This document shows, one piece after another, positions 1-64,000 of a stretch of DNA of 64,000 nt (positions are counted from its first letter, which is position 1; each line of letters starts with the position of its first letter). The notes beneath the pieces are model-generated. The model was not told the origin of the DNA, did no database searches, and saw nothing but the letters and a program-made list of their open reading frames with translations. The stretch lies in NCBI GenBank assembly GCA_023015825.1, contig JALKAW010000002.1:248001-312000 (forward strand), given 5' to 3'. The position numbers and the translations under genes were made by a program. The DNA comes from Flavobacteriaceae bacterium S0862 (GTDB lineage Bacteria; Bacteroidota; Bacteroidia; Flavobacteriales; Flavobacteriaceae).

Positions 1-861
1 TGAGAAAGGTTTGATAAATATTCCTAACACCTCAATTGGTATTAGTATTATGTACAAAGGAATTTTAGCATACCAAGGCATAGTATCTCCTAATGGGTCA
101 AAAATATGCTTCCAATAATCTTTTGTTCCTGTAAAATTTGTAATTAAAAATGTGATTAAAGCCAATGCAACTGTTACCGAAATACTGTTGGTAACATTTA
201 CACCTAATGGCGTTAAACCTAACATGTTTATAAACCATACGAAGAAAAATACCGTTAACAAATACGGCATGTATTTTCTGTATTTCTTTTCTCCAATGTT
301 TGGAATGGCTATATCATCTCTAATATAAAGTATGATTGGCTCAAAGATACGACCAGCTCCTTTTGCGATGCCATTGTTTTTTGAGTAAGAACTCGCAAGT
401 CCTCTAAACAATAAAAACATTAACAAACCTACTAAAAAGATAACTACAACATTCTTAGTTATAGAAAAATCTAAAGGTTTAGCATTTGTTGGGTGTTTTT
501 CGGCGTCATAATTAATAGTTCCTTCAGCATCCGTTTTATATATCTTGGTATGGTATACTTTGTAAAAATTACCATCTACCTCGGCAACTGTTTTTCCGTG
601 ATGGAATTTTGATGAAGAGAATACTTTTAAACCATTATCCCATAAAATTACTGGAAGCGGAAAACCCCAATATACTTTCTCACCTTGATCATTAGTGTAC
701 GATGTTAAACTAAAGTCATAAGAGTCTTCTAAATGGTGTTGGATATATGCCTTTATTTCAGTCTTTAAATCACCCTTTTGAGTGTCTTCACTTGCATAAG
801 AAACAAATGAGATTAATAGAAATACAAGGGTTAGTGCTTTAATAGTTATTTTTCTTTGCAT
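1..861 (-). CDS. atpB: F0F1 ATP synthase subunit a, 3' end missing (cut by window edge)
   Basis: The frame stays open from the ATG at 861 to the window edge, giving the first 287 residues. Residues 1-24 look like a signal peptide ending near SYASED, followed by a periplasmic stretch and then several membrane segments, among them one with NVVVIFLVGLLMFLLF and one with KYMPYLLTVFFFVWFINMLG. The N-terminal extension and the NxxGLTPLG-type segment are typical of Bacteroidetes a-subunits. The protein forms the proton half-channels against the c-ring in the inner membrane. The helix with the essential arginine lies beyond the window. It is downstream of a small membrane protein and AtpZ/AtpI, the usual head of the atp operon in this family, and a promoter-like site lies just upstream. 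Confidence 0.93.
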   Translation of the reverse strand, partial: MQRKITIKALTLVFLLISFVSYASEDTQKGDLKTEIKAYIQHHLEDSYDFSLTSYTNDQGEKVYWGFPLPVILWDNGLKVFSSSKFHHGKTVAEVDGNFYKVYHTKIYKTDAEGTINYDAEKHPTNAKPLDFSITKNVVVIFLVGLLMFLLFRGLASSYSKNNGIAKGAGRIFEPIILYIRDDIAIPNIGEKKYRKYMPYLLTVFFFVWFINMLGLTPLGVNVTNSISVTVALALITFLITNFTGTKDYWKHIFDPLGDTMPWYAKIPLYIILIPIEVLGIFIKPFS

Positions 862-895
862 ATCACTCTAAATAATAGTGGCTTAAAAATCGCTG

Positions 896-923
896 CAAAG
901 GTAGGTTTTTATCTCAAAAACAA
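896..923 (-). promoter_or_regulatory. Predicted promoter of atpB
   Basis: On the minus strand, TACCTTTG at 903-896 matches the Bacteroidetes -7 consensus TAnnTTTG exactly. A TTG at 923-921 lies 17 nt upstream, within the accepted spacing range. It lies in the 114-bp gap between the small membrane protein gene and atpB, so the atp genes may have their own promoter in addition to read-through. Confidence 0.55.
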
Positions 924-975
924 AAACTATTTTATATTTTATTTTCCTGTAAGTTGGAGAGGAGAATTTAAGGTT

Positions 976-1365
976 CTAGAATTCCATTTTGTTCAACCAT
1001 TTTACGAGGCTAGAGGTCTCCAAAACTAGACAAATAGCATAAGGGACAAAAAATGCAGCAAATTCTAAGCTTGAAATATCATTATCAGCTTTGTACACAG
1101 GATAAAAAATTATGAAAAAGACTGCAAACTTCACACAACTTCCTGCTAAAAACAGAAACCCTATTTGGCTTTTAAATCGTTCGCGGTATTTGTAAAGAAA
1201 ACCAAATATCGCTATTGCAAGCACTAAATTTATTACGTAAGAAAGTATAATTTTATTTTCAAATACTGGCTTATCGATTAAACTCAAGATAGTTGCGTGA
1301 ATCCCAAAAACAACGGATAGTATAATAGTTAATTTGGAAGAAAATCTGGTAAACGTATTGTTCAT
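976..1365 (-). CDS. Small membrane protein preceding atpB (DUF6168-like)
   Basis: 129 residues with four predicted membrane segments (about 12-30, 38-57, 71-90 and 98-118). It has no catalytic motif. Its start overlaps the AtpZ/AtpI stop by four bases (ATGA), so the two are translationally coupled. Position between AtpZ/AtpI and atpB is the conserved spot for a small integral membrane protein in Flavobacteriaceae, often named DUF6168. A role like AtpI, helping c-ring assembly or cation supply, is inferred from position and topology only. Confidence 0.7.
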   Translation of the reverse strand: MNNTFTRFSSKLTIILSVVFGIHATILSLIDKPVFENKIILSYVINLVLAIAIFGFLYKYRERFKSQIGFLFLAGSCVKFAVFFIIFYPVYKADNDISSLEFAAFFVPYAICLVLETSSLVKWLNKMEF

Positions 1366-1598
1366 TTAGAATTAATTCGGTTAAGTTGCTTGACGACGGT
1401 ATAAAGTGATACTCCAACACCTAGTAAGGTGCCAAAAATAACAAATAATTTATCCCCATTATTGTATTCAGAATCTAGCCATTTACCTAGCAGTATAAAA
1501 AGGTAAATAATTATTCCCATTTGTAAACCAACTCCTGTAAGTACTAATGCGTTTTTAAGCTGATTTTTCGGTTCCTGACCCTGGTTTTTGTTGCTCAC
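1362..1598 (-). CDS. AtpZ/AtpI family protein
   Basis: 78 residues with two membrane helices (about 18-38 and 50-68) joined by a short loop, the AtpZ/AtpI hairpin. The family is encoded ahead of F-ATPase operons and assists c-ring assembly or forms a Mg/Ca channel. The start used here is GTG at 1598. It gives a 44-bp overlap with the end of the bactofilin gene, and no later start preserves the first helix intact. The polar N-terminus (SNKNQGQEPKNQ) is typical of family members in this phylum. Confidence 0.8.
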   Translation of the reverse strand: MSNKNQGQEPKNQLKNALVLTGVGLQMGIIIYLFILLGKWLDSEYNNGDKLFVIFGTLLGVGVSLYTVVKQLNRINSK

Positions 1599-1980
1599 CT
1601 TTGTTAAGTTCTTTTACAGCACCTTTCATGCTACAAACTGCGTTAAATGTTGCTCCAGGTTCTACTGCAAGTTTTCCAATTTCAACTTCACCTTCAATAA
1701 ATGCTGAAGACTTTAAAGATAGAACACCTGATAATTTCATTTTCCCAGAAAAACGACCTTCAAAATCAGCATTTGTCCCTTCGAGTGTCCCGTTAATAAT
1801 TCCTGATTTACCAACAACTATTTTTCCTGGTGTTTTTATTGTGCCTTGAATGGCACCATCTATTCTAAAACCTCCTTCGCTCACAATGTCACCAACAATT
1901 GTAGTACCTTGAGCTATTCTGTTTTGTTGTGTTGAAGATTCGACTGCATCTCCTCTTCCTCTTTTACCATCTGAAAACAT
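1555..1980 (-). CDS. Bactofilin (polymer-forming cytoskeletal protein)
   Basis: 141 residues. The centre (about 20-115) is a run of short beta-helix turns with the bactofilin pattern, for example GTTIVGDIVSEGGFRIDG and GKIVVGKSGIINGTLEG, flanked by polar disordered tails. Bactofilins self-assemble without nucleotide into filaments that scaffold envelope enzymes and shape cells. The gene lies 21 bp after sprE and overlaps AtpZ/AtpI, so it is in the same minus-strand transcription unit. What it scaffolds here cannot be told from sequence. Confidence 0.88.
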   Translation of the reverse strand: MFSDGKRGRGDAVESSTQQNRIAQGTTIVGDIVSEGGFRIDGAIQGTIKTPGKIVVGKSGIINGTLEGTNADFEGRFSGKMKLSGVLSLKSSAFIEGEVEIGKLAVEPGATFNAVCSMKGAVKELNKGEQQKPGSGTEKSA

Positions 1981-2001
1981 ATTTTTTGCTATTAATCGTT
2001 T

Positions 2002-4539
2002 CTATAAAGATTTTAAGTATTCGTCTAGGTTTTTATGAATTTGTACTATTTGATAATTTTGAGATGAAATGCCAAAATGCTCTCGATTGATATTTTGCTT
2101 TTTATCCTTCAAAAATTCTCTAAATCCATTAGCTGCTTGAATGCTTTTTAAACCATGAACCACTATAAAGGTAGTGTTTTCATTATACATGTCTTTTGAA
2201 GTGGTCAACTCAAAATAGTCAATTTTAGTTATTGCTTCATTTAATTTCTTAAAAAACGCATCTATTTCTTCAGCTTCGGCATCTACAAATTGATAGATTG
2301 CTTTGAAGTGTTTAGAACTATCATTACTCTGGAATTCATTTTTAGATAGTAGCGGCATTACGTTCTCTATCATCTCTTCTGCTTTTTTCCCTTCTGGGCT
2401 GTTTGGGTAATTTAAAGCGATGTAGTTTATGGATTCATTATAACTTTCAAAACCATATATACGTGCTTTTGATACTGCTTTTAAAAACTCAAATTTTGGC
2501 ACAATTTTTTCGCCTTCAAATCGTGTTATGTATATGTCGCACTGTTCAATGACATTAGCGTATTCTTGGTCTTCAAACTTTTTATAAAGCGATTCGTAAA
2601 TATATTCTGGACTGTTTTCGTCTTCACCAAGATCAGCATCTGGATTCAATAATATAGAAGCATATCTCGAATCTGGATAATTTGCAATAATATCGTTTTT
2701 AGCTATTTCAGCTTCTCCATTTTCACCTAATAATTCGTAAATTTTATACAAATTATATTTAGAAGGTAATATTAAACGTTCTTCTGGATCGCTCTTTAAT
2801 AGGGCTAAAAGTTTCTCTTTTGCTAGTTGATATTCTTGAAATTTTTCTTTATAAATGAGCCCTAATTGATAATAAGCAAAATTTCTATCCTTCGCTAAAC
2901 TATCTATTGCTTTTTGTTCTACTGGAATTTTTGATATATAAAATTCTGGATTAAATAACTCACTTTCTTCTGCTGCGGCTAATGCGGCTTCAATATTATT
3001 ATTTTGAGTTGTATTTCCTCCTCCTCCTTTATTGGACCATCTCCAATTATCTTGAAGTTGACGTTCGCCCCAGTTTTGTAAAAACTCGTTTTTACCATAA
3101 GCGACTGTTACAGGATTGTAAAAATAGAACGTTGAAACTCCTGCATTCTCTCTTTGATTAGTAATTCCTTTGTTGTTTTTTGAAGTCTGCTGTGCTATTA
3201 AATTAGCTGCTTCGGCTTCCTCTTTAAGAGCCTCGGCTTTTTCTTTTAGCTTAATCGTGTAATCTGAAAAATATACTAAGCGTTCGTCGCTAGACATATT
3301 AACCAAACTCAATATGCTATCATTTCTTACAGCAACATCTTCATAGAAAATAACATCATCTAAATTGTCTCGTTTACGCTTAATAGCTCTAAACATCTTG
3401 CTATTTTGCTTTAAATTAAGCATCGTACTATCGTAATAAGCTCCTGCGTTTTTGTATTTGGTATCATCAAAATTCATGTTTCCTAAATTTTGATAACTCA
3501 TTGCGTTTAAAAACTTGTCTGTGGAACTAGTTCTAAGTGATTTATTGTAATACTTAGCTGCAATGGTGTCCGATTTGTTTGCCTTGTGGTACTCGGCAAT
3601 TTGATAATAAATTTTATCTAGAAAAGGTCTATTCTCCCTGTTTTCTTCCATATCGGTTAGCAGCTCTAAAAACTCAAGCTTATTACCTTTTTCAAAATCG
3701 AAATTTTTAGCTTTTTCGATTTGTGCACTTATCATATAAATTCTAGGGGTTTTTCTGTTTAGCTCAATAACCTTGTCGAAAGCCATATTGGCACTATCTG
3801 GTTTTTGTAAAGCATTATACAGTTGTCCTTGAATAAACTTATATCTACCACGTTCATCATTGCTTTTAGTAGCATTTGATGCAATTTCTAATTGTGTGAT
3901 TGCGCTATCTAACGATTGTGTGTTAATATATGCTTGTGCTAACATAGACGTGGCATCGGCTAAGTCTTGATCTTTCAAGTCTTCTTGAAATAATAAACGC
4001 TTTAGATTAGTAATAGCCAATTCATTATTTTCAAGACGTAAATTGGTTTTCTCTCTCCAAATTCGTGCCTGGTTTATCTTGTCGCTTGCAGGGTATTTAA
4101 ATAAAATGTAGTTGAAGGCTTCCATAGAGGGCACAAAACGCTGATCGAAATAACGAGCTTTACCTAAAAGTAAATATGCTTCGTCTATTTGAGGGTTTTT
4201 TTCTTTCCCTTGTATATTCATTCCATGCTTTTGAATAGCTTTAATGGCTTTTTCTTCAGCTTTGGTGAAATTATTACCCTCAGATTGTCCAGGAAGTGCA
4301 ATCTCGTCGGTAACTATCATGCGCTCTATTGGTAATATCTCCCAATAGTTGTCTGTGTAGTTGTTGTTTAAATCTTCTCGCCCTTGTTCTAGAGCATTAT
4401 AACCGTTGTATAGCGTATTGTATTCTGTAGCTACAGCGTGAAAGTTTCTACTAACGAAATTGTCTTTTTTGCGAGAACATCCTGCAATAACAATAGCGGA
4501 AAGTAGAAGTATAGATTTGGATTTAAAAGATATCTTCAA
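2002..4539 (-). CDS. sprE: SprE/PorW-like gliding motility and type IX secretion lipoprotein
   Basis: 845 residues. A signal peptide ends in the lipobox IAGC with the acylated cysteine at residue 21. The rest is helical with TPR-like repeats, for example DEAYLLLGKARYFDQRF and AYYQLGLIYKEKFQEY, and a glutamine/asparagine-rich low-complexity stretch near residue 515. Length, lipoprotein signal and linkage to bactofilin and atp genes match SprE of Flavobacterium johnsoniae and PorW of Porphyromonas, which link the type IX translocon to PorN-type components in the periplasm. It is the first gene of a run toward atpB. A -7 element and a perfect 18-bp palindrome lie upstream. Confidence 0.85.
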   Translation of the reverse strand: MKISFKSKSILLLSAIVIAGCSRKKDNFVSRNFHAVATEYNTLYNGYNALEQGREDLNNNYTDNYWEILPIERMIVTDEIALPGQSEGNNFTKAEEKAIKAIQKHGMNIQGKEKNPQIDEAYLLLGKARYFDQRFVPSMEAFNYILFKYPASDKINQARIWREKTNLRLENNELAITNLKRLLFQEDLKDQDLADATSMLAQAYINTQSLDSAITQLEIASNATKSNDERGRYKFIQGQLYNALQKPDSANMAFDKVIELNRKTPRIYMISAQIEKAKNFDFEKGNKLEFLELLTDMEENRENRPFLDKIYYQIAEYHKANKSDTIAAKYYNKSLRTSSTDKFLNAMSYQNLGNMNFDDTKYKNAGAYYDSTMLNLKQNSKMFRAIKRKRDNLDDVIFYEDVAVRNDSILSLVNMSSDERLVYFSDYTIKLKEKAEALKEEAEAANLIAQQTSKNNKGITNQRENAGVSTFYFYNPVTVAYGKNEFLQNWGERQLQDNWRWSNKGGGGNTTQNNNIEAALAAAEESELFNPEFYISKIPVEQKAIDSLAKDRNFAYYQLGLIYKEKFQEYQLAKEKLLALLKSDPEERLILPSKYNLYKIYELLGENGEAEIAKNDIIANYPDSRYASILLNPDADLGEDENSPEYIYESLYKKFEDQEYANVIEQCDIYITRFEGEKIVPKFEFLKAVSKARIYGFESYNESINYIALNYPNSPEGKKAEEMIENVMPLLSKNEFQSNDSSKHFKAIYQFVDAEAEEIDAFFKKLNEAITKIDYFELTTSKDMYNENTTFIVVHGLKSIQAANGFREFLKDKKQNINREHFGISSQNYQIVQIHKNLDEYLKSL

Positions 4540-4574
4540 CGTTGGTATGTTTAGTAATTGAATAACTAAATGCC

Positions 4575-4592
4575 TTGCATAATATTATGCAA
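4575..4592. repeat. Perfect 18-bp palindrome upstream of sprE
   Basis: TTGCATAATATTATGCAA reads identically on both strands. It lies 36-53 bp before the sprE start and downstream of the predicted -7 element, so in the presumed leader. It is not followed by a T-run on either strand, which argues against an intrinsic terminator. It may be an operator for a dimeric regulator or a leader hairpin. Confidence 0.6.
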
Positions 4593-4628
4593 AAACGTAA
4601 AAATAATCATCTTTTTTCTTTTAAACTG

Positions 4629-4636
4629 CAAAAATA
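4629..4636 (-). promoter_or_regulatory. Predicted -7 element for sprE
   Basis: On the minus strand TATTTTTG matches TAnnTTTG exactly. No TTG is found at the usual -33 distance, so support is partial. It lies in the gap between the ABC ATPase stop and sprE, about 90 bp before the sprE ATG. Confidence 0.4.
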
Positions 4637-4656
4637 GTCGACTTTTAGCCGAAATG

Positions 4657-5352
4657 CTAGTTAGAAAAGTGCGCTTCTAGCTCTTTTAAGGTCGCTTCGC
4701 TTGTGGCTAAATCTTTTACCATTTCACCTTTTTCCAATACAACTATGCGTTCACAAACATCTGTTACATGCATTAAATCGTGGCTAGAAACTAATACCGT
4801 GACACCTTGTTTTTCAGCTAAATGTTTTATGATTTGTTTTAGTCTTATTTGAGTTGTTGGGTCTAAATTAGCAAAAGGCTCATCTAGAATAATTACCTCA
4901 GGATTTCCAATAAGCGCAGCAACAATACCTGCTTTTTTCTGGTTTCCTTTACTTAAATCTCTAAGATATTTTTTCTTTCCTAGAATTTCATCATGAAAAA
5001 AGTCTTCAAACTGCGCAAGTAAACTATCTACATCAGATTTGTTTTCGCCACGCAATTCTCCTATAAAGTAAAAGTATTCTTCGGCTGTTAAATATCCTAT
5101 TAAGAAGCTTTCATCTATAAACGATGAAGTAAAAGGCTTCCAGTCTTCACTCTCGTGGACTAAAACATTTTTGTTTTTTATATATCCTGTTGTTGGTTGA
5201 ATTAAATCTAAGAGTAGACTAAAAAAAGTTGTTTTCCCAGCACCATTATTACCTACTAAACCAAAACTTTGGCCTTTTGGTATATCTAAGTTCTCAAGGT
5301 TGAGTACTTGAACGCCATTATATGATTTTGATAAATTACTAACTGTTATCAT
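4657..5352 (-). CDS. ABC transporter ATP-binding protein
   Basis: 231 residues, one complete nucleotide-binding domain. Walker A is GNNGAGKTT (residues 34-42), the signature is LSKGN (133-137), Walker B ends VIILDEP (153-159) and the switch histidine is H191 in SSHD. The Q-loop region near residue 80 is of the type found in CcmA/DrrA-like exporters. It is 24 bp downstream of a DUF5687 membrane protein, so the two probably form one ABC exporter in the inner membrane. The substrate is unknown. Confidence 0.93.
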   Translation of the reverse strand: MITVSNLSKSYNGVQVLNLENLDIPKGQSFGLVGNNGAGKTTFFSLLLDLIQPTTGYIKNKNVLVHESEDWKPFTSSFIDESFLIGYLTAEEYFYFIGELRGENKSDVDSLLAQFEDFFHDEILGKKKYLRDLSKGNQKKAGIVAALIGNPEVIILDEPFANLDPTTQIRLKQIIKHLAEKQGVTVLVSSHDLMHVTDVCERIVVLEKGEMVKDLATSEATLKELEAHFSN

Positions 5353-5376
5353 TGTATGTTATAGTTTTTTTTTCTT

Positions 5377-6849
5377 TTATTTTTTCTCTGAAAATGCAGC
5401 TATTGTTTTGTACTTCCCTTTTTGATAAATGCCTTCTATTTTATTTAAAAAGAAGTTTTTAAATACTAGTCCTATTACTCCACTTAATGCTAAAGCAATA
5501 AGGCCTGCATTAAAATTAATAAGCTTATAAGGAATATAAAATAATAACATTGGCAATACCATTTTGGGCAAAGCAATTAACAATTGCGTTGGATTAAATC
5601 CATTTGTATTACTAAACGCTTTGGCTTTTGTATTAAGCTCTATTGGAACCCTATTTAAAGCGCCTCCAAAAAGGGTTATAAAAGTGTTTAGACCAATATT
5701 AAATAATGCTCCTGCTGCAATCATTCCAAATATTTCCCATCCAAAGTAAATATAAGGTGTACTTAAAACAAACGAAACTGCTACAGCAACTACCATAAGG
5801 TACCATTTGGATTCTAAATACTGTCTATATGGTATGTTTTGGCTCATCAACATTTTATAATACTCACTATCCCAAGAAGGAACTAGCTGCCCAAAACTCA
5901 GTAAAAACCCACCAGTAACAAATATGGAAGCAAATGCCAAAAATGCTGGCATATCTCGGTAGATGTCTTGAGTATAAAAAATTAATCCATAAAACAAGAA
6001 TAGAAACGACATCATTAGTACTTGCTTAGGTCTTGCGTTTCGCCAAATCATTTTAACATCATTCTTTAAGAATGGTGCCATGCTCCCAAAACGGTCCATC
6101 CAGCTTAAATCAGTTGCTTCTACTTCTTTTACTTTTTTAGAAATTGCACCATCTAGATAAAACCCTTTTCTTATAAAATCAAAATTGACTTTGTATAATC
6201 CTAACATTAGCAATAAAGGAATGAGCGCAAAAAATGGTTGATTATATAACCCATTAAATAATTTTCCAATAGGTTCTGTAACATCAAAAATATTAAAATA
6301 TCTAAGTGAAATAACTACTATCACAACAGAGGCAATCCCGTAAAAAACGGTATTACTCTTATTGATTAAAAAATTTAGAAAATTTATGGAGAGGTTAATG
6401 CACATTATTGCAATAAACCACAAAACCACATTAATTACAGGGTATCCTTGAAATAATAATACGATTGAAAAAGGAAGAAATAAAAAAAGTGAAATAAAAT
6501 TAAAAAAAGAAAGTATTGTTTTTCCTAGTAAATAATGAATAATAGTATTTCGTTTTATAGGGATTATCATCAATGGTTTAATATTCATTACAGGTAGTTG
6601 CTGCATAAAATACCTTATCATTAACTCAAATAATATCCAATAGATTAAATAATTGTTAACCATAACTATTGGATCTACATCTGGGAAAGCCTTCTCAAGC
6701 CCAAAAAACATAATGCCTCCAATAAAAATAGCTATTCCACCAAAGTATAAAACAGCCAGAAAAAGTAAAATTTTAATAGCTAGCCCTTTTTGAAAATAGG
6801 AAGCTCTTTTAAATTGCTTCCACTCTAAATTCAAGAAATGTTTAATCAT
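5377..6849 (-). CDS. DUF5687 family membrane protein, probable ABC permease
   Basis: 490 residues with about 11-12 hydrophobic segments spread over the whole length and the N-terminus MIKHFLNLEWKQFKRAS typical of DUF5687. No enzymatic motif is visible. The layout resembles ABC-2 type exporter permeases, and it is directly followed by an ATP-binding subunit in the same operon. Function as the membrane half of that exporter is inferred from the pairing. Confidence 0.82.
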   Translation of the reverse strand: MIKHFLNLEWKQFKRASYFQKGLAIKILLFLAVLYFGGIAIFIGGIMFFGLEKAFPDVDPIVMVNNYLIYWILFELMIRYFMQQLPVMNIKPLMIIPIKRNTIIHYLLGKTILSFFNFISLFLFLPFSIVLLFQGYPVINVVLWFIAIMCINLSINFLNFLINKSNTVFYGIASVVIVVISLRYFNIFDVTEPIGKLFNGLYNQPFFALIPLLLMLGLYKVNFDFIRKGFYLDGAISKKVKEVEATDLSWMDRFGSMAPFLKNDVKMIWRNARPKQVLMMSFLFLFYGLIFYTQDIYRDMPAFLAFASIFVTGGFLLSFGQLVPSWDSEYYKMLMSQNIPYRQYLESKWYLMVVAVAVSFVLSTPYIYFGWEIFGMIAAGALFNIGLNTFITLFGGALNRVPIELNTKAKAFSNTNGFNPTQLLIALPKMVLPMLLFYIPYKLINFNAGLIALALSGVIGLVFKNFFLNKIEGIYQKGKYKTIAAFSEKK

Positions 6850-6930
6850 GTTTTGGTTGTGTTTGATGTATTTGTTGCAATTATCGTCAATTTGTTACAG
6901 TCTAAATTAAAAATTAACTGTTTACTTCAC

Positions 6931-6938
6931 TATTTTTG
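6931..6938 (+). promoter_or_regulatory. Predicted -7 element for the PaaE-like reductase
   Basis: TATTTTTG matches TAnnTTTG exactly and ends 15 bp before the ATG at 6954. A TTG codon inside it (6936) is in frame with the gene, but using it as the start would put the promoter inside the coding region. No clear -33 TTG was found at the right distance. Confidence 0.4.
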
Positions 6939-6953
6939 AAAAAAATTATTTTT

Positions 6954-8009
6954 ATGTCACAATTCTATAAACTTACTATAAAAGAAATTCAAAAGGAAAC
7001 GGACAATGCTGTTACCATAAATTTTGAGGTTCCTAATAACTTAAAAGACACTTTTTCCTTTAAAGCAGGGCAATATATCACTTTAAAAACAATATTGAAT
7101 GGCAATGAGGTTAGGCGTGATTATTCTTTGTGTGTATCTCCAAAAAGCAACGAATTAAGAGTTGCGGTAAAAGAGGTAGACAACGGAACTTTCTCAGTTT
7201 ATGCCAATAATCAGTTAAAAGTTGGTGACTCGTTAGAAGTAGCACCACCTAAAGGTCGTTTTGTGTTTGAGCCTAATGACAAAAAAACCAAAAACATAGC
7301 TCTTTTTGCAGCAGGAAGTGGTATTACACCAGTATTAAGCATTATAAAATGTGCTTTGGAAGAAGAAGTACATAGTAAAGTTATTTTAGTTTATGGCAAC
7401 AAAAAAACCAAAGACACCATGTTTTTGAATGAATTGCTAGAGCTTCATCATCAATACAAAGATCGTTTTTCTATTCAGTTTGTATTTAGTCGAGCTGATG
7501 AAGACAATGCAATTTTTGGGCGTATAGAAAAAAGTACGGTCAACTATATCATGAAAAACAAACATAAACATGTTGAGGTTGATGCTTTTTATTTATGTGG
7601 TCCAGAAGGCATGATTCACACTGTAAAAGATGTGCTTACTGAGCATAATATAAACGATGATGTTATTCATTATGAATTGTTTAAAGCCGCCAAGGCAAGT
7701 AATGATGACATCAAAACTCTTTCTGAAGGTAACACACATATTACAGTAATTGTTGATGATGAAGAAACCGAATTCGAAATGTCTCAAAAAAGAAATATTT
7801 TAGAGTCTGCACTAGATGAGGATTTAGATGTGCCGTATTCTTGCCAAGGAGGTATTTGTAGTAGTTGCATTGCGCGAATTAAAGAAGGTGAAGCAACGAT
7901 GCGACAAAACAATATTTTAACTGACAGCGAACTTGCCGAAGGGCTCATTTTAACATGTCAAGCACACCCTACTACAAATAAAATTGTTGTAGATTATGAT
8001 GATGTATAG
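6954..8009 (+). CDS. Ferredoxin--NADP(H) oxidoreductase, PaaE-like (FAD plus 2Fe-2S)
   Basis: 351 residues from the ATG at 6954. The order is an FAD-binding barrel with RRDYSLC near residue 56, an NAD(P)-binding domain starting near AAGSGITPVLS (about 117), and a C-terminal plant-type ferredoxin with cysteines 297, 302, 305 and 335 (CxxxxCxxC...C). This passes electrons from NAD(P)H through FAD to a 2Fe-2S centre and on to an oxygenase. PaaE of phenylacetyl-CoA epoxidase is the nearest named family, but no paaABCD genes are in the window, so the partner is unknown. The AlkB-like hydroxylase at 58917 is one possible acceptor, which is speculation. Confidence 0.88.
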   Translation: MSQFYKLTIKEIQKETDNAVTINFEVPNNLKDTFSFKAGQYITLKTILNGNEVRRDYSLCVSPKSNELRVAVKEVDNGTFSVYANNQLKVGDSLEVAPPKGRFVFEPNDKKTKNIALFAAGSGITPVLSIIKCALEEEVHSKVILVYGNKKTKDTMFLNELLELHHQYKDRFSIQFVFSRADEDNAIFGRIEKSTVNYIMKNKHKHVEVDAFYLCGPEGMIHTVKDVLTEHNINDDVIHYELFKAAKASNDDIKTLSEGNTHITVIVDDEETEFEMSQKRNILESALDEDLDVPYSCQGGICSSCIARIKEGEATMRQNNILTDSELAEGLILTCQAHPTTNKIVVDYDDV

Positions 8010-8207
8010 GTCCTAAAATTTGTGAATACAATGTTATTCATCTGATTTATTTATTGTTTAATCTTTGAAATATGCGTTTCATCGAATTGAATACATGTTT
8101 TCCTACACAAAATTTTTATGTGTTTTAAAATCGAATACATTAGTAGTAGATTTAAACGTTAATCTTTTTTTAGGGTTATCTATGTCTATTTATAACGTTA
8201 AATCTAG

Positions 8208-8231
8208 CCTCACTTTATGTGAGGTTTTTTT
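8208..8231 (+). terminator. Intrinsic terminator
   Basis: CCTCAC, a 5-nt loop and GTGAGG followed by seven T. The T-run is on the plus strand only, so it ends plus-strand transcripts, roughly 200 nt after the PaaE-like gene. The hairpin straddles the stop codon of the convergent GT9 gene. Confidence 0.85.
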
Positions 8232-9249
8232 GTAGAATTATATTTGCTTTTAAAATGACTTGTTGAGGTGTTATTGAGTTAATAGCCTCATGGTATCCCT
8301 CCGGAAATTTGTTGCCATAAATTGAAGTAGGTATTAAAGGAAATTGTTCTCTATCTGCTATCAAAGCATTTTCAGGGTTTTGGTTAAAAGGGTAAAAGCC
8401 TGCATAAGGATGCGTGACTCCCCAGAGCGTAATTACCTCAATACCCAACATTGCTGCTATGTGTGCATTTCCAGAATCCATTGATATCATGAGATCAAGA
8501 TTGGAAATAATATCCAATTCTTCATCTAATGTGAGTTTACCAGCAAGATTAATGGTGTTGGTTTGTGATGTTGCTATGTTGTCCAACATTTTAATTTCGT
8601 TTTGCCCACCTCCAAAAAGCAAAATGGTATTTGATTGGCTAAGTGTTTTTATAACTTCTTGCATTTGCCCTAACGAATAGGCTTTACTTTTAAACGCTGC
8701 AAAAGGCGCAATACCAATCAAAGGTTTATTTTTACCTTCAATAATATTTTCAAGCTTTTTACTTAAAGTTACTTTGTTTGGAAATACGGGAGAGCTTAAG
8801 TCTAAATCATATCCAAGAGCAGAAAAAACATCAGCATAACGTTGATGTGTTGTTTTAAGTTGCTTAAAAAACTTGCCTGAGGTTAGTGCTTTTTTTTCGG
8901 CTCTTCCTTTGTCGATTTGGATGCGCTTTTTATTAATTAGAAAAAGTTTAAGCACATTACTTCTAAGCACATTGTGTAAATCTGCAATAGCATCAAACTC
9001 AAGTTTTTTAAGTTCTTTAGATAGTTTATAGAGTCCTAAAACACCTTTATGCTTTCCTTTTACATCTGCTGCATGTACAGACACATTTTCCAAATCTCTA
9101 AAAAAAGGAGTGAAAAATTCTCTAGTTAAAACCGTGAGTTTAACTTGTGGATATTGCTTAGTAAATTGTCGTAATATGGGAGCAGTCATAGCGACATCTC
9201 CCATTGCGGATAAGCGAATAACCAAAATGTGTTTAGGTAAATTACTCAT
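8215..9249 (-). CDS. Glycosyltransferase family 9 (heptosyltransferase-like)
   Basis: 344 residues. The N-terminus HILVIRLSAMGDVAMTAPIL is the GT9 signature, and the C-terminal half has MISMDSGNAHIAAMLGI and TLWGVTHPYAGFYP, the usual nucleotide-sugar binding region. GT9 enzymes such as WaaC/WaaF add heptose to the lipopolysaccharide inner core at the cytoplasmic face of the inner membrane. The DUF4254 gene 41 bp upstream is a frequent neighbour of this family. Two short inverted repeats (9245-9267 and 9271-9299) surround the start and may affect translation. The exact sugar is not determined. Confidence 0.88.
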   Translation of the reverse strand: MSNLPKHILVIRLSAMGDVAMTAPILRQFTKQYPQVKLTVLTREFFTPFFRDLENVSVHAADVKGKHKGVLGLYKLSKELKKLEFDAIADLHNVLRSNVLKLFLINKKRIQIDKGRAEKKALTSGKFFKQLKTTHQRYADVFSALGYDLDLSSPVFPNKVTLSKKLENIIEGKNKPLIGIAPFAAFKSKAYSLGQMQEVIKTLSQSNTILLFGGGQNEIKMLDNIATSQTNTINLAGKLTLDEELDIISNLDLMISMDSGNAHIAAMLGIEVITLWGVTHPYAGFYPFNQNPENALIADREQFPLIPTSIYGNKFPEGYHEAINSITPQQVILKANIILQKNLT

Positions 9250-9290
9250 TCAAAATTATATAATGAGTCTCAGAAATATTATAAAAACTA

Positions 9291-9899
9291 CTATTTCTGT
9301 GCTCTTAAAACTGGGTTAAGCTCATCATCATTATACATTTTCATTTGCTTATATACCTTCATGTATTTATCGCCATTAGAAATATCTTCAAGCAAATCGT
9401 CAATAGCAGTTGATAAATCCACTCGCTGTTCTAACAATACATTTAACTTCTTTTGACAAGCGTCTTTGTGATGTTGCGATGCATCATCTCTAACTGTTTC
9501 TAAATGCATATGATAAATTTTTAGTGCCAAAATTGACAATCTATCTATTGCCCAAGCAGGACTTTCAGAATTTATCTTAGCATTAGACTTAACAACAACA
9601 TCTTTATATTTATCTAGAAAATAGCTGTCAATATACTCAACAGTGTCTGTTCTATCTTGGTTAGATGCATCAATCTTTCGCTTTAATTTTAAAGCAGCAA
9701 CTGGCTCGATGTTTGGGTCTCTAATAATATCTTCGTAAGCCCATTGAACAGTGTCAATCCAAGATTTTCTATATAATAAATGAGCAATTAAATCGTCATT
9801 TTTATCATACTTATTCGTAAATGGCTGGTCAACAGTATTTAATACTTTGTAGGTTTTAATAACCTCTTGGAAAATGGTATTTGCCTTATCTGAAAACAT
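9291..9899 (-). CDS. DUF4254 domain protein
   Basis: 202 residues, almost entirely helical, with conserved-looking stretches DLIAHLLYRKSWIDTVQWAYEDIIRDP and RIDRLS-like SPAWAIDRLSILALKIYHM. No signal peptide or membrane segment, so cytoplasmic. It matches DUF4254, a family of unknown function repeatedly found beside GT9 glycosyltransferases in Bacteroidetes. A link to lipopolysaccharide core synthesis is inferred from that linkage. Own promoter elements lie just upstream. Confidence 0.8.
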   Translation of the reverse strand: MFSDKANTIFQEVIKTYKVLNTVDQPFTNKYDKNDDLIAHLLYRKSWIDTVQWAYEDIIRDPNIEPVAALKLKRKIDASNQDRTDTVEYIDSYFLDKYKDVVVKSNAKINSESPAWAIDRLSILALKIYHMHLETVRDDASQHHKDACQKKLNVLLEQRVDLSTAIDDLLEDISNGDKYMKVYKQMKMYNDDELNPVLRAQK

Positions 9900-9919
9900 A
9901 TCTTTGTGCTTATAAAATG

Positions 9920-9952
9920 CAAATATACTCCTATTTAATTAACTTTACTCAA
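9920..9952 (-). promoter_or_regulatory. Predicted promoter of the DUF4254 gene
   Basis: On the minus strand TATATTTG (9927-9920) matches TAnnTTTG, with a TTG at 9952-9950, spacer 22 nt. It lies in the 68-bp divergent gap shared with upp. Confidence 0.45.
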
Positions 9953-9967
9953 CCTTAATTACGTAAA

Positions 9968-10624
9968 ATGCACATTCATAATCTTTCAAACACCGACTCC
10001 ATTTTAAACAACTTTATATTCGAAATAAGAGATGTTTCTATTCAAAATGATAGAATGCGCTTTAGACGAAATATTGAACGTATTGGTGAGATATTGAGCT
10101 ATGAGATGAGTAAAATACTAAACTATCATACAATTAATGCCGAAACACCTTTGGGCAACACAAGTGTAAATGTGCCAAAAAAAGATGTTGTAATCTGTTC
10201 AATTTTAAGAGCTGGTTTACCGCTTCATAATGGTGTATTGAATTATTTTGACAAAGCAGAAAATGCTTTTATTTCAGCTTACAGGCATCATTTAAACAAT
10301 ACCGATTTTGAGATTGTTGTAGAATATATTGCAAGTCCAAACTTGGAAAACAAAACGCTTCTTTTAGTTGACCCTATGTTGGCTACAGGAAAATCTTTAG
10401 CTTTAACTTATGAGGCCTTAAAATCTCATGGAATGCCAAAGCAGGTACATATTTTAAGTGTTATTGGTGCCGAAACTGGTGTTGATTATGTGAAAGACAA
10501 ATTCCCAGAAAATACTCATTTATGGATTGCTACTATTGATAAAACACTGAACGATAAAGGTTATATAGTTCCTGGTCTGGGTGATGCTGGAGATTTAGCC
10601 TTTGGCGATAAATTAAGAGGCTAA
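9968..10624 (+). CDS. upp: Uracil phosphoribosyltransferase
   Basis: 218 residues, close to the usual length. The PRPP-binding loop is LLLVDPMLATGKSLA (about 137-151), with ICSILRAGLPLHNG upstream and the C-terminal GYIVPGLGDAGDLAFG that closes the uracil site. It converts uracil and PRPP to UMP in pyrimidine salvage. The last 12 bp overlap the end of the convergent DUF6427 gene, so no room exists for a separate terminator. Confidence 0.96.
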   Translation: MHIHNLSNTDSILNNFIFEIRDVSIQNDRMRFRRNIERIGEILSYEMSKILNYHTINAETPLGNTSVNVPKKDVVICSILRAGLPLHNGVLNYFDKAENAFISAYRHHLNNTDFEIVVEYIASPNLENKTLLLVDPMLATGKSLALTYEALKSHGMPKQVHILSVIGAETGVDYVKDKFPENTHLWIATIDKTLNDKGYIVPGLGDAGDLAFGDKLRG

Positions 10625-11536
10625 TTGAAGAATTGGGGTAATAATCAGTAGCCATATAAAAACCTCTGCAAGCCAAACTTTTTTAACGGATTCAATATAA
10701 TTTGTCATAATAATAGCAAGGGGTGCAAACAAGAAGATAAACTCACTTCCATTTTTGTTTGGTGCCAAAATCACTATTGCTACACCAATAATTAAAGCGA
10801 TTAAAACTAAGGTAAACGAAGGTCTAAGCGACCTAGATTTGTCTTGCAACTTTTTAGTATAGAAAAACAACGTCCAAAGTCCTAATAATGAGATAATAAC
10901 AATTGACGTTATTAATTTGGGAGAATTATAGTTAGAGAAATCAAAACCCACACTATCTATATAGTTATAAAAATCACCAAAGGTATTTTCAGTAATAATA
11001 TTATAGCTTACAACAATTAATACTACTGTTACAATTCCTGTAATAGGAATCATCCAATTATTTGATTGTCCAATAGAATAAAATATTAACGCTGCAAAAA
11101 CCAAAATTAAAAATAAAATAGACCAAAAATAGAATAGCGATGCTAAGGCAATCCAAAAAGCGGCATCAAATAGTTTTTTCTTAATATGTAAATTTGACCT
11201 TAGGCTTATTATGCGTCTTATGGCAAATAAAATAAATACGTTTGAAACAATAATAGTTCCATGTTGTATGGTTGCTGGAATACATGCTAGAAAAAGGCTA
11301 AACAATAAAATTTTAAAGCTGTTTTGCTTTGTTAAATTGTTCTTGTTTACAAAAAAAGAAAGTACAAAAATAGATAACAACGTAATGCCATATAACGTTA
11401 GTTCTTTAAGTATTTGTACTCCGCTAATACCTTTGGAATAATAACCCAACCTTACAACTAAAAACAACCCTAAAACAAAAAAGGATACAAGTACTAGATG
11501 AATTGGTTTAGAAGTGCGAAAAAATCTTGTAATCAT
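10613..11536 (-). CDS. DUF6427 family membrane protein
   Basis: 307 residues with eight to ten hydrophobic helices and short loops. It starts MITRFFRTSKPIHLVLVSFF, a beginning characteristic of the DUF6427 family of Flavobacteriales. No catalytic motif was recognised. It sits between upp and a DUF6341 gene, an arrangement that recurs in the group. Function unknown. Confidence 0.75.
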   Translation of the reverse strand: MITRFFRTSKPIHLVLVSFFVLGLFLVVRLGYYSKGISGVQILKELTLYGITLLSIFVLSFFVNKNNLTKQNSFKILLFSLFLACIPATIQHGTIIVSNVFILFAIRRIISLRSNLHIKKKLFDAAFWIALASLFYFWSILFLILVFAALIFYSIGQSNNWMIPITGIVTVVLIVVSYNIITENTFGDFYNYIDSVGFDFSNYNSPKLITSIVIISLLGLWTLFFYTKKLQDKSRSLRPSFTLVLIALIIGVAIVILAPNKNGSEFIFLFAPLAIIMTNYIESVKKVWLAEVFIWLLIITPILQLAS

Positions 11537-11556
11537 TTAAAGAGTTCGTATATTTG
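11527..11556 (+). promoter_or_regulatory. Promoter of the DUF6341 gene
   Basis: TTG at 11527-11529, a 19-nt spacer and TATATTTG at 11549-11556 give a full match to the Bacteroidetes promoter consensus. The -33 element is inside the first codons of the divergent DUF6427 gene. The first in-frame TTG (11554) lies inside the -7 element, which supports ATG 11581 as the true start. Confidence 0.7.
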
Positions 11557-11580
11557 CTATGTAAATATAATATTATTACA

Positions 11581-11808
11581 ATGAAAGATTTTTTTTACGC
11601 CATTCAAGATTTATTTGTTGATGTATTATTCTTGCCATTTGATGCTTTAAGAGAATTAGAGCTTACAAATTGGTGGGCTGCAAATGCAGTATCATGGATA
11701 TTCACTATAATTGGTTTAGTGGCATTTGTATATTGGATGCTACAATTAAAAGGATTTAATGATAGAGGCGAAGAGGATAAAAGCATTACTTCCCATTCAT
11801 ACTTATAA
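11581..11808 (+). CDS. DUF6341 family small membrane protein
   Basis: 75 residues from ATG 11581. One strong membrane helix (about 33-55: NAVSWIFTIIGLVAFVYWML) follows an amphipathic N-terminus containing DLFVDVLFLPFDALRELE. The C-terminus is polar. It matches the DUF6341 family, which is linked to upp and DUF6427 in Flavobacteriaceae. Its last 6 bp overlap purD, which converges. Function unknown. Confidence 0.75.
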   Translation: MKDFFYAIQDLFVDVLFLPFDALRELELTNWWAANAVSWIFTIIGLVAFVYWMLQLKGFNDRGEEDKSITSHSYL

Positions 11809-13074
11809 ATCAAAACCAATATCTTTACGGTAATACATCTTATCGAAATGTAGTTTTTCTATGTTTTGATAAGATTTTTTTAGTGCCTCTTCGTAATCAT
11901 TCCCAAATGATGTTATTGCCATAACACGTCCACCTGAAGTTACAATTTTTCCATTTTCTAGTTTTGCACCAGCATGAAAAGGTATAGAACCTGTAATGGC
12001 TTCTAATCCTGAAATTTCCTTCCCTTTCCCATAAGCTTCTGGATAACCACCAGATACAAGCATCACAGTCGTTGCTGTGCGCTCATCAATATTAATATCA
12101 ATATTATCTAATGTTTGATTAGCAATTGCTTGAAAAATTTCAACCAAGTCATTTTTTAGTCTTGGTAACACCACTTCGGTTTCTGGGTCACCCATTCTAA
12201 CATTATACTCAATCACTTTTGGGTCGTCGCCAACTTTAATCAAACCTATAAAAACAAATCCTTTATACGGCAAATTATCTTTTTGCAAACCAGAAATTGT
12301 AGGCTTAACAATGCGTTCTTCAATTTTATTTAAAAATTCTGATGTCGCAAAAGGCACTGGAGATACTGCTCCCATGCCTCCAGTATTTAATCCTGTATCA
12401 CCTTCACCAATGCGTTTATAATCTTTTGCTGTTGGTAGAATCTTGTAATTCTTTCCATCCGTTAACACAAAGCAACTTAACTCAATGCCGTCTAAAAATT
12501 CTTCAATAACAACTTTAGAACTTGCGTCACCAAATTTAGCGTCAACCAACATGTTTTTTAGCTCAGTTTTTGCTTCTTGTAAATCGTTAAGAATCAAAAC
12601 ACCTTTCCCAGCTGCCAATCCATCCGCTTTTAAGACATAAGGAGGGCTTAAGGTTTCTAGAAACGCATAACCTTCTTCAACATTTAATGCATTAAAACTT
12701 TGGTAAGCCGCTGTTGGAATATTATGACGATACATAAACTCCTTAGCAAATTCTTTACTGCCTTCTAACTCAGCAGCTGCCTTTTCTGGTCCAATTACTG
12801 CAATATGTTTTAGTGCTTCATCATTTAAAAAGTAATCATGAATCCCTTGCACCAACGGATCTTCAGGGCCAACAACTACCATCTCAATTCCTTTTTCTAA
12901 AACCAAAGATTTAATGGCTTCAAAATCTGTAACACTAATATTTACATTAGTTGCTATTTGTGCAGTTCCAGAGTTTCCCGGAGCAACATAAAGGGATTTA
13001 CATAATGGGCTTTGTGTGATTTTCCAAGCAAAAGTATGTTCTCTTCCACCAGAACCAAGAATTAATATGTTCAT
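11803..13074 (-). CDS. purD: Phosphoribosylamine--glycine ligase (GAR synthetase)
   Basis: 423 residues from the ATG at 13074, which gives the canonical start MNILILGSGGREHTFAW. An ATP-grasp domain follows with PYVLKADGLAAGKGVLI (about 135-151) and the metal-binding region KVIEYNVRMGDPETEVVLP. It catalyses ATP-dependent joining of 5-phosphoribosylamine and glycine, the second step of purine synthesis. The frame extends 16 codons further upstream, but that would place the start beyond the predicted promoter, so the internal ATG was chosen. Confidence 0.96.
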   Translation of the reverse strand: MNILILGSGGREHTFAWKITQSPLCKSLYVAPGNSGTAQIATNVNISVTDFEAIKSLVLEKGIEMVVVGPEDPLVQGIHDYFLNDEALKHIAVIGPEKAAAELEGSKEFAKEFMYRHNIPTAAYQSFNALNVEEGYAFLETLSPPYVLKADGLAAGKGVLILNDLQEAKTELKNMLVDAKFGDASSKVVIEEFLDGIELSCFVLTDGKNYKILPTAKDYKRIGEGDTGLNTGGMGAVSPVPFATSEFLNKIEERIVKPTISGLQKDNLPYKGFVFIGLIKVGDDPKVIEYNVRMGDPETEVVLPRLKNDLVEIFQAIANQTLDNIDINIDERTATTVMLVSGGYPEAYGKGKEISGLEAITGSIPFHAGAKLENGKIVTSGGRVMAITSFGNDYEEALKKSYQNIEKLHFDKMYYRKDIGFDL

Positions 13075-13090
13075 TGAAGTATTGTTTGCG

Positions 13091-13122
13091 CAAAAATAAT
13101 TGCTTTTAAGCTTAAAAAACAA
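13091..13122 (-). promoter_or_regulatory. Predicted promoter of purD
   Basis: On the minus strand TATTTTTG (13098-13091) matches TAnnTTTG, with TTG at 13122-13120, spacer 21 nt. It lies in the divergent gap between purD and the CapK-like gene. No purine riboswitch was recognised in the short leader. Confidence 0.5.
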
Positions 13123-13156
13123 TTATTTTACAAAAACATATTATCTAAATTTACTT

Positions 13157-14458
13157 TTGAATTTATTCAATCTTTCTTTACGATTTAATGGCTTTCCTAT
13201 TAGTGAAGCTGAACGTACTTTGAAGGAAATTCAAGAAAAATCTGAGTCTGATTTCGAAACATATATTATTCAGAAAAAAAGAGAGATCGTTTCGTTTCAT
13301 ATCAAGCATACACCTTTTTATAAATCTCTTACTAAAGATGTAAATCTTTTAGATTGGACCACAGTTCCTGTAATGACTAAGCGTGATCTGCAACAGCCTT
13401 TAAAAGATAGGTTATCACGAAACTATTCAGAAAAAAATATTTACATCAATAAAACATCTGGTTCATCTGGAGAGCCATTTGTGTTTGCCAAAGACAAATT
13501 TTGTCACGCAATGACTTGGGCGATTTTTAAAGAATGGTATGGATGGCATTCTATATTTAATACAAAGCAAGCGCGGTTTTACGGAATTCCTTTAGACAAA
13601 AAAGGGTATTATAAAGAGCGTTTTAAAGATTGGGTAACGAATCGTTATCGATTTAATGTTTTTGATCTTTCGGAAACAGCACTAGATAATTGGATTAAAG
13701 AATTTGAAAAAACAGATTTTGTTTTTATGACAGGTTACACATCTGTTATTGTGGCTTTTGCAAATCGTTTATTGCAAAGGAACTTGGTGCTTTCTGAAAT
13801 CTGTCCTAGTTTAAAGGTATGTTTACCAACTTCCGAAATGCTTTCGGAGGAAGACAAAAAATTGCTTGAAAAAGCATTTAATATTCCAATAATAAATGAA
13901 TATGGATCTGCTGAATTTGGCTTAATTGCTCTTAAAAAAGATGAGCAATGGGTTTTAAATAATCTAAACCTATATGTTGAAATTTTAGATGATAACGGAA
14001 AGGTTTTACCGCAAGGCGAGGAGGGTAGAATTGTGATTACTGATTTATATAATAAAGCGCATCCATTTATTCGGTATGAAATTGGTGATATTGGAAGTAT
14101 TAATGCTGTTGATAGAAAAACAAGTGTCTTAAAAAGGCTTATTGGTAGAAAAGAAGATTACGTAAAACTACCTAGTGGTAAAACTGCTCCTGGACTTTCT
14201 TTTTATTATGTCACAAAATCCATTATGAAAGATGATGGCTCTATACAAGAAATTAAGGTTTTGCAACATGCTTTAAATAGGTTTGAAATAGAATATGTTG
14301 CAAAATTTGAGTTGACCGAAGCACAGAAAGCAAAAATTCTAGTTGCGCTTGAAAAATACCTAGAACCAGGTGTTAATGTGTTGTTTAGTAAAAAACTTCA
14401 CTTAGAGCGCACAAAAAGAGGAAAATTAAAACAGTTTACGTCGCTACTCAAACCTTAG
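13157..14458 (+). CDS. CapK/PaaK-like adenylating enzyme (phenylacetate-CoA ligase family)
   Basis: 433 residues. The phosphate-binding loop NKTSGSSGEPFVFAKD (about 98-113) and the adenylate motif NEYGSAEFGLIA (about 247-258) place it in the ANL superfamily, nearest the coenzyme F390 synthetase/CapK branch often found in capsule loci. Such proteins activate a carboxylate with ATP. The start is uncertain: the frame runs from TTG 13100, but TTG 13157 gives the N-terminus MNLFNLSLRFNGFPI that fits the family. Its stop abuts that of the convergent GT2 gene with no spacing, so it borders the polysaccharide locus without being in its operon. The substrate is unknown. Confidence 0.8.
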   Translation: MNLFNLSLRFNGFPISEAERTLKEIQEKSESDFETYIIQKKREIVSFHIKHTPFYKSLTKDVNLLDWTTVPVMTKRDLQQPLKDRLSRNYSEKNIYINKTSGSSGEPFVFAKDKFCHAMTWAIFKEWYGWHSIFNTKQARFYGIPLDKKGYYKERFKDWVTNRYRFNVFDLSETALDNWIKEFEKTDFVFMTGYTSVIVAFANRLLQRNLVLSEICPSLKVCLPTSEMLSEEDKKLLEKAFNIPIINEYGSAEFGLIALKKDEQWVLNNLNLYVEILDDNGKVLPQGEEGRIVITDLYNKAHPFIRYEIGDIGSINAVDRKTSVLKRLIGRKEDYVKLPSGKTAPGLSFYYVTKSIMKDDGSIQEIKVLQHALNRFEIEYVAKFELTEAQKAKILVALEKYLEPGVNVLFSKKLHLERTKRGKLKQFTSLLKP

Positions 14459-15217
14459 TTACAAGCTTTTGGTTTGCTTAGATTTCACAAAAAAGTATTC
14501 GTATAAAAATATTGTTAAGTGTCTGGTCGATTTAAAAAAGCCAAATCCCAATGCTTTCCTAAACACATTAAAATTATAGGCAATTAAGTTAAATTTGTTA
14601 GATGAAATTGACCCTTCTCTAACTCTATAGTAAGCTAGAGATTCCTTAATCCCTATTGCTGGGCCTTCTTTTTTTAATAAATATAACCACATCACCCAGT
14701 CTTGTCGTTTCTTTATCTCTGGCATAAATATCTTACCCATGGCATTTACATCGTATATGCCTGTTAAATTACCAATATAATTGCATTTAAGCTGCTTTTG
14801 GAAAGATAGTTTTGGTAAGGCTTCAATTAGTTTGTTTAATGACTCTCCTTGTTCATTTATGAGCTCATACGATGAGAAACAGATAGCTGCTTTTTTGGAT
14901 TTCATAACAGCAAGTTGTTTTTCAAGTTTATTTGGTTTCCATATATCATCTGAATCCAAAAAAGCTATATAATTACCTTGGGCAGCCTTAATAGCTGTGT
15001 TTCTTGAAACTCCAGTACCTAGGTTTTTTGATTGTTTTATAAATTTAATGCGTTTGTCTTTTTGGCAAAAATCTAAAACAATATTACATGTGTTATCTAC
15101 TGAAGCATCGTCAACTATTATTAACTCCCAATCTTTATATGTTTGGTTAATAACAGAAGTTATTGTAGTGGCTATAAATTGTTCTGAATTATATGATGGT
15201 GTAATAATTGAAACCAT
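14459..15217 (-). CDS. Glycosyltransferase family 2
   Basis: 252 residues. The GT-A fold begins at VSIITPSYNSEQFIATTITS and contains the nucleotide-binding VDDASVDNT and the metal-binding FLDSDDIW (DxD near 88-92). The C-terminal part is short, with no membrane helix. It is the last gene of the minus-strand polysaccharide locus, starting at the base next to the stop of the initiating phosphotransferase, so coupled translation is likely. Donor and acceptor are not predictable. One possibility is that it adds the second sugar of the repeat unit. Confidence 0.9.
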   Translation of the reverse strand: MVSIITPSYNSEQFIATTITSVINQTYKDWELIIVDDASVDNTCNIVLDFCQKDKRIKFIKQSKNLGTGVSRNTAIKAAQGNYIAFLDSDDIWKPNKLEKQLAVMKSKKAAICFSSYELINEQGESLNKLIEALPKLSFQKQLKCNYIGNLTGIYDVNAMGKIFMPEIKKRQDWVMWLYLLKKEGPAIGIKESLAYYRVREGSISSNKFNLIAYNFNVFRKALGFGFFKSTRHLTIFLYEYFFVKSKQTKSL

Positions 15218-16570
15218 CTAGTAGGCTTTTTCTTCTCCCTTTACAGCATTTATAAAGGTTTGGAATATAATTTTTAAATCTAGAAATATTGACCAGTTCT
15301 CAATATAAAAAATATCATACTTTACTCTTCCAATGATATCTTTATCTGTTTCAACTTCTCCTCTGTAACCACTAACTTGAGCTAAACCAGTAATTCCTGG
15401 TTTTACAAAATGACGTACCATAAATTTGTCTATTCGCTCCGCATACATGTTTGTATGGCTTACCATATGTGGTCTTGGTCCAACAACAGACATGTCTCCA
15501 AACAACACATTATAGAATTGAGGTAGTTCATCGATACTAGTTTTACGTATAAATTTACCGACTTTGGTTACCCTTTGATCACCTTTTGTGGCTTGATGTA
15601 AGTGGGCGTTTTTATTAGGTGTCATTGACCTAAACTTATAGCAAGCAAACTCCTTATAGTTAAATCCGTTTCTGGTTTGTTTAAAAAATACTGGTCCTTT
15701 AGATTCTATTTTTATAATAATCGCTAGCAATGGTGTTAACCAAGAAAGTATAAAAAGTATTATTGCTGAAGAAAAAACAATATCAAATAATCGTTTTGTA
15801 ATCTTGTTTATGGGCTCTTGAAGCGGAATGGCTCGTATGGATAATATTGGAATATAATCGTAATATTCATACTTTAATTTTTTTGTAAAAATATCTTTAT
15901 TGTCTGGAATAAACTTTACTTCTCTCAAATTATTATCTGCAAAGTCAACAAGTGTATTAATTTGTTTGTTTGATAATTGAGAGGCTGAAAAGTAAATTTC
16001 ATCAATATCATTATCAGTAATATAGTTTAAACAACTGTCTAACACGCCTATTTTTCTATCAACACTAAATTGCTTTTTAAATCGATACCCAAACTCAGGT
16101 CTTGATTTAAAAATATTAATAAGTTGCCTTACTTTTTCATTATCGCCTATTACAATTACATTTCTTCTGTTACCTCCTAACTTAGATCGATACTTTTTTA
16201 ATAAAAAGAAAGACAAAAATTTAAACGTGGCCAATAAGAGGAATGCTACTAATAAGTATTGTCCAAGAGCTAATCGACTAATGTTTGGTTGTTTAAAGAC
16301 TCCTATAAAAGCATAGAGTACCAATGCATATAATATTATTTGTCTAAATAAAAGAATGAATATTTGTACTACTCTTGTGTGTCTTTTTACATTATAATAA
16401 TGGTTTTTAAAAGAAATTATAACCCAAGACAAAGAAATGTAAGCAATGAAAACATAAATATTAGTAATGTTAATACTAAATAATGTTATTACGCTTGTAA
16501 TTATTATTAAATCGACTAAGCTAAATAATGGTGTAATTAAATTCGAATACCTGCCTTGTCTGTATGCCAC
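15218..16570 (-). CDS. Undecaprenyl-phosphate sugar phosphotransferase (WcaJ/PssY type)
   Basis: 450 residues, GTG start. The N-terminal half has four membrane helices and a nucleotide-sugar-binding-like central domain. A fifth hydrophobic segment (about 272-295) leads to the catalytic bacterial sugar transferase domain with KRLFDIVFSSAIILF, GPVFFKQTRNGFN, CYKFRSM and the C-terminal YNVLFGDMSVVGPRP. It transfers a sugar-1-phosphate, often glucose or galactose, to undecaprenyl phosphate, starting repeat-unit assembly on the cytoplasmic face. It lies between the UXS-like gene (1 bp gap) and GT2. Confidence 0.92.
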   Translation of the reverse strand: MAYRQGRYSNLITPLFSLVDLIIITSVITLFSINITNIYVFIAYISLSWVIISFKNHYYNVKRHTRVVQIFILLFRQIILYALVLYAFIGVFKQPNISRLALGQYLLVAFLLLATFKFLSFFLLKKYRSKLGGNRRNVIVIGDNEKVRQLINIFKSRPEFGYRFKKQFSVDRKIGVLDSCLNYITDNDIDEIYFSASQLSNKQINTLVDFADNNLREVKFIPDNKDIFTKKLKYEYYDYIPILSIRAIPLQEPINKITKRLFDIVFSSAIILFILSWLTPLLAIIIKIESKGPVFFKQTRNGFNYKEFACYKFRSMTPNKNAHLHQATKGDQRVTKVGKFIRKTSIDELPQFYNVLFGDMSVVGPRPHMVSHTNMYAERIDKFMVRHFVKPGITGLAQVSGYRGEVETDKDIIGRVKYDIFYIENWSIFLDLKIIFQTFINAVKGEEKAY

Positions 16571-16571
16571 A

Positions 16572-17558
16572 CTATTTTTTTATATGATTTGTAAAATCTT
16601 TATGCTCTCTCTTGTAGAGTTTTTCTTTTGATAACCCTCTAAAATAATCAAAAGTTTTCTTCATCCCTTCTGTTCGTTCAATTTTTGGTTCCCAATCTAA
16701 AAGCTGTTTTGCTAAGGTAATGTCCGGTTGGCGCTGTAAAGGATCATCCACAGGCAATTCTTTATAAATTATCTTCTGCTCCGTTTGGGTTATGCTAATA
16801 ATTTCTTTAGCAAAATCTAAAATAGTAATCTCATCTGGGTTCCCAATATTTACTGGATATACATAATCACTAAATAGCAGCCTAAAAATTCCTTCTACTT
16901 GATCATCAACATAACAAAACGAGCGCGTTTGCAATCCATCTCCGAAAACAGTTAAATCTTCACCACGTAATGCTTGTCCCATAAAGGCAGGTATTACACG
17001 CCCATCATTTAATCGCATTCTTGGGCCATAGGTATTAAAAATACGTACAATTCTGGTTTCTAACCCATGAAATCTATGATATGCCATGGTAATGGATTCT
17101 TGAAATCGTTTGGCTTCATCATACACGCCTCTAGGGCCAATAGTACTCACATTGCCATAATAATCTTCAGATTGTGGATGTACCAATGGATCACCGTAAA
17201 CTTCGGAAGTCGATGCAATGAGTATTCTAGCTTGTTTTGCTTTGGCTAATCCCAATAAGTTATGTGTCCCTAAAGAACCAACTTTTAGAGTTTGGATTGG
17301 GATTTTTAAATAATCGATTGGGCTTGCTGGTGAAGCGAAATGTAGAATATAATCTAGTGTGCCTTCTATAGCAATAAACTCGGTAACATCATGTTCTATA
17401 AACTCAAAATTAGGATTGCTAGAGAGATGTGAAATATTTGATGGATCTCCTGTAATGAAGTTGTCCATACCAATAACAAAAAAGCCTTCATTAATAAACC
17501 GATCACATAAATGTGATCCTAAAAATCCTGCAGCTCCTGTTATTAAAACCCTTTTCAA
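16572..17558 (-). CDS. UDP-glucuronate decarboxylase-like (UXS), NAD-dependent SDR
   Basis: 328 residues, apparent TTG start. The Rossmann motif is GAAGFLGSH (8-16). The catalytic tyrosine and lysine are in [11 protein letters not shown], where most SDR epimerases have YxxxK in other surroundings. This stretch and [14 protein letters not shown] are typical of UDP-xylose synthases. It would convert UDP-glucuronate to UDP-xylose. The adjacent upstream ugd supplies the substrate, which supports the call. A related UDP-glucuronate epimerase or dehydratase cannot be fully excluded. Confidence 0.85.
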
Positions 17559-17561
17559 AAC

Positions 17562-18875
17562 TTATATATGTGTTGATTTTCGTCCTATAGAGTTATATTG
17601 AAAGCCTTCGTTTTGCATATCTTCAATGTCAAATAAATTCCTTCCGTCAAATATTATAGGTGCATTTAATTCCTCTTTTAATCTATTGAAATCTGGTGTT
17701 CTAAAAATACTCCATTCAGTACAAATTATTAGGGCATCAGCATTAGTGGCGGCTTCATACTTGTTTAATGTATAGTTTAATTTATCTCCAAACTTACCCT
17801 TTACATTTGGCATAGCTTCTGGATCAAACACTTGTATGTTTGCTCCTTTTTGTAATAGCTCTTCAATAATATACAATGAAGGTGCCTCTCTAATATCGTC
17901 CGTTTCTGGTTTGAATGCCAATCCCCAAATAGCAAAGGTTTTGCCTTTTATATCACCTTTGAAATGTGTTTCGATTCTAGGAATTAATATCTTTTTTTGA
18001 ACATCATTTACTTTAATAACGGCATTGAGAATATCAAACTGATAGCCAGCATCTTTACCAGATTTATGAAGTGCTTTTACGTCTTTTGGGAAACAAGAAC
18101 CTCCATAACCAATTCCTGGGAATAAAAAACGTTTACCTATACGCGAGTCTGTACCCATTCCAACACGAACTTTATCGACATCTGCGCCTACTTTTTCACA
18201 AAAATTAGCAATCTCATTCATAAAAGTTATTTTGGTTGCCAAAAACGAATTTGCAGCATATTTAGTAAGTTCAGCGCTTCGCTCATCCATGACAATTATT
18301 GGATTTCCTGAGCGAACAAATGGTTTATATAGTTTTTTCATTAAGTCAATAGCTCTTTGAGATTCTGAGCCAATGACTATGCGTTCTGGTTTTAAAAAAT
18401 CATCCACTGCAAAACCTTCTCTTAAAAATTCAGGATTTGACACTACATCAAAATCTACAGTTGTTTCTTTAGAAATGACCTCTGTTACCTTATCAGCAGT
18501 ACCAACTGGTACTGTGCTTTTATCGACAATCACCTTGTAGGATTGTATCTTTTCACCAATATTTTTGGCGACACCTAATACAAATGACAAATCTGCCGAC
18601 CCATCGCCTCCTTCAGGTGTTGGCAAAGCTAAAAATATAATATCGCCATGTTGTAGCCCTTCATCCAGACTCGTGGAAAACTTTAAGCGTCCTGCTTTAA
18701 TATTTCTTTCAAATAATACATCTAAATGTGGCTCATAAATTGGCACCTCACCTTGTTGCATTTTTTCTACTTTATTTGCATCTATATCTATACAAAGTAC
18801 TTCGTTTCCTGTTTCTGCTAAACAAGTTCCAGTAACTAACCCTACATATCCTGTGCCTATAACTGCTATTTTCAT
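17562..18875 (-). CDS. ugd: UDP-glucose 6-dehydrogenase
   Basis: 437 residues from ATG 18875, giving MKIAVIGTGYVGLVTG at the N-terminus. The catalytic cysteine is in FPGIGYGGSCFPKD (about 253-266), and the C-terminal nucleotide-binding half has IWGLAFKPETDDIREAPS. It oxidises UDP-glucose twice to UDP-glucuronate with NAD. The product feeds the UXS-like enzyme immediately downstream (3-bp gap). A -7 element lies just before the start, so this pair may be transcribed separately from the upstream genes. Confidence 0.95.
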   Translation of the reverse strand: MKIAVIGTGYVGLVTGTCLAETGNEVLCIDIDANKVEKMQQGEVPIYEPHLDVLFERNIKAGRLKFSTSLDEGLQHGDIIFLALPTPEGGDGSADLSFVLGVAKNIGEKIQSYKVIVDKSTVPVGTADKVTEVISKETTVDFDVVSNPEFLREGFAVDDFLKPERIVIGSESQRAIDLMKKLYKPFVRSGNPIIVMDERSAELTKYAANSFLATKITFMNEIANFCEKVGADVDKVRVGMGTDSRIGKRFLFPGIGYGGSCFPKDVKALHKSGKDAGYQFDILNAVIKVNDVQKKILIPRIETHFKGDIKGKTFAIWGLAFKPETDDIREAPSLYIIEELLQKGANIQVFDPEAMPNVKGKFGDKLNYTLNKYEAATNADALIICTEWSIFRTPDFNRLKEELNAPIIFDGRNLFDIEDMQNEGFQYNSIGRKSTHI

Positions 18876-18893
18876 TTGAAATTTATTATAGGA

Positions 18894-18901
18894 CAAAAAT
18901 A
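18894..18901 (-). promoter_or_regulatory. Predicted -7 element for ugd
   Basis: TATTTTTG on the minus strand matches TAnnTTTG exactly in the 49-bp gap before ugd, the only gap of that size between 15.2 and 24.6 kb. No -33 TTG was found. It could be an internal promoter of the polysaccharide locus. Confidence 0.35.
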
Positions 18902-18924
18902 GGAAAGTGCTTTTGTATTAACTA

Positions 18925-19668
18925 TTACATTCTTTTAAAAAATTTTTCTTTTAAAACTATTGCAATAAACTTAGAATTACCTATTAAATAGCGCTTCCAC
19001 ATACGTTTGGGCTCCTGAATGAAACGAAAAAACCACTCTAACCCTGATTGTTGCATCCATATTGGAGCGCGTTTCACTTTACCTGCAACAACATCAAAAC
19101 TACCTCCAACACCCATAATAAAATTTACATTGCGAAGTAATTGCTTGTTTTCATATAAGAAATTTTCTTTAGTTGGCGAGCTAATAGCTACAAATAAAAT
19201 ATTTGCTCCACTTTCCGAAATTTGTTTAGCAATGTCTTTTTCTTCTTCCTTCTTAAAATAACCATTTCTATAGCCTGCAATAATCTCAGGAGCATATTGT
19301 TCGGAATAAGTTTCCACTACTTTTTTAACCACTTCTTCTTTTGCTCCAAAGAAAAATATTTTGTGTTTTTTTCTGTACGCTAAGTCTACCAAATTAACCA
19401 TCAAATCGATCCCAGCTACGCGTTCTTTTAATGGTTTATTTAGAAAATTTGATGCCCAAACTACCGCTTGACCATCGGCATTAATTAAATCACTTTCATT
19501 TACGCTTTGCCTTAACTGCAAATCTGTTTGCATCGCTACTATTTTACCTGCATTAACAACAACATGATGTATTTGCTCTTTTGAAGTAATAGTCATTTCC
19601 ACTGCCTCAAGGGTGTCTTCCATTGTAAGGTTATGAATAGATGTATTTAAAATATTTATTTTATCCAT
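18925..19668 (-). CDS. WecG/TagA/CpsF family glycosyltransferase
   Basis: 247 residues. Family motifs are NADGQAVVWASNFLNKPLKERVAGIDLM (read here in two parts: NADGQAVVWASNF and KERVAGIDLM, about 63-91), HKIFFFGAK and VGGSFDVVAGKVKRAPIWMQ near residue 195. Members transfer ManNAc or ManNAcA to a lipid-linked sugar (TagA, WecG). Because wecB and wecC in the same locus make UDP-ManNAc and UDP-ManNAcA, it is the likely user of one of these. It overlaps the upstream gene by 8 bp. Confidence 0.9.
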   Translation of the reverse strand: MDKINILNTSIHNLTMEDTLEAVEMTITSKEQIHHVVVNAGKIVAMQTDLQLRQSVNESDLINADGQAVVWASNFLNKPLKERVAGIDLMVNLVDLAYRKKHKIFFFGAKEEVVKKVVETYSEQYAPEIIAGYRNGYFKKEEEKDIAKQISESGANILFVAISSPTKENFLYENKQLLRNVNFIMGVGGSFDVVAGKVKRAPIWMQQSGLEWFFRFIQEPKRMWKRYLIGNSKFIAIVLKEKFFKRM

Positions 19669-20824
19669 TATTTTTTTTTGTTGCTAAAAAATAATTACTA
19701 AATGCATAAAACATCCATGATTGTGCCCATCTAATATATGGGATTCTCGAAGACATCATCTTTTTTTTCTGATAATAAAAATATCCCTGGGGTGATTGCA
19801 TGTTTTTTATGGTCCAGTTAAGAACCCTATCAACTAACACTTCATTTTCAACCAGTTTATTTAATTTCACTAGTGTTACGATTAATTGCGCAGGCGCATG
19901 AATATCAACAGGATATGTCCTGTTGTTATAATATTTTGAAATCCCTTCTTCTGTAAAAAACGTATTTAAATAATATTTTAAACCCTTATCAATATTAGTT
20001 TGATATGTTTTATCTCCGGTTATGTTTTGATAAACATAAATACACTCTAAATTGTATCCAGTATGAAAATTGTCTATCCACTGATGAAATGGTAAGGTTC
20101 CATACACCCAAGATCCATCCATTGCTTGCTTTTTGGCTACATAAGAAACTATTTTTTTTGCTTCAAGTATTAGTGTGTCGTCTTTTGTATACTGATAAAC
20201 CAAACAAAGTAACTTAGCTCCTAACAAGCCTGCGTTGAACACTTGCGTGCTATCTAATGGTGAATACGAAAGCGTATAGTTGCCTTCACTATCATAAGAT
20301 TTATTTAAGTCTTTTAAAATAAAATCACAGCTACTTATAGCAGTTTGTAAGAGTTGTTCTTGTTTTGTAATATCATAAGCCATTAACAATGCCTCAATAA
20401 TAAAAGAAGTTGCAACTACGGTTGGTGTAAATTTAGGTTGATAAAATGCTCGAGCTTGCCAATCAAAATTATAACCCCAACACGCTCCAGAGTATCCTTT
20501 AGTTTGAAGCTGTAAAATCTTTTGCGAAAGAAACTGAATCTTATCTAAATATTCGTCCTTTTGTTCATCTTTGTAAAGATTACAATACCCTATTAAAAAG
20601 AGCCCAAGTCCTTTGGGGTTATAATCTTTTTTGATTCCAAAGATTTTTCTAAAATTTATTGGGTTTCTTTTAAAAAGTTGTATCCATGCTAACCTTAAAA
20701 ATCTTGATTTGCCAAATAGCGTTTTTTGAATTACCCAACTGTTGAGGGCATCATAAGGATCCCAGCCTTTGAAATCTTCTTTTTCACTATAAGCAATTAA
20801 TTTATTAAAGCTGTTTTTTATCAT
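19661..20824 (-). CDS. Uncharacterised alpha/alpha-toroid-like protein of the polysaccharide locus
   Basis: 387 residues, no signal peptide or membrane segment. Repeated aromatic-rich helical hairpins are visible (SGACWGYNFDWQARAFY about 114, DGSWVYGTLPFHQWIDNFHTG about 236, QGYFYYQKKKMMSSRIPYIRWAQSWMF at the end, quoted in part), a pattern seen in six-hairpin glycosidases, epimerases and terpene-cyclase-like barrels. Similar proteins have been labelled delta-aminolevulinic acid dehydratase in databases, which this sequence does not support. It overlaps both neighbours, so it is tightly embedded in the operon. A sugar-processing role is inferred only. Confidence 0.65.
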   Translation of the reverse strand: MIKNSFNKLIAYSEKEDFKGWDPYDALNSWVIQKTLFGKSRFLRLAWIQLFKRNPINFRKIFGIKKDYNPKGLGLFLIGYCNLYKDEQKDEYLDKIQFLSQKILQLQTKGYSGACWGYNFDWQARAFYQPKFTPTVVATSFIIEALLMAYDITKQEQLLQTAISSCDFILKDLNKSYDSEGNYTLSYSPLDSTQVFNAGLLGAKLLCLVYQYTKDDTLILEAKKIVSYVAKKQAMDGSWVYGTLPFHQWIDNFHTGYNLECIYVYQNITGDKTYQTNIDKGLKYYLNTFFTEEGISKYYNNRTYPVDIHAPAQLIVTLVKLNKLVENEVLVDRVLNWTIKNMQSPQGYFYYQKKKMMSSRIPYIRWAQSWMFYAFSNYFLATKKNNG

Positions 20825-22965
20825 TTAACCCTAACTTGATTCCCTCCATTTTTTAATGATTCCAGAACTTTGAATGCAGCCAAGGACACGCCAAATATCT
20901 CCTCTTGAGAAATTGGAGCTTTTCCTTTATCTAACAAACTATTAAAATAGCTTTCCACCATTTGTTTTTGACCCTTGTTTTGGTTTAATAGTTTTTTTGA
21001 AATTGTTTTCCCTTTTCCATAGATTTTTAATGATTTGAAATCTCTAAGAACCACCGATGTCCCAGATGAAAAAATCTCTACATGTTCTTTTGGTAGTTTT
21101 TTCGATCCATTGGAATAGTAGCCAATAACTCCAGTTGAACCATTCTCAAATTCAATTAGAATATTAACCGCATCATTCAAATTATTAGGGTCTGGCAATG
21201 CATTCGCCGAAACTTTTACAGGCAAGCTTCCATTAATAAAAGTTAAATAATCTATGAAGTGGCAAACTTCTCCAACAATTCTACCGCCTCCTATTTCCAT
21301 ATCTTGTATCCAGTGATCGGAAGGAATTGTTCCTGCATTTATCCTATAGATCATTGTCATTGGACCACTTCCCAATTTCTTTTTTATTAATTCAGAAAAA
21401 GGAGCAAACCTTCTATTAAAGCCTATCATAATATCCTTCTTTGAAAATTGCTGTGCAGTTCTTATTGCGTCAAGCTCTTCTTCGTATAGGCATAAAGGTT
21501 TTTCAACAAATACATTCTTTCCGCCTTCAATGGCCTTTAAAACATAAGGTCCATGTGAATCGTGACGTGTTGCAATAAAAACAGTATTGGTATTGTCATT
21601 AAAAATATCTTTCTCTTGAGAAGTGCAAAATTCAAATTTATACTTTTCAGCAACTCTTTTAGACGTAGTTCCACTATTAGTTAACACACCTACTCTACTT
21701 ATATTTTGAGTCTGAGGGATATTGGGCAAAAGGTTTCCTTGAGCGTAACTTCCCGCACCAATAAATGATAAACTAACTTTGTTAGTTGTATTAATTTCAT
21801 TATTAACACAGATCTTTTCAACTTTGTGTTGTTTTGTCACATCATATTTTAATGCTATACCAATAAATGGCTCTGTTCTATTTACTACTAAATCAAAGGC
21901 TTTAGGGGCATCATCAAAATCAAATTGATGCGTTGTTAGGTAGTCTATATTAATACTTTTCTTTGATAATAATTGCTGAAAAGCCTCCATATTTCGTTTC
22001 TCGGTCCAACGCACATAGGCCACGGGATAATCTATCCCTTTTTCTTCATAATTAATATCATAGCGCCCAGGACCGTAGGAGCATGCCATTTTAAGTTCTA
22101 GCTCTTTTCTATACCAATGCGGATCTCTGTTAAACCCAGTAGGTACGGCTCCCAATACAACAACTTTTCCTTTTTTTCTAGCAATTGCTCCAGCAAAATT
22201 TATTGGATCTAAGCTAGTGGTTGCAGCAGCAATAATTACACAATCTGCTCCAATTCCATTAGTAAAATTATTTATTGTAGTTTCAATACCATTGCTATTT
22301 CTTATAAGGCCAAGATCTACTATATTATTGTTTATAGCTTGTTTTACAGCATTTTCAGACACATCTATACCAATAACATTTACGCCTGAGGCTTTTAGTA
22401 TTAAACAAGCCAATTGACCAAGTAGTCCCAAACCAATAACTACACAGTTCTCTCCTAATTTAAGATCAGCTTGTCTTACTCCTTGCATAGAAATAGCCCC
22501 AAGAGTGTTATAGGCAGCGTTTTTTAAGTTAGCTGAACTATCTAATTTTACACACAGATTTTGGGGTATGGAAACTATTTCGGCATGATTTGCATATCCT
22601 GCTCCAGCACAAGCTACATAATCACCAATATTGATATTGGCTACACCCTCGCCAACTTCTATCACCTCTCCTGCGCAACTATACCCAAGAGGAGAGTAGG
22701 CGTCTAGCTTTTTCATTACTGCCCTATAGGTTTGTATTGGCCCTTGTTTTTTAAGTGTATCAATAACTTGCTTAACCTGCTGAGGTCTTTCTTTTGCCTT
22801 ACCAAATAGGCTCTTTCTTGCTGCCTGTACAGTAGAACCCTCCGTTCCTGCACTAATAATGGAGTAATGGTTCTTAACCAAAACCATGCCTTTACCTACT
22901 TGTGGAAATGGTAATTCTTGTATCACCATGTCGCCCGATCCTAATTTTTGTGTAAGCTGCTGCAT
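20821..22965 (-). CDS. Bi-domain oxidoreductase: medium-chain dehydrogenase fused to Gfo/Idh/MocA
   Basis: 714 residues in two enzymes. Residues 1 to about 370 are a zinc-type medium-chain dehydrogenase with the Rossmann motif VVIGLGLLGQLA (about 175) and PLGYSCAGEVIEVG. Residues about 390-714 are a Gfo/Idh/MocA oxidoreductase with SFIGAGSYAQGN and the sugar-binding FVEKPLC motif. Fusions of this kind are recurrent in bacterial surface-polysaccharide loci. The product is unknown. It may oxidise and reduce a nucleotide sugar in consecutive steps. It overlaps its neighbours by 4 bp and 1 bp. Confidence 0.88.
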   Translation of the reverse strand: MQQLTQKLGSGDMVIQELPFPQVGKGMVLVKNHYSIISAGTEGSTVQAARKSLFGKAKERPQQVKQVIDTLKKQGPIQTYRAVMKKLDAYSPLGYSCAGEVIEVGEGVANINIGDYVACAGAGYANHAEIVSIPQNLCVKLDSSANLKNAAYNTLGAISMQGVRQADLKLGENCVVIGLGLLGQLACLILKASGVNVIGIDVSENAVKQAINNNIVDLGLIRNSNGIETTINNFTNGIGADCVIIAAATTSLDPINFAGAIARKKGKVVVLGAVPTGFNRDPHWYRKELELKMACSYGPGRYDINYEEKGIDYPVAYVRWTEKRNMEAFQQLLSKKSINIDYLTTHQFDFDDAPKAFDLVVNRTEPFIGIALKYDVTKQHKVEKICVNNEINTTNKVSLSFIGAGSYAQGNLLPNIPQTQNISRVGVLTNSGTTSKRVAEKYKFEFCTSQEKDIFNDNTNTVFIATRHDSHGPYVLKAIEGGKNVFVEKPLCLYEEELDAIRTAQQFSKKDIMIGFNRRFAPFSELIKKKLGSGPMTMIYRINAGTIPSDHWIQDMEIGGGRIVGEVCHFIDYLTFINGSLPVKVSANALPDPNNLNDAVNILIEFENGSTGVIGYYSNGSKKLPKEHVEIFSSGTSVVLRDFKSLKIYGKGKTISKKLLNQNKGQKQMVESYFNSLLDKGKAPISQEEIFGVSLAAFKVLESLKNGGNQVRVK

Positions 22966-23465
22966 TATTTAAATTTTATCTTTTCTAAATGAATTTTTAA
23001 CTCTTCTTCTGTAAATCTTTTTTTTATGGGCTTACAAGGGTTTCCAACACAAATGGAATATTTTGGTTGAGATTTAGTCACTACGCTCCCTGCTCCAATT
23101 ATCGTCCCTTCTCCAATTGTCACACCGCTTAAAATAGTCACATTGGCACCAATCCAAACATCATTTTCAATAAGAACGCTACTTATATTTCTTTTCTCTC
23201 TAATATCAAACATAACCTTTCCTACTTCATTGTAAATGTGATTGTCACACTCAATAACTAAATTTGGTCCTATCATAATGTTGTTTTTAAACACAAGATT
23301 TCGCGCGGAAATATAGAAATTTGATGAAATAAAGACATTGTTCCCAAATGATACTTCTTCGGGCCTAACAAAAGTCCCTCCCTTTGAAAGTATTAGGTTC
23401 CTTCCTCTGGCTTTAAACTTAAGGTAACTCTTTAGGTAATATAAATATCTAAGAATCCTTTTCAT
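22965..23465 (-). CDS. Acyltransferase with left-handed beta-helix (hexapeptide repeat)
   Basis: 166 residues. Hexapeptide repeats such as IENDVWIGANVTILSGVTIG and GEGTIIGAGSVVTKS run through the middle and C-terminal half, with the CVGNPCKPIKKR terminus of the CatB/NodL/WbbJ group. The likely catalytic histidine is in IECDNHIYN. These enzymes transfer acetyl from acetyl-CoA to a sugar hydroxyl or amine in the cytoplasm. It sits between a GT4 gene and the bi-domain oxidoreductase and may decorate the repeat unit. Confidence 0.88.
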   Translation of the reverse strand: MKRILRYLYYLKSYLKFKARGRNLILSKGGTFVRPEEVSFGNNVFISSNFYISARNLVFKNNIMIGPNLVIECDNHIYNEVGKVMFDIREKRNISSVLIENDVWIGANVTILSGVTIGEGTIIGAGSVVTKSQPKYSICVGNPCKPIKKRFTEEELKIHLEKIKFK

Positions 23466-23466
23466 A

Positions 23467-24630
23467 CTAAATATTTATCAATAGCTTTTTTAGATCATAG
23501 TCCAAATTATATGCTGAATATTTTTTTGCTATTTCTAAACTTTTGGGGTTAGGGTTATCATAATTTAAAACTTCAATTATAGCTTCTGCAAATTTATTAC
23601 AGTCTCTTTCGTGAACTATGATTCCATTTTCTTTGTTAGAGATCATTTCCATTGAACCTCCAATTTTTGAAGAAACTATATTTTTTCCACAAGCCAACGC
23701 CTCTACCATAGAGGTTGGCCAGCCTTCAACAAAAGAAAACATAATAAACAAATCCGCAGCATTTAGAATAGTACAAATTTCTTCTTGTGATCTTCTTCCA
23801 AATAGAATAATTTCCTTTTTACTAATTTCTTCAGCAGCATAATTGATAATTTTGTTTTTATCTTCTCCATCGCCAACAAAAATCAACTTCAAAGTTGATT
23901 CTTGAGTTTTAGCTATTCTAAAACTATCAATCATGTCTTTCCATCCTTTAATATAAGAAAGCCTACCTGTTGTTACAATAATTTTTTCGTGTTCAGAATA
24001 TCCTAATTCTTCTTTTGCGACAACTGTGTTTTTTGTGTAAAAAATTTCGCTGTCAAATCGAGTTGGAAAAGAAATGATTTTTTTTTCCAATAAATTGTAT
24101 TTCAAACTTTTTCTATTTATCTCCTCTTGATCAGCCGCTGCAAGTATTAAATCACATGATTTTTTAATGTGTCTGAAAAGTTTTCTTTCATAAACCCCTC
24201 CAAAAACTCTTAATAATTTAAATCTAGATAAACCAACCGAATTTCCCAAGCCAGCAAAACAAAAAGAAACTTTATTCCAGTTATATTTACTAATTAAAAA
24301 AATGAATTGAGGTGTCTGAGTAAAGACTAAGTCCATTTTTTCCTGATTCAATTTTTCTATGTGTTTTCTTAGTAACAAATATGTGTATAGCCTCTTTGGC
24401 AAAAAAGTTTTTTTTACGTCAGATACAATTCCAATTGGGAAAAACCTAAAGGTTCTTCCATTAATGGATTTATCCTGCCAATCACCTACTTTATCACCTT
24501 GTTCTCCAAGCCCAATCAAAAAAATCTCTTCTTTAATGTTTTTGATAAATTGCTTTGAAAATGATAAAGTACCGCCAAGTGGATAAGATTCAAAATCACA
24601 AGCTTCAAAGTAAAATATTTTCTTTTGCAA
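23467..24630 (-). CDS. Glycosyltransferase family 4
   Basis: 387 residues, apparent TTG start (no ATG is available before the conserved N-terminus). GT-B fold: the C-terminal domain has KIIVTTGRLSYIKGWKD, IFVGDGEDK and the donor-site SFVEGWPTSMVEALACGKNI with the EX7E glutamates. It transfers a sugar from a nucleotide donor with retention, probably in repeat-unit assembly. It is separated by 56 bp from the upstream polymerase-like gene. Specificity is not predictable. Confidence 0.9.
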   Translation of the reverse strand: MQKKIFYFEACDFESYPLGGTLSFSKQFIKNIKEEIFLIGLGEQGDKVGDWQDKSINGRTFRFFPIGIVSDVKKTFLPKRLYTYLLLRKHIEKLNQEKMDLVFTQTPQFIFLISKYNWNKVSFCFAGLGNSVGLSRFKLLRVFGGVYERKLFRHIKKSCDLILAAADQEEINRKSLKYNLLEKKIISFPTRFDSEIFYTKNTVVAKEELGYSEHEKIIVTTGRLSYIKGWKDMIDSFRIAKTQESTLKLIFVGDGEDKNKIINYAAEEISKKEIILFGRRSQEEICTILNAADLFIMFSFVEGWPTSMVEALACGKNIVSSKIGGSMEMISNKENGIIVHERDCNKFAEAIIEVLNYDNPNPKSLEIAKKYSAYNLDYDLKKLLINI

Positions 24631-24686
24631 AATAGTTTTTAATATGTTGTTTTATATCTGATTCTTTCATGTTTAATATAAGCAAC

Positions 24687-25907
24687 TTAACTTGTTGCAA
24701 ATTTACTTTTTTTGCTCAAATCTATATATATATATGCTAAGGATAAATAAAAAATATAATTTGCCAAGGGTCTTACGGTAATCCCGTTACTAATAAAGCT
24801 CGAGAACAAACTTGCAAATAATAAGGATAGGAATATAATGTTATTGCGTTTAGAAAGTTTAATTAATTGATAGTAAACTATTATAAACCAAAATAAATAA
24901 AGAGCTCCGTTTTCAACTAAAAAAGTAATTACATCACTATGGGCTCCTTTCTTTTCCCACCACCAAATATCCGTCTTTATTAAGTCCGAGCCTGCTCCCT
25001 GTCCAAAGACCCAATCTAAAAACGAAAAATTGCTTAATTGTGTTATTTTATCCCCATACATATCTGTTCTTCCTGAGGAAATTTCGGTAAAATCAACTTC
25101 TGAGTTGATTAAAAAGAATAAAAAGATAAATAACGGCAAAAAAATCAGAACCTTAACAAATAAAATTTTAAAAATATTTGACACTAAAAACAGCATTGTA
25201 ATTATGAATATTAAATACATAATTACAGCTGTTCTTATGTTATAGCCTAAATACAAAAACAAAAATGTTAGAACCAAAAATATAATTAAATTCAGCTTGT
25301 TTCCTTTTCTATAGATTATATAGGCAAGCCCCATAAAAGCACTCACCAAAAGATAACTCTGCGTATGTATGCTATCAAAATATATTGGTAAATAGTTCTG
25401 GAGTCTATTAATACTTGGATTAAAAAATACTAGCCCAATAAAGGTTAAAAAAACACACAAAAACACCGTATTAAGTAAAATCTTTTTTAAAGTTTTTTTT
25501 GTTTTATTATGATAAATAACTAAAGCACAAAAAAAGTAAATTGGTGTGAATATTTTTAACGAAAACCTAAGGGAATCTATGGTGGCAACTTCGTTTTTTA
25601 GGCTTGTAATAATGTTTAAAACAAACATTATTATTGAAATAAATATTAAGCCTTTTGATGCCTTAAAATGTTTTGAATACCTCAATACGAACCCCAACAA
25701 AAAAGGAAATAAAACGTATTCTATTTTGCTCGAAAAATCTGCAGGAAGTGATAAAAAATTAAATACTTCTTCGTTAGATTTTAAATCTCTCTGAAAATAA
25801 TGAACTCTTACAGCAAGATACGAGAACAACAGTTTTATCCAAATTAATAGAATAATTGTTCCAAAAAAAATGTTGAAAACACTAACCTTTAGTGAAAGTT
25901 TCATCAT
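24687..25907 (-). CDS. Polytopic membrane protein, O-antigen polymerase (Wzy)-like
   Basis: 406 residues with about 11 hydrophobic helices and a large loop between about residues 270 and 310 containing SGRTDMYGDKITQL and VFGQGAGSDLIKTD. The SGR(T)D..(G) pattern followed by GxGxG is common in Wzy/WaaL-type proteins. It would polymerise or ligate undecaprenyl-linked glycan at the periplasmic face. It overlaps the LamG lipoprotein gene by 4 bp. One of three such proteins in this locus. Confidence 0.72.
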   Translation of the reverse strand: MMKLSLKVSVFNIFFGTIILLIWIKLLFSYLAVRVHYFQRDLKSNEEVFNFLSLPADFSSKIEYVLFPFLLGFVLRYSKHFKASKGLIFISIIMFVLNIITSLKNEVATIDSLRFSLKIFTPIYFFCALVIYHNKTKKTLKKILLNTVFLCVFLTFIGLVFFNPSINRLQNYLPIYFDSIHTQSYLLVSAFMGLAYIIYRKGNKLNLIIFLVLTFLFLYLGYNIRTAVIMYLIFIITMLFLVSNIFKILFVKVLIFLPLFIFLFFLINSEVDFTEISSGRTDMYGDKITQLSNFSFLDWVFGQGAGSDLIKTDIWWWEKKGAHSDVITFLVENGALYLFWFIIVYYQLIKLSKRNNIIFLSLLFASLFSSFISNGITVRPLANYIFYLSLAYIYIDLSKKSKFATS

Positions 25908-26680
25908 TTGCTAGCCCCTATATAAGGTTGGTCATTATAAACTTGAACTATTTCTTTTTCTGTTAATGCAGTACTAAATATTTTTAAACTATGTAAAGAT
26001 CCATTCAAAAGAGTGGTATAGCCTTCACCTTGTGGCAATCCACCTAGGATCACTTTCTCAAACATTTTAGAGTGGGGTGAAATATCACTAAATGAGGCAT
26101 ACAACTCTGAATTAACAAAAATTTCAATTGAGTTTCCCGAAAAATTAAGAGACACAAAAAAGACTTCATTTGGTGGTAGTTGATAAGAGTCATAATAAGC
26201 TTTAGACTCCCCTAAATCTTTATCATATTTTTCAGCCCAAAGTTTTTGATTTCCATAAACTCCTGTAATTCTTTTCCCAGCAAAATAAACAAAGAGAGGG
26301 ATATCCCTTGTTGGTGAAGAATATTTATCTGTAAATGAAATAAATGTTTGTGGTTTTGTGCCATCGTCTGTCTTAGAATTAAAAGAAAAACTAAGGTTAA
26401 ACTCTTTACTCAAATCAAGATCAATTAGAGGTAACTTAATATACGAGGGATTATTAACTGACCCCGAAAATAACGCTCCTTCGTTTGAGAATTGTATGTT
26501 TTTATATTCTGCCCCTTCAATGTCTTGCTTCATTAAAGTACTTTCGAAAACCAAAAGATCATTAATATCTCTTTCCTTTTCTTCTTGAGAAACTTCGATT
26601 TGTTCAGTATCCTGCTTTTTTTCTTCTTTACAAGAAACAAAAACTACTAATAAAACTAAAAGTGATATTATTTTCTTCAT
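25904..26680 (-). CDS. LamG-like (concanavalin A fold) lipoprotein
   Basis: 258 residues. The signal peptide ends with FVSC, acylated cysteine at residue 17, followed by KEEKKQD, which matches the Bacteroidetes lipoprotein surface-export pattern (lysine followed by acidic residues). The rest is a jelly-roll of the LamG/pentraxin type, with SLNFSGNSIEIFVNSELYAS and the terminal LHSLKIFSTALTEKEIVQVYN. Such domains bind glycans or act as lectin-like adhesins. It is encoded between two polymerase-like genes and overlaps one, so a role in handling the polysaccharide at the cell surface is plausible but not shown. Confidence 0.78.
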   Translation of the reverse strand: MKKIISLLVLLVVFVSCKEEKKQDTEQIEVSQEEKERDINDLLVFESTLMKQDIEGAEYKNIQFSNEGALFSGSVNNPSYIKLPLIDLDLSKEFNLSFSFNSKTDDGTKPQTFISFTDKYSSPTRDIPLFVYFAGKRITGVYGNQKLWAEKYDKDLGESKAYYDSYQLPPNEVFFVSLNFSGNSIEIFVNSELYASFSDISPHSKMFEKVILGGLPQGEGYTTLLNGSLHSLKIFSTALTEKEIVQVYNDQPYIGASK

Positions 26681-26691
26681 GGTTTTTCTAA

Positions 26692-27846
26692 TTAAGTATT
26701 CGTATAAATTTCGTTTAATATAACGGTAAAAATAGCCAAAGTGATATATATAACCGAAGGATAATATAAAAAATTACCTCTTAAAACAATAGATGTTCCT
26801 ATTACCAAAAACAAAACAATCGCTAGTTTGCTATTTATCTTAGGAAAATTATGTCTTATTAAGAGTATATATACAATCGTCCCTATTAGACCAAAGCTTA
26901 AAAAAAGATCTATAAATGCCATTTCTGGAAGCCTCTCAATAAGAGAAGCCCCACCAAATAAATAATTCAAAACACCATAATGTTCTTTAATATTGGCTAA
27001 GGCTTTATTAAAGTGGACATCTCTATACGAAAAGAATGCAGATAACATACCATCTTTTGTTAACACATTATTTAAAGTTGTGTTTAATGTTAGATATAAC
27101 TTGAATCCATAAATGCTAAGTGTTGATATAATAAAGATATACAACACATAAAACAAATTTTTGCCAACTAGCTTCTGTTTAGATACAATAAAGCGACCTA
27201 ATACTATGGTGCTTGTTATTACAATAAATGCTATAAGGGTTTTGCTACCTACAAAAAGTGAAGAAAGCACTATAATAGATAATAATATGTAGGTTAAATA
27301 GTTTTTACGTCTATACAGCAAGTAATAGATTAAAGAAAGCATATAGAAATAAGAAGCCGTAGAGGTACTCTTAAAAATACCGTTGTAGCCAAATCTATCA
27401 CCGTAATAGGTCTCAAATACATGGATATTAAAAAAGAACCCCAGTAAAATAAAAACAAAATTGAGTAAAACTAAACCTAATATTATTTTTTTAAGGTAAA
27501 TCGTCTGTAGTCGTTCATATTCTTTAAAAAAGAAAAGCATTGCTATAACCCCAAAAGCGTATTTTGAAAAATGATATATGTTGTGATTAACCATACTATT
27601 ATCTTGGCTTAAAAGACTTATCACACAAGACACAAACAGCAACCCGAGAAACATATAACTCTTCTTGTCAGTTTGTTTAGAAAGAGCTATGAATGTCGCT
27701 AAAAACGCACCTATAAATACCTTAATAAGTGTCAATTTTATAACTTCTGAATTATTGTAAAAGATGTATTTGTAATAAAAATCTGTGATAATAATGATTA
27801 CAAAGAACAATGCTGCTAATTTCGATATTAACTTCTCGTTTATCAT
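26692..27846 (-). CDS. Polytopic membrane protein, Wzy-like
   Basis: 384 residues with about 11 hydrophobic helices and a periplasmic loop near residues 255-300 containing FFSYRDVHFNKALANIKEHYG and LFGGASLIERLPEMAFID. Loop with YR(D)xHFxxA and FGxG-like turn is of the O-antigen ligase/polymerase type. No named family could be assigned with certainty. It overlaps the flippase gene by 4 bp. Very AT-rich, like its neighbours. Confidence 0.65.
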   Translation of the reverse strand: MINEKLISKLAALFFVIIIITDFYYKYIFYNNSEVIKLTLIKVFIGAFLATFIALSKQTDKKSYMFLGLLFVSCVISLLSQDNSMVNHNIYHFSKYAFGVIAMLFFFKEYERLQTIYLKKIILGLVLLNFVFILLGFFFNIHVFETYYGDRFGYNGIFKSTSTASYFYMLSLIYYLLYRRKNYLTYILLSIIVLSSLFVGSKTLIAFIVITSTIVLGRFIVSKQKLVGKNLFYVLYIFIISTLSIYGFKLYLTLNTTLNNVLTKDGMLSAFFSYRDVHFNKALANIKEHYGVLNYLFGGASLIERLPEMAFIDLFLSFGLIGTIVYILLIRHNFPKINSKLAIVLFLVIGTSIVLRGNFLYYPSVIYITLAIFTVILNEIYTNT

Positions 27847-29024
27847 ACAGCACTGTATTTAGAAAAATATCGTAAGATAAAGTACCTAAATGTTAAGGTT
27901 ATAAAACTTGCTATAGCAATACCCGTAACATTCAAGTAAATAAACAATACATAACTTAAAACTACATTTAACATAAGCATCATTAAATTTATCTTTAAGT
28001 TTAGTTTGAACTCTTTTTTAATTAAAAGAAGGGTTCCGTGTAATACTGATTGTGTTTGGAAAAATTTTGCAGCTAAAATAACCAAGAATATATAAATGGT
28101 CTCATTAAAACTCATGTAGAACGTGTTTATTAGAAATAAATATCCCAGTAAGATAATTACTGAAAATATTGAAATAAATCGCAATATCTTAACCGCTTTA
28201 GGTTTCGCGTTTTTTAGAGTTTTTATTTCTTCAATATCAACTTGTACCATTGTAAATGGCACTAAAATGAGCATATTGGCAATATTTAAAGCAAAGCTGT
28301 AATCGGCAATGTCTGTATTAGGTGTTTTAGAAATTAGTTTCAATATCATGATGTCTGTATATAAGAACATAATATTTGCAAAATTACTAACCACCAAGGT
28401 CAGTGAGCTTAACAATAGCTTTTTAAATAATCCAAAATATCTTTTTAAAAAGACAAGTTTTATATGATATTTTTTAAAAAGCCCTGTTAAAAAAACGATC
28501 CCTAAGCCAATTAAATAATAATTAACTGTAACAAAAGCCTTTTCTGGTTCTGGGTGTAATAACAACAATAAGAATACTCCTGTATAAAACAGAAAAGACG
28601 TAGCCGATTTATAAATTGATGCCTTATTGCTTCCTAACTGAGTGATAAAGAATACAGGCATAACACCATTATTAAAAAAAATGGCGTGAAATAAAATTGG
28701 TATTATTAAAAACTGGTAATTTAAAGCCCATAAAATAGGAGATACAATTACTGCTAAAAAAGCAATAAATAAAATCGCTAGTACATTTAAATAAACTTTG
28801 CTATCCCTGCTTTTTGTGTATGTTAATAATAAACTCGGTAAACCAAAAGCTAAAGCTACAGCTAATAATTCAATAAGCTTTTTATAAAACTCTAGTTGCC
28901 CATAATCTTCCTTGGTTAAAAACAAAGCTGCGTAAAACAACACGAAATATTCTAACCCTCTACTTATAACAATTGAGAGTGCGTAGAAAAAATACTTTTT
29001 ATAGTTTTTAACTTTTTTTAGCAC
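27843..29024 (-). CDS. Polysaccharide flippase, Wzx/MATE-like
   Basis: 393 residues, GTG start. About 12 hydrophobic helices, with the N-terminus YALSIVISRGLEYFVLFYAALFLTKEDYG (first part: an amphipathic start, then LTKEDYGQLEFYK) typical of the polysaccharide-biosynthesis/RfbX superfamily. It would flip undecaprenyl-diphosphate-linked repeat units from the cytoplasmic to the periplasmic leaflet. It is between two Wzy-like genes, as expected for a Wzx/Wzy pathway. Confidence 0.78.
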   Translation of the reverse strand: MLKKVKNYKKYFFYALSIVISRGLEYFVLFYAALFLTKEDYGQLEFYKKLIELLAVALAFGLPSLLLTYTKSRDSKVYLNVLAILFIAFLAVIVSPILWALNYQFLIIPILFHAIFFNNGVMPVFFITQLGSNKASIYKSATSFLFYTGVFLLLLLHPEPEKAFVTVNYYLIGLGIVFLTGLFKKYHIKLVFLKRYFGLFKKLLLSSLTLVVSNFANIMFLYTDIMILKLISKTPNTDIADYSFALNIANMLILVPFTMVQVDIEEIKTLKNAKPKAVKILRFISIFSVIILLGYLFLINTFYMSFNETIYIFLVILAAKFFQTQSVLHGTLLLIKKEFKLNLKINLMMLMLNVVLSYVLFIYLNVTGIAIASFITLTFRYFILRYFSKYSAV

Positions 29025-29031
29025 TTTGTTT

Positions 29032-30261
29032 TTATGGTTTAGTTTCGCTTTGCATTATATGAAAACTCAATATTAATGCAATAATTAAGGCTGAATACAC
29101 AACCCCTTGTGATCTCTCAAAAATCGACTCAGTTAAACACGCAAAAAATAGGCCTATTGTAACAAATATGTAAAATCCATTTCTTGTTTTAACACATACA
29201 TAGAATAAATATGTAAAAAATAGAACATAGGCCACTCCGCCAATAATGCCAAAGGTGCTTAAATATTCGAAAAACTGATTATGGGCATTAAAGTTTCTTT
29301 CGTAACCTATAGTATCCTTGTTTTTCTTAAAAACTTCTCTTCTGTGCTTACTTTCAGCAGCAGTTCCATAACCTATTATAGGTTTTTGCATGAATACCTC
29401 ATATGATGCTGCTAATCTGTCAAAACGATCATCTTTTTTACTAAACTGGGTTTCCTTTTCAAAAAAATTGAGGTTATTAAAAATACGATCTCTTAAATAA
29501 TTGTGCTTAACATTATAAGCTAGGGTACCTAGAATAATCACTGTTATAAATGCTAGGGTTAAAATTTTCCATTTTCTATAATAAGCTAAAAACACAGTAG
29601 ACGCCAACAGATAATAAATAATCGCATTTCTAGAAAGCAAGTGAAACATAAACAGTGATAATATTGTTATTGTAATAATAGCGATGATTTGTTGGGTCCT
29701 TTTTAGGTTTTTATAAACTAATATTATAAAACCTATTGCTGTGTAAATACAAATGGATAGATACGCCGCATGTAAATCCAAAGCTTTTATTAAGTTATGA
29801 TGCGAATAGAGTGGTCCAAATAATTCTTTAAGTGGTTTATTTTGACTTTGAATGTCCAAAATAGAAAATGACCAACTGTAAAGCATCACAAAGAGGCAAC
29901 CTAATGTAAGTGCATATCCAAACTTTTTATAGTTTTTGTTAAAAATATTTGGTGAGAGAATTGCGATTAACGGTAAAAATAAAAATGGAATTGCTCTAAT
30001 GGTGAAATCAAGTCCTTTTTCAAATTCATCTGTATAAATAAGACCTAAGGCATTCAATAAAAATGGAATGGCAGCGATTACCAAAACCCATTTATTCTTT
30101 TTTAGGCGCTTAAGGATACTTTCTTCGTGTTCTAGAAAAAGGCTAAGCATACTTAAGCCTATAAAGCAAACTATTAAAATGTTGTTTAAATTAAGATGTA
30201 TAGGCAAGAAAAAAACAGCTAAGATTAGGCAATAAATTTTTAACTGATTGATGATTTTCAT
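29032..30261 (-). CDS. O-antigen ligase/polymerase family membrane protein (WaaL-like)
   Basis: 409 residues with about 11 hydrophobic helices. The large periplasmic loop (about 260-325) includes KKDDRFDRLAASYEVFMQKPIIGYGTA and NAHNQFFEYLSTFGIIGG, the pattern (R..W/Y...P..G.G... H(N)..) of the Wzy_C/WaaL domain. It is the clearest ligase/polymerase of the three in this locus, so it may be the true O-antigen ligase or the polymerase. It lies 7 bp from the flippase gene. Confidence 0.85.
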   Translation of the reverse strand: MKIINQLKIYCLILAVFFLPIHLNLNNILIVCFIGLSMLSLFLEHEESILKRLKKNKWVLVIAAIPFLLNALGLIYTDEFEKGLDFTIRAIPFLFLPLIAILSPNIFNKNYKKFGYALTLGCLFVMLYSWSFSILDIQSQNKPLKELFGPLYSHHNLIKALDLHAAYLSICIYTAIGFIILVYKNLKRTQQIIAIITITILSLFMFHLLSRNAIIYYLLASTVFLAYYRKWKILTLAFITVIILGTLAYNVKHNYLRDRIFNNLNFFEKETQFSKKDDRFDRLAASYEVFMQKPIIGYGTAAESKHRREVFKKNKDTIGYERNFNAHNQFFEYLSTFGIIGGVAYVLFFTYLFYVCVKTRNGFYIFVTIGLFFACLTESIFERSQGVVYSALIIALILSFHIMQSETKP

Positions 30262-30323
30262 TATAATTTATTTTTTAAAATAAATAAACAACATTTTTAA
30301 ATATATGAGATATATAATTTTAG

Positions 30324-32234
30324 CTATTTAAATGAAATGTTGTTTATGTTTAACGCTTCGCCTATTGTCCCTTTATAGACCTCTTTATCCATAAGAAAAA
30401 CTCTAATTTGTTTCCATTCGTCTATATCACAATGCTTTTTAAGTGTTAAAATAAGATAGTTTTTGTCATCGATTTTAATTCTCAAAGGTGTGCTTCCCCA
30501 TGAAAGTTTATTATCTTGTTTTTCTTTAACCCAATCTGGAAGATTATTCAGGTCCCTTTTGTGGGCTAATCCATGAATCCCAAAAATTTTATCTTTCATG
30601 AAATCAACGGGGTATGGTTCCTGATATTCTAATGCAATAAATTTAGACACTTTATTTGAATAAAAAATTATGTTTGATACTTTTAACTCCTCCGAAAAAT
30701 TATGATCTATTTTTGTTTTTGGGGCACTAATAAAAATTTTCGTTAATTCATCTTCCTCTTCATTATTATTATTTTTTTCATAAGAATTTAGCCCATTTAC
30801 CTTCAAAAATAATGGAGCTTCTTTTTCAAATGCGTTTCCAATTGTACCTTGGTATTTCTCTTTGTTCATTAGAAATATGCGGATTTGTTTGAAATTGTTT
30901 ATTTCACTAATTTTTTGAAAATTCAAAATAATATAATTTCTATTGTTATTGCTAATAATATCCATTTCTGCATTCCAAGTAATTCGATTTTCGCTTCTAT
31001 TTCTAATCCAACTAGGAAGTTTGTTTTTGTCATTAGAATAGGCATAAGCATGTATGCCAAAGGTTTTGTCTTTTAAGAAATCATGTATATGATCCCCATT
31101 ATATTCAATTAAAAAATATCTTTTCTTATCATCGGTGTAGAAAAACATTTGTTCAGCTCTTAATTCAGTCGAAAAATTATGTTTAGTATTCAACGAGTAG
31201 CCTTTCTCAATTATATGATTAAATAATTCAAGTTTATTTTCTTTGGTTTTTTTATCAAATAATTTACTTAATTCATCTCTATTTTTCTTGTCAAAATTTA
31301 AAATTTTTTCATTTATTATTTGATTCTTGTTTCTGTTGTTTAAAATTCCTTCTTTAATAATAGAATCAAACCACAGAGAAAAAACTTTCGCCCCTTTATG
31401 ATTAATATGACCAAAATCCCTGTATTCAATTGAACTTAATGGAAAGTTATTAAAATCTAAGAAGTCAACATCTTTAAATCTATTTAGTATTATTTCTTTA
31501 AAGAAATCTTCATTATTTAATTCTGGACTTAAACTGTGCTGAGGGCTTCTAATAAGATAAACCTTCTTGTTGTTTTCTTTGCATAAAGAAATTATTTTCT
31601 CCAAATATTCAATGTTTACATTCGAAATTTTATGATTTTCTAATTTCTTTATTGGATTATTCTGATTGGCTTTTATTAAAGAATCTAGCTTACTTTCTTT
31701 TAAAGAATTGTATCCTCCAAATTTTTCAAATCTAGAAAACACATAATCTTTTTCGACTACTCGATTAAAGTTTGTTTTTAATGAAGATGTAAAATATTCC
31801 AAATATGTTTTTGGGTTTTTTCGTAATAAAATTAACTGATCTCCAACGCTAATGAAAGGGGAGTAGGTCAAATATCTCGACGTAATATATTCGTCTCCCC
31901 AAATCCAATTATTCATTGATTCATCAACTAAATTATTGGTGAATTCAATAAACACATTTTTAACATTTTTATTCTGCTTTATTATTCTAAGAACTTTAGG
32001 ATACATATAGTAATATGATTCCCCGGATTTAGCAAAATTCTCTGTTTTTGAAATTAAAGAATCATTAAATGCAGTTTCCGGATGTGAGTGGCCAAAAATC
32101 ACATTTACAGTTTCTTGGTTAATTTTGAAATTTACATTATTAGATATATTATTATTAACAGAATAAAATAATACAATAATTGATATCAGAAATAATACGC
32201 AAAAGGCTATGAACTTAAATATTAATTTTTTCAT
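30324..32234 (-). CDS. SGNH-like O-acylation partner with duplicated C-terminal domain
   Basis: 636 residues. A membrane anchor (about 5-26) is followed by an SGNH/AlgJ-like domain with a candidate nucleophile Ser50 in VIFGHSHPETAFND and D273/H276 in RDFGHINHKGAKVF. Residues 352-469 and 511-628 are two copies of an unrecognised 118-residue domain, aligning without gaps at about 49 identical positions by eye (conserved KDK, FGIH, LPxW, KQIRxFLM, YxGTIGxA). An acidic/asparagine-rich linker (about 487-497) joins them. It is 2 bp from the MBOAT gene, the standard pairing for periplasmic polysaccharide O-acetylation (AlgI/AlgJ, PatA/PatB). The repeats may bind the glycan. Confidence 0.7.
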   Translation of the reverse strand: MKKLIFKFIAFCVLFLISIIVLFYSVNNNISNNVNFKINQETVNVIFGHSHPETAFNDSLISKTENFAKSGESYYYMYPKVLRIIKQNKNVKNVFIEFTNNLVDESMNNWIWGDEYITSRYLTYSPFISVGDQLILLRKNPKTYLEYFTSSLKTNFNRVVEKDYVFSRFEKFGGYNSLKESKLDSLIKANQNNPIKKLENHKISNVNIEYLEKIISLCKENNKKVYLIRSPQHSLSPELNNEDFFKEIILNRFKDVDFLDFNNFPLSSIEYRDFGHINHKGAKVFSLWFDSIIKEGILNNRNKNQIINEKILNFDKKNRDELSKLFDKKTKENKLELFNHIIEKGYSLNTKHNFSTELRAEQMFFYTDDKKRYFLIEYNGDHIHDFLKDKTFGIHAYAYSNDKNKLPSWIRNRSENRITWNAEMDIISNNNRNYIILNFQKISEINNFKQIRIFLMNKEKYQGTIGNAFEKEAPLFLKVNGLNSYEKNNNNEEEDELTKIFISAPKTKIDHNFSEELKVSNIIFYSNKVSKFIALEYQEPYPVDFMKDKIFGIHGLAHKRDLNNLPDWVKEKQDNKLSWGSTPLRIKIDDKNYLILTLKKHCDIDEWKQIRVFLMDKEVYKGTIGEALNINNISFK

Positions 32235-32236
32235 TT

Positions 32237-33706
32237 TTAAAATTGAAAATAAATGAATTCTGATGCTTCTCCAGGGCCATATATGCCAAATAAAAATATA
32301 ACCATGCTAATGCCTAAGTACGCCCCCCATCTAAGCGATATTGGTTTTTGATTTAATATTTCTTCAACATTATTTCTTTTGTGATACCACTCAAAAGCAA
32401 CTAATAAGCCTATTGCAATCAATGAAATTATAAATTCATATTTAACTAAGCCTAGTTCATATATATAGCCATTATTTAAATTCTCAATATTATTAACTCC
32501 TATATTACGAATTAGTACTATGGCATCATTAAAACTATTAGCTCTAAAAAATATCCATGCAAAACACACAATGGTAAATATCATTGGAATGAAAATCATC
32601 TTATGTGCTAAGTGTCCTTGATTTATTTTTAATTTGTTATACAGTGATTTTCTTTGCTTAGCAAACGCTTTTTCGATAACTATTATAAAACCATGTATGG
32701 CTCCCCAAATTATAAACGTCATGGCCGCTCCATGCCATAAACCACTTACTAAGAATACAGCAAATAAATTGAAGTACATTTTATATTTTCCATTTCTACT
32801 TCCCCCTAGTGGAATATATACATAATCTCTAAACCAAGTTGACAATGAAATATGCCATCGTCTCCAAAACTCTGTGATGGATTTTGATAAATATGGGCTG
32901 TCAAAATTTTTCATTAAATCAAACCCCATTGTTCGCGCTAATCCTATAGCAATATCAGAATAACCTGAAAAGTCACAATAAATTTGAAAGGCAAAAAATA
33001 TTGTTGCTATTATAATCTCAACACCAAAATAATCTGTAGGGTTATTATAAACTTGGTTCACAAGAATTGCTAAACGATCTGCAATGACCATCTTTTTAAA
33101 CAAACCAAAAGCCATTAACAATAGCCCTGATTTTACCTGATCATAATTAAATTTATAGGTTTTATAAAACTGTGGTAATAAATGCGAGGCTCTTTCAATT
33201 GGACCTGCAACTAACTGAGGGAAAAAAGCAACAAAAGCGAAAAACGACAACATATCTTTTGTTGGCTCCAGTTGCTTTCTATAAATATCAATGGTATAAC
33301 TTAACGTTTGAAAGGTATAGAAACTTATACCTACAGGTAATATAATATTCAATGTTGAAATCTCTAAATCTTTTCCAAATAACTTAAAGGAATCAACAAA
33401 AGTTTCAATAAAAAAATTGGTGTATTTAAAATATATTAAAAAACCAAGGTTCACTAAAAGACTTAAAGACAAAAATCGTTTTCTTTTCTTCTTATTTTCT
33501 TCTTTAAAAAGTTTTTTTCCTACATAAAAGTCGATAAAAGAACTTATGATAATTAGAAACAAAAATCGCCAATCCCACCATCCATAAAACAAATAACTTG
33601 ATGCTAATATCAAGATATTTCTATATGTTAGATTTTTTGCAAGAATCCAATATAAAACAAATACAATTGGAAAAAATATCGCAAAGTCAATTGAGTTAAA
33701 TAACAT
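32237..33706 (-). CDS. MBOAT family O-acyltransferase (AlgI/PatA-like)
   Basis: 489 residues, about 11 membrane helices. The MBOAT signature is visible: ISFYTFQTLSYTIDIYR, the region GYSDIAIGLARTMGFDL, SITEFWRRWHISLSTWFRDYVYIPLGGSR (WRRWHISLS core) and the active histidine in LVSGLWHGAAMTFIIWG. It moves an acyl group, usually acetyl, across the inner membrane for O-acylation of an exported polysaccharide. The downstream SGNH-like protein is the expected periplasmic partner. Confidence 0.93.
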   Translation of the reverse strand: MLFNSIDFAIFFPIVFVLYWILAKNLTYRNILILASSYLFYGWWDWRFLFLIIISSFIDFYVGKKLFKEENKKKRKRFLSLSLLVNLGFLIYFKYTNFFIETFVDSFKLFGKDLEISTLNIILPVGISFYTFQTLSYTIDIYRKQLEPTKDMLSFFAFVAFFPQLVAGPIERASHLLPQFYKTYKFNYDQVKSGLLLMAFGLFKKMVIADRLAILVNQVYNNPTDYFGVEIIIATIFFAFQIYCDFSGYSDIAIGLARTMGFDLMKNFDSPYLSKSITEFWRRWHISLSTWFRDYVYIPLGGSRNGKYKMYFNLFAVFLVSGLWHGAAMTFIIWGAIHGFIIVIEKAFAKQRKSLYNKLKINQGHLAHKMIFIPMIFTIVCFAWIFFRANSFNDAIVLIRNIGVNNIENLNNGYIYELGLVKYEFIISLIAIGLLVAFEWYHKRNNVEEILNQKPISLRWGAYLGISMVIFLFGIYGPGEASEFIYFQF

Positions 33707-33719
33707 TCACTTTTCTTGT

Positions 33720-34931
33720 TTATTTAATTACGCCACAAAAATCCAGTACCTCTTTATTATCACCAATATTTAAACCTTTAAACTCATCGTGCGCTACTAA
33801 AAAAGCAATAATATCGGCTTTCTCAGCAGCTGTTTTATAATCTGTTAGTTTAAAGACTTTATGTGAGTTTATATTTGGTTCAACAATATAGTATTCTTCG
33901 TTATTGGCGTTTTGCAATACTTTTTGAGCAATGTATTTGGCAGGTGATTCTCTTAAATCGTCAATATTTGGTTTAAACGCTAAGCCCATTAAGGCAATAC
34001 TCGGTTTGCGTCCATGCTTCAGCTCAAATTGTAATTTAGCTGTTTGTACTTTTTCGGCACACCAAAACGATTTATAATTATTAATTTCTCTAGCTTTCCC
34101 AATAATTTGTGACTCCATTGGATAGTCAGACACTATAAAATAAGGATCCACCGCTATACAATGACCTCCTACACCACAACCTGGTTGTAAAATATTGACT
34201 CTTGGATGCTTGTTTGCTAGCTCGATAAGTTCCCATACATTGATATCGGCTTTATCACATATTAAAGACAATTCATTGGCAAACGCAATTTGTACATCTC
34301 TAGAGGAATTTTCTACGAGTTTACACATTTCGGCTGTACGCGCATTGGTTTTGTGTAAATCTCCTTTTATAAATTGACAATAAAAGGTTATCGCTTTTTG
34401 TGTAGATTTTTCATCAACGCCTCCAATCACGCGATCATTATGAACTAGTTCATACATGACATTTCCAGGGAGTACTCTTTCTGGGCAATAGGCTATATGT
34501 AATTTTCCTTTTAATTCTGGCCTTTCAGAAAAAATCAACTCCATCATTTTTTCTGTGGTTCCTATAGGGGACGTTGATTCTATAATGTACAAATCGTTTT
34601 CTTTTAAAAGTGGTATAATAGCTTTTGTTGCCGATTCTACAAAAGAAATGTCAGGTTCGTTTTTGGCTTTAAATGGCGTTGGTACTACAATTAAATACGT
34701 GTTTGCTTGAACTGGACTAATTGATGTTTTTAAGTATCCTTTTTTAACAGCATTAGCCACAGCAATATCTAAATCTGGTTCTACAATATGTATTTCGCCC
34801 TTATTTATGGTTTCTACCACTTTAGGATTAATATCTACACCATGTACAAAGATCTCGTTTTGAGCAATTAAAGCAGCCGTAGGTAATCCTATGTAGCCTA
34901 AGCCTATCATTACAACTTCTGGGTTATTCAT
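33720..34931 (-). CDS. wecC: UDP-N-acetyl-D-mannosamine dehydrogenase
   Basis: 403 residues. N-terminal VVMIGLGYIGLPTAALIA, the catalytic cysteine in NILQPGCGVGGHCIAVDPYF (first part about 242-253) and the C-terminal domain with ALMGLAFKPNIDDLRESPA define the UDP-glucose/GDP-mannose dehydrogenase family, WecC branch. It oxidises UDP-ManNAc to UDP-ManNAcA using NAD. The substrate comes from WecB, encoded 35 bp upstream. Confidence 0.93.
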   Translation of the reverse strand: MNNPEVVMIGLGYIGLPTAALIAQNEIFVHGVDINPKVVETINKGEIHIVEPDLDIAVANAVKKGYLKTSISPVQANTYLIVVPTPFKAKNEPDISFVESATKAIIPLLKENDLYIIESTSPIGTTEKMMELIFSERPELKGKLHIAYCPERVLPGNVMYELVHNDRVIGGVDEKSTQKAITFYCQFIKGDLHKTNARTAEMCKLVENSSRDVQIAFANELSLICDKADINVWELIELANKHPRVNILQPGCGVGGHCIAVDPYFIVSDYPMESQIIGKAREINNYKSFWCAEKVQTAKLQFELKHGRKPSIALMGLAFKPNIDDLRESPAKYIAQKVLQNANNEEYYIVEPNINSHKVFKLTDYKTAAEKADIIAFLVAHDEFKGLNIGDNKEVLDFCGVIK

Positions 34932-34956
34932 ATCTAAGAAATTATTCTTTGTTAAG

Positions 34957-34980
34957 TTAAGAATTATTAAAGATTCTTAA
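34957..34980. repeat. Inverted repeat at the wecB-wecC junction
   Basis: TTAAGAAT and ATTCTTAA, 8-bp arms with an 8-nt loop, spanning the wecB stop codon. No T-run follows on the minus strand, so it is not a typical terminator. It may stabilise or partially attenuate the transcript between the two genes. Confidence 0.4.
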
Positions 34981-36097
34981 TAAAATTTACGATGCGCTCA
35001 CATGCTTTTCCATCACCATATGGATTGTGTAATTGGCTCATTTCTAAATATGCTTTCTCATTATTTAAAAGCCTATTTGCCTCGTCAACAATTTTTTGTT
35101 TATCTGTCCCAACTAGACGAACTGTTCCAACATCTACCGCTTCAGGCCTTTCAGTAGTGTCTCTCATCACTAACACTGGCTTTCCTAAGCTAGGTGCTTC
35201 TTCTTGTACGCCTCCGCTATCGGTAATAATAATATGTGATTTTTCCATTAACCATACAAATGATGGATAAGATAAAGGTGATATTAACTTGATGTTTGTG
35301 ATATCGCTTAACAATTCATATACTGGTTTTTGAACGTTAGGATTTAAATGAACCGGATATACAATTTGGCATTCTGGGTGTTGCAATGCAATTTCTTTAA
35401 GTGCCTCGCAAATGTTTATAAATCCCTGTCCATGATTTTCCCTTCGATGTCCTGTTACTAATATTAGTTTTTTAGAATCATCTATTAAAGATAATAGACC
35501 ATCTATTTCACTGTCTTTATAACCATTTTCACTAACTTTATTTACACTAAAAAACAAAGCGTCAATAACCGTATTACCAGTTACAAGGATGTTCTGTTGA
35601 GATTTATTTTCAGTAATTAAATTTTCTTTTGAAGTGACCGTTGGAGCAAAATGTAAATTAGTAACTACACCTGTTACAGACCTGTTCATTTCCTCAGGAA
35701 ATGGCGATTGCATATTAAATGTGCGCAAACCCGCCTCAACATGGCAAATTTTAGCTCCTGCATAAAAGGCTGCGATGCTTGTTGCCATGGTCGTTGTAGT
35801 GTCTCCGTGTACAAAAACAAAGTCCGGATTAAAATTTTCTAAAACTGGCTTAAGGTTAGTAATAATATCTGCTGTTAATCCATATAAGTTTTGATTAGGC
35901 TTCATTAAGTCTAAATCAAAATCCGGGGCAATCTCAAAAAAGGCTAAAACTTGATCTAACATCTCCCTATGTTGAGCAGTAATGCAAACCTTGGTTTCGA
36001 ACTCCTCCTTATGTTTTTGAAATTCTTTAACCAAAGGCGCCATCTTTATGGCTTCTGGTCTTGTTCCAAATACAATGAGCACTCTCTTTTTTGACAT
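34967..36097 (-). CDS. wecB: UDP-N-acetylglucosamine 2-epimerase (non-hydrolysing)
   Basis: 376 residues. N-terminal VLIVFGTRPEAIKMAPLV, VHGDTTTTMATSIAAFY, HVEAGLRT, the catalytic-site VTGHRREN and IITDSGGVQEEAPSLGKPVL are all present. It interconverts UDP-GlcNAc and UDP-ManNAc, the precursor for WecC. Position 30 bp after rfbD puts the ManNAcA genes within the rhamnose operon. Confidence 0.95.
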   Translation of the reverse strand: MSKKRVLIVFGTRPEAIKMAPLVKEFQKHKEEFETKVCITAQHREMLDQVLAFFEIAPDFDLDLMKPNQNLYGLTADIITNLKPVLENFNPDFVFVHGDTTTTMATSIAAFYAGAKICHVEAGLRTFNMQSPFPEEMNRSVTGVVTNLHFAPTVTSKENLITENKSQQNILVTGNTVIDALFFSVNKVSENGYKDSEIDGLLSLIDDSKKLILVTGHRRENHGQGFINICEALKEIALQHPECQIVYPVHLNPNVQKPVYELLSDITNIKLISPLSYPSFVWLMEKSHIIITDSGGVQEEAPSLGKPVLVMRDTTERPEAVDVGTVRLVGTDKQKIVDEANRLLNNEKAYLEMSQLHNPYGDGKACERIVNFIKNL

Positions 36098-36126
36098 CTT
36101 CTTCTTTGGGGTTAGTTTTGGTTAAA

Positions 36127-36924
36127 TCATTCAAATTTAGAGTTTGAAAGACATGAGTTTTTTGGTCTTCTAGCAAAAGTATGATATTTCTTTGCTTTCA
36201 CAAGTTTTATTTTGTCTTCTAAACCGTTATCTTGTAAAATCTGTCTTGTAAAATCGAACCAAGTCATGGCTTTGCTATCGCAAAAATGTTTAATGCCAAA
36301 GTTTTGGGATTGCCTAAGTATGAGTTTATAAATAAGCTTAGATAAACTTTCAGTATTTGTTGGGCAACCAGTTTGCGCATCGGTAATACATAGTTCCTTT
36401 TCTGTTTTGGACTTATTCAAAATAGTTCTATAGAAATTATGTCCAAATTCTTTTGAATACAACCAGGAGGTTCTAATGATAAAATACTGTTTTAATGTTT
36501 CTTGAATATATTGTTCGCCCAACAATTTTGATTTTCCATATTCGTTAATAGGATTCGGAATATCTTCTATGGTGTAGGGTTTGTCATTTTCGCCATCAAA
36601 TACATAGTCCGTTGATATGTGAATCAAAATAGTATTAGCTTTTTTACAAGTTTCTGTTAAGTATTTAACCGCTTCAGCATTTACTTTAAAAGCTATCTCT
36701 GGTGTTTTTTCAGCTTGTTCTACATTGGTGTAAGCAGCACAGTTTATGCAATAGTCAAAAGTACTGTTTGAAAAGTAGTTTTGAACTTGTTGAATATCTG
36801 TAATATCTAATTCTTTTTTTGTGACAAAAGTGAATTCGATATGGTCTTCATTATTTTTATAAAGTTTTTGAAGCGTTTTTGCTAATTGCCCATTGGCGCC
36901 AGTAACCAAAACGTTTATACTCAT
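36127..36924 (-). CDS. rfbD: dTDP-4-dehydrorhamnose reductase
   Basis: 265 residues. The Rossmann motif is LVTGANGQLAKTLQ, with NCAAYTNVEQAEKTPE and the catalytic YGKSKLLGEQYI. It performs the last step of dTDP-L-rhamnose synthesis, NAD(P)H reduction at C4. It overlaps rfbC by 4 bp. Slightly short of the usual 280-300 residues, but with all core motifs. Confidence 0.94.
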   Translation of the reverse strand: MSINVLVTGANGQLAKTLQKLYKNNEDHIEFTFVTKKELDITDIQQVQNYFSNSTFDYCINCAAYTNVEQAEKTPEIAFKVNAEAVKYLTETCKKANTILIHISTDYVFDGENDKPYTIEDIPNPINEYGKSKLLGEQYIQETLKQYFIIRTSWLYSKEFGHNFYRTILNKSKTEKELCITDAQTGCPTNTESLSKLIYKLILRQSQNFGIKHFCDSKAMTWFDFTRQILQDNGLEDKIKLVKAKKYHTFARRPKNSCLSNSKFE

Positions 36925-37466
36925 TTTAATAGACTTTCAAATGTTGGGAGTTGCTTGTCTTTTTCTGATAAAATGATATTGTTCAATGGGAAATTCCAGT
37001 CTATTTGTAGTGTTGGATCGTTAAATAATAGCCCAGATTCATGATTTTTACTATAATAATTATCGCATTTGTAATTGAAAATAGTCTCGTCTTCTAGTAC
37101 TAGAAATCCATGAGCAAACCCTCTGGGAATAAATAATTGTTTGTGATCAATGCTGTCTAAAATAATCGAAAAATAGTGTCCAAAAGTGTCTGAATTTGGT
37201 CTTATGTCTACACAAACATCTAGTACGCTTCCCTTTATAACTCGAAGTAGCTTTGCTTGTGCAAAATCGCCTGTTTGAAAATGTAAACCTCTCAAAACAC
37301 CTTTATTGGATACAGAATGATTGTCTTGTACAAAATTTACTGATTGGTCAATAGCTTTTTCGAAACTTTTCTTGTTATAGCTTTCAAAAAAGAAACCTCT
37401 GTCATCATGATGTAGTTTAGGTGATATTACAAAGCACCCTTTTAAATGTGTTTCTTCTGCATTCAT
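36921..37466 (-). CDS. rfbC: dTDP-4-dehydrorhamnose 3,5-epimerase
   Basis: 181 residues from ATG 37466. An upstream in-frame ATG-like start would add 12 residues and overlap rfbA, so the internal ATG that leaves 1 bp to rfbA was preferred, matching the usual 180-185 length. Motifs DDRGFFFESYN, GVLRGLHFQ (catalytic histidine) and IPRGFAHGFLVLED are present. It epimerises C3 and C5 of dTDP-4-keto-6-deoxyglucose. Confidence 0.95.
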   Translation of the reverse strand: MNAEETHLKGCFVISPKLHHDDRGFFFESYNKKSFEKAIDQSVNFVQDNHSVSNKGVLRGLHFQTGDFAQAKLLRVIKGSVLDVCVDIRPNSDTFGHYFSIILDSIDHKQLFIPRGFAHGFLVLEDETIFNYKCDNYYSKNHESGLLFNDPTLQIDWNFPLNNIILSEKDKQLPTFESLLK

Positions 37467-37467
37467 G

Positions 37468-38325
37468 TCATACGAGCTGTTCAAGATATTTTCCATAACC
37501 ACTTTTAAGTAATGGCTGTGCTAATTTAAGTAACTGTTCTTTATTGATAAAGCCTTGTTTAAAGGCTGTTTCTTCAATACAACCAATTTTTAAACCTTGT
37601 CGTTCTTCTATAACCTGAACAAATTGAGATGCCTGCATTAAAGAATTGAAAGTTCCTGTGTCTAACCAAGCGGTGCCTTTATCGAGGATTTGCACATTGA
37701 GTTTTCCTTGTTTTAAATATGCTTTATTAACATCTGTAATTTCAAGTTCTCCTCTATGACTAGGTTGAATATTTTTAGCAATCTCTACGATATTATTATC
37801 ATAAAAATAAATGCCAGGAACAGCAAAATTTGATTTTGGTGTTGAAGGTTTTTCTTCAATTGAAATTGCTTTATTGTTGCCGTCGAACTCTACTACACCA
37901 TATCGTTGAGGGTCTTGAACGTGATAAGCAAAAATAACACCTCCATTAGGATTATTATTGGCTTCTAATAACTGGGCTAATCCTGAACCATAAAAAATAT
38001 TATCGCCTAAAATTAAAGCAACTTTGTCACTACCAATAAACGATTCGCCAATTAAAAAAGCTTCGGCTAAACCATTTGGTTCATTTTGAATAGCATATTC
38101 AAAACGACAGCCATAATCTCTCCCATCACCAAGTAGTTCTTTAAACTTAGGAAGATCAATTGGCGTAGAGATAATAAGTATCTCTTTTATTCCCGCGGAC
38201 ATTAGTGTGCTTAAAGGATAATAAATCATAGGTTTGTCGTACACAGGCATCAATTGCTTGCTCACCGCTTTGGTAAGTGGGTACAACCTTGTTCCTGAGC
38301 CTCCTGCGAGTATAATGCCTTTCAT
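37468..38325 (-). CDS. rfbA: Glucose-1-phosphate thymidylyltransferase
   Basis: 285 residues. N-terminal [17 protein letters not shown] (nucleotide-binding), [29 protein letters not shown] and [18 protein letters not shown] are family motifs. It makes dTDP-glucose from dTTP and glucose-1-phosphate, the first step to dTDP-rhamnose. Normally adjacent to rfbB, here it is separated from it by 471 bp holding a four-helix-bundle gene and repeats. Confidence 0.96.
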
Positions 38326-38331
38326 AATAAC

Positions 38332-38363
38332 TGTTAAATGGTTATGTGGTTATGTGGTTGAAC
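38332..38363 (+). repeat. Left 8-bp repeat array flanking the four-helix-bundle gene
   Basis: Four consecutive octamers read TGTTAAAT, GGTTATGT, GGTTATGT, GGTTGAAC; the middle two are identical. The array sits 6 bp outside the rfbA start and 6 bp before the end of the four-helix-bundle gene. The same type of octamer (ending GGTT) recurs in opposite orientation on the other side of that gene. Confidence 0.7.
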
Positions 38364-38369
38364 AAAAGG

Positions 38370-38723
38370 TCAATTTAAACTTTTTATTAAACTCGACAAC
38401 ATTTTTCTAATGAAATAGATACGTTTATTTATTATTTCTAATTCATTCAAATATTTTAACCTATATGCTATTTCTAATTGTGTTTCAACTTCAGACAAAG
38501 AACCCAAGGCTATATATAAAAATCTTATGAATTCTTTGTTGCCTCTACGACCAGCACCTTCGGCTATATTTGAAGGTATTGAAACACAAGCTCTTTGCAA
38601 TTGGGATGTAAGACCATACGTTTCCTGAGAAGGAAAACTTTCAGAAACCTTATAAATCACAATGACCAAATCCATAGCTTCTTGCCATACTTTCAAATCT
38701 TTATGTGATGTTATTTGATTCAT
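38370..38723 (-). CDS. Four-helix-bundle protein (S23/Avd-like)
   Basis: 117 residues, the family's usual size. It starts DLKVWQEAMDLVIVIYKVSESFP and contains the hallmark QLQRACVSIPSNIAEGAGR, then FIRFLYIALGSLSEVETQLEIA. The fold is that of 23S rRNA intervening-sequence proteins and of the Avd accessory protein of diversity-generating retroelements; no reverse transcriptase or rRNA gene is nearby. It is inserted between rfbA and rfbB and bracketed by inverted 8-bp repeat arrays, which suggests a mobile or recently acquired unit. Molecular function is unknown. Avd-type pentamers bind nucleic acid. Confidence 0.9.
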   Translation of the reverse strand: MNQITSHKDLKVWQEAMDLVIVIYKVSESFPSQETYGLTSQLQRACVSIPSNIAEGAGRRGNKEFIRFLYIALGSLSEVETQLEIAYRLKYLNELEIINKRIYFIRKMLSSLIKSLN

Positions 38724-38750
38724 TAACTAGATTAAATTCTTAAGATCTAT

Positions 38751-38798
38751 AACTTCCTAGTTATTTAACTTTATAACCTTTTAACCATGTAACCTTTT
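38751..38798 (-). repeat. Right 8-bp repeat array flanking the four-helix-bundle gene
   Basis: On the plus strand octamers AACTTCCT, AGTTATTT, AACTTTAT, AACCTTTT, AACCATGT, AACCTTTT follow in register. On the minus strand they read as units ending in GGTT or AGTT, so the array is an inverted counterpart of 38332-38363. It ends inside the rfbB stop codon. Confidence 0.65.
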
Positions 38799-39804
38799 AC
38801 TTCTTATATTTCTTTAAATACCACTCCACCGTTTTTCTAATTCCTGTTTCAAAGTTCTCAGATGCTTTCCAGCCCAATTCTGTTTCAATTTTTGAAGCAT
38901 CAATGGCATATCTAAAATCGTGTCCTGGCCTATCTTTCACAAATGTTATTTGTTCTTTATAAGATAGTTTATCAGGCAATACCTCATCTAATATATTGCA
39001 TATTGTATGAGCAATATAAAGATTATTACGTTCGTTTTTGCCTCCTATATTATATACCTCTCCTGATGTCCCTTTTTGAAATACCAAATCAATACCAACA
39101 CAATGATCTAATACATACAGCCAATCACGAACATTTAGACCATCTCCATAAATAGGTATGTTTTCACCTCGAATTGCTTTTCTAATAATGGTTGGGATTA
39201 ATTTTTCATCATGTTGTTTTGGGCCATAATTATTTGAGCAATTAGTGGTTACTACATTTAATCCATATGTGTGAAAATAGCTTCGCACTACAAAATCAGA
39301 CGATGCTTTTGAAGCGCTATAAGGACTGTTAGGCGCATAAGATGTGTCTTCGGTAAATAATCCCGTTTTTCCTAATGTGCCAAACACCTCATCGGTTGAA
39401 ATATGATGAAAACGACAATTCTCATAGTTTTCCTTTACTTTAAAAGGCGCATCCATCCAGTGGTTTTTTGCAGCATCTATAAGGTTAAACGTCCCTAAAA
39501 CATTTGTTTTAATAAATTCGTCTGGTTTTTCAATAGAATTATCTACATGAGATTCTGCAGCAAAATGAATGACTCCTTTAAAATCGTAAGTATCAAACAG
39601 GTTTTCAATTAAGGCTCTGTCGCAAATATCTCCTTTTACAAAGGTATAGCGCTCATTGTTCTCTACTTCTTTTAAATTAGAAAGCTCGCCTGCATACGTA
39701 AGCTTATCAAGGTTAACAAGATGATAATCTTTGTGTTGATCTAAAAAATACGGAATAAAATTAGAGCCAATAAATCCCGCTCCACCTGTAATTAAAATAT
39801 TCAT
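38797..39804 (-). CDS. rfbB: dTDP-glucose 4,6-dehydratase
   Basis: 335 residues. The NAD motif is ITGGAGFIGSNFIPYF, with the catalytic HISTDEVFGTLG and YSASKASSDFVVRSY (YxxxK), and NNYGPKQHDEKLIPT. It dehydrates dTDP-glucose to dTDP-4-keto-6-deoxyglucose. It is the upstream member of the rhamnose set and lies 3 bp after the Wzz-like gene. Confidence 0.96.
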   Translation of the reverse strand: MNILITGGAGFIGSNFIPYFLDQHKDYHLVNLDKLTYAGELSNLKEVENNERYTFVKGDICDRALIENLFDTYDFKGVIHFAAESHVDNSIEKPDEFIKTNVLGTFNLIDAAKNHWMDAPFKVKENYENCRFHHISTDEVFGTLGKTGLFTEDTSYAPNSPYSASKASSDFVVRSYFHTYGLNVVTTNCSNNYGPKQHDEKLIPTIIRKAIRGENIPIYGDGLNVRDWLYVLDHCVGIDLVFQKGTSGEVYNIGGKNERNNLYIAHTICNILDEVLPDKLSYKEQITFVKDRPGHDFRYAIDASKIETELGWKASENFETGIRKTVEWYLKKYKK

Positions 39805-39807
39805 TTA

Positions 39808-40887
39808 TTACTGTACTTTGTCTTTGTATCGCTCAAGGAATCTAATAAACTCCATTAATAATAAGATTAAGTATAAAATACCTGATATTTTTATAGCTAA
39901 AGCAACTGTCCAAGATGTTTCGATACCAAAAAGTTTAGCTTGGTTATCTATCGTACCATCACCATTTTGGATGGAAATAACTTCAATAATTTCTTCTAAG
40001 TTTTTTCGTTTTAACTTATTCTCTACTAATTCTCTCTTTAATTCTAAATCCTCAATAAAAAGCTCATATTCCTTGGTAATATTTTTATCTTTTGCATCAC
40101 CTACAGTAATGCTTGTAGTTGCTCCAGAAGGAGTGTCTTCTACTGATTTTTCTAATACATTCTTGTAGACCTCCTGTAGGGCTTTAGATTCCGTTAAAGC
40201 TGATAAAATAACACTATCTTTACTGTTTAAGTCTCCAATTAATTTTTCTTTTTCTTTTTTATAAAACTCACTATTTTCAATACTTTCAACAATATTTAGT
40301 AAAGTTTGGTTGAAATTAGTCTTCACTGATGACTTAAGGGTGAGTTTTTGAATATCATAGTCGTAGTCTTTTGAATTCTCAATAAACTCTTTAAACTCAA
40401 TTTCACTTGCCCTTGCCGAGTCCAGCTCTTTAGTGTATTCGTCAAATAAAATCATTTTTTGGTTTTCAGTAAGGTTTGATTCCATTACTAGTTCTGTGAT
40501 TTTACTAGCCTGTTTAACTGGTAGTTTAAAAATTTTGGAAATCTCAACCGAGTCTTTTTGTCCTATTAATGAATTATAGTATTGAATTGTATTATTCAAG
40601 TGTTCACCCGTGTTATAATTCTGTCTTAAAACAATAGTTGATTCATAAATAGGTGTCTCTGTCAATTTCTTTAAAAAACCAAGTCCAACTCCTACTAATA
40701 AGGCTATAACCAGTTTAATAAAGTGCTTTTTCGTGAAAAACACAACCCATACAAATGCTAAAAAAAACTTATTAAAAATACTGCCAATAAATCTAAAAAA
40801 TCGATCAAAGGCATTGCCAATGAGTTTAAACAATTGTCCTAAATCAATCTCTTCGGATGGTTGCTGTTCTGGTAGATTTGTACTCAT
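39808..40887 (-). CDS. Wzz-like chain-length or co-polymerase protein
   Basis: 359 residues. Two membrane helices near residues 54-74 (FIKLVIALLVGVGLGFL) and 328-348 (VALAIKISGILYLILLL) enclose a long periplasmic domain rich in coiled-coil helices, the topology of Wzz proteins. After the first helix comes the typical IYESTIVLRQNYN region. The N-terminal 50 residues contain an additional aromatic amphipathic stretch. No tyrosine kinase domain is attached. It probably sets chain length for the Wzy-dependent polymer. Confidence 0.75.
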   Translation of the reverse strand: MSTNLPEQQPSEEIDLGQLFKLIGNAFDRFFRFIGSIFNKFFLAFVWVVFFTKKHFIKLVIALLVGVGLGFLKKLTETPIYESTIVLRQNYNTGEHLNNTIQYYNSLIGQKDSVEISKIFKLPVKQASKITELVMESNLTENQKMILFDEYTKELDSARASEIEFKEFIENSKDYDYDIQKLTLKSSVKTNFNQTLLNIVESIENSEFYKKEKEKLIGDLNSKDSVILSALTESKALQEVYKNVLEKSVEDTPSGATTSITVGDAKDKNITKEYELFIEDLELKRELVENKLKRKNLEEIIEVISIQNGDGTIDNQAKLFGIETSWTVALAIKISGILYLILLLMEFIRFLERYKDKVQ

Positions 40888-40890
40888 AAC

Positions 40891-42579
40891 TTATGAATTA
40901 AATATTTGTTCTAAAATTTTACGTGTTATTAAATATGTTGGTCTAACACCACTTGTTCCTAAACCTCCTGAAGCTAAAGTGCTTCCTGTTTCTAAAGGAT
41001 TATCACTTGCATAATAGGCATATCTCACTTTAACATTTGGATTGATACTTTTTCTAATTCTTGCTGCCGATTGAATGGCTTTTTGATAATGCGCTCCTTC
41101 CATTTCCAGTCCAATAACATCCCAAGTTGAATCATGAAAAAACTTTAATATCTCCTTGTTTTGAAGTGATGTTCCCAATACTGTTATCATTGCTCCCTCA
41201 TAAACATTAACACCTTGTCCTTCGACATCTTCTTTACATAACTCGTTTGTAAAAGGATAATTGTCTGCAGTGCCTTCAAAAATATGCGCTGAAGGAATCA
41301 TAATATCTCCTTTACCTCCTTCTAAAATGCCTGCTTTACCCATAATTGAAATCGACTCAACATTCATGTGCGTTTTATTATCTCCATTTTCGTAAGGCTT
41401 CAAGAATTCGTCAATAGTCTCAAATGCTTGCTCACCAAAAGCATAATCCATCACGAATATAACTGGTTTTTTCGATTTAAGATTGTCTTTATTAATTTTT
41501 AAATCCAAAGAATCTAAATTAATTTTTGCTGTATCAAAAATTTGAACATCAATATTGGTCCCTGATGTATCTTTAATAAAAATCATCCCATATTTAGACG
41601 CTTCCTGCCTAACTTTACTTCGTAAGGCTTCACTATTATTCTGGCTTAAAGCTTCATAAACCTGAAAAATATCTTTCTTTGAAGCTTCTGTTTTTAACGC
41701 CTTTGGAGTATGGAGCGTATTCATTACACTATGTAAATTTGCACTAATAACGTGTATTGGTCGATCCAATAAGTTATTTTTCTTGAGAGCTTCTTTAATG
41801 TTGTTTGCCCAAATTTCTCCATGAATATGGTGTCCTAATCGTTCTCTTAAAACTGGACTAAAGGTTACTGTTCTTTTTGTGTTATTAATAACTTCTTCTA
41901 TAGCTAGTTTGCCCAGCCAATAGACAATTTGTAGGAGTCGCTCAGGTTGCTTTTTTGTAGCAAACAAATGATATGTATGAGTGAGCTCTTCAAAAGTTCG
42001 ACCTAAAATATTAGCTGTATGTGTTATGGCGATTTCGCGTTCGTTTTGAGTTAGTTTTTTTGTTGACAAAACTGCTTTTTCCAATTTAACCCAATCACGT
42101 GTTGTATCTCCTTTTTCGTTAATCAATACACGCTTACTAATTTTATGTGACTCTATAAACAAAAAGGTTAAATGCGTTAAAATATCATAGATTTCTGAGC
42201 GTCCTCTAGTAATCTCAATATTCATTTGTTCTTCATCTATACGATAACAATTACGTCTCCTTTTAGGTGGAATAATGACTTCAAAATGTGACTTGCCATA
42301 GCCCTCATCGCTAGTTAGATTTATAAATCTACATTCTTCAATACCAATTGGAAGCCTATCTATAACATACAATAATCCATTTAATTCTGCTTTCTCTTCA
42401 GCAATAGAACCATAAATTTCTGGTCTTAAAAGCAAAAGAGCTTCTCTAAGGGTTTCGCCTGAAACTCCCATGGGTTTGTAAAACCCACGATTAAATAAAT
42501 GGCGCATTGTAATGTACATTCGCTCTATAGCGCTTGAACTTTCTTGTGCTCTTGTTCTTCCTTGGTGTTTTTTACTCAT
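40891..42579 (-). CDS. DUF6909 family protein with nucleoside phosphorylase-like C-terminus
   Basis: 562 residues, no signal peptide. The C-terminal 200 residues contain KPVIFVMDYAFGEQAFETI, GKAGILEGGKGDIMIP and VIGLEMEGAHYQKAIQSA, which resemble the purine/MTA nucleosidase fold, where the MExxA glutamate binds the ribose. The N-terminal 300 residues are helical and unfamiliar. It matches the proteins labelled DUF6909 in Flavobacteria. It is between the GH3 gene and the Wzz-like gene. A nucleoside or nucleotide-sugar activity is inferred from fold likeness only. Confidence 0.65.
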   Translation of the reverse strand: MSKKHQGRTRAQESSSAIERMYITMRHLFNRGFYKPMGVSGETLREALLLLRPEIYGSIAEEKAELNGLLYVIDRLPIGIEECRFINLTSDEGYGKSHFEVIIPPKRRRNCYRIDEEQMNIEITRGRSEIYDILTHLTFLFIESHKISKRVLINEKGDTTRDWVKLEKAVLSTKKLTQNEREIAITHTANILGRTFEELTHTYHLFATKKQPERLLQIVYWLGKLAIEEVINNTKRTVTFSPVLRERLGHHIHGEIWANNIKEALKKNNLLDRPIHVISANLHSVMNTLHTPKALKTEASKKDIFQVYEALSQNNSEALRSKVRQEASKYGMIFIKDTSGTNIDVQIFDTAKINLDSLDLKINKDNLKSKKPVIFVMDYAFGEQAFETIDEFLKPYENGDNKTHMNVESISIMGKAGILEGGKGDIMIPSAHIFEGTADNYPFTNELCKEDVEGQGVNVYEGAMITVLGTSLQNKEILKFFHDSTWDVIGLEMEGAHYQKAIQSAARIRKSINPNVKVRYAYYASDNPLETGSTLASGGLGTSGVRPTYLITRKILEQIFNS

Positions 42580-42606
42580 ATAACTTATTTAACCTACAAA
42601 GATACA

Positions 42607-44127
42607 CTATTTAACTAAATTGCTCTTATAAAGAGCGTCTGCTATCTTCCTGTCATTGGACAATCTGGGTAATTTGTTTTGTCCTCCAAGTTTTCCGACC
42701 GATTTCATATAATCTTTAAATCCTTCATGTTTTACTGCCGTAATTTTTAAAGGCTGAAGTACCTTACCTTGAATTAAGTCCTTATAATATGAGTTCTGGT
42801 TTTGAAGGGATTCATCTATTTTGCTTGCCAATGTCTCTAAGTTATCTGCTTCTTTTTCAAATTCAACAAACCATTCGTGGTAAGGTAAGCCTTGATCCGG
42901 ATTTATTTGAGGTGCTACTGTAAACTCTGAAACCAAAATGTTATTATTATGGCTTGTTGCTTCTTGAAGTGCTTGTTCCACTTCTTTTGCTATGACATGT
43001 TCTCCAAAGGCTGAAATATAATGTTTGATACGGCCAGAAACTATTACCCTATAAGGCTTTAAAGAGGTAAATTCTACTGTATCGCCAATGTTATATGCCC
43101 AAAGACCAGCGTTTGTCGAAATAATCATGACATAATTAACACCCAGCTCCACATCTTTAAGTGTCATTCGTTTTGGGTAGTCGCTAAAAAAATCATCTGC
43201 TTTTATAAACTCGTAAAAAATACCAGAATTTAATTGCAGCAACATGCCTTTTTCATTCTGTTTGTCTTGAAATGCAAAAAAGCCTTCGCTTGCTGGATAT
43301 AACTCAATACTATCAACTTTTCGACCTATTAAGCTTTCAAATTTTGCTCTATAAGGCTCATAGTTAACACCACCAAAAATGAATAGGTTGAAATTTTTAA
43401 AAATATCGCCTATTTTTTTGTTGGTGCGTTGTTGAAGTCGTTCAAAATACATTTGTACCCAAGAAGGAATACCACTAATAATGGTCATGTCTTCGTTTAG
43501 GGTTTCATCTACAATAGCTTCCACTTTGGTTTCCCAATCTTCAATACAGTTGGTCTCCCAACTTGGCATTCGGTTTTTTTGAAGGTATTTAGGAACATAA
43601 TGTGCTACAATCCCTGAAAGGCGTCCAAGTTTTATTCCGTTTTTTTCCTCTAGAATTGGACTTCCTTGTAAAAAAATCATTTTGCCATTTATAAAACTCG
43701 TTTTACCAGTTTCTGCTACATACATCAAAATAGCATTTCTAGCGGCTTCGGTATGCGAAGGCATGCTTTCCTTAGTAATTGGAATATACTTAGAGCCTGA
43801 GGTTGTTCCTGAGGTTTTTGCAAAATATATAGGTTTTCCTTTCCAAAGGATGTTTTCTTCTCCTTGGACAACCCTATCAACATAATCTTTTAATGCTTCA
43901 TAATCTCTTACCGGAACTCGTTTTACAAAATCTTCATATGAATTAATGCTAATGAAATCATGGTCTTTACCAAAAACTGTAGGCGTAGCCGATGAAATTA
44001 GTTGTTGAAAAACCTTTTGTTGTGTTTTTATTGGATTATTTGCCCATTTATTAACTTTTTTTTGAATTTGTTTTGCAAATGGTTTTGCTAATAACGCTTT
44101 TAGAGATGTGATTTTTGCGATGTTCAT
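42607..44127 (-). CDS. GH3 auxin-responsive promoter family protein (acyl-adenylating)
   Basis: 506 residues. The ATP-binding loop IYFAKTSGTTSGSKYIP (about 103-119), ELYPASEGFFAFQ and the YxxGDxVEFT-like YNIGDTVEFTSL motif identify the GH3 branch of the ANL superfamily. Plant members join amino acids to acyl hormones. Bacterial functions are mostly unknown. It starts directly at the end of the M23 peptidase gene (no gap) and is the second gene of the long minus-strand run. Confidence 0.9.
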   Translation of the reverse strand: MNIAKITSLKALLAKPFAKQIQKKVNKWANNPIKTQQKVFQQLISSATPTVFGKDHDFISINSYEDFVKRVPVRDYEALKDYVDRVVQGEENILWKGKPIYFAKTSGTTSGSKYIPITKESMPSHTEAARNAILMYVAETGKTSFINGKMIFLQGSPILEEKNGIKLGRLSGIVAHYVPKYLQKNRMPSWETNCIEDWETKVEAIVDETLNEDMTIISGIPSWVQMYFERLQQRTNKKIGDIFKNFNLFIFGGVNYEPYRAKFESLIGRKVDSIELYPASEGFFAFQDKQNEKGMLLQLNSGIFYEFIKADDFFSDYPKRMTLKDVELGVNYVMIISTNAGLWAYNIGDTVEFTSLKPYRVIVSGRIKHYISAFGEHVIAKEVEQALQEATSHNNNILVSEFTVAPQINPDQGLPYHEWFVEFEKEADNLETLASKIDESLQNQNSYYKDLIQGKVLQPLKITAVKHEGFKDYMKSVGKLGGQNKLPRLSNDRKIADALYKSNLVK

Positions 44128-44997
44128 TTATTCAAAATCTATAAAAGTAGTTGGGTCAATTGGGTAGCCGTCTGTCCAAAGCTCAAAGTGTAAATGCGGA
44201 CCAGTTGTAAGCTCTCCTGCATCTCCTGAAATAGCTATTACTTCACCTGCTTTAACTAAGTCGCCTTGCTCTTTGGTTAATGAGGCATTGTGTTTATATG
44301 CCGAGATGAGTCCGTTACCATGGTCTATAATCACTACATAACCTGTTTGTGTAGTCCATTCGGCTAAAACAACTACACCGTCTGCAGCTGCCTTAACAGG
44401 TGTGCCTTTAGCAACAACAATATCTACGGCATAATGCTTTTCTTTAACGTTATAACCTTCACTTATGGTGCCTGTTACTGGTGGGAATAATACAAAGTTT
44501 ACTTTTGAAGTTGCAGATTCAAAAAGGTTATATTTATCTTCCTTATTCACCTTTTCTCTAAGTAGTGAATCTTCTGTCGATGGGTTTAAATTGTATTCAA
44601 TGGCTTCTTGTTCAGCGGCTTTAATAATGGAATCCTTATTGAATTCTACGGTGGCAACATCACCTTTTAAAACACGTTTAATAGATTCTAAATACTGTTC
44701 GTTCATTGTAATAACTTGTTGTAGCGAATCTGTTTTAAAGTTAAGGTTTGTTGCTTCTTTTTTTAATTTGGTTGATGAATACCCAGGAATATATTCTCTT
44801 ATTGGAGTAAACGCAATTAGAATTGTAGTTAAAACTATTAAAACGATAGCCGATAAAGACATGATAACAAATACATTTAGCCTTGTTAACTTAATGGCGA
44901 AACGTTCCTCAAAAGTATCCTCATTAAGTATAACTAATCGATACTTGTGTAGTAATTTTTTGGCTAACTTTTTTTGTTTCTTTTTTTTGTTTGACAT
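44128..44997 (-). CDS. M23 family metallopeptidase, membrane anchored
   Basis: 289 residues. A basic cytoplasmic start (KKKKQKKLAKK) and one membrane helix (about 40-64) precede a coiled-coil linker and a C-terminal LytM domain with KHYAVDIVVAKGTPV, VVIIDHGNGLISAYKH and GPHLHFELW. The zinc ligands H...D and HxH are intact, so it is probably an active peptidoglycan endopeptidase in the periplasm. First gene of the minus-strand run that includes the polysaccharide locus, divergent from tatA. Confidence 0.9.
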   Translation of the reverse strand: MSNKKKKQKKLAKKLLHKYRLVILNEDTFEERFAIKLTRLNVFVIMSLSAIVLIVLTTILIAFTPIREYIPGYSSTKLKKEATNLNFKTDSLQQVITMNEQYLESIKRVLKGDVATVEFNKDSIIKAAEQEAIEYNLNPSTEDSLLREKVNKEDKYNLFESATSKVNFVLFPPVTGTISEGYNVKEKHYAVDIVVAKGTPVKAAADGVVVLAEWTTQTGYVVIIDHGNGLISAYKHNASLTKEQGDLVKAGEVIAISGDAGELTTGPHLHFELWTDGYPIDPTTFIDFE

Positions 44998-45088
44998 TCT
45001 TGCGCTAAATTAATTAAAATTATACGTACAACGCATTTTACAATATGCTAAAGTTTGCTTTTAAACGTATTTTTTAAAGTTTAATTAC

Positions 45089-45096
45089 TAACTTTG
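45089..45096 (+). promoter_or_regulatory. Predicted -7 element for tatA
   Basis: TAACTTTG matches TAnnTTTG, 21 bp before the tatA ATG. No clear -33 element was found. Confidence 0.45.
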
Positions 45097-45117
45097 CTTT
45101 ATTAAACAAAAAAACAG

Positions 45118-45303
45118 ATGAGTTTATTTATGTTACCTTTAGCGATAGGAGCTCCACAAATTATTTTAATTGTGGTAGTGGTTTTACTATTATTCGGTGG
45201 AAAGAAAATTCCAGAGCTTATGAGAGGGCTTGGAAGTGGCATTAAAGAATTTAAAGATGCTAGTAAAGAGGATGAGAAAGAAAAAGAGCCTACGAAAGAA
45301 TAA
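45118..45303 (+). CDS. tatA: Sec-independent protein translocase TatA/TatE
   Basis: 61 residues. One N-terminal membrane helix (about 8-22, [19 protein letters not shown]), the [14 protein letters not shown] hinge and an amphipathic helix, then an acidic/lysine tail. This is the complete TatA architecture. With TatC (not in the window) it exports folded proteins carrying twin-arginine signals. Single gene between divergent M23 and convergent DUF4837, closed by a strong terminator. Confidence 0.95.
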
Positions 45304-45320
45304 ACAAAACATTATAATAA

Positions 45321-45350
45321 AAAAAGCCAACAGTTAACTGTTGGCTTTTT
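45321..45350. terminator. Bidirectional intrinsic terminator
   Basis: A 13-bp perfect stem (AAAAAGCCAACAG and CTGTTGGCTTTTT around TTAA) with A and T runs on both sides. It serves the convergent tatA and DUF4837 genes. Confidence 0.92.
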
Positions 45351-45366
45351 TTATTTCTTTTTTTAC

Positions 45367-46341
45367 TTATTTAATTTTTAAAGTCCTTATTATAGCTTCA
45401 AGTTCAAAAATATAATCGCGTTTTGATGTAGATGGCGCAAACACAAATCCTTCAAGAACAATTAAACGATTGTTAACCTCGTCTTTAACAGCGTAATTGA
45501 CAAATGGTCCAGCCATAAAGGCATCTTTTACCTCCCAAGTACTTTTTGTTTCAAAAGCAGGTTTGTTATCTATTATTGTCGTGTTTAAAAACGGCGTATA
45601 GGCTTCTTCTGTAATCATATAAGATCCTTCAATTGGTCCAGGAATGTGGACTTTACCTATAGAGTCTCTCATTTTAATAATATCGTTAATAGCGTTTTCT
45701 CCATCTGAAACAGCATCAAGTGGCATTTCGTAAATCATTAAGTTGGCATCGCCATTTTTAATATCGCGGCGTAACCAAAAGAAACCCTCTTCTTGTTTCG
45801 CAATTCTATAAGCTGATGGTGGTTTAATTGTAATTCCAAGTGTTTCTTCAATACTTTTATCATTGAGTAAGGATTTTGCCATTCTACGTTGTTTTTCCTT
45901 TATTTCAGTGGCTTTGAATGTTGAAATAATTCTTTCGGCATGTTTATTAATTTCTGCAATAATTTCTTTTGCCGAATTTCCAGAAATGACCACTACTGAT
46001 TGTGGCGTTGCATAAACGTCTTTTAAAAACTTTGTGTCTGCTGGTTTATCTCTTTCTATTTTTAAAATAGTTCTATTTTTTGTTGCAAATCCAGTAAAAA
46101 CTACTGGAGGCATTTGTCGTATAGAGAATAATGGTTCTTGTTGAGGAAGACCTACAACTTCGGCAGAAAACACCTCTCTCAGTTCATCACCTATTCTACT
46201 TAGCCAGAGTTCGCTGTCTATAATAACCTGTAAATTATTGATGTTTCCAGAAGAAGCAGATACTATTCTTTTGCTTTTAGAACCGTCGCCACAAGAAGTT
46301 AGCAGCGAAACACTTAACATTATTAGTAATAGTTTTTTCAT
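45367..46341 (-). CDS. DUF4837 family lipoprotein
   Basis: 324 residues. Signal peptide with lipobox LTSC (cysteine 17), then a globular domain matching DUF4837 with FSIRQMPPVVFTGF and FFWLRRDIKNGDANLMIYEMP. The family is restricted to Bacteroidetes and has no known role. It is co-transcribed with the MltD-like gene 24 bp upstream, so a function in envelope maintenance is possible. Confidence 0.85.
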   Translation of the reverse strand: MKKLLLIMLSVSLLTSCGDGSKSKRIVSASSGNINNLQVIIDSELWLSRIGDELREVFSAEVVGLPQQEPLFSIRQMPPVVFTGFATKNRTILKIERDKPADTKFLKDVYATPQSVVVISGNSAKEIIAEINKHAERIISTFKATEIKEKQRRMAKSLLNDKSIEETLGITIKPPSAYRIAKQEEGFFWLRRDIKNGDANLMIYEMPLDAVSDGENAINDIIKMRDSIGKVHIPGPIEGSYMITEEAYTPFLNTTIIDNKPAFETKSTWEVKDAFMAGPFVNYAVKDEVNNRLIVLEGFVFAPSTSKRDYIFELEAIIRTLKIK

Positions 46342-46365
46342 TTGTTAGTATTGTTTTTTATTTAG

Positions 46366-47925
46366 TTATTCCTTGCTTACAACAAGAACCGTTCCTATTT
46401 TTAATTTGGAGCTATTAATGTTGTTCCAGTTTTTAATATTATCAACCGAAACTCCTGGAAATTTTTGGGCAATGGTCCATAAAGAATCTCCATTTTTTAC
46501 TTTATATGTTTTTGCATTTGTGTCTTGTATAGTAACTTTTTTAGAGCTTGATGTGCTCTTGCTCGGTGCTTGTGAAACTGGCTTTCTAGGATAAATGGTT
46601 AAACGCTGTCCTACTCTTAAATTATTGCTACGCAATCCATTCCATTGTTTTATTTGACTAACCCTAACGCCATAAATTCTTGCGATTTTTCCAAGATAAT
46701 CGCCTGATTTTACTCGATATCTAACTCTTGAGTTTGTGTCAAAAAATTGTGGTAATGGTTTTTCTCTTTTATCAAATTCTGACTTTGCAAACGCATAAAT
46801 AGATGCTTCATTAGCCACGAAAGGACCTACATACTTTCTAGGCAATCGCAACACATAATCTTCGTCTTTGATAAACGGAATAATATCCAATTTATACGAT
46901 GGGTTTAAAAACTGAAGCATTTCCATGGGAATGCTTGTTATTTCAGATACTTGGTCTAAAGTGATCATTTGTTTTACCTTAATAGTATCAGTCTCTATAT
47001 AAGTAATCTCTGGTTTTTGTGGTTGAAAACCATGTTCTTGTGCATATTCAAAAATATACATGGTTGCTAAAAAAGCTGGCAAATAACCTGCGGTTTCACG
47101 AGGTAGGTGCGGTCTAATATTCCAATAATTTTCATAGCCTCCAGAACGCCTAATGGCTTTAGATACATTTCCTGGTCCTGAATTATATGCTGCCAATGCT
47201 AAATCCCAATCACCGAATATTCTATATAATCTTGCTAAATATTTTGCAGCAGCTTCGGTTGCCATGATTGGGTCACTTCGTTCATCGACATAACTACTGA
47301 CATCCAATCCAAATTCTTTGCCTGTCGCAAACATAAACTGCCACAAACCAGTAGCTCCAACTCTTGATTTTGCTCTTGGTTTTAAAGCCGATTCAACAAT
47401 GGCTAAATACTTTATTTCTAAAGGAATATCATAATTATCCAGTTCTTTTTCAAACATTGGGAAATAATACTCGCTTAATGCCATTAAACGCTCTAGATGT
47501 TTGCGTCTATTTTTTAAATAACTTTTAATTACGCTTTCTAGTGAGGCATTGTATTCAATATTAAACGGTGTTTTTGCGTCAAGCTCAGCGAGTCGCTTTT
47601 TTAAAGTATCTGTTGGTAGTTCTGGGTAATATACCTCGTCATATTTTAGTTCTGAAACAGATTTGTATATGGTATCGTAAAGCCCAGAGCTAAATAATTC
47701 TTGCATCCATTTTTTATCAAATTCTGCTGCAATTTCTAAATCTTGAAATTCTTTTTTTATAATCGAGTCATGAACAGGTTTTATTTGCTTTAAAACTTGT
47801 GATTTTCCATCAATAAGAGTGTCAACTGCAATAGTCTTTATAGGTGATTTAATAACCGTACTGTCTTTGGATTGGCCAAAGGAAAATTGGATAAATAATA
47901 ATGCTATTAATACTCTAAAATTCAT
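46366..47925 (-). CDS. MltD-like lytic transglycosylase with two LysM domains
   Basis: 519 residues. Signal peptide (ends near FSFGQS), then an SLT domain with the catalytic glutamate in IVESALKPRAKSRVGATGLWQF and ALAAYNSGPGNVSKAIRR, and two C-terminal LysM repeats (YRVKSGDYLGKIARIYGV and YKVKNGDSLWTIAQKFPGV). It cleaves peptidoglycan glycan strands with formation of anhydro-muropeptides in the periplasm. LysM domains anchor it to peptidoglycan. Confidence 0.93.
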   Translation of the reverse strand: MNFRVLIALLFIQFSFGQSKDSTVIKSPIKTIAVDTLIDGKSQVLKQIKPVHDSIIKKEFQDLEIAAEFDKKWMQELFSSGLYDTIYKSVSELKYDEVYYPELPTDTLKKRLAELDAKTPFNIEYNASLESVIKSYLKNRRKHLERLMALSEYYFPMFEKELDNYDIPLEIKYLAIVESALKPRAKSRVGATGLWQFMFATGKEFGLDVSSYVDERSDPIMATEAAAKYLARLYRIFGDWDLALAAYNSGPGNVSKAIRRSGGYENYWNIRPHLPRETAGYLPAFLATMYIFEYAQEHGFQPQKPEITYIETDTIKVKQMITLDQVSEITSIPMEMLQFLNPSYKLDIIPFIKDEDYVLRLPRKYVGPFVANEASIYAFAKSEFDKREKPLPQFFDTNSRVRYRVKSGDYLGKIARIYGVRVSQIKQWNGLRSNNLRVGQRLTIYPRKPVSQAPSKSTSSSKKVTIQDTNAKTYKVKNGDSLWTIAQKFPGVSVDNIKNWNNINSSKLKIGTVLVVSKE

Positions 47926-48004
47926 ACCTAATGATTGTGATATATCTAAACGGTTGAAACGCTAAAATCGTATTTTTTGATTAGAATTGAAAATTTATAT
48001 GTAC

Positions 48005-49192
48005 CTAGTTTATAATGGCTGCAATTCCAGGAAGCGTCTTTCCTTCTAGGCTTTCTAGCATAGCACCTCCACCAGTACTTACATAACTTACCTTATCCTC
48101 AAATCCAAACTGTTTTACAGCTGCTACAGAGTCTCCTCCTCCAACAAGCGAAAAAGCTCCCTTCTTAGTCGCTTTAGCTATAGAATCACCTAATGCTATT
48201 GTACCATTAGCGAAACTTTTCATTTCAAAAACTCCTAAAGGACCATTCCATAAAATGGTTTTACATTGATTGACAACAGCATCAAATAATACTATAGATT
48301 TTGGTCCGCAATCTAACCCCTGCCATCCATCAGGTATTTTGTTGGCATCAACTATTTGAGTCAATGCATCATTTCTAAAAGCATCAGCCGCAATCACATC
48401 TACTGGTAAATGAATTTGGACACTTTTAGATTTTGCTTGTTTTAAAATATCTAAAGCAAGTTCCATTTTATCATCTTCACAAATTGAATCTCCAATGTTT
48501 CCTCCCTGTGCTTTTATAAAAGTAAAAGTCATTCCTCCACCTATAATAAGGTGATCAACTTTGTCTAATATATTTTCAATAATTGTAATCTTAGACGATA
48601 CTTTCGCACCTCCCAAAACTGCTAATACTGGTTTTTCTCCAGATGTCATTACCTTATCAATGCTTTCAATTTCTTTAGTTAATAGCTTTCCGAAACATTT
48701 GTTTTCTGGAAAAAAATTAGCCACAACCGTTGTAGATGCGTGCGCTCTATGAGCCGTTCCAAAAGCATCATTTACATATATATCTCCTAATTTGGCTAAT
48801 TGTTTTGCAAATGCTTCGTCTCCTTGTTTTTCTTCGTCATGAAAGCGCAAATTCTCTAATAATAAAATTTGACCAGGTTCTAATTCTGAGGCTGCTGATT
48901 CTGCTAGTTCACCAACACAATTATTTACAAACTTTACTTCAACACCTATAATCTCTTCGACCTTATCAACAATATGCTCTAAAGAAAACTGATCTTGCAC
49001 ACCTTTTGGTCTTCCTAAATGCGACATTAATATACAACTTCCACCATCTTCTAATATTTTTATTATGGTTGGTTTTGCTGAGATTATTCGTGTGCTATCT
49101 GTAACTTCAAAATTATCATTCAATGGTACATTAAAATCTACTCTAATAAGTGCTTTTTTATTTTTAAAGTTAATATCATCAATAGTTTTCAT
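48005..49192 (-). CDS. pgk: Phosphoglycerate kinase
   Basis: 395 residues from ATG 49192, the usual length. Motifs [51 protein letters not shown] and [13 protein letters not shown] are present. It transfers phosphate from 1,3-bisphosphoglycerate to ADP in glycolysis. A -7 element and a palindrome lie in the divergent gap with holB. Confidence 0.97.
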
Positions 49193-49221
49193 GGTCAATT
49201 AATTGTTTTTTAAATCTGATT

Positions 49222-49229
49222 TCAAATGT
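49222..49229 (-). promoter_or_regulatory. Predicted -7 element for pgk
   Basis: TACATTTG on the minus strand matches TAnnTTTG, 30 bp before the pgk ATG. The palindrome at 49241-49258 overlaps where the -33 element would be. Confidence 0.45.
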
Positions 49230-49240
49230 AGTAAGCAATA

Positions 49241-49258
49241 TTAATCCTTTTAAGGATT
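49241..49258. repeat. Palindrome in the pgk-holB divergent gap
   Basis: TAATCCTT and AAGGATTA, 8-bp arms with a 2-nt centre. Position just upstream of the pgk -7 element makes it a candidate operator. Confidence 0.5.
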
Positions 49259-49330
49259 AAAAAATATTTTTTAATGTTTTTTTGACTCAATCATATATAG
49301 CATAACACTTCAAATATTAAAAACATAAGT

Positions 49331-49338
49331 TATATTTG
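49331..49338 (+). promoter_or_regulatory. Predicted -7 element for holB
   Basis: TATATTTG matches TAnnTTTG exactly and ends 4 bp before the holB ATG, so the message would be nearly leaderless if this is the promoter. No -33 TTG was found at a suitable distance. Confidence 0.4.
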
Positions 49339-49342
49339 TGCT

Positions 49343-50497
49343 ATGCTTTTTAGTGAAATTATTGGTCAGGAACATTTAAAAAAACACCTTACGCATAGTG
49401 TTGATAATGGACGTATTCCGCACGCCCAATTATTTGTAGGAAAGGAAGGGACTGGTGCATTACCAATGGCAATTGCTTATGCACAATATATTTTGTGCCA
49501 AAATAAAGGTGGCGAAAACACTTCTGGTAACGATGCCTGTAATTTAAAATTTAACAATATATCTCATCCTGATTTGCATTTTGCATACCCTGTTGCGACA
49601 AACGATATGGTTAAAAAACATCCCGTTTCAAAACTATTTCTTGAGGATTGGCGCAAATTATTAAAGGAGCAGCCTTATTGTAATTTATTCGATTGGTATA
49701 AACAATTAGGTATCGATAATAAGCAAGGACAAATTGGTGTAGATGAAGCTCATGATATTGTAAAGTCACTTACCTTAAAAGCCTACGAAGGTGGTTATAA
49801 GGTTATGCTGATTTGGATGGCAGAAAAAATGAATATTGCCTGTGCAAATAAGCTACTAAAGTTAATAGAAGAACCACCTAGTAAAACCGTTTTTGTTTTA
49901 ATTGCTGAAGATGAAGAACAGATTATTTCTACCATAAAGTCTCGTTGCCAAATTTTGCATTTTCCACCTTTAGCAGAAAATGATATTAAAACCGCTCTTA
50001 TTAAAAAATACAATATCGATGAAGCGGTTGCTAATAAAATCGCACATCAAGCTAATGGTAATTTTAATAAAGCATGTGACTTAATGTATCATGACAGTGA
50101 GGACATTCAGTTTGAAAAATGGTTTATATTCTGGATTCGCAGTGCTTTTAAAGCTAAAGGAAATAAAACAGCTATTCATGATTTAATGTCTTGGAGCGAA
50201 GAAATTGCCAAAACAGGACGAGAAACCCAAAAGCAATTTTTGCATTTTTGTTTAGATTTTTTTAGGCAAGCATTATTGGTTAATTACCAAGCTACCGATT
50301 TGGTGTTTATGGAGCCTAAATCAGAAGGTTTTAAACTCGAAAAATTTGCGCCTTTTGTTCATGAAAACAACATTATGGATATTAACAACGAATTACAAGA
50401 TGCAATTTACCATATAGAGCGTAATGGTAATTCTAAAATTATACTAACCGATTTGTCAATCAAATTAACGCGATTGCTTCATAAGAAATCTGCTTAA
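49343..50497 (+). CDS. holB: DNA polymerase III subunit delta'
   Basis: 384 residues. AAA+ clamp-loader fold with IIGQEHLKKHLTHSVDNGRIPHA, KVMLIWMAEKMNIACANKLLKLIEEPP and the arginine finger in IISTIKSRCQILHFPP. The Walker A position reads GKEGTGALP and lacks the lysine-threonine pair, consistent with the non-ATP-binding delta' role. It loads the sliding clamp as part of the replicase. It is followed after 1 bp by a lipid kinase gene. Confidence 0.92.
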   Translation: MLFSEIIGQEHLKKHLTHSVDNGRIPHAQLFVGKEGTGALPMAIAYAQYILCQNKGGENTSGNDACNLKFNNISHPDLHFAYPVATNDMVKKHPVSKLFLEDWRKLLKEQPYCNLFDWYKQLGIDNKQGQIGVDEAHDIVKSLTLKAYEGGYKVMLIWMAEKMNIACANKLLKLIEEPPSKTVFVLIAEDEEQIISTIKSRCQILHFPPLAENDIKTALIKKYNIDEAVANKIAHQANGNFNKACDLMYHDSEDIQFEKWFIFWIRSAFKAKGNKTAIHDLMSWSEEIAKTGRETQKQFLHFCLDFFRQALLVNYQATDLVFMEPKSEGFKLEKFAPFVHENNIMDINNELQDAIYHIERNGNSKIILTDLSIKLTRLLHKKSA

Positions 50498-50498
50498 G

Positions 50499-51425
50499 GT
50501 GTCTAACTCCAAAAAATGGTTCGTTATAATAAATCCAACCTCTGGAAACGGAAAAGCCAAAAAGCTTTGGCCTAAAATAAAACATCGGCTTAATTGTGAA
50601 AGGTTTCAGTTTGAATTTTATTTTACAAATAGTGGATTACACAACATTGAATTAATTCAATTAGCTGTAAATCAAGAGTTTAAAAATATTATTTGTATTG
50701 GTGGTGATGGCACCATTCATAATACGCTTAATGGTATTATGTCTCAAAATACAGTTGTTACTTCAAGTATAAACGTTGGTATTATTCCTGTTGGTACTGG
50801 AAATGATTGGGTAAAAACCTATAATATTCCCAGAAATATTGAAGATGCCATTAGCATTATTAAAAGCGGTAAAATTATTTGTCAAGATGTGGGTAAAATT
50901 GAGTTTTTAGATTCCCAGAAACCTCCAGTATTTTTTAATAATTTAGCAGGTATTGGATTTGATGGCTATGTGGTGAGCAAAGTGGGGAACTATAAAAATT
51001 TTGGTGCTTTAGCCTACCTCATTGGGGCTATTTCGGGATTGTTTTCTTTTAAAAATTTTGATGTGGAAGTTGTTGCTGACTCTCAAAAAATTAAAACAAA
51101 AAGTTTGATGGTTTTAATTGGGCTTTGTAAATATTCTGGTGGAGGCATGCAGCTAACAGATTACACAAAACCTACGGATGGCTTGTTCGATATAAGTATT
51201 GCAAAAAACTTCAGCAAGTTAGATATCCTTAAAAATTTAGTAAAACTTTTTAATGGAAGCATCGTGAAACTTAAAAAAGTTGAGATACTCAAGACAAATA
51301 CGATTACTGTTAGGTGTAAAGACAAATTGAATATTCCTTTTGTTCAAGCTGATGGTGAGCTAATTGGAGCAGGAGATATTAAAGCAAGCGTTATCCCTAA
51401 AGCGTTTTCTTTTTATACCAAATAA
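50499..51425 (+). CDS. Diacylglycerol/lipid kinase family protein (YegS-like)
   Basis: 308 residues, GTG start right after the holB stop. The catalytic domain has INPTSGNGKAKKLWP, the ATP-site IGGDGTIHNTLNGI and PVGTGNDW, then a beta-rich C-terminal domain with LVGLCKYSGGGM-like LIGLCKYSGGGMQLT. Members phosphorylate diacylglycerol, sphingosine-like or polyprenol lipids at the cytoplasmic face. The exact substrate is unknown. Confidence 0.92.
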   Translation: MSNSKKWFVIINPTSGNGKAKKLWPKIKHRLNCERFQFEFYFTNSGLHNIELIQLAVNQEFKNIICIGGDGTIHNTLNGIMSQNTVVTSSINVGIIPVGTGNDWVKTYNIPRNIEDAISIIKSGKIICQDVGKIEFLDSQKPPVFFNNLAGIGFDGYVVSKVGNYKNFGALAYLIGAISGLFSFKNFDVEVVADSQKIKTKSLMVLIGLCKYSGGGMQLTDYTKPTDGLFDISIAKNFSKLDILKNLVKLFNGSIVKLKKVEILKTNTITVRCKDKLNIPFVQADGELIGAGDIKASVIPKAFSFYTK

Positions 51426-51450
51426 AAAGCCAAACATAAATGTTTGGCTT
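51426..51450 (-). terminator. Intrinsic terminator, mainly for the OmpH-like gene
   Basis: An 11-bp stem (AAGCCAAACAT and ATGTTTGGCTT). On the minus strand it is followed by TTTTTATTT, a good T-run. On the plus strand the tail is CCACTATTTTT, weaker. It lies between the convergent lipid kinase and OmpH-like genes. Confidence 0.8.
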
Positions 51451-51471
51451 CCACTATTTTTAATGATTTAT

Positions 51472-51987
51472 CTATTTCTTTTTATATGCTTCGTTTAACG
51501 CATCTAATATAGTTTGTGTTAAATCTACTTCTTCGGTTCCGTACATTACACTACCAGCTTCATTACTTCCAAGTATAAAACTGTAGCCATTTGCTTTACC
51601 ATAATCCTTAACAAAATCCCTCACCTTTTTAATGAGTGAATCGTTTTTTGACTGGCTTTCTTGAGCAATTTGCTGTTGTTCAAATTGTAGTTGTTGAGAA
51701 ATAATTTGTTCTTTCTGTTGAAATTCTTGTTGCAGTTTTTGAAGGTTTGCTTGCGACATACTTCTAGCTTTTACTTCTGCCGCTTTTACATCTAATTGAA
51801 ATGCTTGACTTAAACTATCTCTTTTCTTTTCATACACTTCAATTTTACCTTTTAAATTAGCTTCAATATCTTTTTTCTCTTGGTAGTCGTTTATTAAAAC
51901 CGAGTTATCTACAAATCCAATTTTTTGAGATTCCTGACAAGAAGCTACGCTCAAAACTATAATAATAATACTTAGTAATTTTTTCAT
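51472..51987 (-). CDS. OmpH/Skp family periplasmic chaperone-like lipoprotein
   Basis: 171 residues. The start MKKLLSIIIIVLSVASC is a lipoprotein signal with the cysteine at residue 17, unusual for Skp proteins that are normally soluble. It is followed by KIGFVDNSVLINDYQEKK, a long charged coiled coil (about 45-125, glutamine-rich QQLQFEQQQIAQ) and a C-terminal YSFILGSNEAGSVMYG, the OmpH pattern. It probably guards unfolded outer-membrane proteins. Two -7-like elements lie upstream. Confidence 0.88.
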   Translation of the reverse strand: MKKLLSIIIIVLSVASCQESQKIGFVDNSVLINDYQEKKDIEANLKGKIEVYEKKRDSLSQAFQLDVKAAEVKARSMSQANLQKLQQEFQQKEQIISQQLQFEQQQIAQESQSKNDSLIKKVRDFVKDYGKANGYSFILGSNEAGSVMYGTEEVDLTQTILDALNEAYKKK

Positions 51988-52008
51988 TTTAATATGTTTT
52001 ACAATTCC

Positions 52009-52048
52009 GCAAAAATATAAAAGTAAAGTTTAGGTATAAGCAAAAATA
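52009..52048 (-). promoter_or_regulatory. Two candidate -7 elements for the OmpH-like gene
   Basis: The octamer TATTTTTG occurs on the minus strand at 52016-52009 and again at 52048-52041, both exact TAnnTTTG. No -33 TTG lies at the usual distance from either. A stem with arms TAATAGAT and ATCTATTA (52058-52080) lies next to the second. Confidence 0.4.
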
Positions 52049-52077
52049 TAGTTAATCTAATAGATAAGAGAAATCTA

Positions 52078-52203
52078 TTACAAAACAACACTTTGATATA
52101 ATTTATTTATTAAAAACGACTTTAAATTAAGCGTTCTAAGAGCTTTAAATAAAATTAAAAGGTATTTGTATGAATTGGCTTTAGATATCCCAATAAAAGC
52201 ATT
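52078..52203 (-). pseudogene. Possible remnant of a glycosyltransferase C-terminus
   Basis: An open frame of 41 codons with no start codon, bounded upstream by an in-frame TAG and ending in TAA. The translation includes GISKANSYKYLLILFKALR and TLNLKSFLINKLYQSVVL. The look is that of the C-terminus of a family 2 glycosyltransferase, but this is by eye and the region is AT-rich, so chance is not excluded. It fills much of the 227-bp gap between the methyltransferase and the OmpH-like gene. Confidence 0.3.
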
Positions 52204-52214
52204 CTAAATAAAGA

Positions 52215-53066
52215 CTACTTGTTCTTGATGATATATATTATTGAAGAGTGTTCCTTGGAGTGTCTAGCTTTTAAATTAGAACGCAATCCAATCCAAAAAG
52301 CTTTTAATGGATTCATGAATCCTGTTTTATATTTTTCAGAAAGTAAGCTCACATAATACGCATCGAATTTCATCGGAATTGTTTTTACAAGAGTCATGTT
52401 TTCGCTTTCAAAAAGACTTGCAATTGATTTTTGATTGAAGTGCCAAAGATGTCTGGGAACATCATATGCTGCCCAAAAATTTTTATAATAGTTCGCATCG
52501 AAACTATTAAAATTTGGAACTGCAATTATTAAAGTTCCATTTGCTTTTAATAATTTCTTTAGCGCTATTATTTGCTCTTCCAAATCTGGCATATGCTCTA
52601 ATACATGCCAAAGTGTAATTACATCAAAACTACGCTCTTTAAACTGTTGAAGTTTCTCGGTATTAAAAACAGAATTATTCGTTTTTTTATTTGCAATATC
52701 TCTGGCAGAATGGTTTGGTTCTATTCCAGAAACATGCCAATAGTTATCTTGAGCCGCTTTTAAAAAATCTCCTGTACCACAGCCAATATCTAAAAGGGTT
52801 TTTTCTTCAGAATTAAAAGAATTTATGAGCATTATTTTGCGCTTAAGCGAAATGTTACGAACAAAATGATACGCTTTTTCAAACAAGTTTCTCTTTGAGT
52901 CAGTATGAGAAATATAATCTTCGGTTTTGTAATATTCGGAAAGTTGATCTTTTCCAGGTTGTGGCGAAGTTTCTAGAAAGCCATACGCTTTATTTAGTAT
53001 TAATTGAAACGTTTCTCCAGAAACGGAATGGTCTTTTACTTCTAAAAAGGGTTTAATTTCTTTCAT
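52215..53066 (-). CDS. Class I SAM-dependent methyltransferase
   Basis: 283 residues. SAM motif I is TLLDIGCGTGDFLKAA (about 88-103), with DVITLWHVLEHMPDLEEQ as motif II and VPNFNSFDANYYKNFWAAYDVPRHLWHF (a stretch common to envelope sugar or lipid methyltransferases). N-terminal LEVKDHSVSGETFQLI is typical of the Methyltransf_23 group near DKxx-type hydroxyl methylation. It is 34 bp downstream of mnmG, with a parS-like site between. Substrate unknown. Confidence 0.9.
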   Translation of the reverse strand: MKEIKPFLEVKDHSVSGETFQLILNKAYGFLETSPQPGKDQLSEYYKTEDYISHTDSKRNLFEKAYHFVRNISLKRKIMLINSFNSEEKTLLDIGCGTGDFLKAAQDNYWHVSGIEPNHSARDIANKKTNNSVFNTEKLQQFKERSFDVITLWHVLEHMPDLEEQIIALKKLLKANGTLIIAVPNFNSFDANYYKNFWAAYDVPRHLWHFNQKSIASLFESENMTLVKTIPMKFDAYYVSLLSEKYKTGFMNPLKAFWIGLRSNLKARHSKEHSSIIYIIKNK

Positions 53067-53076
53067 TTAATATTGG

Positions 53077-53092
53077 CGTTCCACGTGGAACA
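53077..53092. promoter_or_regulatory. parS-like ParB-binding site (1)
   Basis: The core is a perfect 14-bp palindrome GTTCCACGTGGAAC (53078-53091). The flanked 16-mer differs from the classical parS (TGTTNCACGTGAAACA) at two positions. It lies in the 34-bp gap between mnmG and the methyltransferase gene. Confidence 0.75.
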
Positions 53093-53100
53093 TATAATCA

Positions 53101-54978
53101 TTATCTTCCCATATAAACCAATAATACAGAAATATCATTAGGTGAAACACCACTAATTCGTGAAGCTTGAGCAATAGATGTTGGTTGAATGTTTTTAAGC
53201 TTTTCGCGAGCTTCCATACTCATGGATTTAATTTGTGAATAGTCAAAATTATCTGGGATTTTGACGTGCTCTAACCTATTTAATTTATCTGCGTTATTTT
53301 TTTCCTTCGCAATATATCCTGAATATTTTACTTGAATTTCCGTTTGCTCTATAACTTCTACATCTAAATTATTCTTTTGGATATAGCCTTCAACTGCTTT
53401 AAATTGTCTAACATCTTCAATGGTAATATTTGGTCTTGCAAACAACTTAAACATTTTGTCTTGTTGTTTCACTGGAGCAGAATGTTTTGATTCTAAAACA
53501 GGATTAGCCTCCTCTGGAGTAACACTTGTCTCTCTAAAGAATTGTACAAATTGCTCTGCCTTACTATGTTTTTCTTCCATGCGCTTCATTCGTTTTTTTG
53601 AAGCAATTCCGAGTTCGAAACCTTTTGGTGTTAGTCTTAAATCTGCATTATCTTGTCTTAACAGTGTTCTATATTCAGCGCGAGAAGTGAACATTCTATA
53701 AGGCTCTTCTGTCCCTTTAGTGATTAAATCATCAACCAACACACCAATATATGCTTCATCTCTTTTAAGCGTGAAAGGTTCTTTTTCTTTAACTTTTAAA
53801 CTCGCATTTATACCCGCTATTAACCCTTGAGATGCTGCCTCTTCATATCCTGTTGTACCATTTATTTGACCTGCAAAATATAAGCCTTCGACTAACTTAG
53901 TTTCTAAAGTGTGCTTAAGTTGTGTTGGTGGAAAATAATCATATTCTATGGCATATCCAGGTCTAAAGAATTTTACATTTTCAAAACCCACTACAGAACG
54001 CAATGCCTTAAACTGAACATCTTCAGGTAGTGATGTGGAAAATCCATTGACATAATATTCAACCGTATTCCAACCTTCTGGTTCTACAAATAGCTGGTGC
54101 CTGTCTTTGTCGGCAAAACGATTTATTTTATCTTCAATTGAGGGGCAATAACGCGGCCCTAAACTTTTAATTCTTCCATTAAACATTGGAGAGCGATCAA
54201 AACCTTCGCGAAGCAAATCATGTACCTCAGGACTTGTATAGGTCATATGGCAAGAGCGTTGCTCCTTTAATGGCTTAGTTATATCTAAATAAGAAAACTT
54301 CTCTGGGTTTTCATCTCCAGGTTGTTCAATCATTTTTGAGAAATCCAAGGATCGGCCATCTACTCTTGGTGGTGTTCCTGTTTTCATTCTGCCAGAATCA
54401 AAACCTAAATCAACCAATTGCTCAGTGATTCCTGTTGCAGCTCTTTCACCAGCTCTTCCACCACCAAAACTTTTATCTCCAATATGGATAAGGCCATTTA
54501 AAAAAGTACCATTAGTTAACACAACTGATTTTGCTTTTACTTGAATCCCTAACGATGTTTTTACACCAATAACTTTGCTGTCCTTAACAATTAAACCAGA
54601 AACCATCTCTTGGTAAAAATCAAGGTTTGGTGTTTGCTCCAACATCAATCTCCAATCTTCAGCAAATCGCATACGGTCACTTTGTACTCTTGGGCTCCAC
54701 ATAGCAGGCCCTTTAGATTTATTAAGCATTTTAAATTGTATAGCTGACGTATCACTAACAATACCACTGTAACCACCAAGCGCATCAATTTCACGTACAA
54801 TTTGCCCTTTGGCAATTCCGCCCATTGCAGGATTGCAAGACATTTGCGCAATGTTTTGAAGGTTCATAGTAATTAAGAGGGTCTTACTACCCATATTGGC
54901 GGCAGCAGCAGCAGCTTCACTGCCTGCGTGACCTCCACCAACTACTATAACATCGTATGTATCTAAAAATAAACTCAT
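53101..54978 (-). CDS. mnmG: tRNA uridine-5-carboxymethylaminomethyl modification enzyme
   Basis: 625 residues. FAD motif VIVVGGGHAGSEAAAAAA (about 10-27), the family signature AQMSCNPAMGGIAKGQIVRE and the second signature GYEEAASQGLIAGINA are present, with the helical C-terminal domain needed for MnmE binding. With MnmE it modifies wobble uridine 34 of certain tRNAs. It is flanked by two parS-like sites, and mnmG (gidA) is often origin-proximal. Confidence 0.97.
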   Translation of the reverse strand: MSLFLDTYDVIVVGGGHAGSEAAAAAANMGSKTLLITMNLQNIAQMSCNPAMGGIAKGQIVREIDALGGYSGIVSDTSAIQFKMLNKSKGPAMWSPRVQSDRMRFAEDWRLMLEQTPNLDFYQEMVSGLIVKDSKVIGVKTSLGIQVKAKSVVLTNGTFLNGLIHIGDKSFGGGRAGERAATGITEQLVDLGFDSGRMKTGTPPRVDGRSLDFSKMIEQPGDENPEKFSYLDITKPLKEQRSCHMTYTSPEVHDLLREGFDRSPMFNGRIKSLGPRYCPSIEDKINRFADKDRHQLFVEPEGWNTVEYYVNGFSTSLPEDVQFKALRSVVGFENVKFFRPGYAIEYDYFPPTQLKHTLETKLVEGLYFAGQINGTTGYEEAASQGLIAGINASLKVKEKEPFTLKRDEAYIGVLVDDLITKGTEEPYRMFTSRAEYRTLLRQDNADLRLTPKGFELGIASKKRMKRMEEKHSKAEQFVQFFRETSVTPEEANPVLESKHSAPVKQQDKMFKLFARPNITIEDVRQFKAVEGYIQKNNLDVEVIEQTEIQVKYSGYIAKEKNNADKLNRLEHVKIPDNFDYSQIKSMSMEAREKLKNIQPTSIAQASRISGVSPNDISVLLVYMGR

Positions 54979-54981
54979 AAG

Positions 54982-54997
54982 TGTTCCACGTGAAACA
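54982..54997. promoter_or_regulatory. parS ParB-binding site (2), exact consensus
   Basis: TGTTCCACGTGAAACA is an exact match to the classical 16-bp parS of Bacillus and many other phyla. It begins 4 bp upstream of the mnmG start codon. Confidence 0.9.
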
Positions 54998-55016
54998 ATT
55001 GTAAAATTAAAGTTTG

Positions 55017-55024
55017 CAAATATA
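55017..55024 (-). promoter_or_regulatory. Predicted -7 element for mnmG
   Basis: TATATTTG on the minus strand matches TAnnTTTG, 39 bp before the mnmG ATG. The exact parS site lies between it and the start codon, so ParB bound there could affect this promoter. Confidence 0.45.
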
Positions 55025-55040
55025 CGTCAAACATTAAGAA

Positions 55041-55451
55041 TTATGTAAGCTTCGATAGATAGAAATCTTCTTTTTGACGCATCTGCATTTTATCCTTTTC
55101 CTCTTTGTCTTTATAACCACAGTAATGAAGAATGCCATGAATCATTACACGATGAATTTCGGTATGGAAATTAACACCAAGTCCTTGTGCGTTTTCTTCA
55201 ACTCTTTCAATTGAAATAAAAACATCCCCATGTAGTTCTTTTCCTACTGAATAATCAAAGCTTATAATGTCGGTTAAAGTATCGTGTTTTAAAAACTCTA
55301 CGTTTAGTTTGTGAAGGTATTCGTCATCACAAAATACATAGTTAATATCGCCCTCTTTACACCCTTCGGATTGGATAGTTTCACGAATCCACTCACTTAA
55401 TGCTTCACTATTATGTAAATTGAATTCTGTTTCGAAATTAAAGCTGATCAT
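55041..55451 (-). CDS. ybeY: rRNA maturation RNase YbeY
   Basis: 136 residues. The metal site reads MIHGILHYCGYKDKEEKDKM: the first two histidines of HGxLHxxGxDH are present, but the third is replaced by KDK, as is usual in Bacteroidetes members. The middle part DTLTDIISFDYSVG is conserved. It takes part in 16S rRNA 3' maturation and ribosome quality control. It overlaps the DUF4175 gene by 14 bp. Confidence 0.9.
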   Translation of the reverse strand: MISFNFETEFNLHNSEALSEWIRETIQSEGCKEGDINYVFCDDEYLHKLNVEFLKHDTLTDIISFDYSVGKELHGDVFISIERVEENAQGLGVNFHTEIHRVMIHGILHYCGYKDKEEKDKMQMRQKEDFYLSKLT

Positions 55452-58400
55452 TAGTCTTTTTAAAATACTCTTGCACTTTCTTTTTATAAACTTGCTGCAA
55501 AGGTAAGGCTTGCCTATTTAATATCTCGGTAGTATTAAAATATTGTTTTGCGTTTTGTAGCTGTGTGTTTGTAAGGTTGTTAAACAGCTGTCGGTTGGTT
55601 TTAGATTTACGCTTATTATCCTCTCCTTGTTGAAAGGTCGCGTTCTCCAATTTTAAAAGTTGATGCTGCAAATTCATCATGCGCTGAAGTGTTCGATTAG
55701 TAAATCCTCTATTAAGTAAATCGTTTTCTATTGACTCCATTTCTCGTAATAAGTTTCCTCCCGCACCTTTTTTCCCTTCTTTCCCTAACTTATCCTCAAG
55801 TGCTTGACGCAATTGTTGTTGTTCCTGGTAAATACGAAACAATTCACCATTTAACTCTTCACTGTTTTCGCCCTTACCTTCTCCTTGTTGCTCACCTTCT
55901 CCTTCCTTTTGCTCTCCTTCTTGTCCTTCTTTACCTTTCTCACCATCTTTCTTTTGTCCCTCTTCGCTCTTTTTTACGCCTTGTTCCATTTGTTTATTAA
56001 GCTCCTCTTGACTCATAATAATATCTGGTAACTGCATGTCACCTCCCTGTCCTTGTCCTGGAGAGGGATTCATTTGGTTTTCCATATTATCGAGAATGTC
56101 ACTTAGCAGGCTTGCTAAACTATTAGCTGAAGTCACAGCATATTGTTGTGCTGCAACACCTTGATACAATCTGTTTTCCGCAAGTTGTTCTAGGGATTTG
56201 TCTATATTAAAAAACACCTCCGTGATTTCTTTATTGATGCTTTCAGATAGCGTTGGCTGACGTAAAGATAGCGCAAACAAACTGTCGTCTACATGCTCAA
56301 AATGCTCTCTTAAATTTTGTTGTTTAATTAAATATCTAGCGTATTCGTTATGATTAACTTGAATGGATTTAAACTTATCCATGACACTTTCTTGATCGAA
56401 CGAATACAACACTAAATTATCCAAAACCTGTCGCAACATATCAATGTCTTCAGACATTTGTTCGGCGCTTCCACTCATCATAGACTGCTGCATTTGCTCG
56501 CTCATTTGTTTCATTTTTTGAGCTGCCTTTTTTTGATTTTTCTTAGCGTTGTTTTGTTGTTGTTCTTTATTTTGCTGGTCTTGGCTTTCTTCTTTTTTTT
56601 CTAAGTTTTCACTTGCTTCTTGCTGCTCCTTCTTAATGTCCTCTTCTTTCTTTTTATTATTTGGCACATCTAGAGGTTCTCTTAATTTATCATTTTCTTT
56701 ACGCAAATCTTCAAGCTCTTTTTGAATGTCTTCAAACTTCTTGTTTAACTCGTCTTGTTTCTCTTTAGTGTTATTTTCTTCTGACTCTTCAGATAATTTC
56801 TCCTGCTCTTTTGCTAATTCCTCCAACTCTACACGGATCTTTTCAGACTTCATGGTCACATAGTATCGTTTTGTAAGTTCTAATAACTGTTCAAGGCTTC
56901 TTTTTTTGTTTTTATTTTGTTTTGCAAGCTCTTCAAGCTTTTGCGACAATTCTTCTTTCTGAATTTTCTCAGAAAGTTTTTCTAGCTCTTTAAGTAATTC
57001 TTCGTCCCTTTTAAGTTGCTCTTGGTTTTCTTCTAAACGTTGTTTTAAGCTTTCTTTAAAAGGGTCTTCATTGTCTTCTTGAAATTCTTCTAAATTTTCT
57101 TTGAGTTGTTTGTTAAAATTTTTCATCAACTCATCTTGCTCCTTCTGGCGTTTAAGGAAGTTTTCTAGCTTCTTCTTATCATTGAAATTAAGTTCAGATT
57201 TTTCTTTTTGAGTTTTAGAAAACTCTTTTAATTCTTCATCTTGTTCTTCTAGCTTCTCAAGTGAGTTATTTAAATCATCAATTGTTTCGCTTTGTTCCTT
57301 CAATTGTTCTTGTTCAACCTCGTCTTGGGTCATTTTTCTATAAGTAAACGTATTGCTCTTGGTGCTTTTATAGTTGCTTATCGCATCATTATCAAACACC
57401 TCAAAATACAGATCGTAGCTAACCCCTTCTTCTAGGTTTAATTGATTAGGGAATACACTAACAAATTCATCAAAATTAGAGTTTGACACAGAAAGGGATT
57501 CTGCTTTTTTATCATCTTCAGAATTGCTTGGATAATAAACCAATTGCAGTTTGCTCAAGCCATAATCGTCACTGACTTGTCCATAAAAATAAAGTGTTTG
57601 ACTGTCGGTAGAGTCTTGTTCCATTTTCACATTAAGTTCTGGGTATTGGTCTCTAATTACATTGATTGAAAAAGCCAAACTTTCATAGTGCTTTAAGTTT
57701 TGATTGCTTGTTTGAAGGCTGTAATCTAATGATTTATATAAGCGTTTCGAGAGTTGGAATACATCATTTTCACCATTAAACTTTACTAATGAATCTGGTG
57801 TGCTTAAAACCACATTCTCTGTTGATTTTGTTTTTAAATTCCACGTAACCTTCGTGCCCTGGGGTACTATAGCATTCCCATTACTTTTAAGAATCTCATC
57901 TTGTTTTTTGGTGTACGATGGATAGTCAAGTACCAAATCGAAGCTTAAAAGTGTTGGTGTATTAATCACTTCTAAGTTATAATCTCTAGACACAACCTCA
58001 TTGGCTAGTAAATGAAAGCTTATAGCTTCTTTGGGTTGTGCAAATATGTATTCAAACACTCCAGGGTTGATTTGCTTTAAGTAATACGTTTCGTTATTGT
58101 AACTTATTTGAACATTATCTGGAATAACCTCGCCTTCGGTTTGAACAACAAGAGTGAAATCATCGTTTTCTAATGCTTTTAGACTATCATTTACCACAAA
58201 AAATTGAAAAGGCGCTGGCGGTTCATAAGCTGTTTTATAATTTACTACGCGCTCATAACTATCACTAAACCAATCATACTTCCCTGATATAAAAGATAAT
58301 AAAATAATTAACAACGGAATTGCTGCATACTTTAAATACTTAACATTACTTTTAAAATTGATGGCTAGTTTAAAAGGAATTGGATTTAACTCTATCGCCT

Positions 58401-58791
58401 TTTGCTCAATACTTGCCAATAAAAGCTCCGACTCTTTTGAGTTTTCCTTTAATTGAAGTACATTGACTAACTTATCATTAACTTCAGGAAAGTGATTCCC
58501 AATAATTTTAGAAGCATCTAGATAGTCAATCCCTTTTTGAAATTTAAACAACTTAGAAATTGGCTTTAAAATAAACCTAATAAACAAGGCCGCCTCAACA
58601 ATTACAAACATCCAAAACAATACCGTTCTTCCTGTTGGGCTTAGCCATAACGCATATTCAATTAACAAGGTTATTAAAAAATAGATCAACCCAATTGCGA
58701 AAAATAAAATAGTTCCTTTTATAAGTTCGTTGGTGTAATACTTTTTAATAAACGCTTCAAGCTTGTTTTGTATGTTATTAAAGTTGCTCAA
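55438..58791 (-). CDS. DUF4175 family large membrane protein with long coiled coils
   Basis: 1117 residues. Three N-terminal membrane helices (about 22-43, 52-72, 148-168) precede a beta-rich domain (about 190-480), then about 430 residues of Glu/Lys/Gln-rich coiled coil (480-800) and a glycine/glutamine/glutamate-rich low-complexity stretch near 935-995. The layout matches DUF4175 of Bacteroidetes. It could be a periplasmic envelope scaffold. Function is unknown. The low-complexity part creates long antisense frames that are not genes. Confidence 0.85.
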   Translation of the reverse strand: MSNFNNIQNKLEAFIKKYYTNELIKGTILFFAIGLIYFLITLLIEYALWLSPTGRTVLFWMFVIVEAALFIRFILKPISKLFKFQKGIDYLDASKIIGNHFPEVNDKLVNVLQLKENSKESELLLASIEQKAIELNPIPFKLAINFKSNVKYLKYAAIPLLIILLSFISGKYDWFSDSYERVVNYKTAYEPPAPFQFFVVNDSLKALENDDFTLVVQTEGEVIPDNVQISYNNETYYLKQINPGVFEYIFAQPKEAISFHLLANEVVSRDYNLEVINTPTLLSFDLVLDYPSYTKKQDEILKSNGNAIVPQGTKVTWNLKTKSTENVVLSTPDSLVKFNGENDVFQLSKRLYKSLDYSLQTSNQNLKHYESLAFSINVIRDQYPELNVKMEQDSTDSQTLYFYGQVSDDYGLSKLQLVYYPSNSEDDKKAESLSVSNSNFDEFVSVFPNQLNLEEGVSYDLYFEVFDNDAISNYKSTKSNTFTYRKMTQDEVEQEQLKEQSETIDDLNNSLEKLEEQDEELKEFSKTQKEKSELNFNDKKKLENFLKRQKEQDELMKNFNKQLKENLEEFQEDNEDPFKESLKQRLEENQEQLKRDEELLKELEKLSEKIQKEELSQKLEELAKQNKNKKRSLEQLLELTKRYYVTMKSEKIRVELEELAKEQEKLSEESEENNTKEKQDELNKKFEDIQKELEDLRKENDKLREPLDVPNNKKKEEDIKKEQQEASENLEKKEESQDQQNKEQQQNNAKKNQKKAAQKMKQMSEQMQQSMMSGSAEQMSEDIDMLRQVLDNLVLYSFDQESVMDKFKSIQVNHNEYARYLIKQQNLREHFEHVDDSLFALSLRQPTLSESINKEITEVFFNIDKSLEQLAENRLYQGVAAQQYAVTSANSLASLLSDILDNMENQMNPSPGQGQGGDMQLPDIIMSQEELNKQMEQGVKKSEEGQKKDGEKGKEGQEGEQKEGEGEQQGEGKGENSEELNGELFRIYQEQQQLRQALEDKLGKEGKKGAGGNLLREMESIENDLLNRGFTNRTLQRMMNLQHQLLKLENATFQQGEDNKRKSKTNRQLFNNLTNTQLQNAKQYFNTTEILNRQALPLQQVYKKKVQEYFKKTNDQL

Positions 58792-58916
58792 TAGCCTATT
58801 TTTAATAGTTTCAACTAATAAATCTACAATTTTATTGTTAACTTGTGTTATAATTTATTTATAACATTCTGTTAAAGTCGACAACCGACGCTATCAATCG
58901 ATTTTTTGTAGTAATA

Positions 58917-59960
58917 ATGAGAGATTTAAAATACTTATCTGCCTTAACTGTTCCTTTAAGTGTCATTATTGGGTTATATTTTAAAGGATTTTGGTTGTTT
59001 TTAACACCTATCTATATTTTTGTTTTTATACCAATTTTGGAGCTAATTCTAAAAGAAGAAAACAGTAATTTTTCTGATGAAGAAGTGTCGTCTAGAGCCA
59101 TCAATCCTATTTTTGATTGGTTACTTTACTTAAATCTTCCTATTGTTTATGGGTTACTAGTTTGGGCCTTGTTAGAAGTGTCAAATTATGGTTTTGAAAT
59201 CTATGAGTTTGTTGGCTTGGTACTATCGGTTGGTATTGTTTTGGGTGGAAACGGTATTAATGTAGCTCATGAACTTGGTCACAGACAAGCCTCAAAAGAA
59301 CGGTTTATTGGTAAAGCCTTACTCCTACCATCACTGTATATGCATTTTTATATTGAACATAATTTTGGACATCATTTGCACGCAGCAACCAAGGAAGATC
59401 CTGCAACCGCAAGATTCAAGCAAACTGTGTATTCATTTTGGTTAACATCAACCATAAGGCAGTATTTTAGTGCGTGGCGCATTCAAAAACGATTACTAAA
59501 AAATTATAATCAATCGTTCTTTTCATTACGAAACGATATGCTTTGGTATTTGATCCTTCAAGGTCTTTATTTATTCGTTGTGTTTCTTATTTTTGGAAAA
59601 ACAGCCTTACTATTTGCTGTTCTAGCTGCATTTGTTGGGTTTTTGCTTCTGGAAACCGTTAATTATATTGAGCATTATGGCTTGTTGAGGAAGAAAAAAG
59701 AGTCTGGTCGCTACGAGCGTGTTAAAGAAATACATTCGTGGAATTCCAACCATGTCATTGGTAGAATCTTACTCTATGAACTCACACGACATAGCGATCA
59801 CCATTATAGATCTTCAAAAAAATATCAAGTTTTAGAATGTCATGAAAACAGCCCACAGTTACCTTATGGCTATCCAACCTCTATGGTTTTGGCTTTGTTT
59901 CCGCCTGTGTGGTTTGCCATAATGAATAAGCGAGTACCACGAGAAATGATTTCTATCTAG
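58917..59960 (+). CDS. AlkB-like alkane 1-monooxygenase (membrane di-iron hydroxylase)
   Basis: 347 residues with about six membrane helices. The histidine clusters expected of AlkB are present: HELGHR (about 117), EHNFGHHLHAA (about 143), NYIEHYGL (about 244) and LTRHSDHHYRSS (about 286). It would hydroxylate the terminal carbon of medium-chain alkanes or a related lipid using electrons from a rubredoxin, and no rubredoxin gene is adjacent. Single gene, divergent from DUF4175. The real substrate may be a fatty compound. Confidence 0.88.
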   Translation: MRDLKYLSALTVPLSVIIGLYFKGFWLFLTPIYIFVFIPILELILKEENSNFSDEEVSSRAINPIFDWLLYLNLPIVYGLLVWALLEVSNYGFEIYEFVGLVLSVGIVLGGNGINVAHELGHRQASKERFIGKALLLPSLYMHFYIEHNFGHHLHAATKEDPATARFKQTVYSFWLTSTIRQYFSAWRIQKRLLKNYNQSFFSLRNDMLWYLILQGLYLFVVFLIFGKTALLFAVLAAFVGFLLLETVNYIEHYGLLRKKKESGRYERVKEIHSWNSNHVIGRILLYELTRHSDHHYRSSKKYQVLECHENSPQLPYGYPTSMVLALFPPVWFAIMNKRVPREMISI

Positions 59961-59986
59961 AATCTTTCTTTTAATAATTATCGTTT

Positions 59987-59994
59987 TATCTTTG
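59987..59994 (+). promoter_or_regulatory. Predicted -7 element for gltX
   Basis: TATCTTTG matches TAnnTTTG, 18 bp before the gltX ATG and 26 bp after the AlkB-like stop. No -33 TTG found. Confidence 0.45.
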
Positions 59995-60012
59995 TAATCT
60001 TAAACAAGATTC

Positions 60013-61527
60013 ATGAGTAAAAATGTTCGCGTACGTTTTGCGCCTAGTCCAACAGGACCATTACATATTGGAGGTGTAAGAACAGCCCTTTTCAATTATT
60101 TATTTGCAAAAAAACACAAAGGAACCTTTGTCTTACGTATTGAAGACACTGACCAAAATAGATATGTTGAAGGTGCTGAAGATTATATTGTGGAGTCTTT
60201 AAATTGGTGTGGAATCCCTTTTTATGAAGGTCCAGGAAAAAATGAAAAATTTGGCCCTTACAGACAAAGTGAGCGCAAACATTTGTATAGACAATATGCT
60301 GAAGAATTAATTGCTAAAGGCAAAGCCTATTATGCTTTTGACACCACAGAAGCACTAGATACAAATAGAAAAGAGCATGAAGCGAAAGGAGAAACTTTTA
60401 TTTATAATTGGCATAACCGATTGAAATTAAGTAATTCTTTATCACTTTCAGAAGATGAGTTAAAGGCAAAATTAGAAGCTGGAGACGATTATGTCATTCG
60501 ATTTAAATCACCTCAAGATGAAACGCTTCACTTAAAAGACATTATTCGTGGGGATATTAAAATAGACACAAACGTGTTAGATGATAAGGTTTTGTTTAAA
60601 AGTGACGGTATGCCTACCTATCATTTAGCTAACATTGTTGATGATCATTTAATGGAAATAACTCATGTGATTCGTGGTGAAGAATGGCTACCCTCTTTGG
60701 CATTACACCAACAATTATACGATGCTTTTGGCTGGAAATCACCTGAATTTGCGCATTTACCATTGATTTTAAAACCAACTGGAAAAGGAAAATTAAGTAA
60801 ACGTGATGGTGATAAACTTGGATTCCCAGTGTTTCCTTTAGAATGGAAAGACCCTAAATCTGGTGAGGTTTCAAGAGGTTACAAGGAAGATGGTTACTTT
60901 CCGGAAGCTATGGTGAATTTTTTAGCCTTTTTAGGATGGAATCCCGGAACTGAACAAGAAATTTTTAGTTTAAATGAACTCATTAATGCTTTTGATTTAG
61001 AGCGTGTTCATAAATCTGGAGCGCGTTTTGATCCAGAGAAAATTAAATGGTTTAATCATCATTATATGCAGAATCACGATAATGATGAATTAGCAATGAA
61101 ATTTAAAGCATCACGACCTGAACTTGCATCTATAGATATAAACTACATATCAATGGTTGTTGGATTGGTTAAAGAACGAGCTACTTTTATTAGTGACTTT
61201 TGGGAATTAAGTAGTTTCTTTTTTGAGGCACCTAAATCTTATGTTGAAAAATCAGCAAAAAAAGCATGGAAAGATGATACTGATTCTATCATGAAAGAAT
61301 TGGTTTCTGTAATAAGTAATATTGATGTGGTGTCTGCAGAAAATCTTCAAATAGAAATAAAAGAGTGGATTACCAAAAAAGACATTGGGTTTGGAAAAGT
61401 TATGCAACCGCTTCGTTTGGCCTTGGTAGGAGATCTTAAAGGTCCAGACCTTTTTCAAATCATGTTTTTAATTGGTCGAGATGCTGCTGTAAGGAGAATA
61501 GAGTTAGCTATTGCACAGATTAATTAA
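60013..61527 (+). CDS. gltX: Glutamyl-tRNA synthetase
   Basis: 504 residues. The class I signature is RFAPSPTGPLHIGGVRTALF (HIGG for HIGH) and the KMSKS counterpart is GKLSKRDGDKLG (about 258). The zinc-free form is likely since no cysteine cluster is seen between. It charges tRNA-Glu with glutamate. The presence of glnS at the right edge fits direct glutamine charging. Confidence 0.97.
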   Translation: MSKNVRVRFAPSPTGPLHIGGVRTALFNYLFAKKHKGTFVLRIEDTDQNRYVEGAEDYIVESLNWCGIPFYEGPGKNEKFGPYRQSERKHLYRQYAEELIAKGKAYYAFDTTEALDTNRKEHEAKGETFIYNWHNRLKLSNSLSLSEDELKAKLEAGDDYVIRFKSPQDETLHLKDIIRGDIKIDTNVLDDKVLFKSDGMPTYHLANIVDDHLMEITHVIRGEEWLPSLALHQQLYDAFGWKSPEFAHLPLILKPTGKGKLSKRDGDKLGFPVFPLEWKDPKSGEVSRGYKEDGYFPEAMVNFLAFLGWNPGTEQEIFSLNELINAFDLERVHKSGARFDPEKIKWFNHHYMQNHDNDELAMKFKASRPELASIDINYISMVVGLVKERATFISDFWELSSFFFEAPKSYVEKSAKKAWKDDTDSIMKELVSVISNIDVVSAENLQIEIKEWITKKDIGFGKVMQPLRLALVGDLKGPDLFQIMFLIGRDAAVRRIELAIAQIN

Positions 61528-61530
61528 TAT

Positions 61531-61554
61531 CCTTTTTACTATAAATAGTAAAGG
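61531..61554. terminator. Weak hairpin between gltX and the convergent barrel gene
   Basis: CCTTTTTACTA and TAGTAAAGG pair around TAAA with a two-T bulge. The stem is AT-rich and lacks a clear T-run. A terminator role is possible for the convergent pair but not strong. Confidence 0.3.
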
Positions 61555-61577
61555 TAAAATAAGCTTTATCTTATTTA

Positions 61578-62249
61578 TTAAAATGTAAATATTGCGGTAA
61601 GCATTATTGTCTCTGGGTTGCCTTTAAAAGTCGTATTTTGGTCAAGGTTATCATTAAGTTTGTCAAACATATTCAAAAACCCATAGATATACTGTGCTTT
61701 TAATCTTAACGGTCCTAAACCAGCAGTAGCTCCAAACACTCCATTGATATTAAATCTAGATATTTCTGTAATACCTGGTGCCGTTAAGTCATCGTAACCA
61801 TTAATATAATACCCTTCCTGTTGGCTATTTTTTAATTCTAAATCGCCATTATATTGTAATTGAGGTCCAGCATCAATTGTGAAATTGTTTCCTATAACTT
61901 TTGTATGGAAGAAAAAACCTAATTGAGCAGCCGTTAGTTTGTATTCTATTTGCTCGTTACCAGCAACATCATCAGTCATTCTACCCGAAATTTCTAAGGT
62001 GCTTTCAGAAATTTGCATACCATAACTTACATTAAACCATCGGTTTGGAATATCAACTGTTGCGGCAAGAGCAACAACAAAACCATTTCCTTTAGTTGTA
62101 GTAAAATTATCTGTTTTAATATTAAACAGGCTAATACCTCCGCCTATACCAAATCCATTTTTAATATTGAAACTTTTATGTTGTGCCTGAGTTATTGTAA
62201 CAAAAAGCATACTTAGCGCTACTAATAAGGTAAGTTGTTTGTTTTTCAT
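61578..62249 (-). CDS. Outer membrane beta-barrel protein
   Basis: 223 residues from ATG 62249. A signal peptide (KNKQLTLLVALSMLFVTITQAQ, cut after TQAQ in part) is followed by alternating beta-strand pattern ending in TIMLTAIFTF, a terminal aromatic as expected for BamA recognition. It has internal GFGIGGGISLFN and AQYIYGFLNMFD strands. It resembles the PorT/OmpA-like small barrels of Bacteroidetes but no specific function can be assigned. An upstream ATG would add 16 residues before the signal peptide and was rejected. Confidence 0.75.
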   Translation of the reverse strand: MKNKQLTLLVALSMLFVTITQAQHKSFNIKNGFGIGGGISLFNIKTDNFTTTKGNGFVVALAATVDIPNRWFNVSYGMQISESTLEISGRMTDDVAGNEQIEYKLTAAQLGFFFHTKVIGNNFTIDAGPQLQYNGDLELKNSQQEGYYINGYDDLTAPGITEISRFNINGVFGATAGLGPLRLKAQYIYGFLNMFDKLNDNLDQNTTFKGNPETIMLTAIFTF

Positions 62250-62271
62250 AGGATTTTTAATCGTTAGGAAA

Positions 62272-62279
62272 CAAATATA
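62272..62279 (-). promoter_or_regulatory. Predicted -7 element for the barrel gene
   Basis: TATATTTG on the minus strand matches TAnnTTTG, 23 bp before the ATG at 62249, and lies inside the longer frame, which supports the shorter start. Confidence 0.45.
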
Positions 62280-62326
62280 ACTTAATTTAGTATTCATTTA
62301 TTTTCGAACCATTTAATATTCTTGCT

Positions 62327-63256
62327 ATGGAACAGTTTATTTTTATACCTATTGTCTTTTTTGGACTAATAATTTTAATTTCTGCTTTTTTTATTGTGAA
62401 ACAGCAAACTGCTGCTGTTATTGAGCGTTTTGGTAAATTTCAAAGTATACGTCATTCTGGATTGCAATTAAAAATCCCTTTAGTTGATCGAATTGCAGGA
62501 AAGCTAAGTTTAAAAATTCAACAACTAGATGTAATTATAGAAACGAAAACTTTAGATGATGTATTTGTGCGCTTAAAAGTTTCTGTACAGTATAAGGTAA
62601 TACGCGATAAAGTGTACGATGCATTTTATAAGCTAGATTATCCTCACGATCAAATTACAAGTTATGTGTTTGATGTGGTTCGTGCTGAAGTGCCTAAAAT
62701 GAAGCTTGATGACGTATTTGTTAAAAAAGATGATATTGCTTTGGCTGTAAAAGCCGAATTAAACGACGCAATGTCTGATTATGGTTTTGATATTATTAAA
62801 ACACTTGTTACTGATATAGACCCTGATGCACAAGTAAAAGCGGCAATGAACAGAATTAATGCGTCAGAGCGTGAAAAAATAGCAGCACAGTTTGAAGGTG
62901 ATGCTGCTCGTATTCTTATAGTGGAAAAAGCAAAAGCTGAAGCTGAAAGTAAGCGTTTACAAGGGCAGGGTATTGCAGACCAGCGTCGTGAAATTGCTCG
63001 CGGTTTGGAAGAATCCGTAGAAGTCCTTAATAAAGTTGGTATCAACTCTCAAGAAGCATCTGCTTTGATTGTAGTTACTCAACACTATGATACATTACAA
63101 GCTATTGGTGGTGAAACAAACAGTAATTTAATCTTGTTACCTAATTCACCTCAAGCAGGAAGCAATATGTTAAATGATATGGTCGCTAGTTTTACAGCAA
63201 GTAACCAAATTGGCGAGGCTATGAAGAACTCGAACAGCAAGAAAAAAGATGAGTAA
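62327..63256 (+). CDS. SPFH/Band 7 (stomatin-like) membrane protein
   Basis: 309 residues. One N-terminal membrane helix (about 5-25), then the SPFH domain with QTAAVIERFGKFQSIRHSGLQ and LDDVFVRLKVSVQYKV, and a coiled-coil part rich in Ala/Glu (AEAESKRLQGQGIADQRREI) that drives oligomerisation. Stomatin-like proteins organise membrane microdomains. No NfeD or protease gene is adjacent. Confidence 0.92.
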   Translation: MEQFIFIPIVFFGLIILISAFFIVKQQTAAVIERFGKFQSIRHSGLQLKIPLVDRIAGKLSLKIQQLDVIIETKTLDDVFVRLKVSVQYKVIRDKVYDAFYKLDYPHDQITSYVFDVVRAEVPKMKLDDVFVKKDDIALAVKAELNDAMSDYGFDIIKTLVTDIDPDAQVKAAMNRINASEREKIAAQFEGDAARILIVEKAKAEAESKRLQGQGIADQRREIARGLEESVEVLNKVGINSQEASALIVVTQHYDTLQAIGGETNSNLILLPNSPQAGSNMLNDMVASFTASNQIGEAMKNSNSKKKDE

Positions 63257-63280
63257 TTTATGTTCTAACTAAAACATAAA

Positions 63281-63313
63281 AAAACCTCGAAGTGATTGCT
63301 TCGAGGTTTTTTT
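63281..63313. terminator. Bidirectional intrinsic terminator
   Basis: CCTCGAAG and CTTCGAGG, 8-bp stem with a 6-nt loop, flanked by A and T runs on both sides. It serves the convergent SPFH and glnS genes. Confidence 0.9.
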
Positions 63314-63320
63314 ATGCTTT

Positions 63321-64000
63321 CTAAATTGCTTTAGCTTCAGCCACTAACAATTCATTTTTATCTTCTAAAGCTTTTTCTACAAACTCAGTAATTGCATCGT
63401 TTTTTTCTAGACCATTTTTAAGCATCTCCTTTAGCACTATCATGGTAGCAATACGAGTTCCTGCTTTTTTAACAGCGGTTCCAAATAACGGCTTGAGTTC
63501 TTCATAAGCAACATCTTTCGCCAATGTCTGTATCTCAGCTTTCGCTTTTAATTGCTTCTCTTGAGGAAGATTCGTGTATTTTTTACCTAATTGCTGAATC
63601 ACATTTATCGCCTTACGTTGCTGTTGTGATTGTTGAGGTTTAGGTTGATTTTGAATGCTATTTTGCTTAGGTTTCTGCTTAGCCCAGGAATCGCGCAAAC
63701 CTACCGTTTTATTAAACACTAATGCATTGGGTTTTGAGTCATTATCCACATTAAAATACCCTAAACGCTGAAATTGGAAGCGTTCTCCAACCTTAACGAC
63801 AGCTAAACTTGGTTCAACCAAAGCATTAATGGTTTTTAAAGAATTTGGATTGATAAACTCCATAAAATCCTTGTCTGGATGACTATCTGGAGATTCATCC
63901 ATAAATAATCTGTCGTATTCTCTAACCTCAGCTTTAATAGCATGATTTATTGATACCCAATGTAATGTACCTTTTACTTTTTTCGATGTGTCTTCAGAAT
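63321..64000 (-). CDS. glnS: Glutaminyl-tRNA synthetase, C-terminal part (cut by window edge)
   Basis: The frame is open to the right edge. About 226 residues are visible: the anticodon-binding barrel with KGTLHWVSINHAIKAEVREY and FQFQRLGYFNVD, then a Gln/Lys-rich linker (encoded near 63677) and about 97 residues of helical C-terminal extension that E. coli GlnRS lacks. The extension resembles the YqeY/GatB-tail fold seen appended to some bacterial GlnRS. It charges tRNA-Gln directly. Confidence 0.93.
   Translation of the reverse strand, partial: SEDTSKKVKGTLHWVSINHAIKAEVREYDRLFMDESPDSHPDKDFMEFINPNSLKTINALVEPSLAVVKVGERFQFQRLGYFNVDNDSKPNALVFNKTVGLRDSWAKQKPKQNSIQNQPKPQQSQQQRKAINVIQQLGKKYTNLPQEKQLKAKAEIQTLAKDVAYEELKPLFGTAVKKAGTRIATMIVLKEMLKNGLEKNDAITEFVEKALEDKNELLVAEAKAI

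Follow-up and report, generated by a model that had tools for sequence, protein, structure and literature searches.

A doubled, predicted beta-sandwich module on a putative EPS O-acyltransferase belongs to a family that may bind polymers in flavobacterial EPS loci

A 64,000-nucleotide stretch of the Flavobacteriaceae bacterium S0862 genome (contig JALKAW010000002.1, positions 248,001 to 312,000; hereafter the window) encodes a 636-aa partner of an MBOAT O-acyltransferase (30324..32234, minus strand), in which an SGNH-like domain is followed by two copies of a module that we term M. We consider it fairly probable that M is an accessory, non-catalytic beta-sandwich that binds the EPS of its own locus, and that its doubling on this SGNH acyltransferase serves to grip the acceptor chain or set it in place. 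The layout of the protein was established from its open reading frame and translation and from an alignment with nine homologues, and comprises an N-terminal hydrophobic segment read from the sequence (residues 4-26; 32157..32225, minus strand), which is a putative membrane anchor or signal anchor, the SGNH-like domain and the two M modules.

Copy 1 (residues 352-469; 30828..31181, minus strand) and copy 2 (residues 511-628; 30351..30704, minus strand) are recovered by the family profile with E-values of 1.2e-31 and 2e-30, respectively. They align end to end without a gap, with 49 of 118 residues identical and an ungapped BLOSUM62 score of 287, in exact agreement with the count given in a preliminary description of this DNA. 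Shuffling of one copy (10,000 shuffles) produced at most 20 identities and not a single score above 0, and a BLASTP comparison of residues 1-490 with residues 491-636 returned 115 bits (E 2e-35, relative to that small search). The motifs FGIH, LPxW, KQIRxFLM and GTIGxA occupy equivalent positions in both copies, as had been described. The term gapless tandem, also used in that description, applies to the alignment but not to the spacing, since an Asn/Glu-rich linker of 41 residues (residues 470-510; 30705..30827, minus strand) separates the copies. At the DNA level the copies are identical at 206 of 354 positions (58%), indicating that the duplication in the window is old.

The SGNH-like domain covers about residues 40-295 (31350..32117, minus strand). 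Its label rests on motifs and alignment, because the window domain has no Pfam match and its homologue in L041 has a weak one (Lipase_GDSL_2, E 0.0033, below cut-off); the profile of the SGNH alignment (A4) likewise gave no significant PDB match and nothing above cut-off in Pfam or NCBIfam. Ser50 lies within a GHSH motif and Asp273 and His276 within DFGHIN, with G48, S50, H276 and N278 invariant among nine aligned SGNH sequences, and the protein thus has the Ser and Asp-x-x-His of the SGNH member of an MBOAT-SGNH pair. The gene for its partner (32237..33706, minus strand; Pfam MBOAT, E 2.5e-30) comes first and is separated from it by 2 bases. This MBOAT ends in FIYFQF, a C-terminus identical in all eight MBOATs compared and fitting the FXYXXF acyl-tyrosine motif of MBOATs encoded beside an SGNH gene. 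In PatA, the tyrosine of this motif is auto-acetylated and hands the acyl group over to the SGNH protein (PMC12148441). Since Ser50, Asp273 and His276 are retained and the MBOAT keeps its FIYFQF end, the pair is most likely an EPS O-acyltransferase, and the proposed attachment of the repeat to an O-acylation partner finds support in both proteins.

This pair is flanked on one side by genes for a nucleotide-sugar dehydrogenase (wecC-like) and a UDP-GlcNAc 2-epimerase (wecB-like), both assigned with Pfam (33720..36097, minus strand), and downstream by genes for a Wzx-like flippase and a Wzy_C-family polymerase or ligase (27843..30261, minus strand; Pfam Polysacc_synt E 1e-10 and Wzy_C E 3.1e-19). 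Together with rml genes, identified by sequence, these assignments define the window locus as a Wzx/Wzy-type EPS locus. In the sister genome G003 the wecB- and wecC-like genes, which form a conserved edge of the locus, are 89% and 92% identical, respectively, and five genes on the far side are 79-91% identical. Between these conserved flanks the MBOAT, SGNH-M and neighbouring genes have been replaced, and neither an MBOAT, an SGNH-M protein nor M was detected in the replaced stretch. The exchange of this cassette therefore places M in the variable, polymer-specific part of the locus, which argues for polymer binding. The same EPS locus encodes a 258-aa lipoprotein-like protein (25904-26680, minus strand) with a LamG/ConA-like domain (Laminin_G_3, E 9.7e-9), possibly another glycan-binding candidate, and a similar gene is present in L049. 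A 117-aa open reading frame between rmlA and rmlB (38373-38723, minus strand) resembles, by eye, a four-helix-bundle protein of the 23S rRNA intervening-sequence type.

Neither the whole protein nor its single M copies gave a match above cut-off in Pfam or NCBIfam, or a significant sequence match in the PDB. The first relative identified was a Leptobacterium flavescens protein with two M copies behind a heparinase II/III domain. A profile built from these two copies and the two of the window was searched in 397 Flavobacteriaceae genomes and matched 25 of them, of which 18, including that of the window, were accepted after reading of the host proteins; the other seven (L021 and L026-L031) were discarded as due to chance, their hits falling within or next to an unrelated gene. 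Draws from the phylum and class added two further genomes, one of them outside the family, with an SGNH-M protein in G1006, and no M relatives were found in plasmids or IMG/VR. The prevalence of M is hence low, at about 5% of family genomes (18/397), a figure that misses diverged copies. The window copies and 23 further members all remained below the curated cut-offs of Pfam and NCBIfam (best E 0.016 and 0.0027, each from one member), and the profile of the family alignment (A2) had no significant match to any PDB chain. The domain, which the preliminary description had called unrecognised, accordingly matched no known domain of Pfam, NCBIfam or the PDB, also in the profile search with one repeat that it had proposed. 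Two lipoproteins with F-[FL]-x-HAYP-like motifs (L048, 11579-12073; L050, 12141-12608), from loci that also encode SGNH-M proteins, are possibly candidates for diverged M domains.

To place the module in context, we read 18 relative loci of 16-18 kb which, with the window, make 19, and all 19 are EPS loci. The 26 M copies reside in eight SGNH proteins including that of the window (seven of the eight with one M), 11 small proteins that begin with a lipobox-like sequence (two M in the one from L046), three polytopic membrane proteins, each about 680 aa long and with a C-terminal M, and one heparinase-like protein with two M, whose heparinase II/III domains have Pfam E-values of 1.8e-18 and 5.5e-18. 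Polysaccharide work is what these hosts have in common, and this, with the uniform nature of the loci, points to polymer binding. The link to O-acylation drawn earlier holds for the window pair and its partner motifs but not for the family, in which M is more often a stand-alone lipoprotein and also occurs on heparinase-like and polytopic membrane proteins. Several M lipoproteins are encoded directly after wecC, a place held by the MBOAT and SGNH-M genes in the window, L049, L053 and L055. In L042 (6792-8361) and L047 (3721-5745), genes for M lipoproteins are flanked by cysC and cysD, with cysN and a gene judged cysQ-like by eye close by. The presence of these cys genes and of sulfotransferase-like genes in both loci (all labelled by motif only) suggests sulfated polymers, and the M lipoproteins of L042 and L047 are probably linked to polysaccharide sulfation.

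The same contexts bear on the main and serious rival, which we regard as rather unlikely: that M is a protein-protein docking domain joining EPS enzymes and lipoproteins to one another or to the export machinery, with the glycan untouched. Two M-bearing proteins are encoded in each of L042, L047, L049 and L055, as docking would favour, whereas a single one was found in L043, L044, L045 and L051 within the 16-18 kb read. Docking is also at odds with the wide differences among M hosts and with the strong divergence of the module, window copy 1 being 12-27% identical to the M copies of other genomes, although a docking partner could co-vary.

The distribution of M among SGNH proteins is likewise more consistent with polymer binding. 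The SGNH profile has matches in 118 of the 397 family genomes. Among the loci inspected, its weaker relatives are mostly tail-less, with open reading frames of about 290-350 aa, and the closer ones have 140-200 additional C-terminal residues, which form an M module in some cases and do not resemble one in others. For the tails of L062 and L065-L071 no link to M was found by hhalign (probability of 2.2% or less), and those of L072 and of the second L047 SGNH protein gave borderline probabilities of 12% and 16%, respectively. The tail slot would therefore hold either different modules or tails that have diverged past recognition, two cases that profile comparison cannot fully separate, and the coming and going, on often tail-less proteins, of M-type tails and of tails with no detectable relation to M argues for polymer binding. 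By eye, the C-terminal tails of L068, L071, L077, L078 and L082 are alike and make up a second tail type, in which a GW motif is accompanied in most cases by an SGF motif; the two tested had no Pfam match above cut-off. The tails of L069 and L070 are similar to each other and resemble the ILEI/FAM3 domain (L069 versus ILEI, E 0.0026, below cut-off).

In a maximum-likelihood tree of the 26 M copies, tandem twins pair with one another in the window protein (support 98/94), the L046 lipoprotein (96/93) and the heparinase-like protein (93/78), with deep branches of this short domain lacking support. Because each tandem copy groups with its own twin in three different hosts, the three duplications are independent, and repeated doubling of this kind again speaks for polymer binding. 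The M lipoprotein of L055 pairs with its SGNH neighbour (93/90), in a join flagged for long branches, suggesting spread of M within one locus. At the level of genes, L049 mirrors the domain doubling seen in the window, with two consecutive SGNH-M genes behind one MBOAT gene (7608-10477).

AlphaFold2 models of both copies, each built on four sequences (window and L006), are beta sandwiches with the same order of strands and short helices from the second strand on. The model of copy 2 reached a pLDDT of 88.5 and a pTM of 0.83, and that of copy 1 a pLDDT of 76.9 and a pTM of 0.73, with an N-terminal stretch of low confidence. The predicted fold of M is thus an all-beta, Ig-like sandwich. Its structural neighbours are Ig- and FnIII-like sandwiches of many functions, with best Z values of 7.3 and 7.0 (below 8), and the best Foldseek match was a chain of plant isoamylase (9xvv, E 1.6e-3), with a porphyran-binding CBM (8wae) at E 0.078. 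These proteins share the overall beta-sandwich arrangement with the M models but none stands out, and their aligned sequence identity is at chance level; a viral-structure search with M returned generic Ig-like folds and nothing else. The matches are therefore too weak and non-specific for a family to be assigned from structure, and the comparison with carbohydrate-binding folds proposed in the preliminary description yielded an all-beta model with a CBM among its matches but no specific carbohydrate-binding fold. As is the case for CBMs, M is, according to these models, a beta-sandwich accessory domain on carbohydrate-active proteins, namely the SGNH partner and heparinase II/III.

Protein contacts are a frequent role of Ig-like sandwiches, and cytokine-receptor FnIII domains are among the folds closest to the M models, both of which are points in favour of docking. 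NEAT haem-binding domains (Z 7.0 over 100 residues, 3.3 A) and the copper proteins FetP/P19 and CrdA are also found among these non-specific neighbours, as would suit a module that binds a metal ion, haem or other small ligand instead of the polymer. We deem this reading very improbable, since unrelated Ig-like domains reach equal Z values, the M family has no invariant set of His, Cys, Met or Tyr ligands and every locus read is an EPS locus. Hydrophobic residues and glycine predominate in the most conserved M columns. None of the polar residues is invariant, and catalysis by M was discounted on that account. This pattern, in all-beta sandwich models, is in line with polymer binding, yet such mainly core-forming conservation suits a scaffold equally well and, like the non-specific fold matches of the models, counts against polymer binding. 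A passive spacer or stability domain, keeping the protein folded or setting its distance from the membrane, would fit these columns, the length added by two copies and a 41-residue linker, and the absence of the tail from many related SGNH proteins. It appears improbable nonetheless, for M also forms stand-alone lipoproteins with little else attached and, being C-terminal and distal to the N-terminal anchor, would not lift the SGNH domain.

Polymer binding also has a precedent in layout. AlgX, of the alginate O-acetyltransferase of Pseudomonas, has an SGNH domain (42-347) followed by a CBM (348-463) (PMC9734138), and therefore shares with the window protein an SGNH-like domain and a C-terminal accessory module, of roughly 116 residues in AlgX, within an MBOAT system (with AlgI) acting on an exported polysaccharide. 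AlgX is, however, an analogue only. Its catalytic residues are Asp174, His176 and Ser269 (PMC4148444), with the Asp-x-His of AlgX/AlgJ ahead of the catalytic Ser, whereas in the window protein Ser50 precedes Asp273 and His276. No relationship between the modules was detected: no PDB chain matched M significantly in sequence, and AlgX is absent among the structural matches listed. M also differs in being doubled in the window and in occurring without an SGNH domain. That AlgX associates with AlgK in a complex (PMC9734138) lends docking some support. The peptidoglycan O-acetyltransferase PatA/PatB resembles the window pair in setting an MBOAT with a C-terminal FXYXXF beside an SGNH protein, but PatB has no canonical carbohydrate-binding domain (PMC12148441), and the window pair differs in its setting, an EPS locus in which it has wecC-like genes on one side and wzy/wzx-like genes on the other. 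The heparinase II/III-like protein of Leptobacterium flavescens (L036, 6481-9204; Hepar_II_III_N/C) carries a tandem M pair at its C-terminus, like that of the window, on an unrelated catalytic domain, presumably a lyase, which indicates that M is portable.

Taken together, context, portability, fold class, repeated duplication and the analogy with AlgX lead us to infer that M binds polymer. The glycan-binding or acceptor-positioning role suggested earlier thus remains the function that best fits the context, fold class and repeated duplication. In the window protein, by homology to PatA/PatB and from the retained residues, the MBOAT would transfer an acyl group from acyl-CoA onto the tyrosine of its own FIYFQF C-terminus, and Ser50 of the SGNH domain would accept it and, in the periplasm, hand it on to a hydroxyl group on a sugar of the growing polymer. 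Both M domains may grip the chain, with a presumed benefit in avidity and processivity.

The combination of an SGNH domain with an accessory beta module is a layout known already. In the libraries and papers searched, the M family appears to be undescribed, as do the doubling of M and its occurrence in EPS loci as a stand-alone lipoprotein; the papers cover the literature in part, and no description of M was found in them. More tentatively, M might represent a new polymer-recognition family with which the EPS loci of flavobacteria label their polysaccharide as their own, with acylation, sulfation-associated, cleaving and membrane proteins and surface lipoproteins carrying a module matched to each polymer through divergence and duplication. 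The finding bears on how MBOAT-SGNH acyltransferases choose and hold their acceptor, a task for which a binding module is present in AlgX but absent from PatB. Because SGNH partners that are otherwise alike may have or lack M, and M is also found by itself in lipoproteins, acceptor recognition becomes testable, and M could help to annotate many lipoproteins of flavobacterial EPS loci that are now labelled hypothetical.
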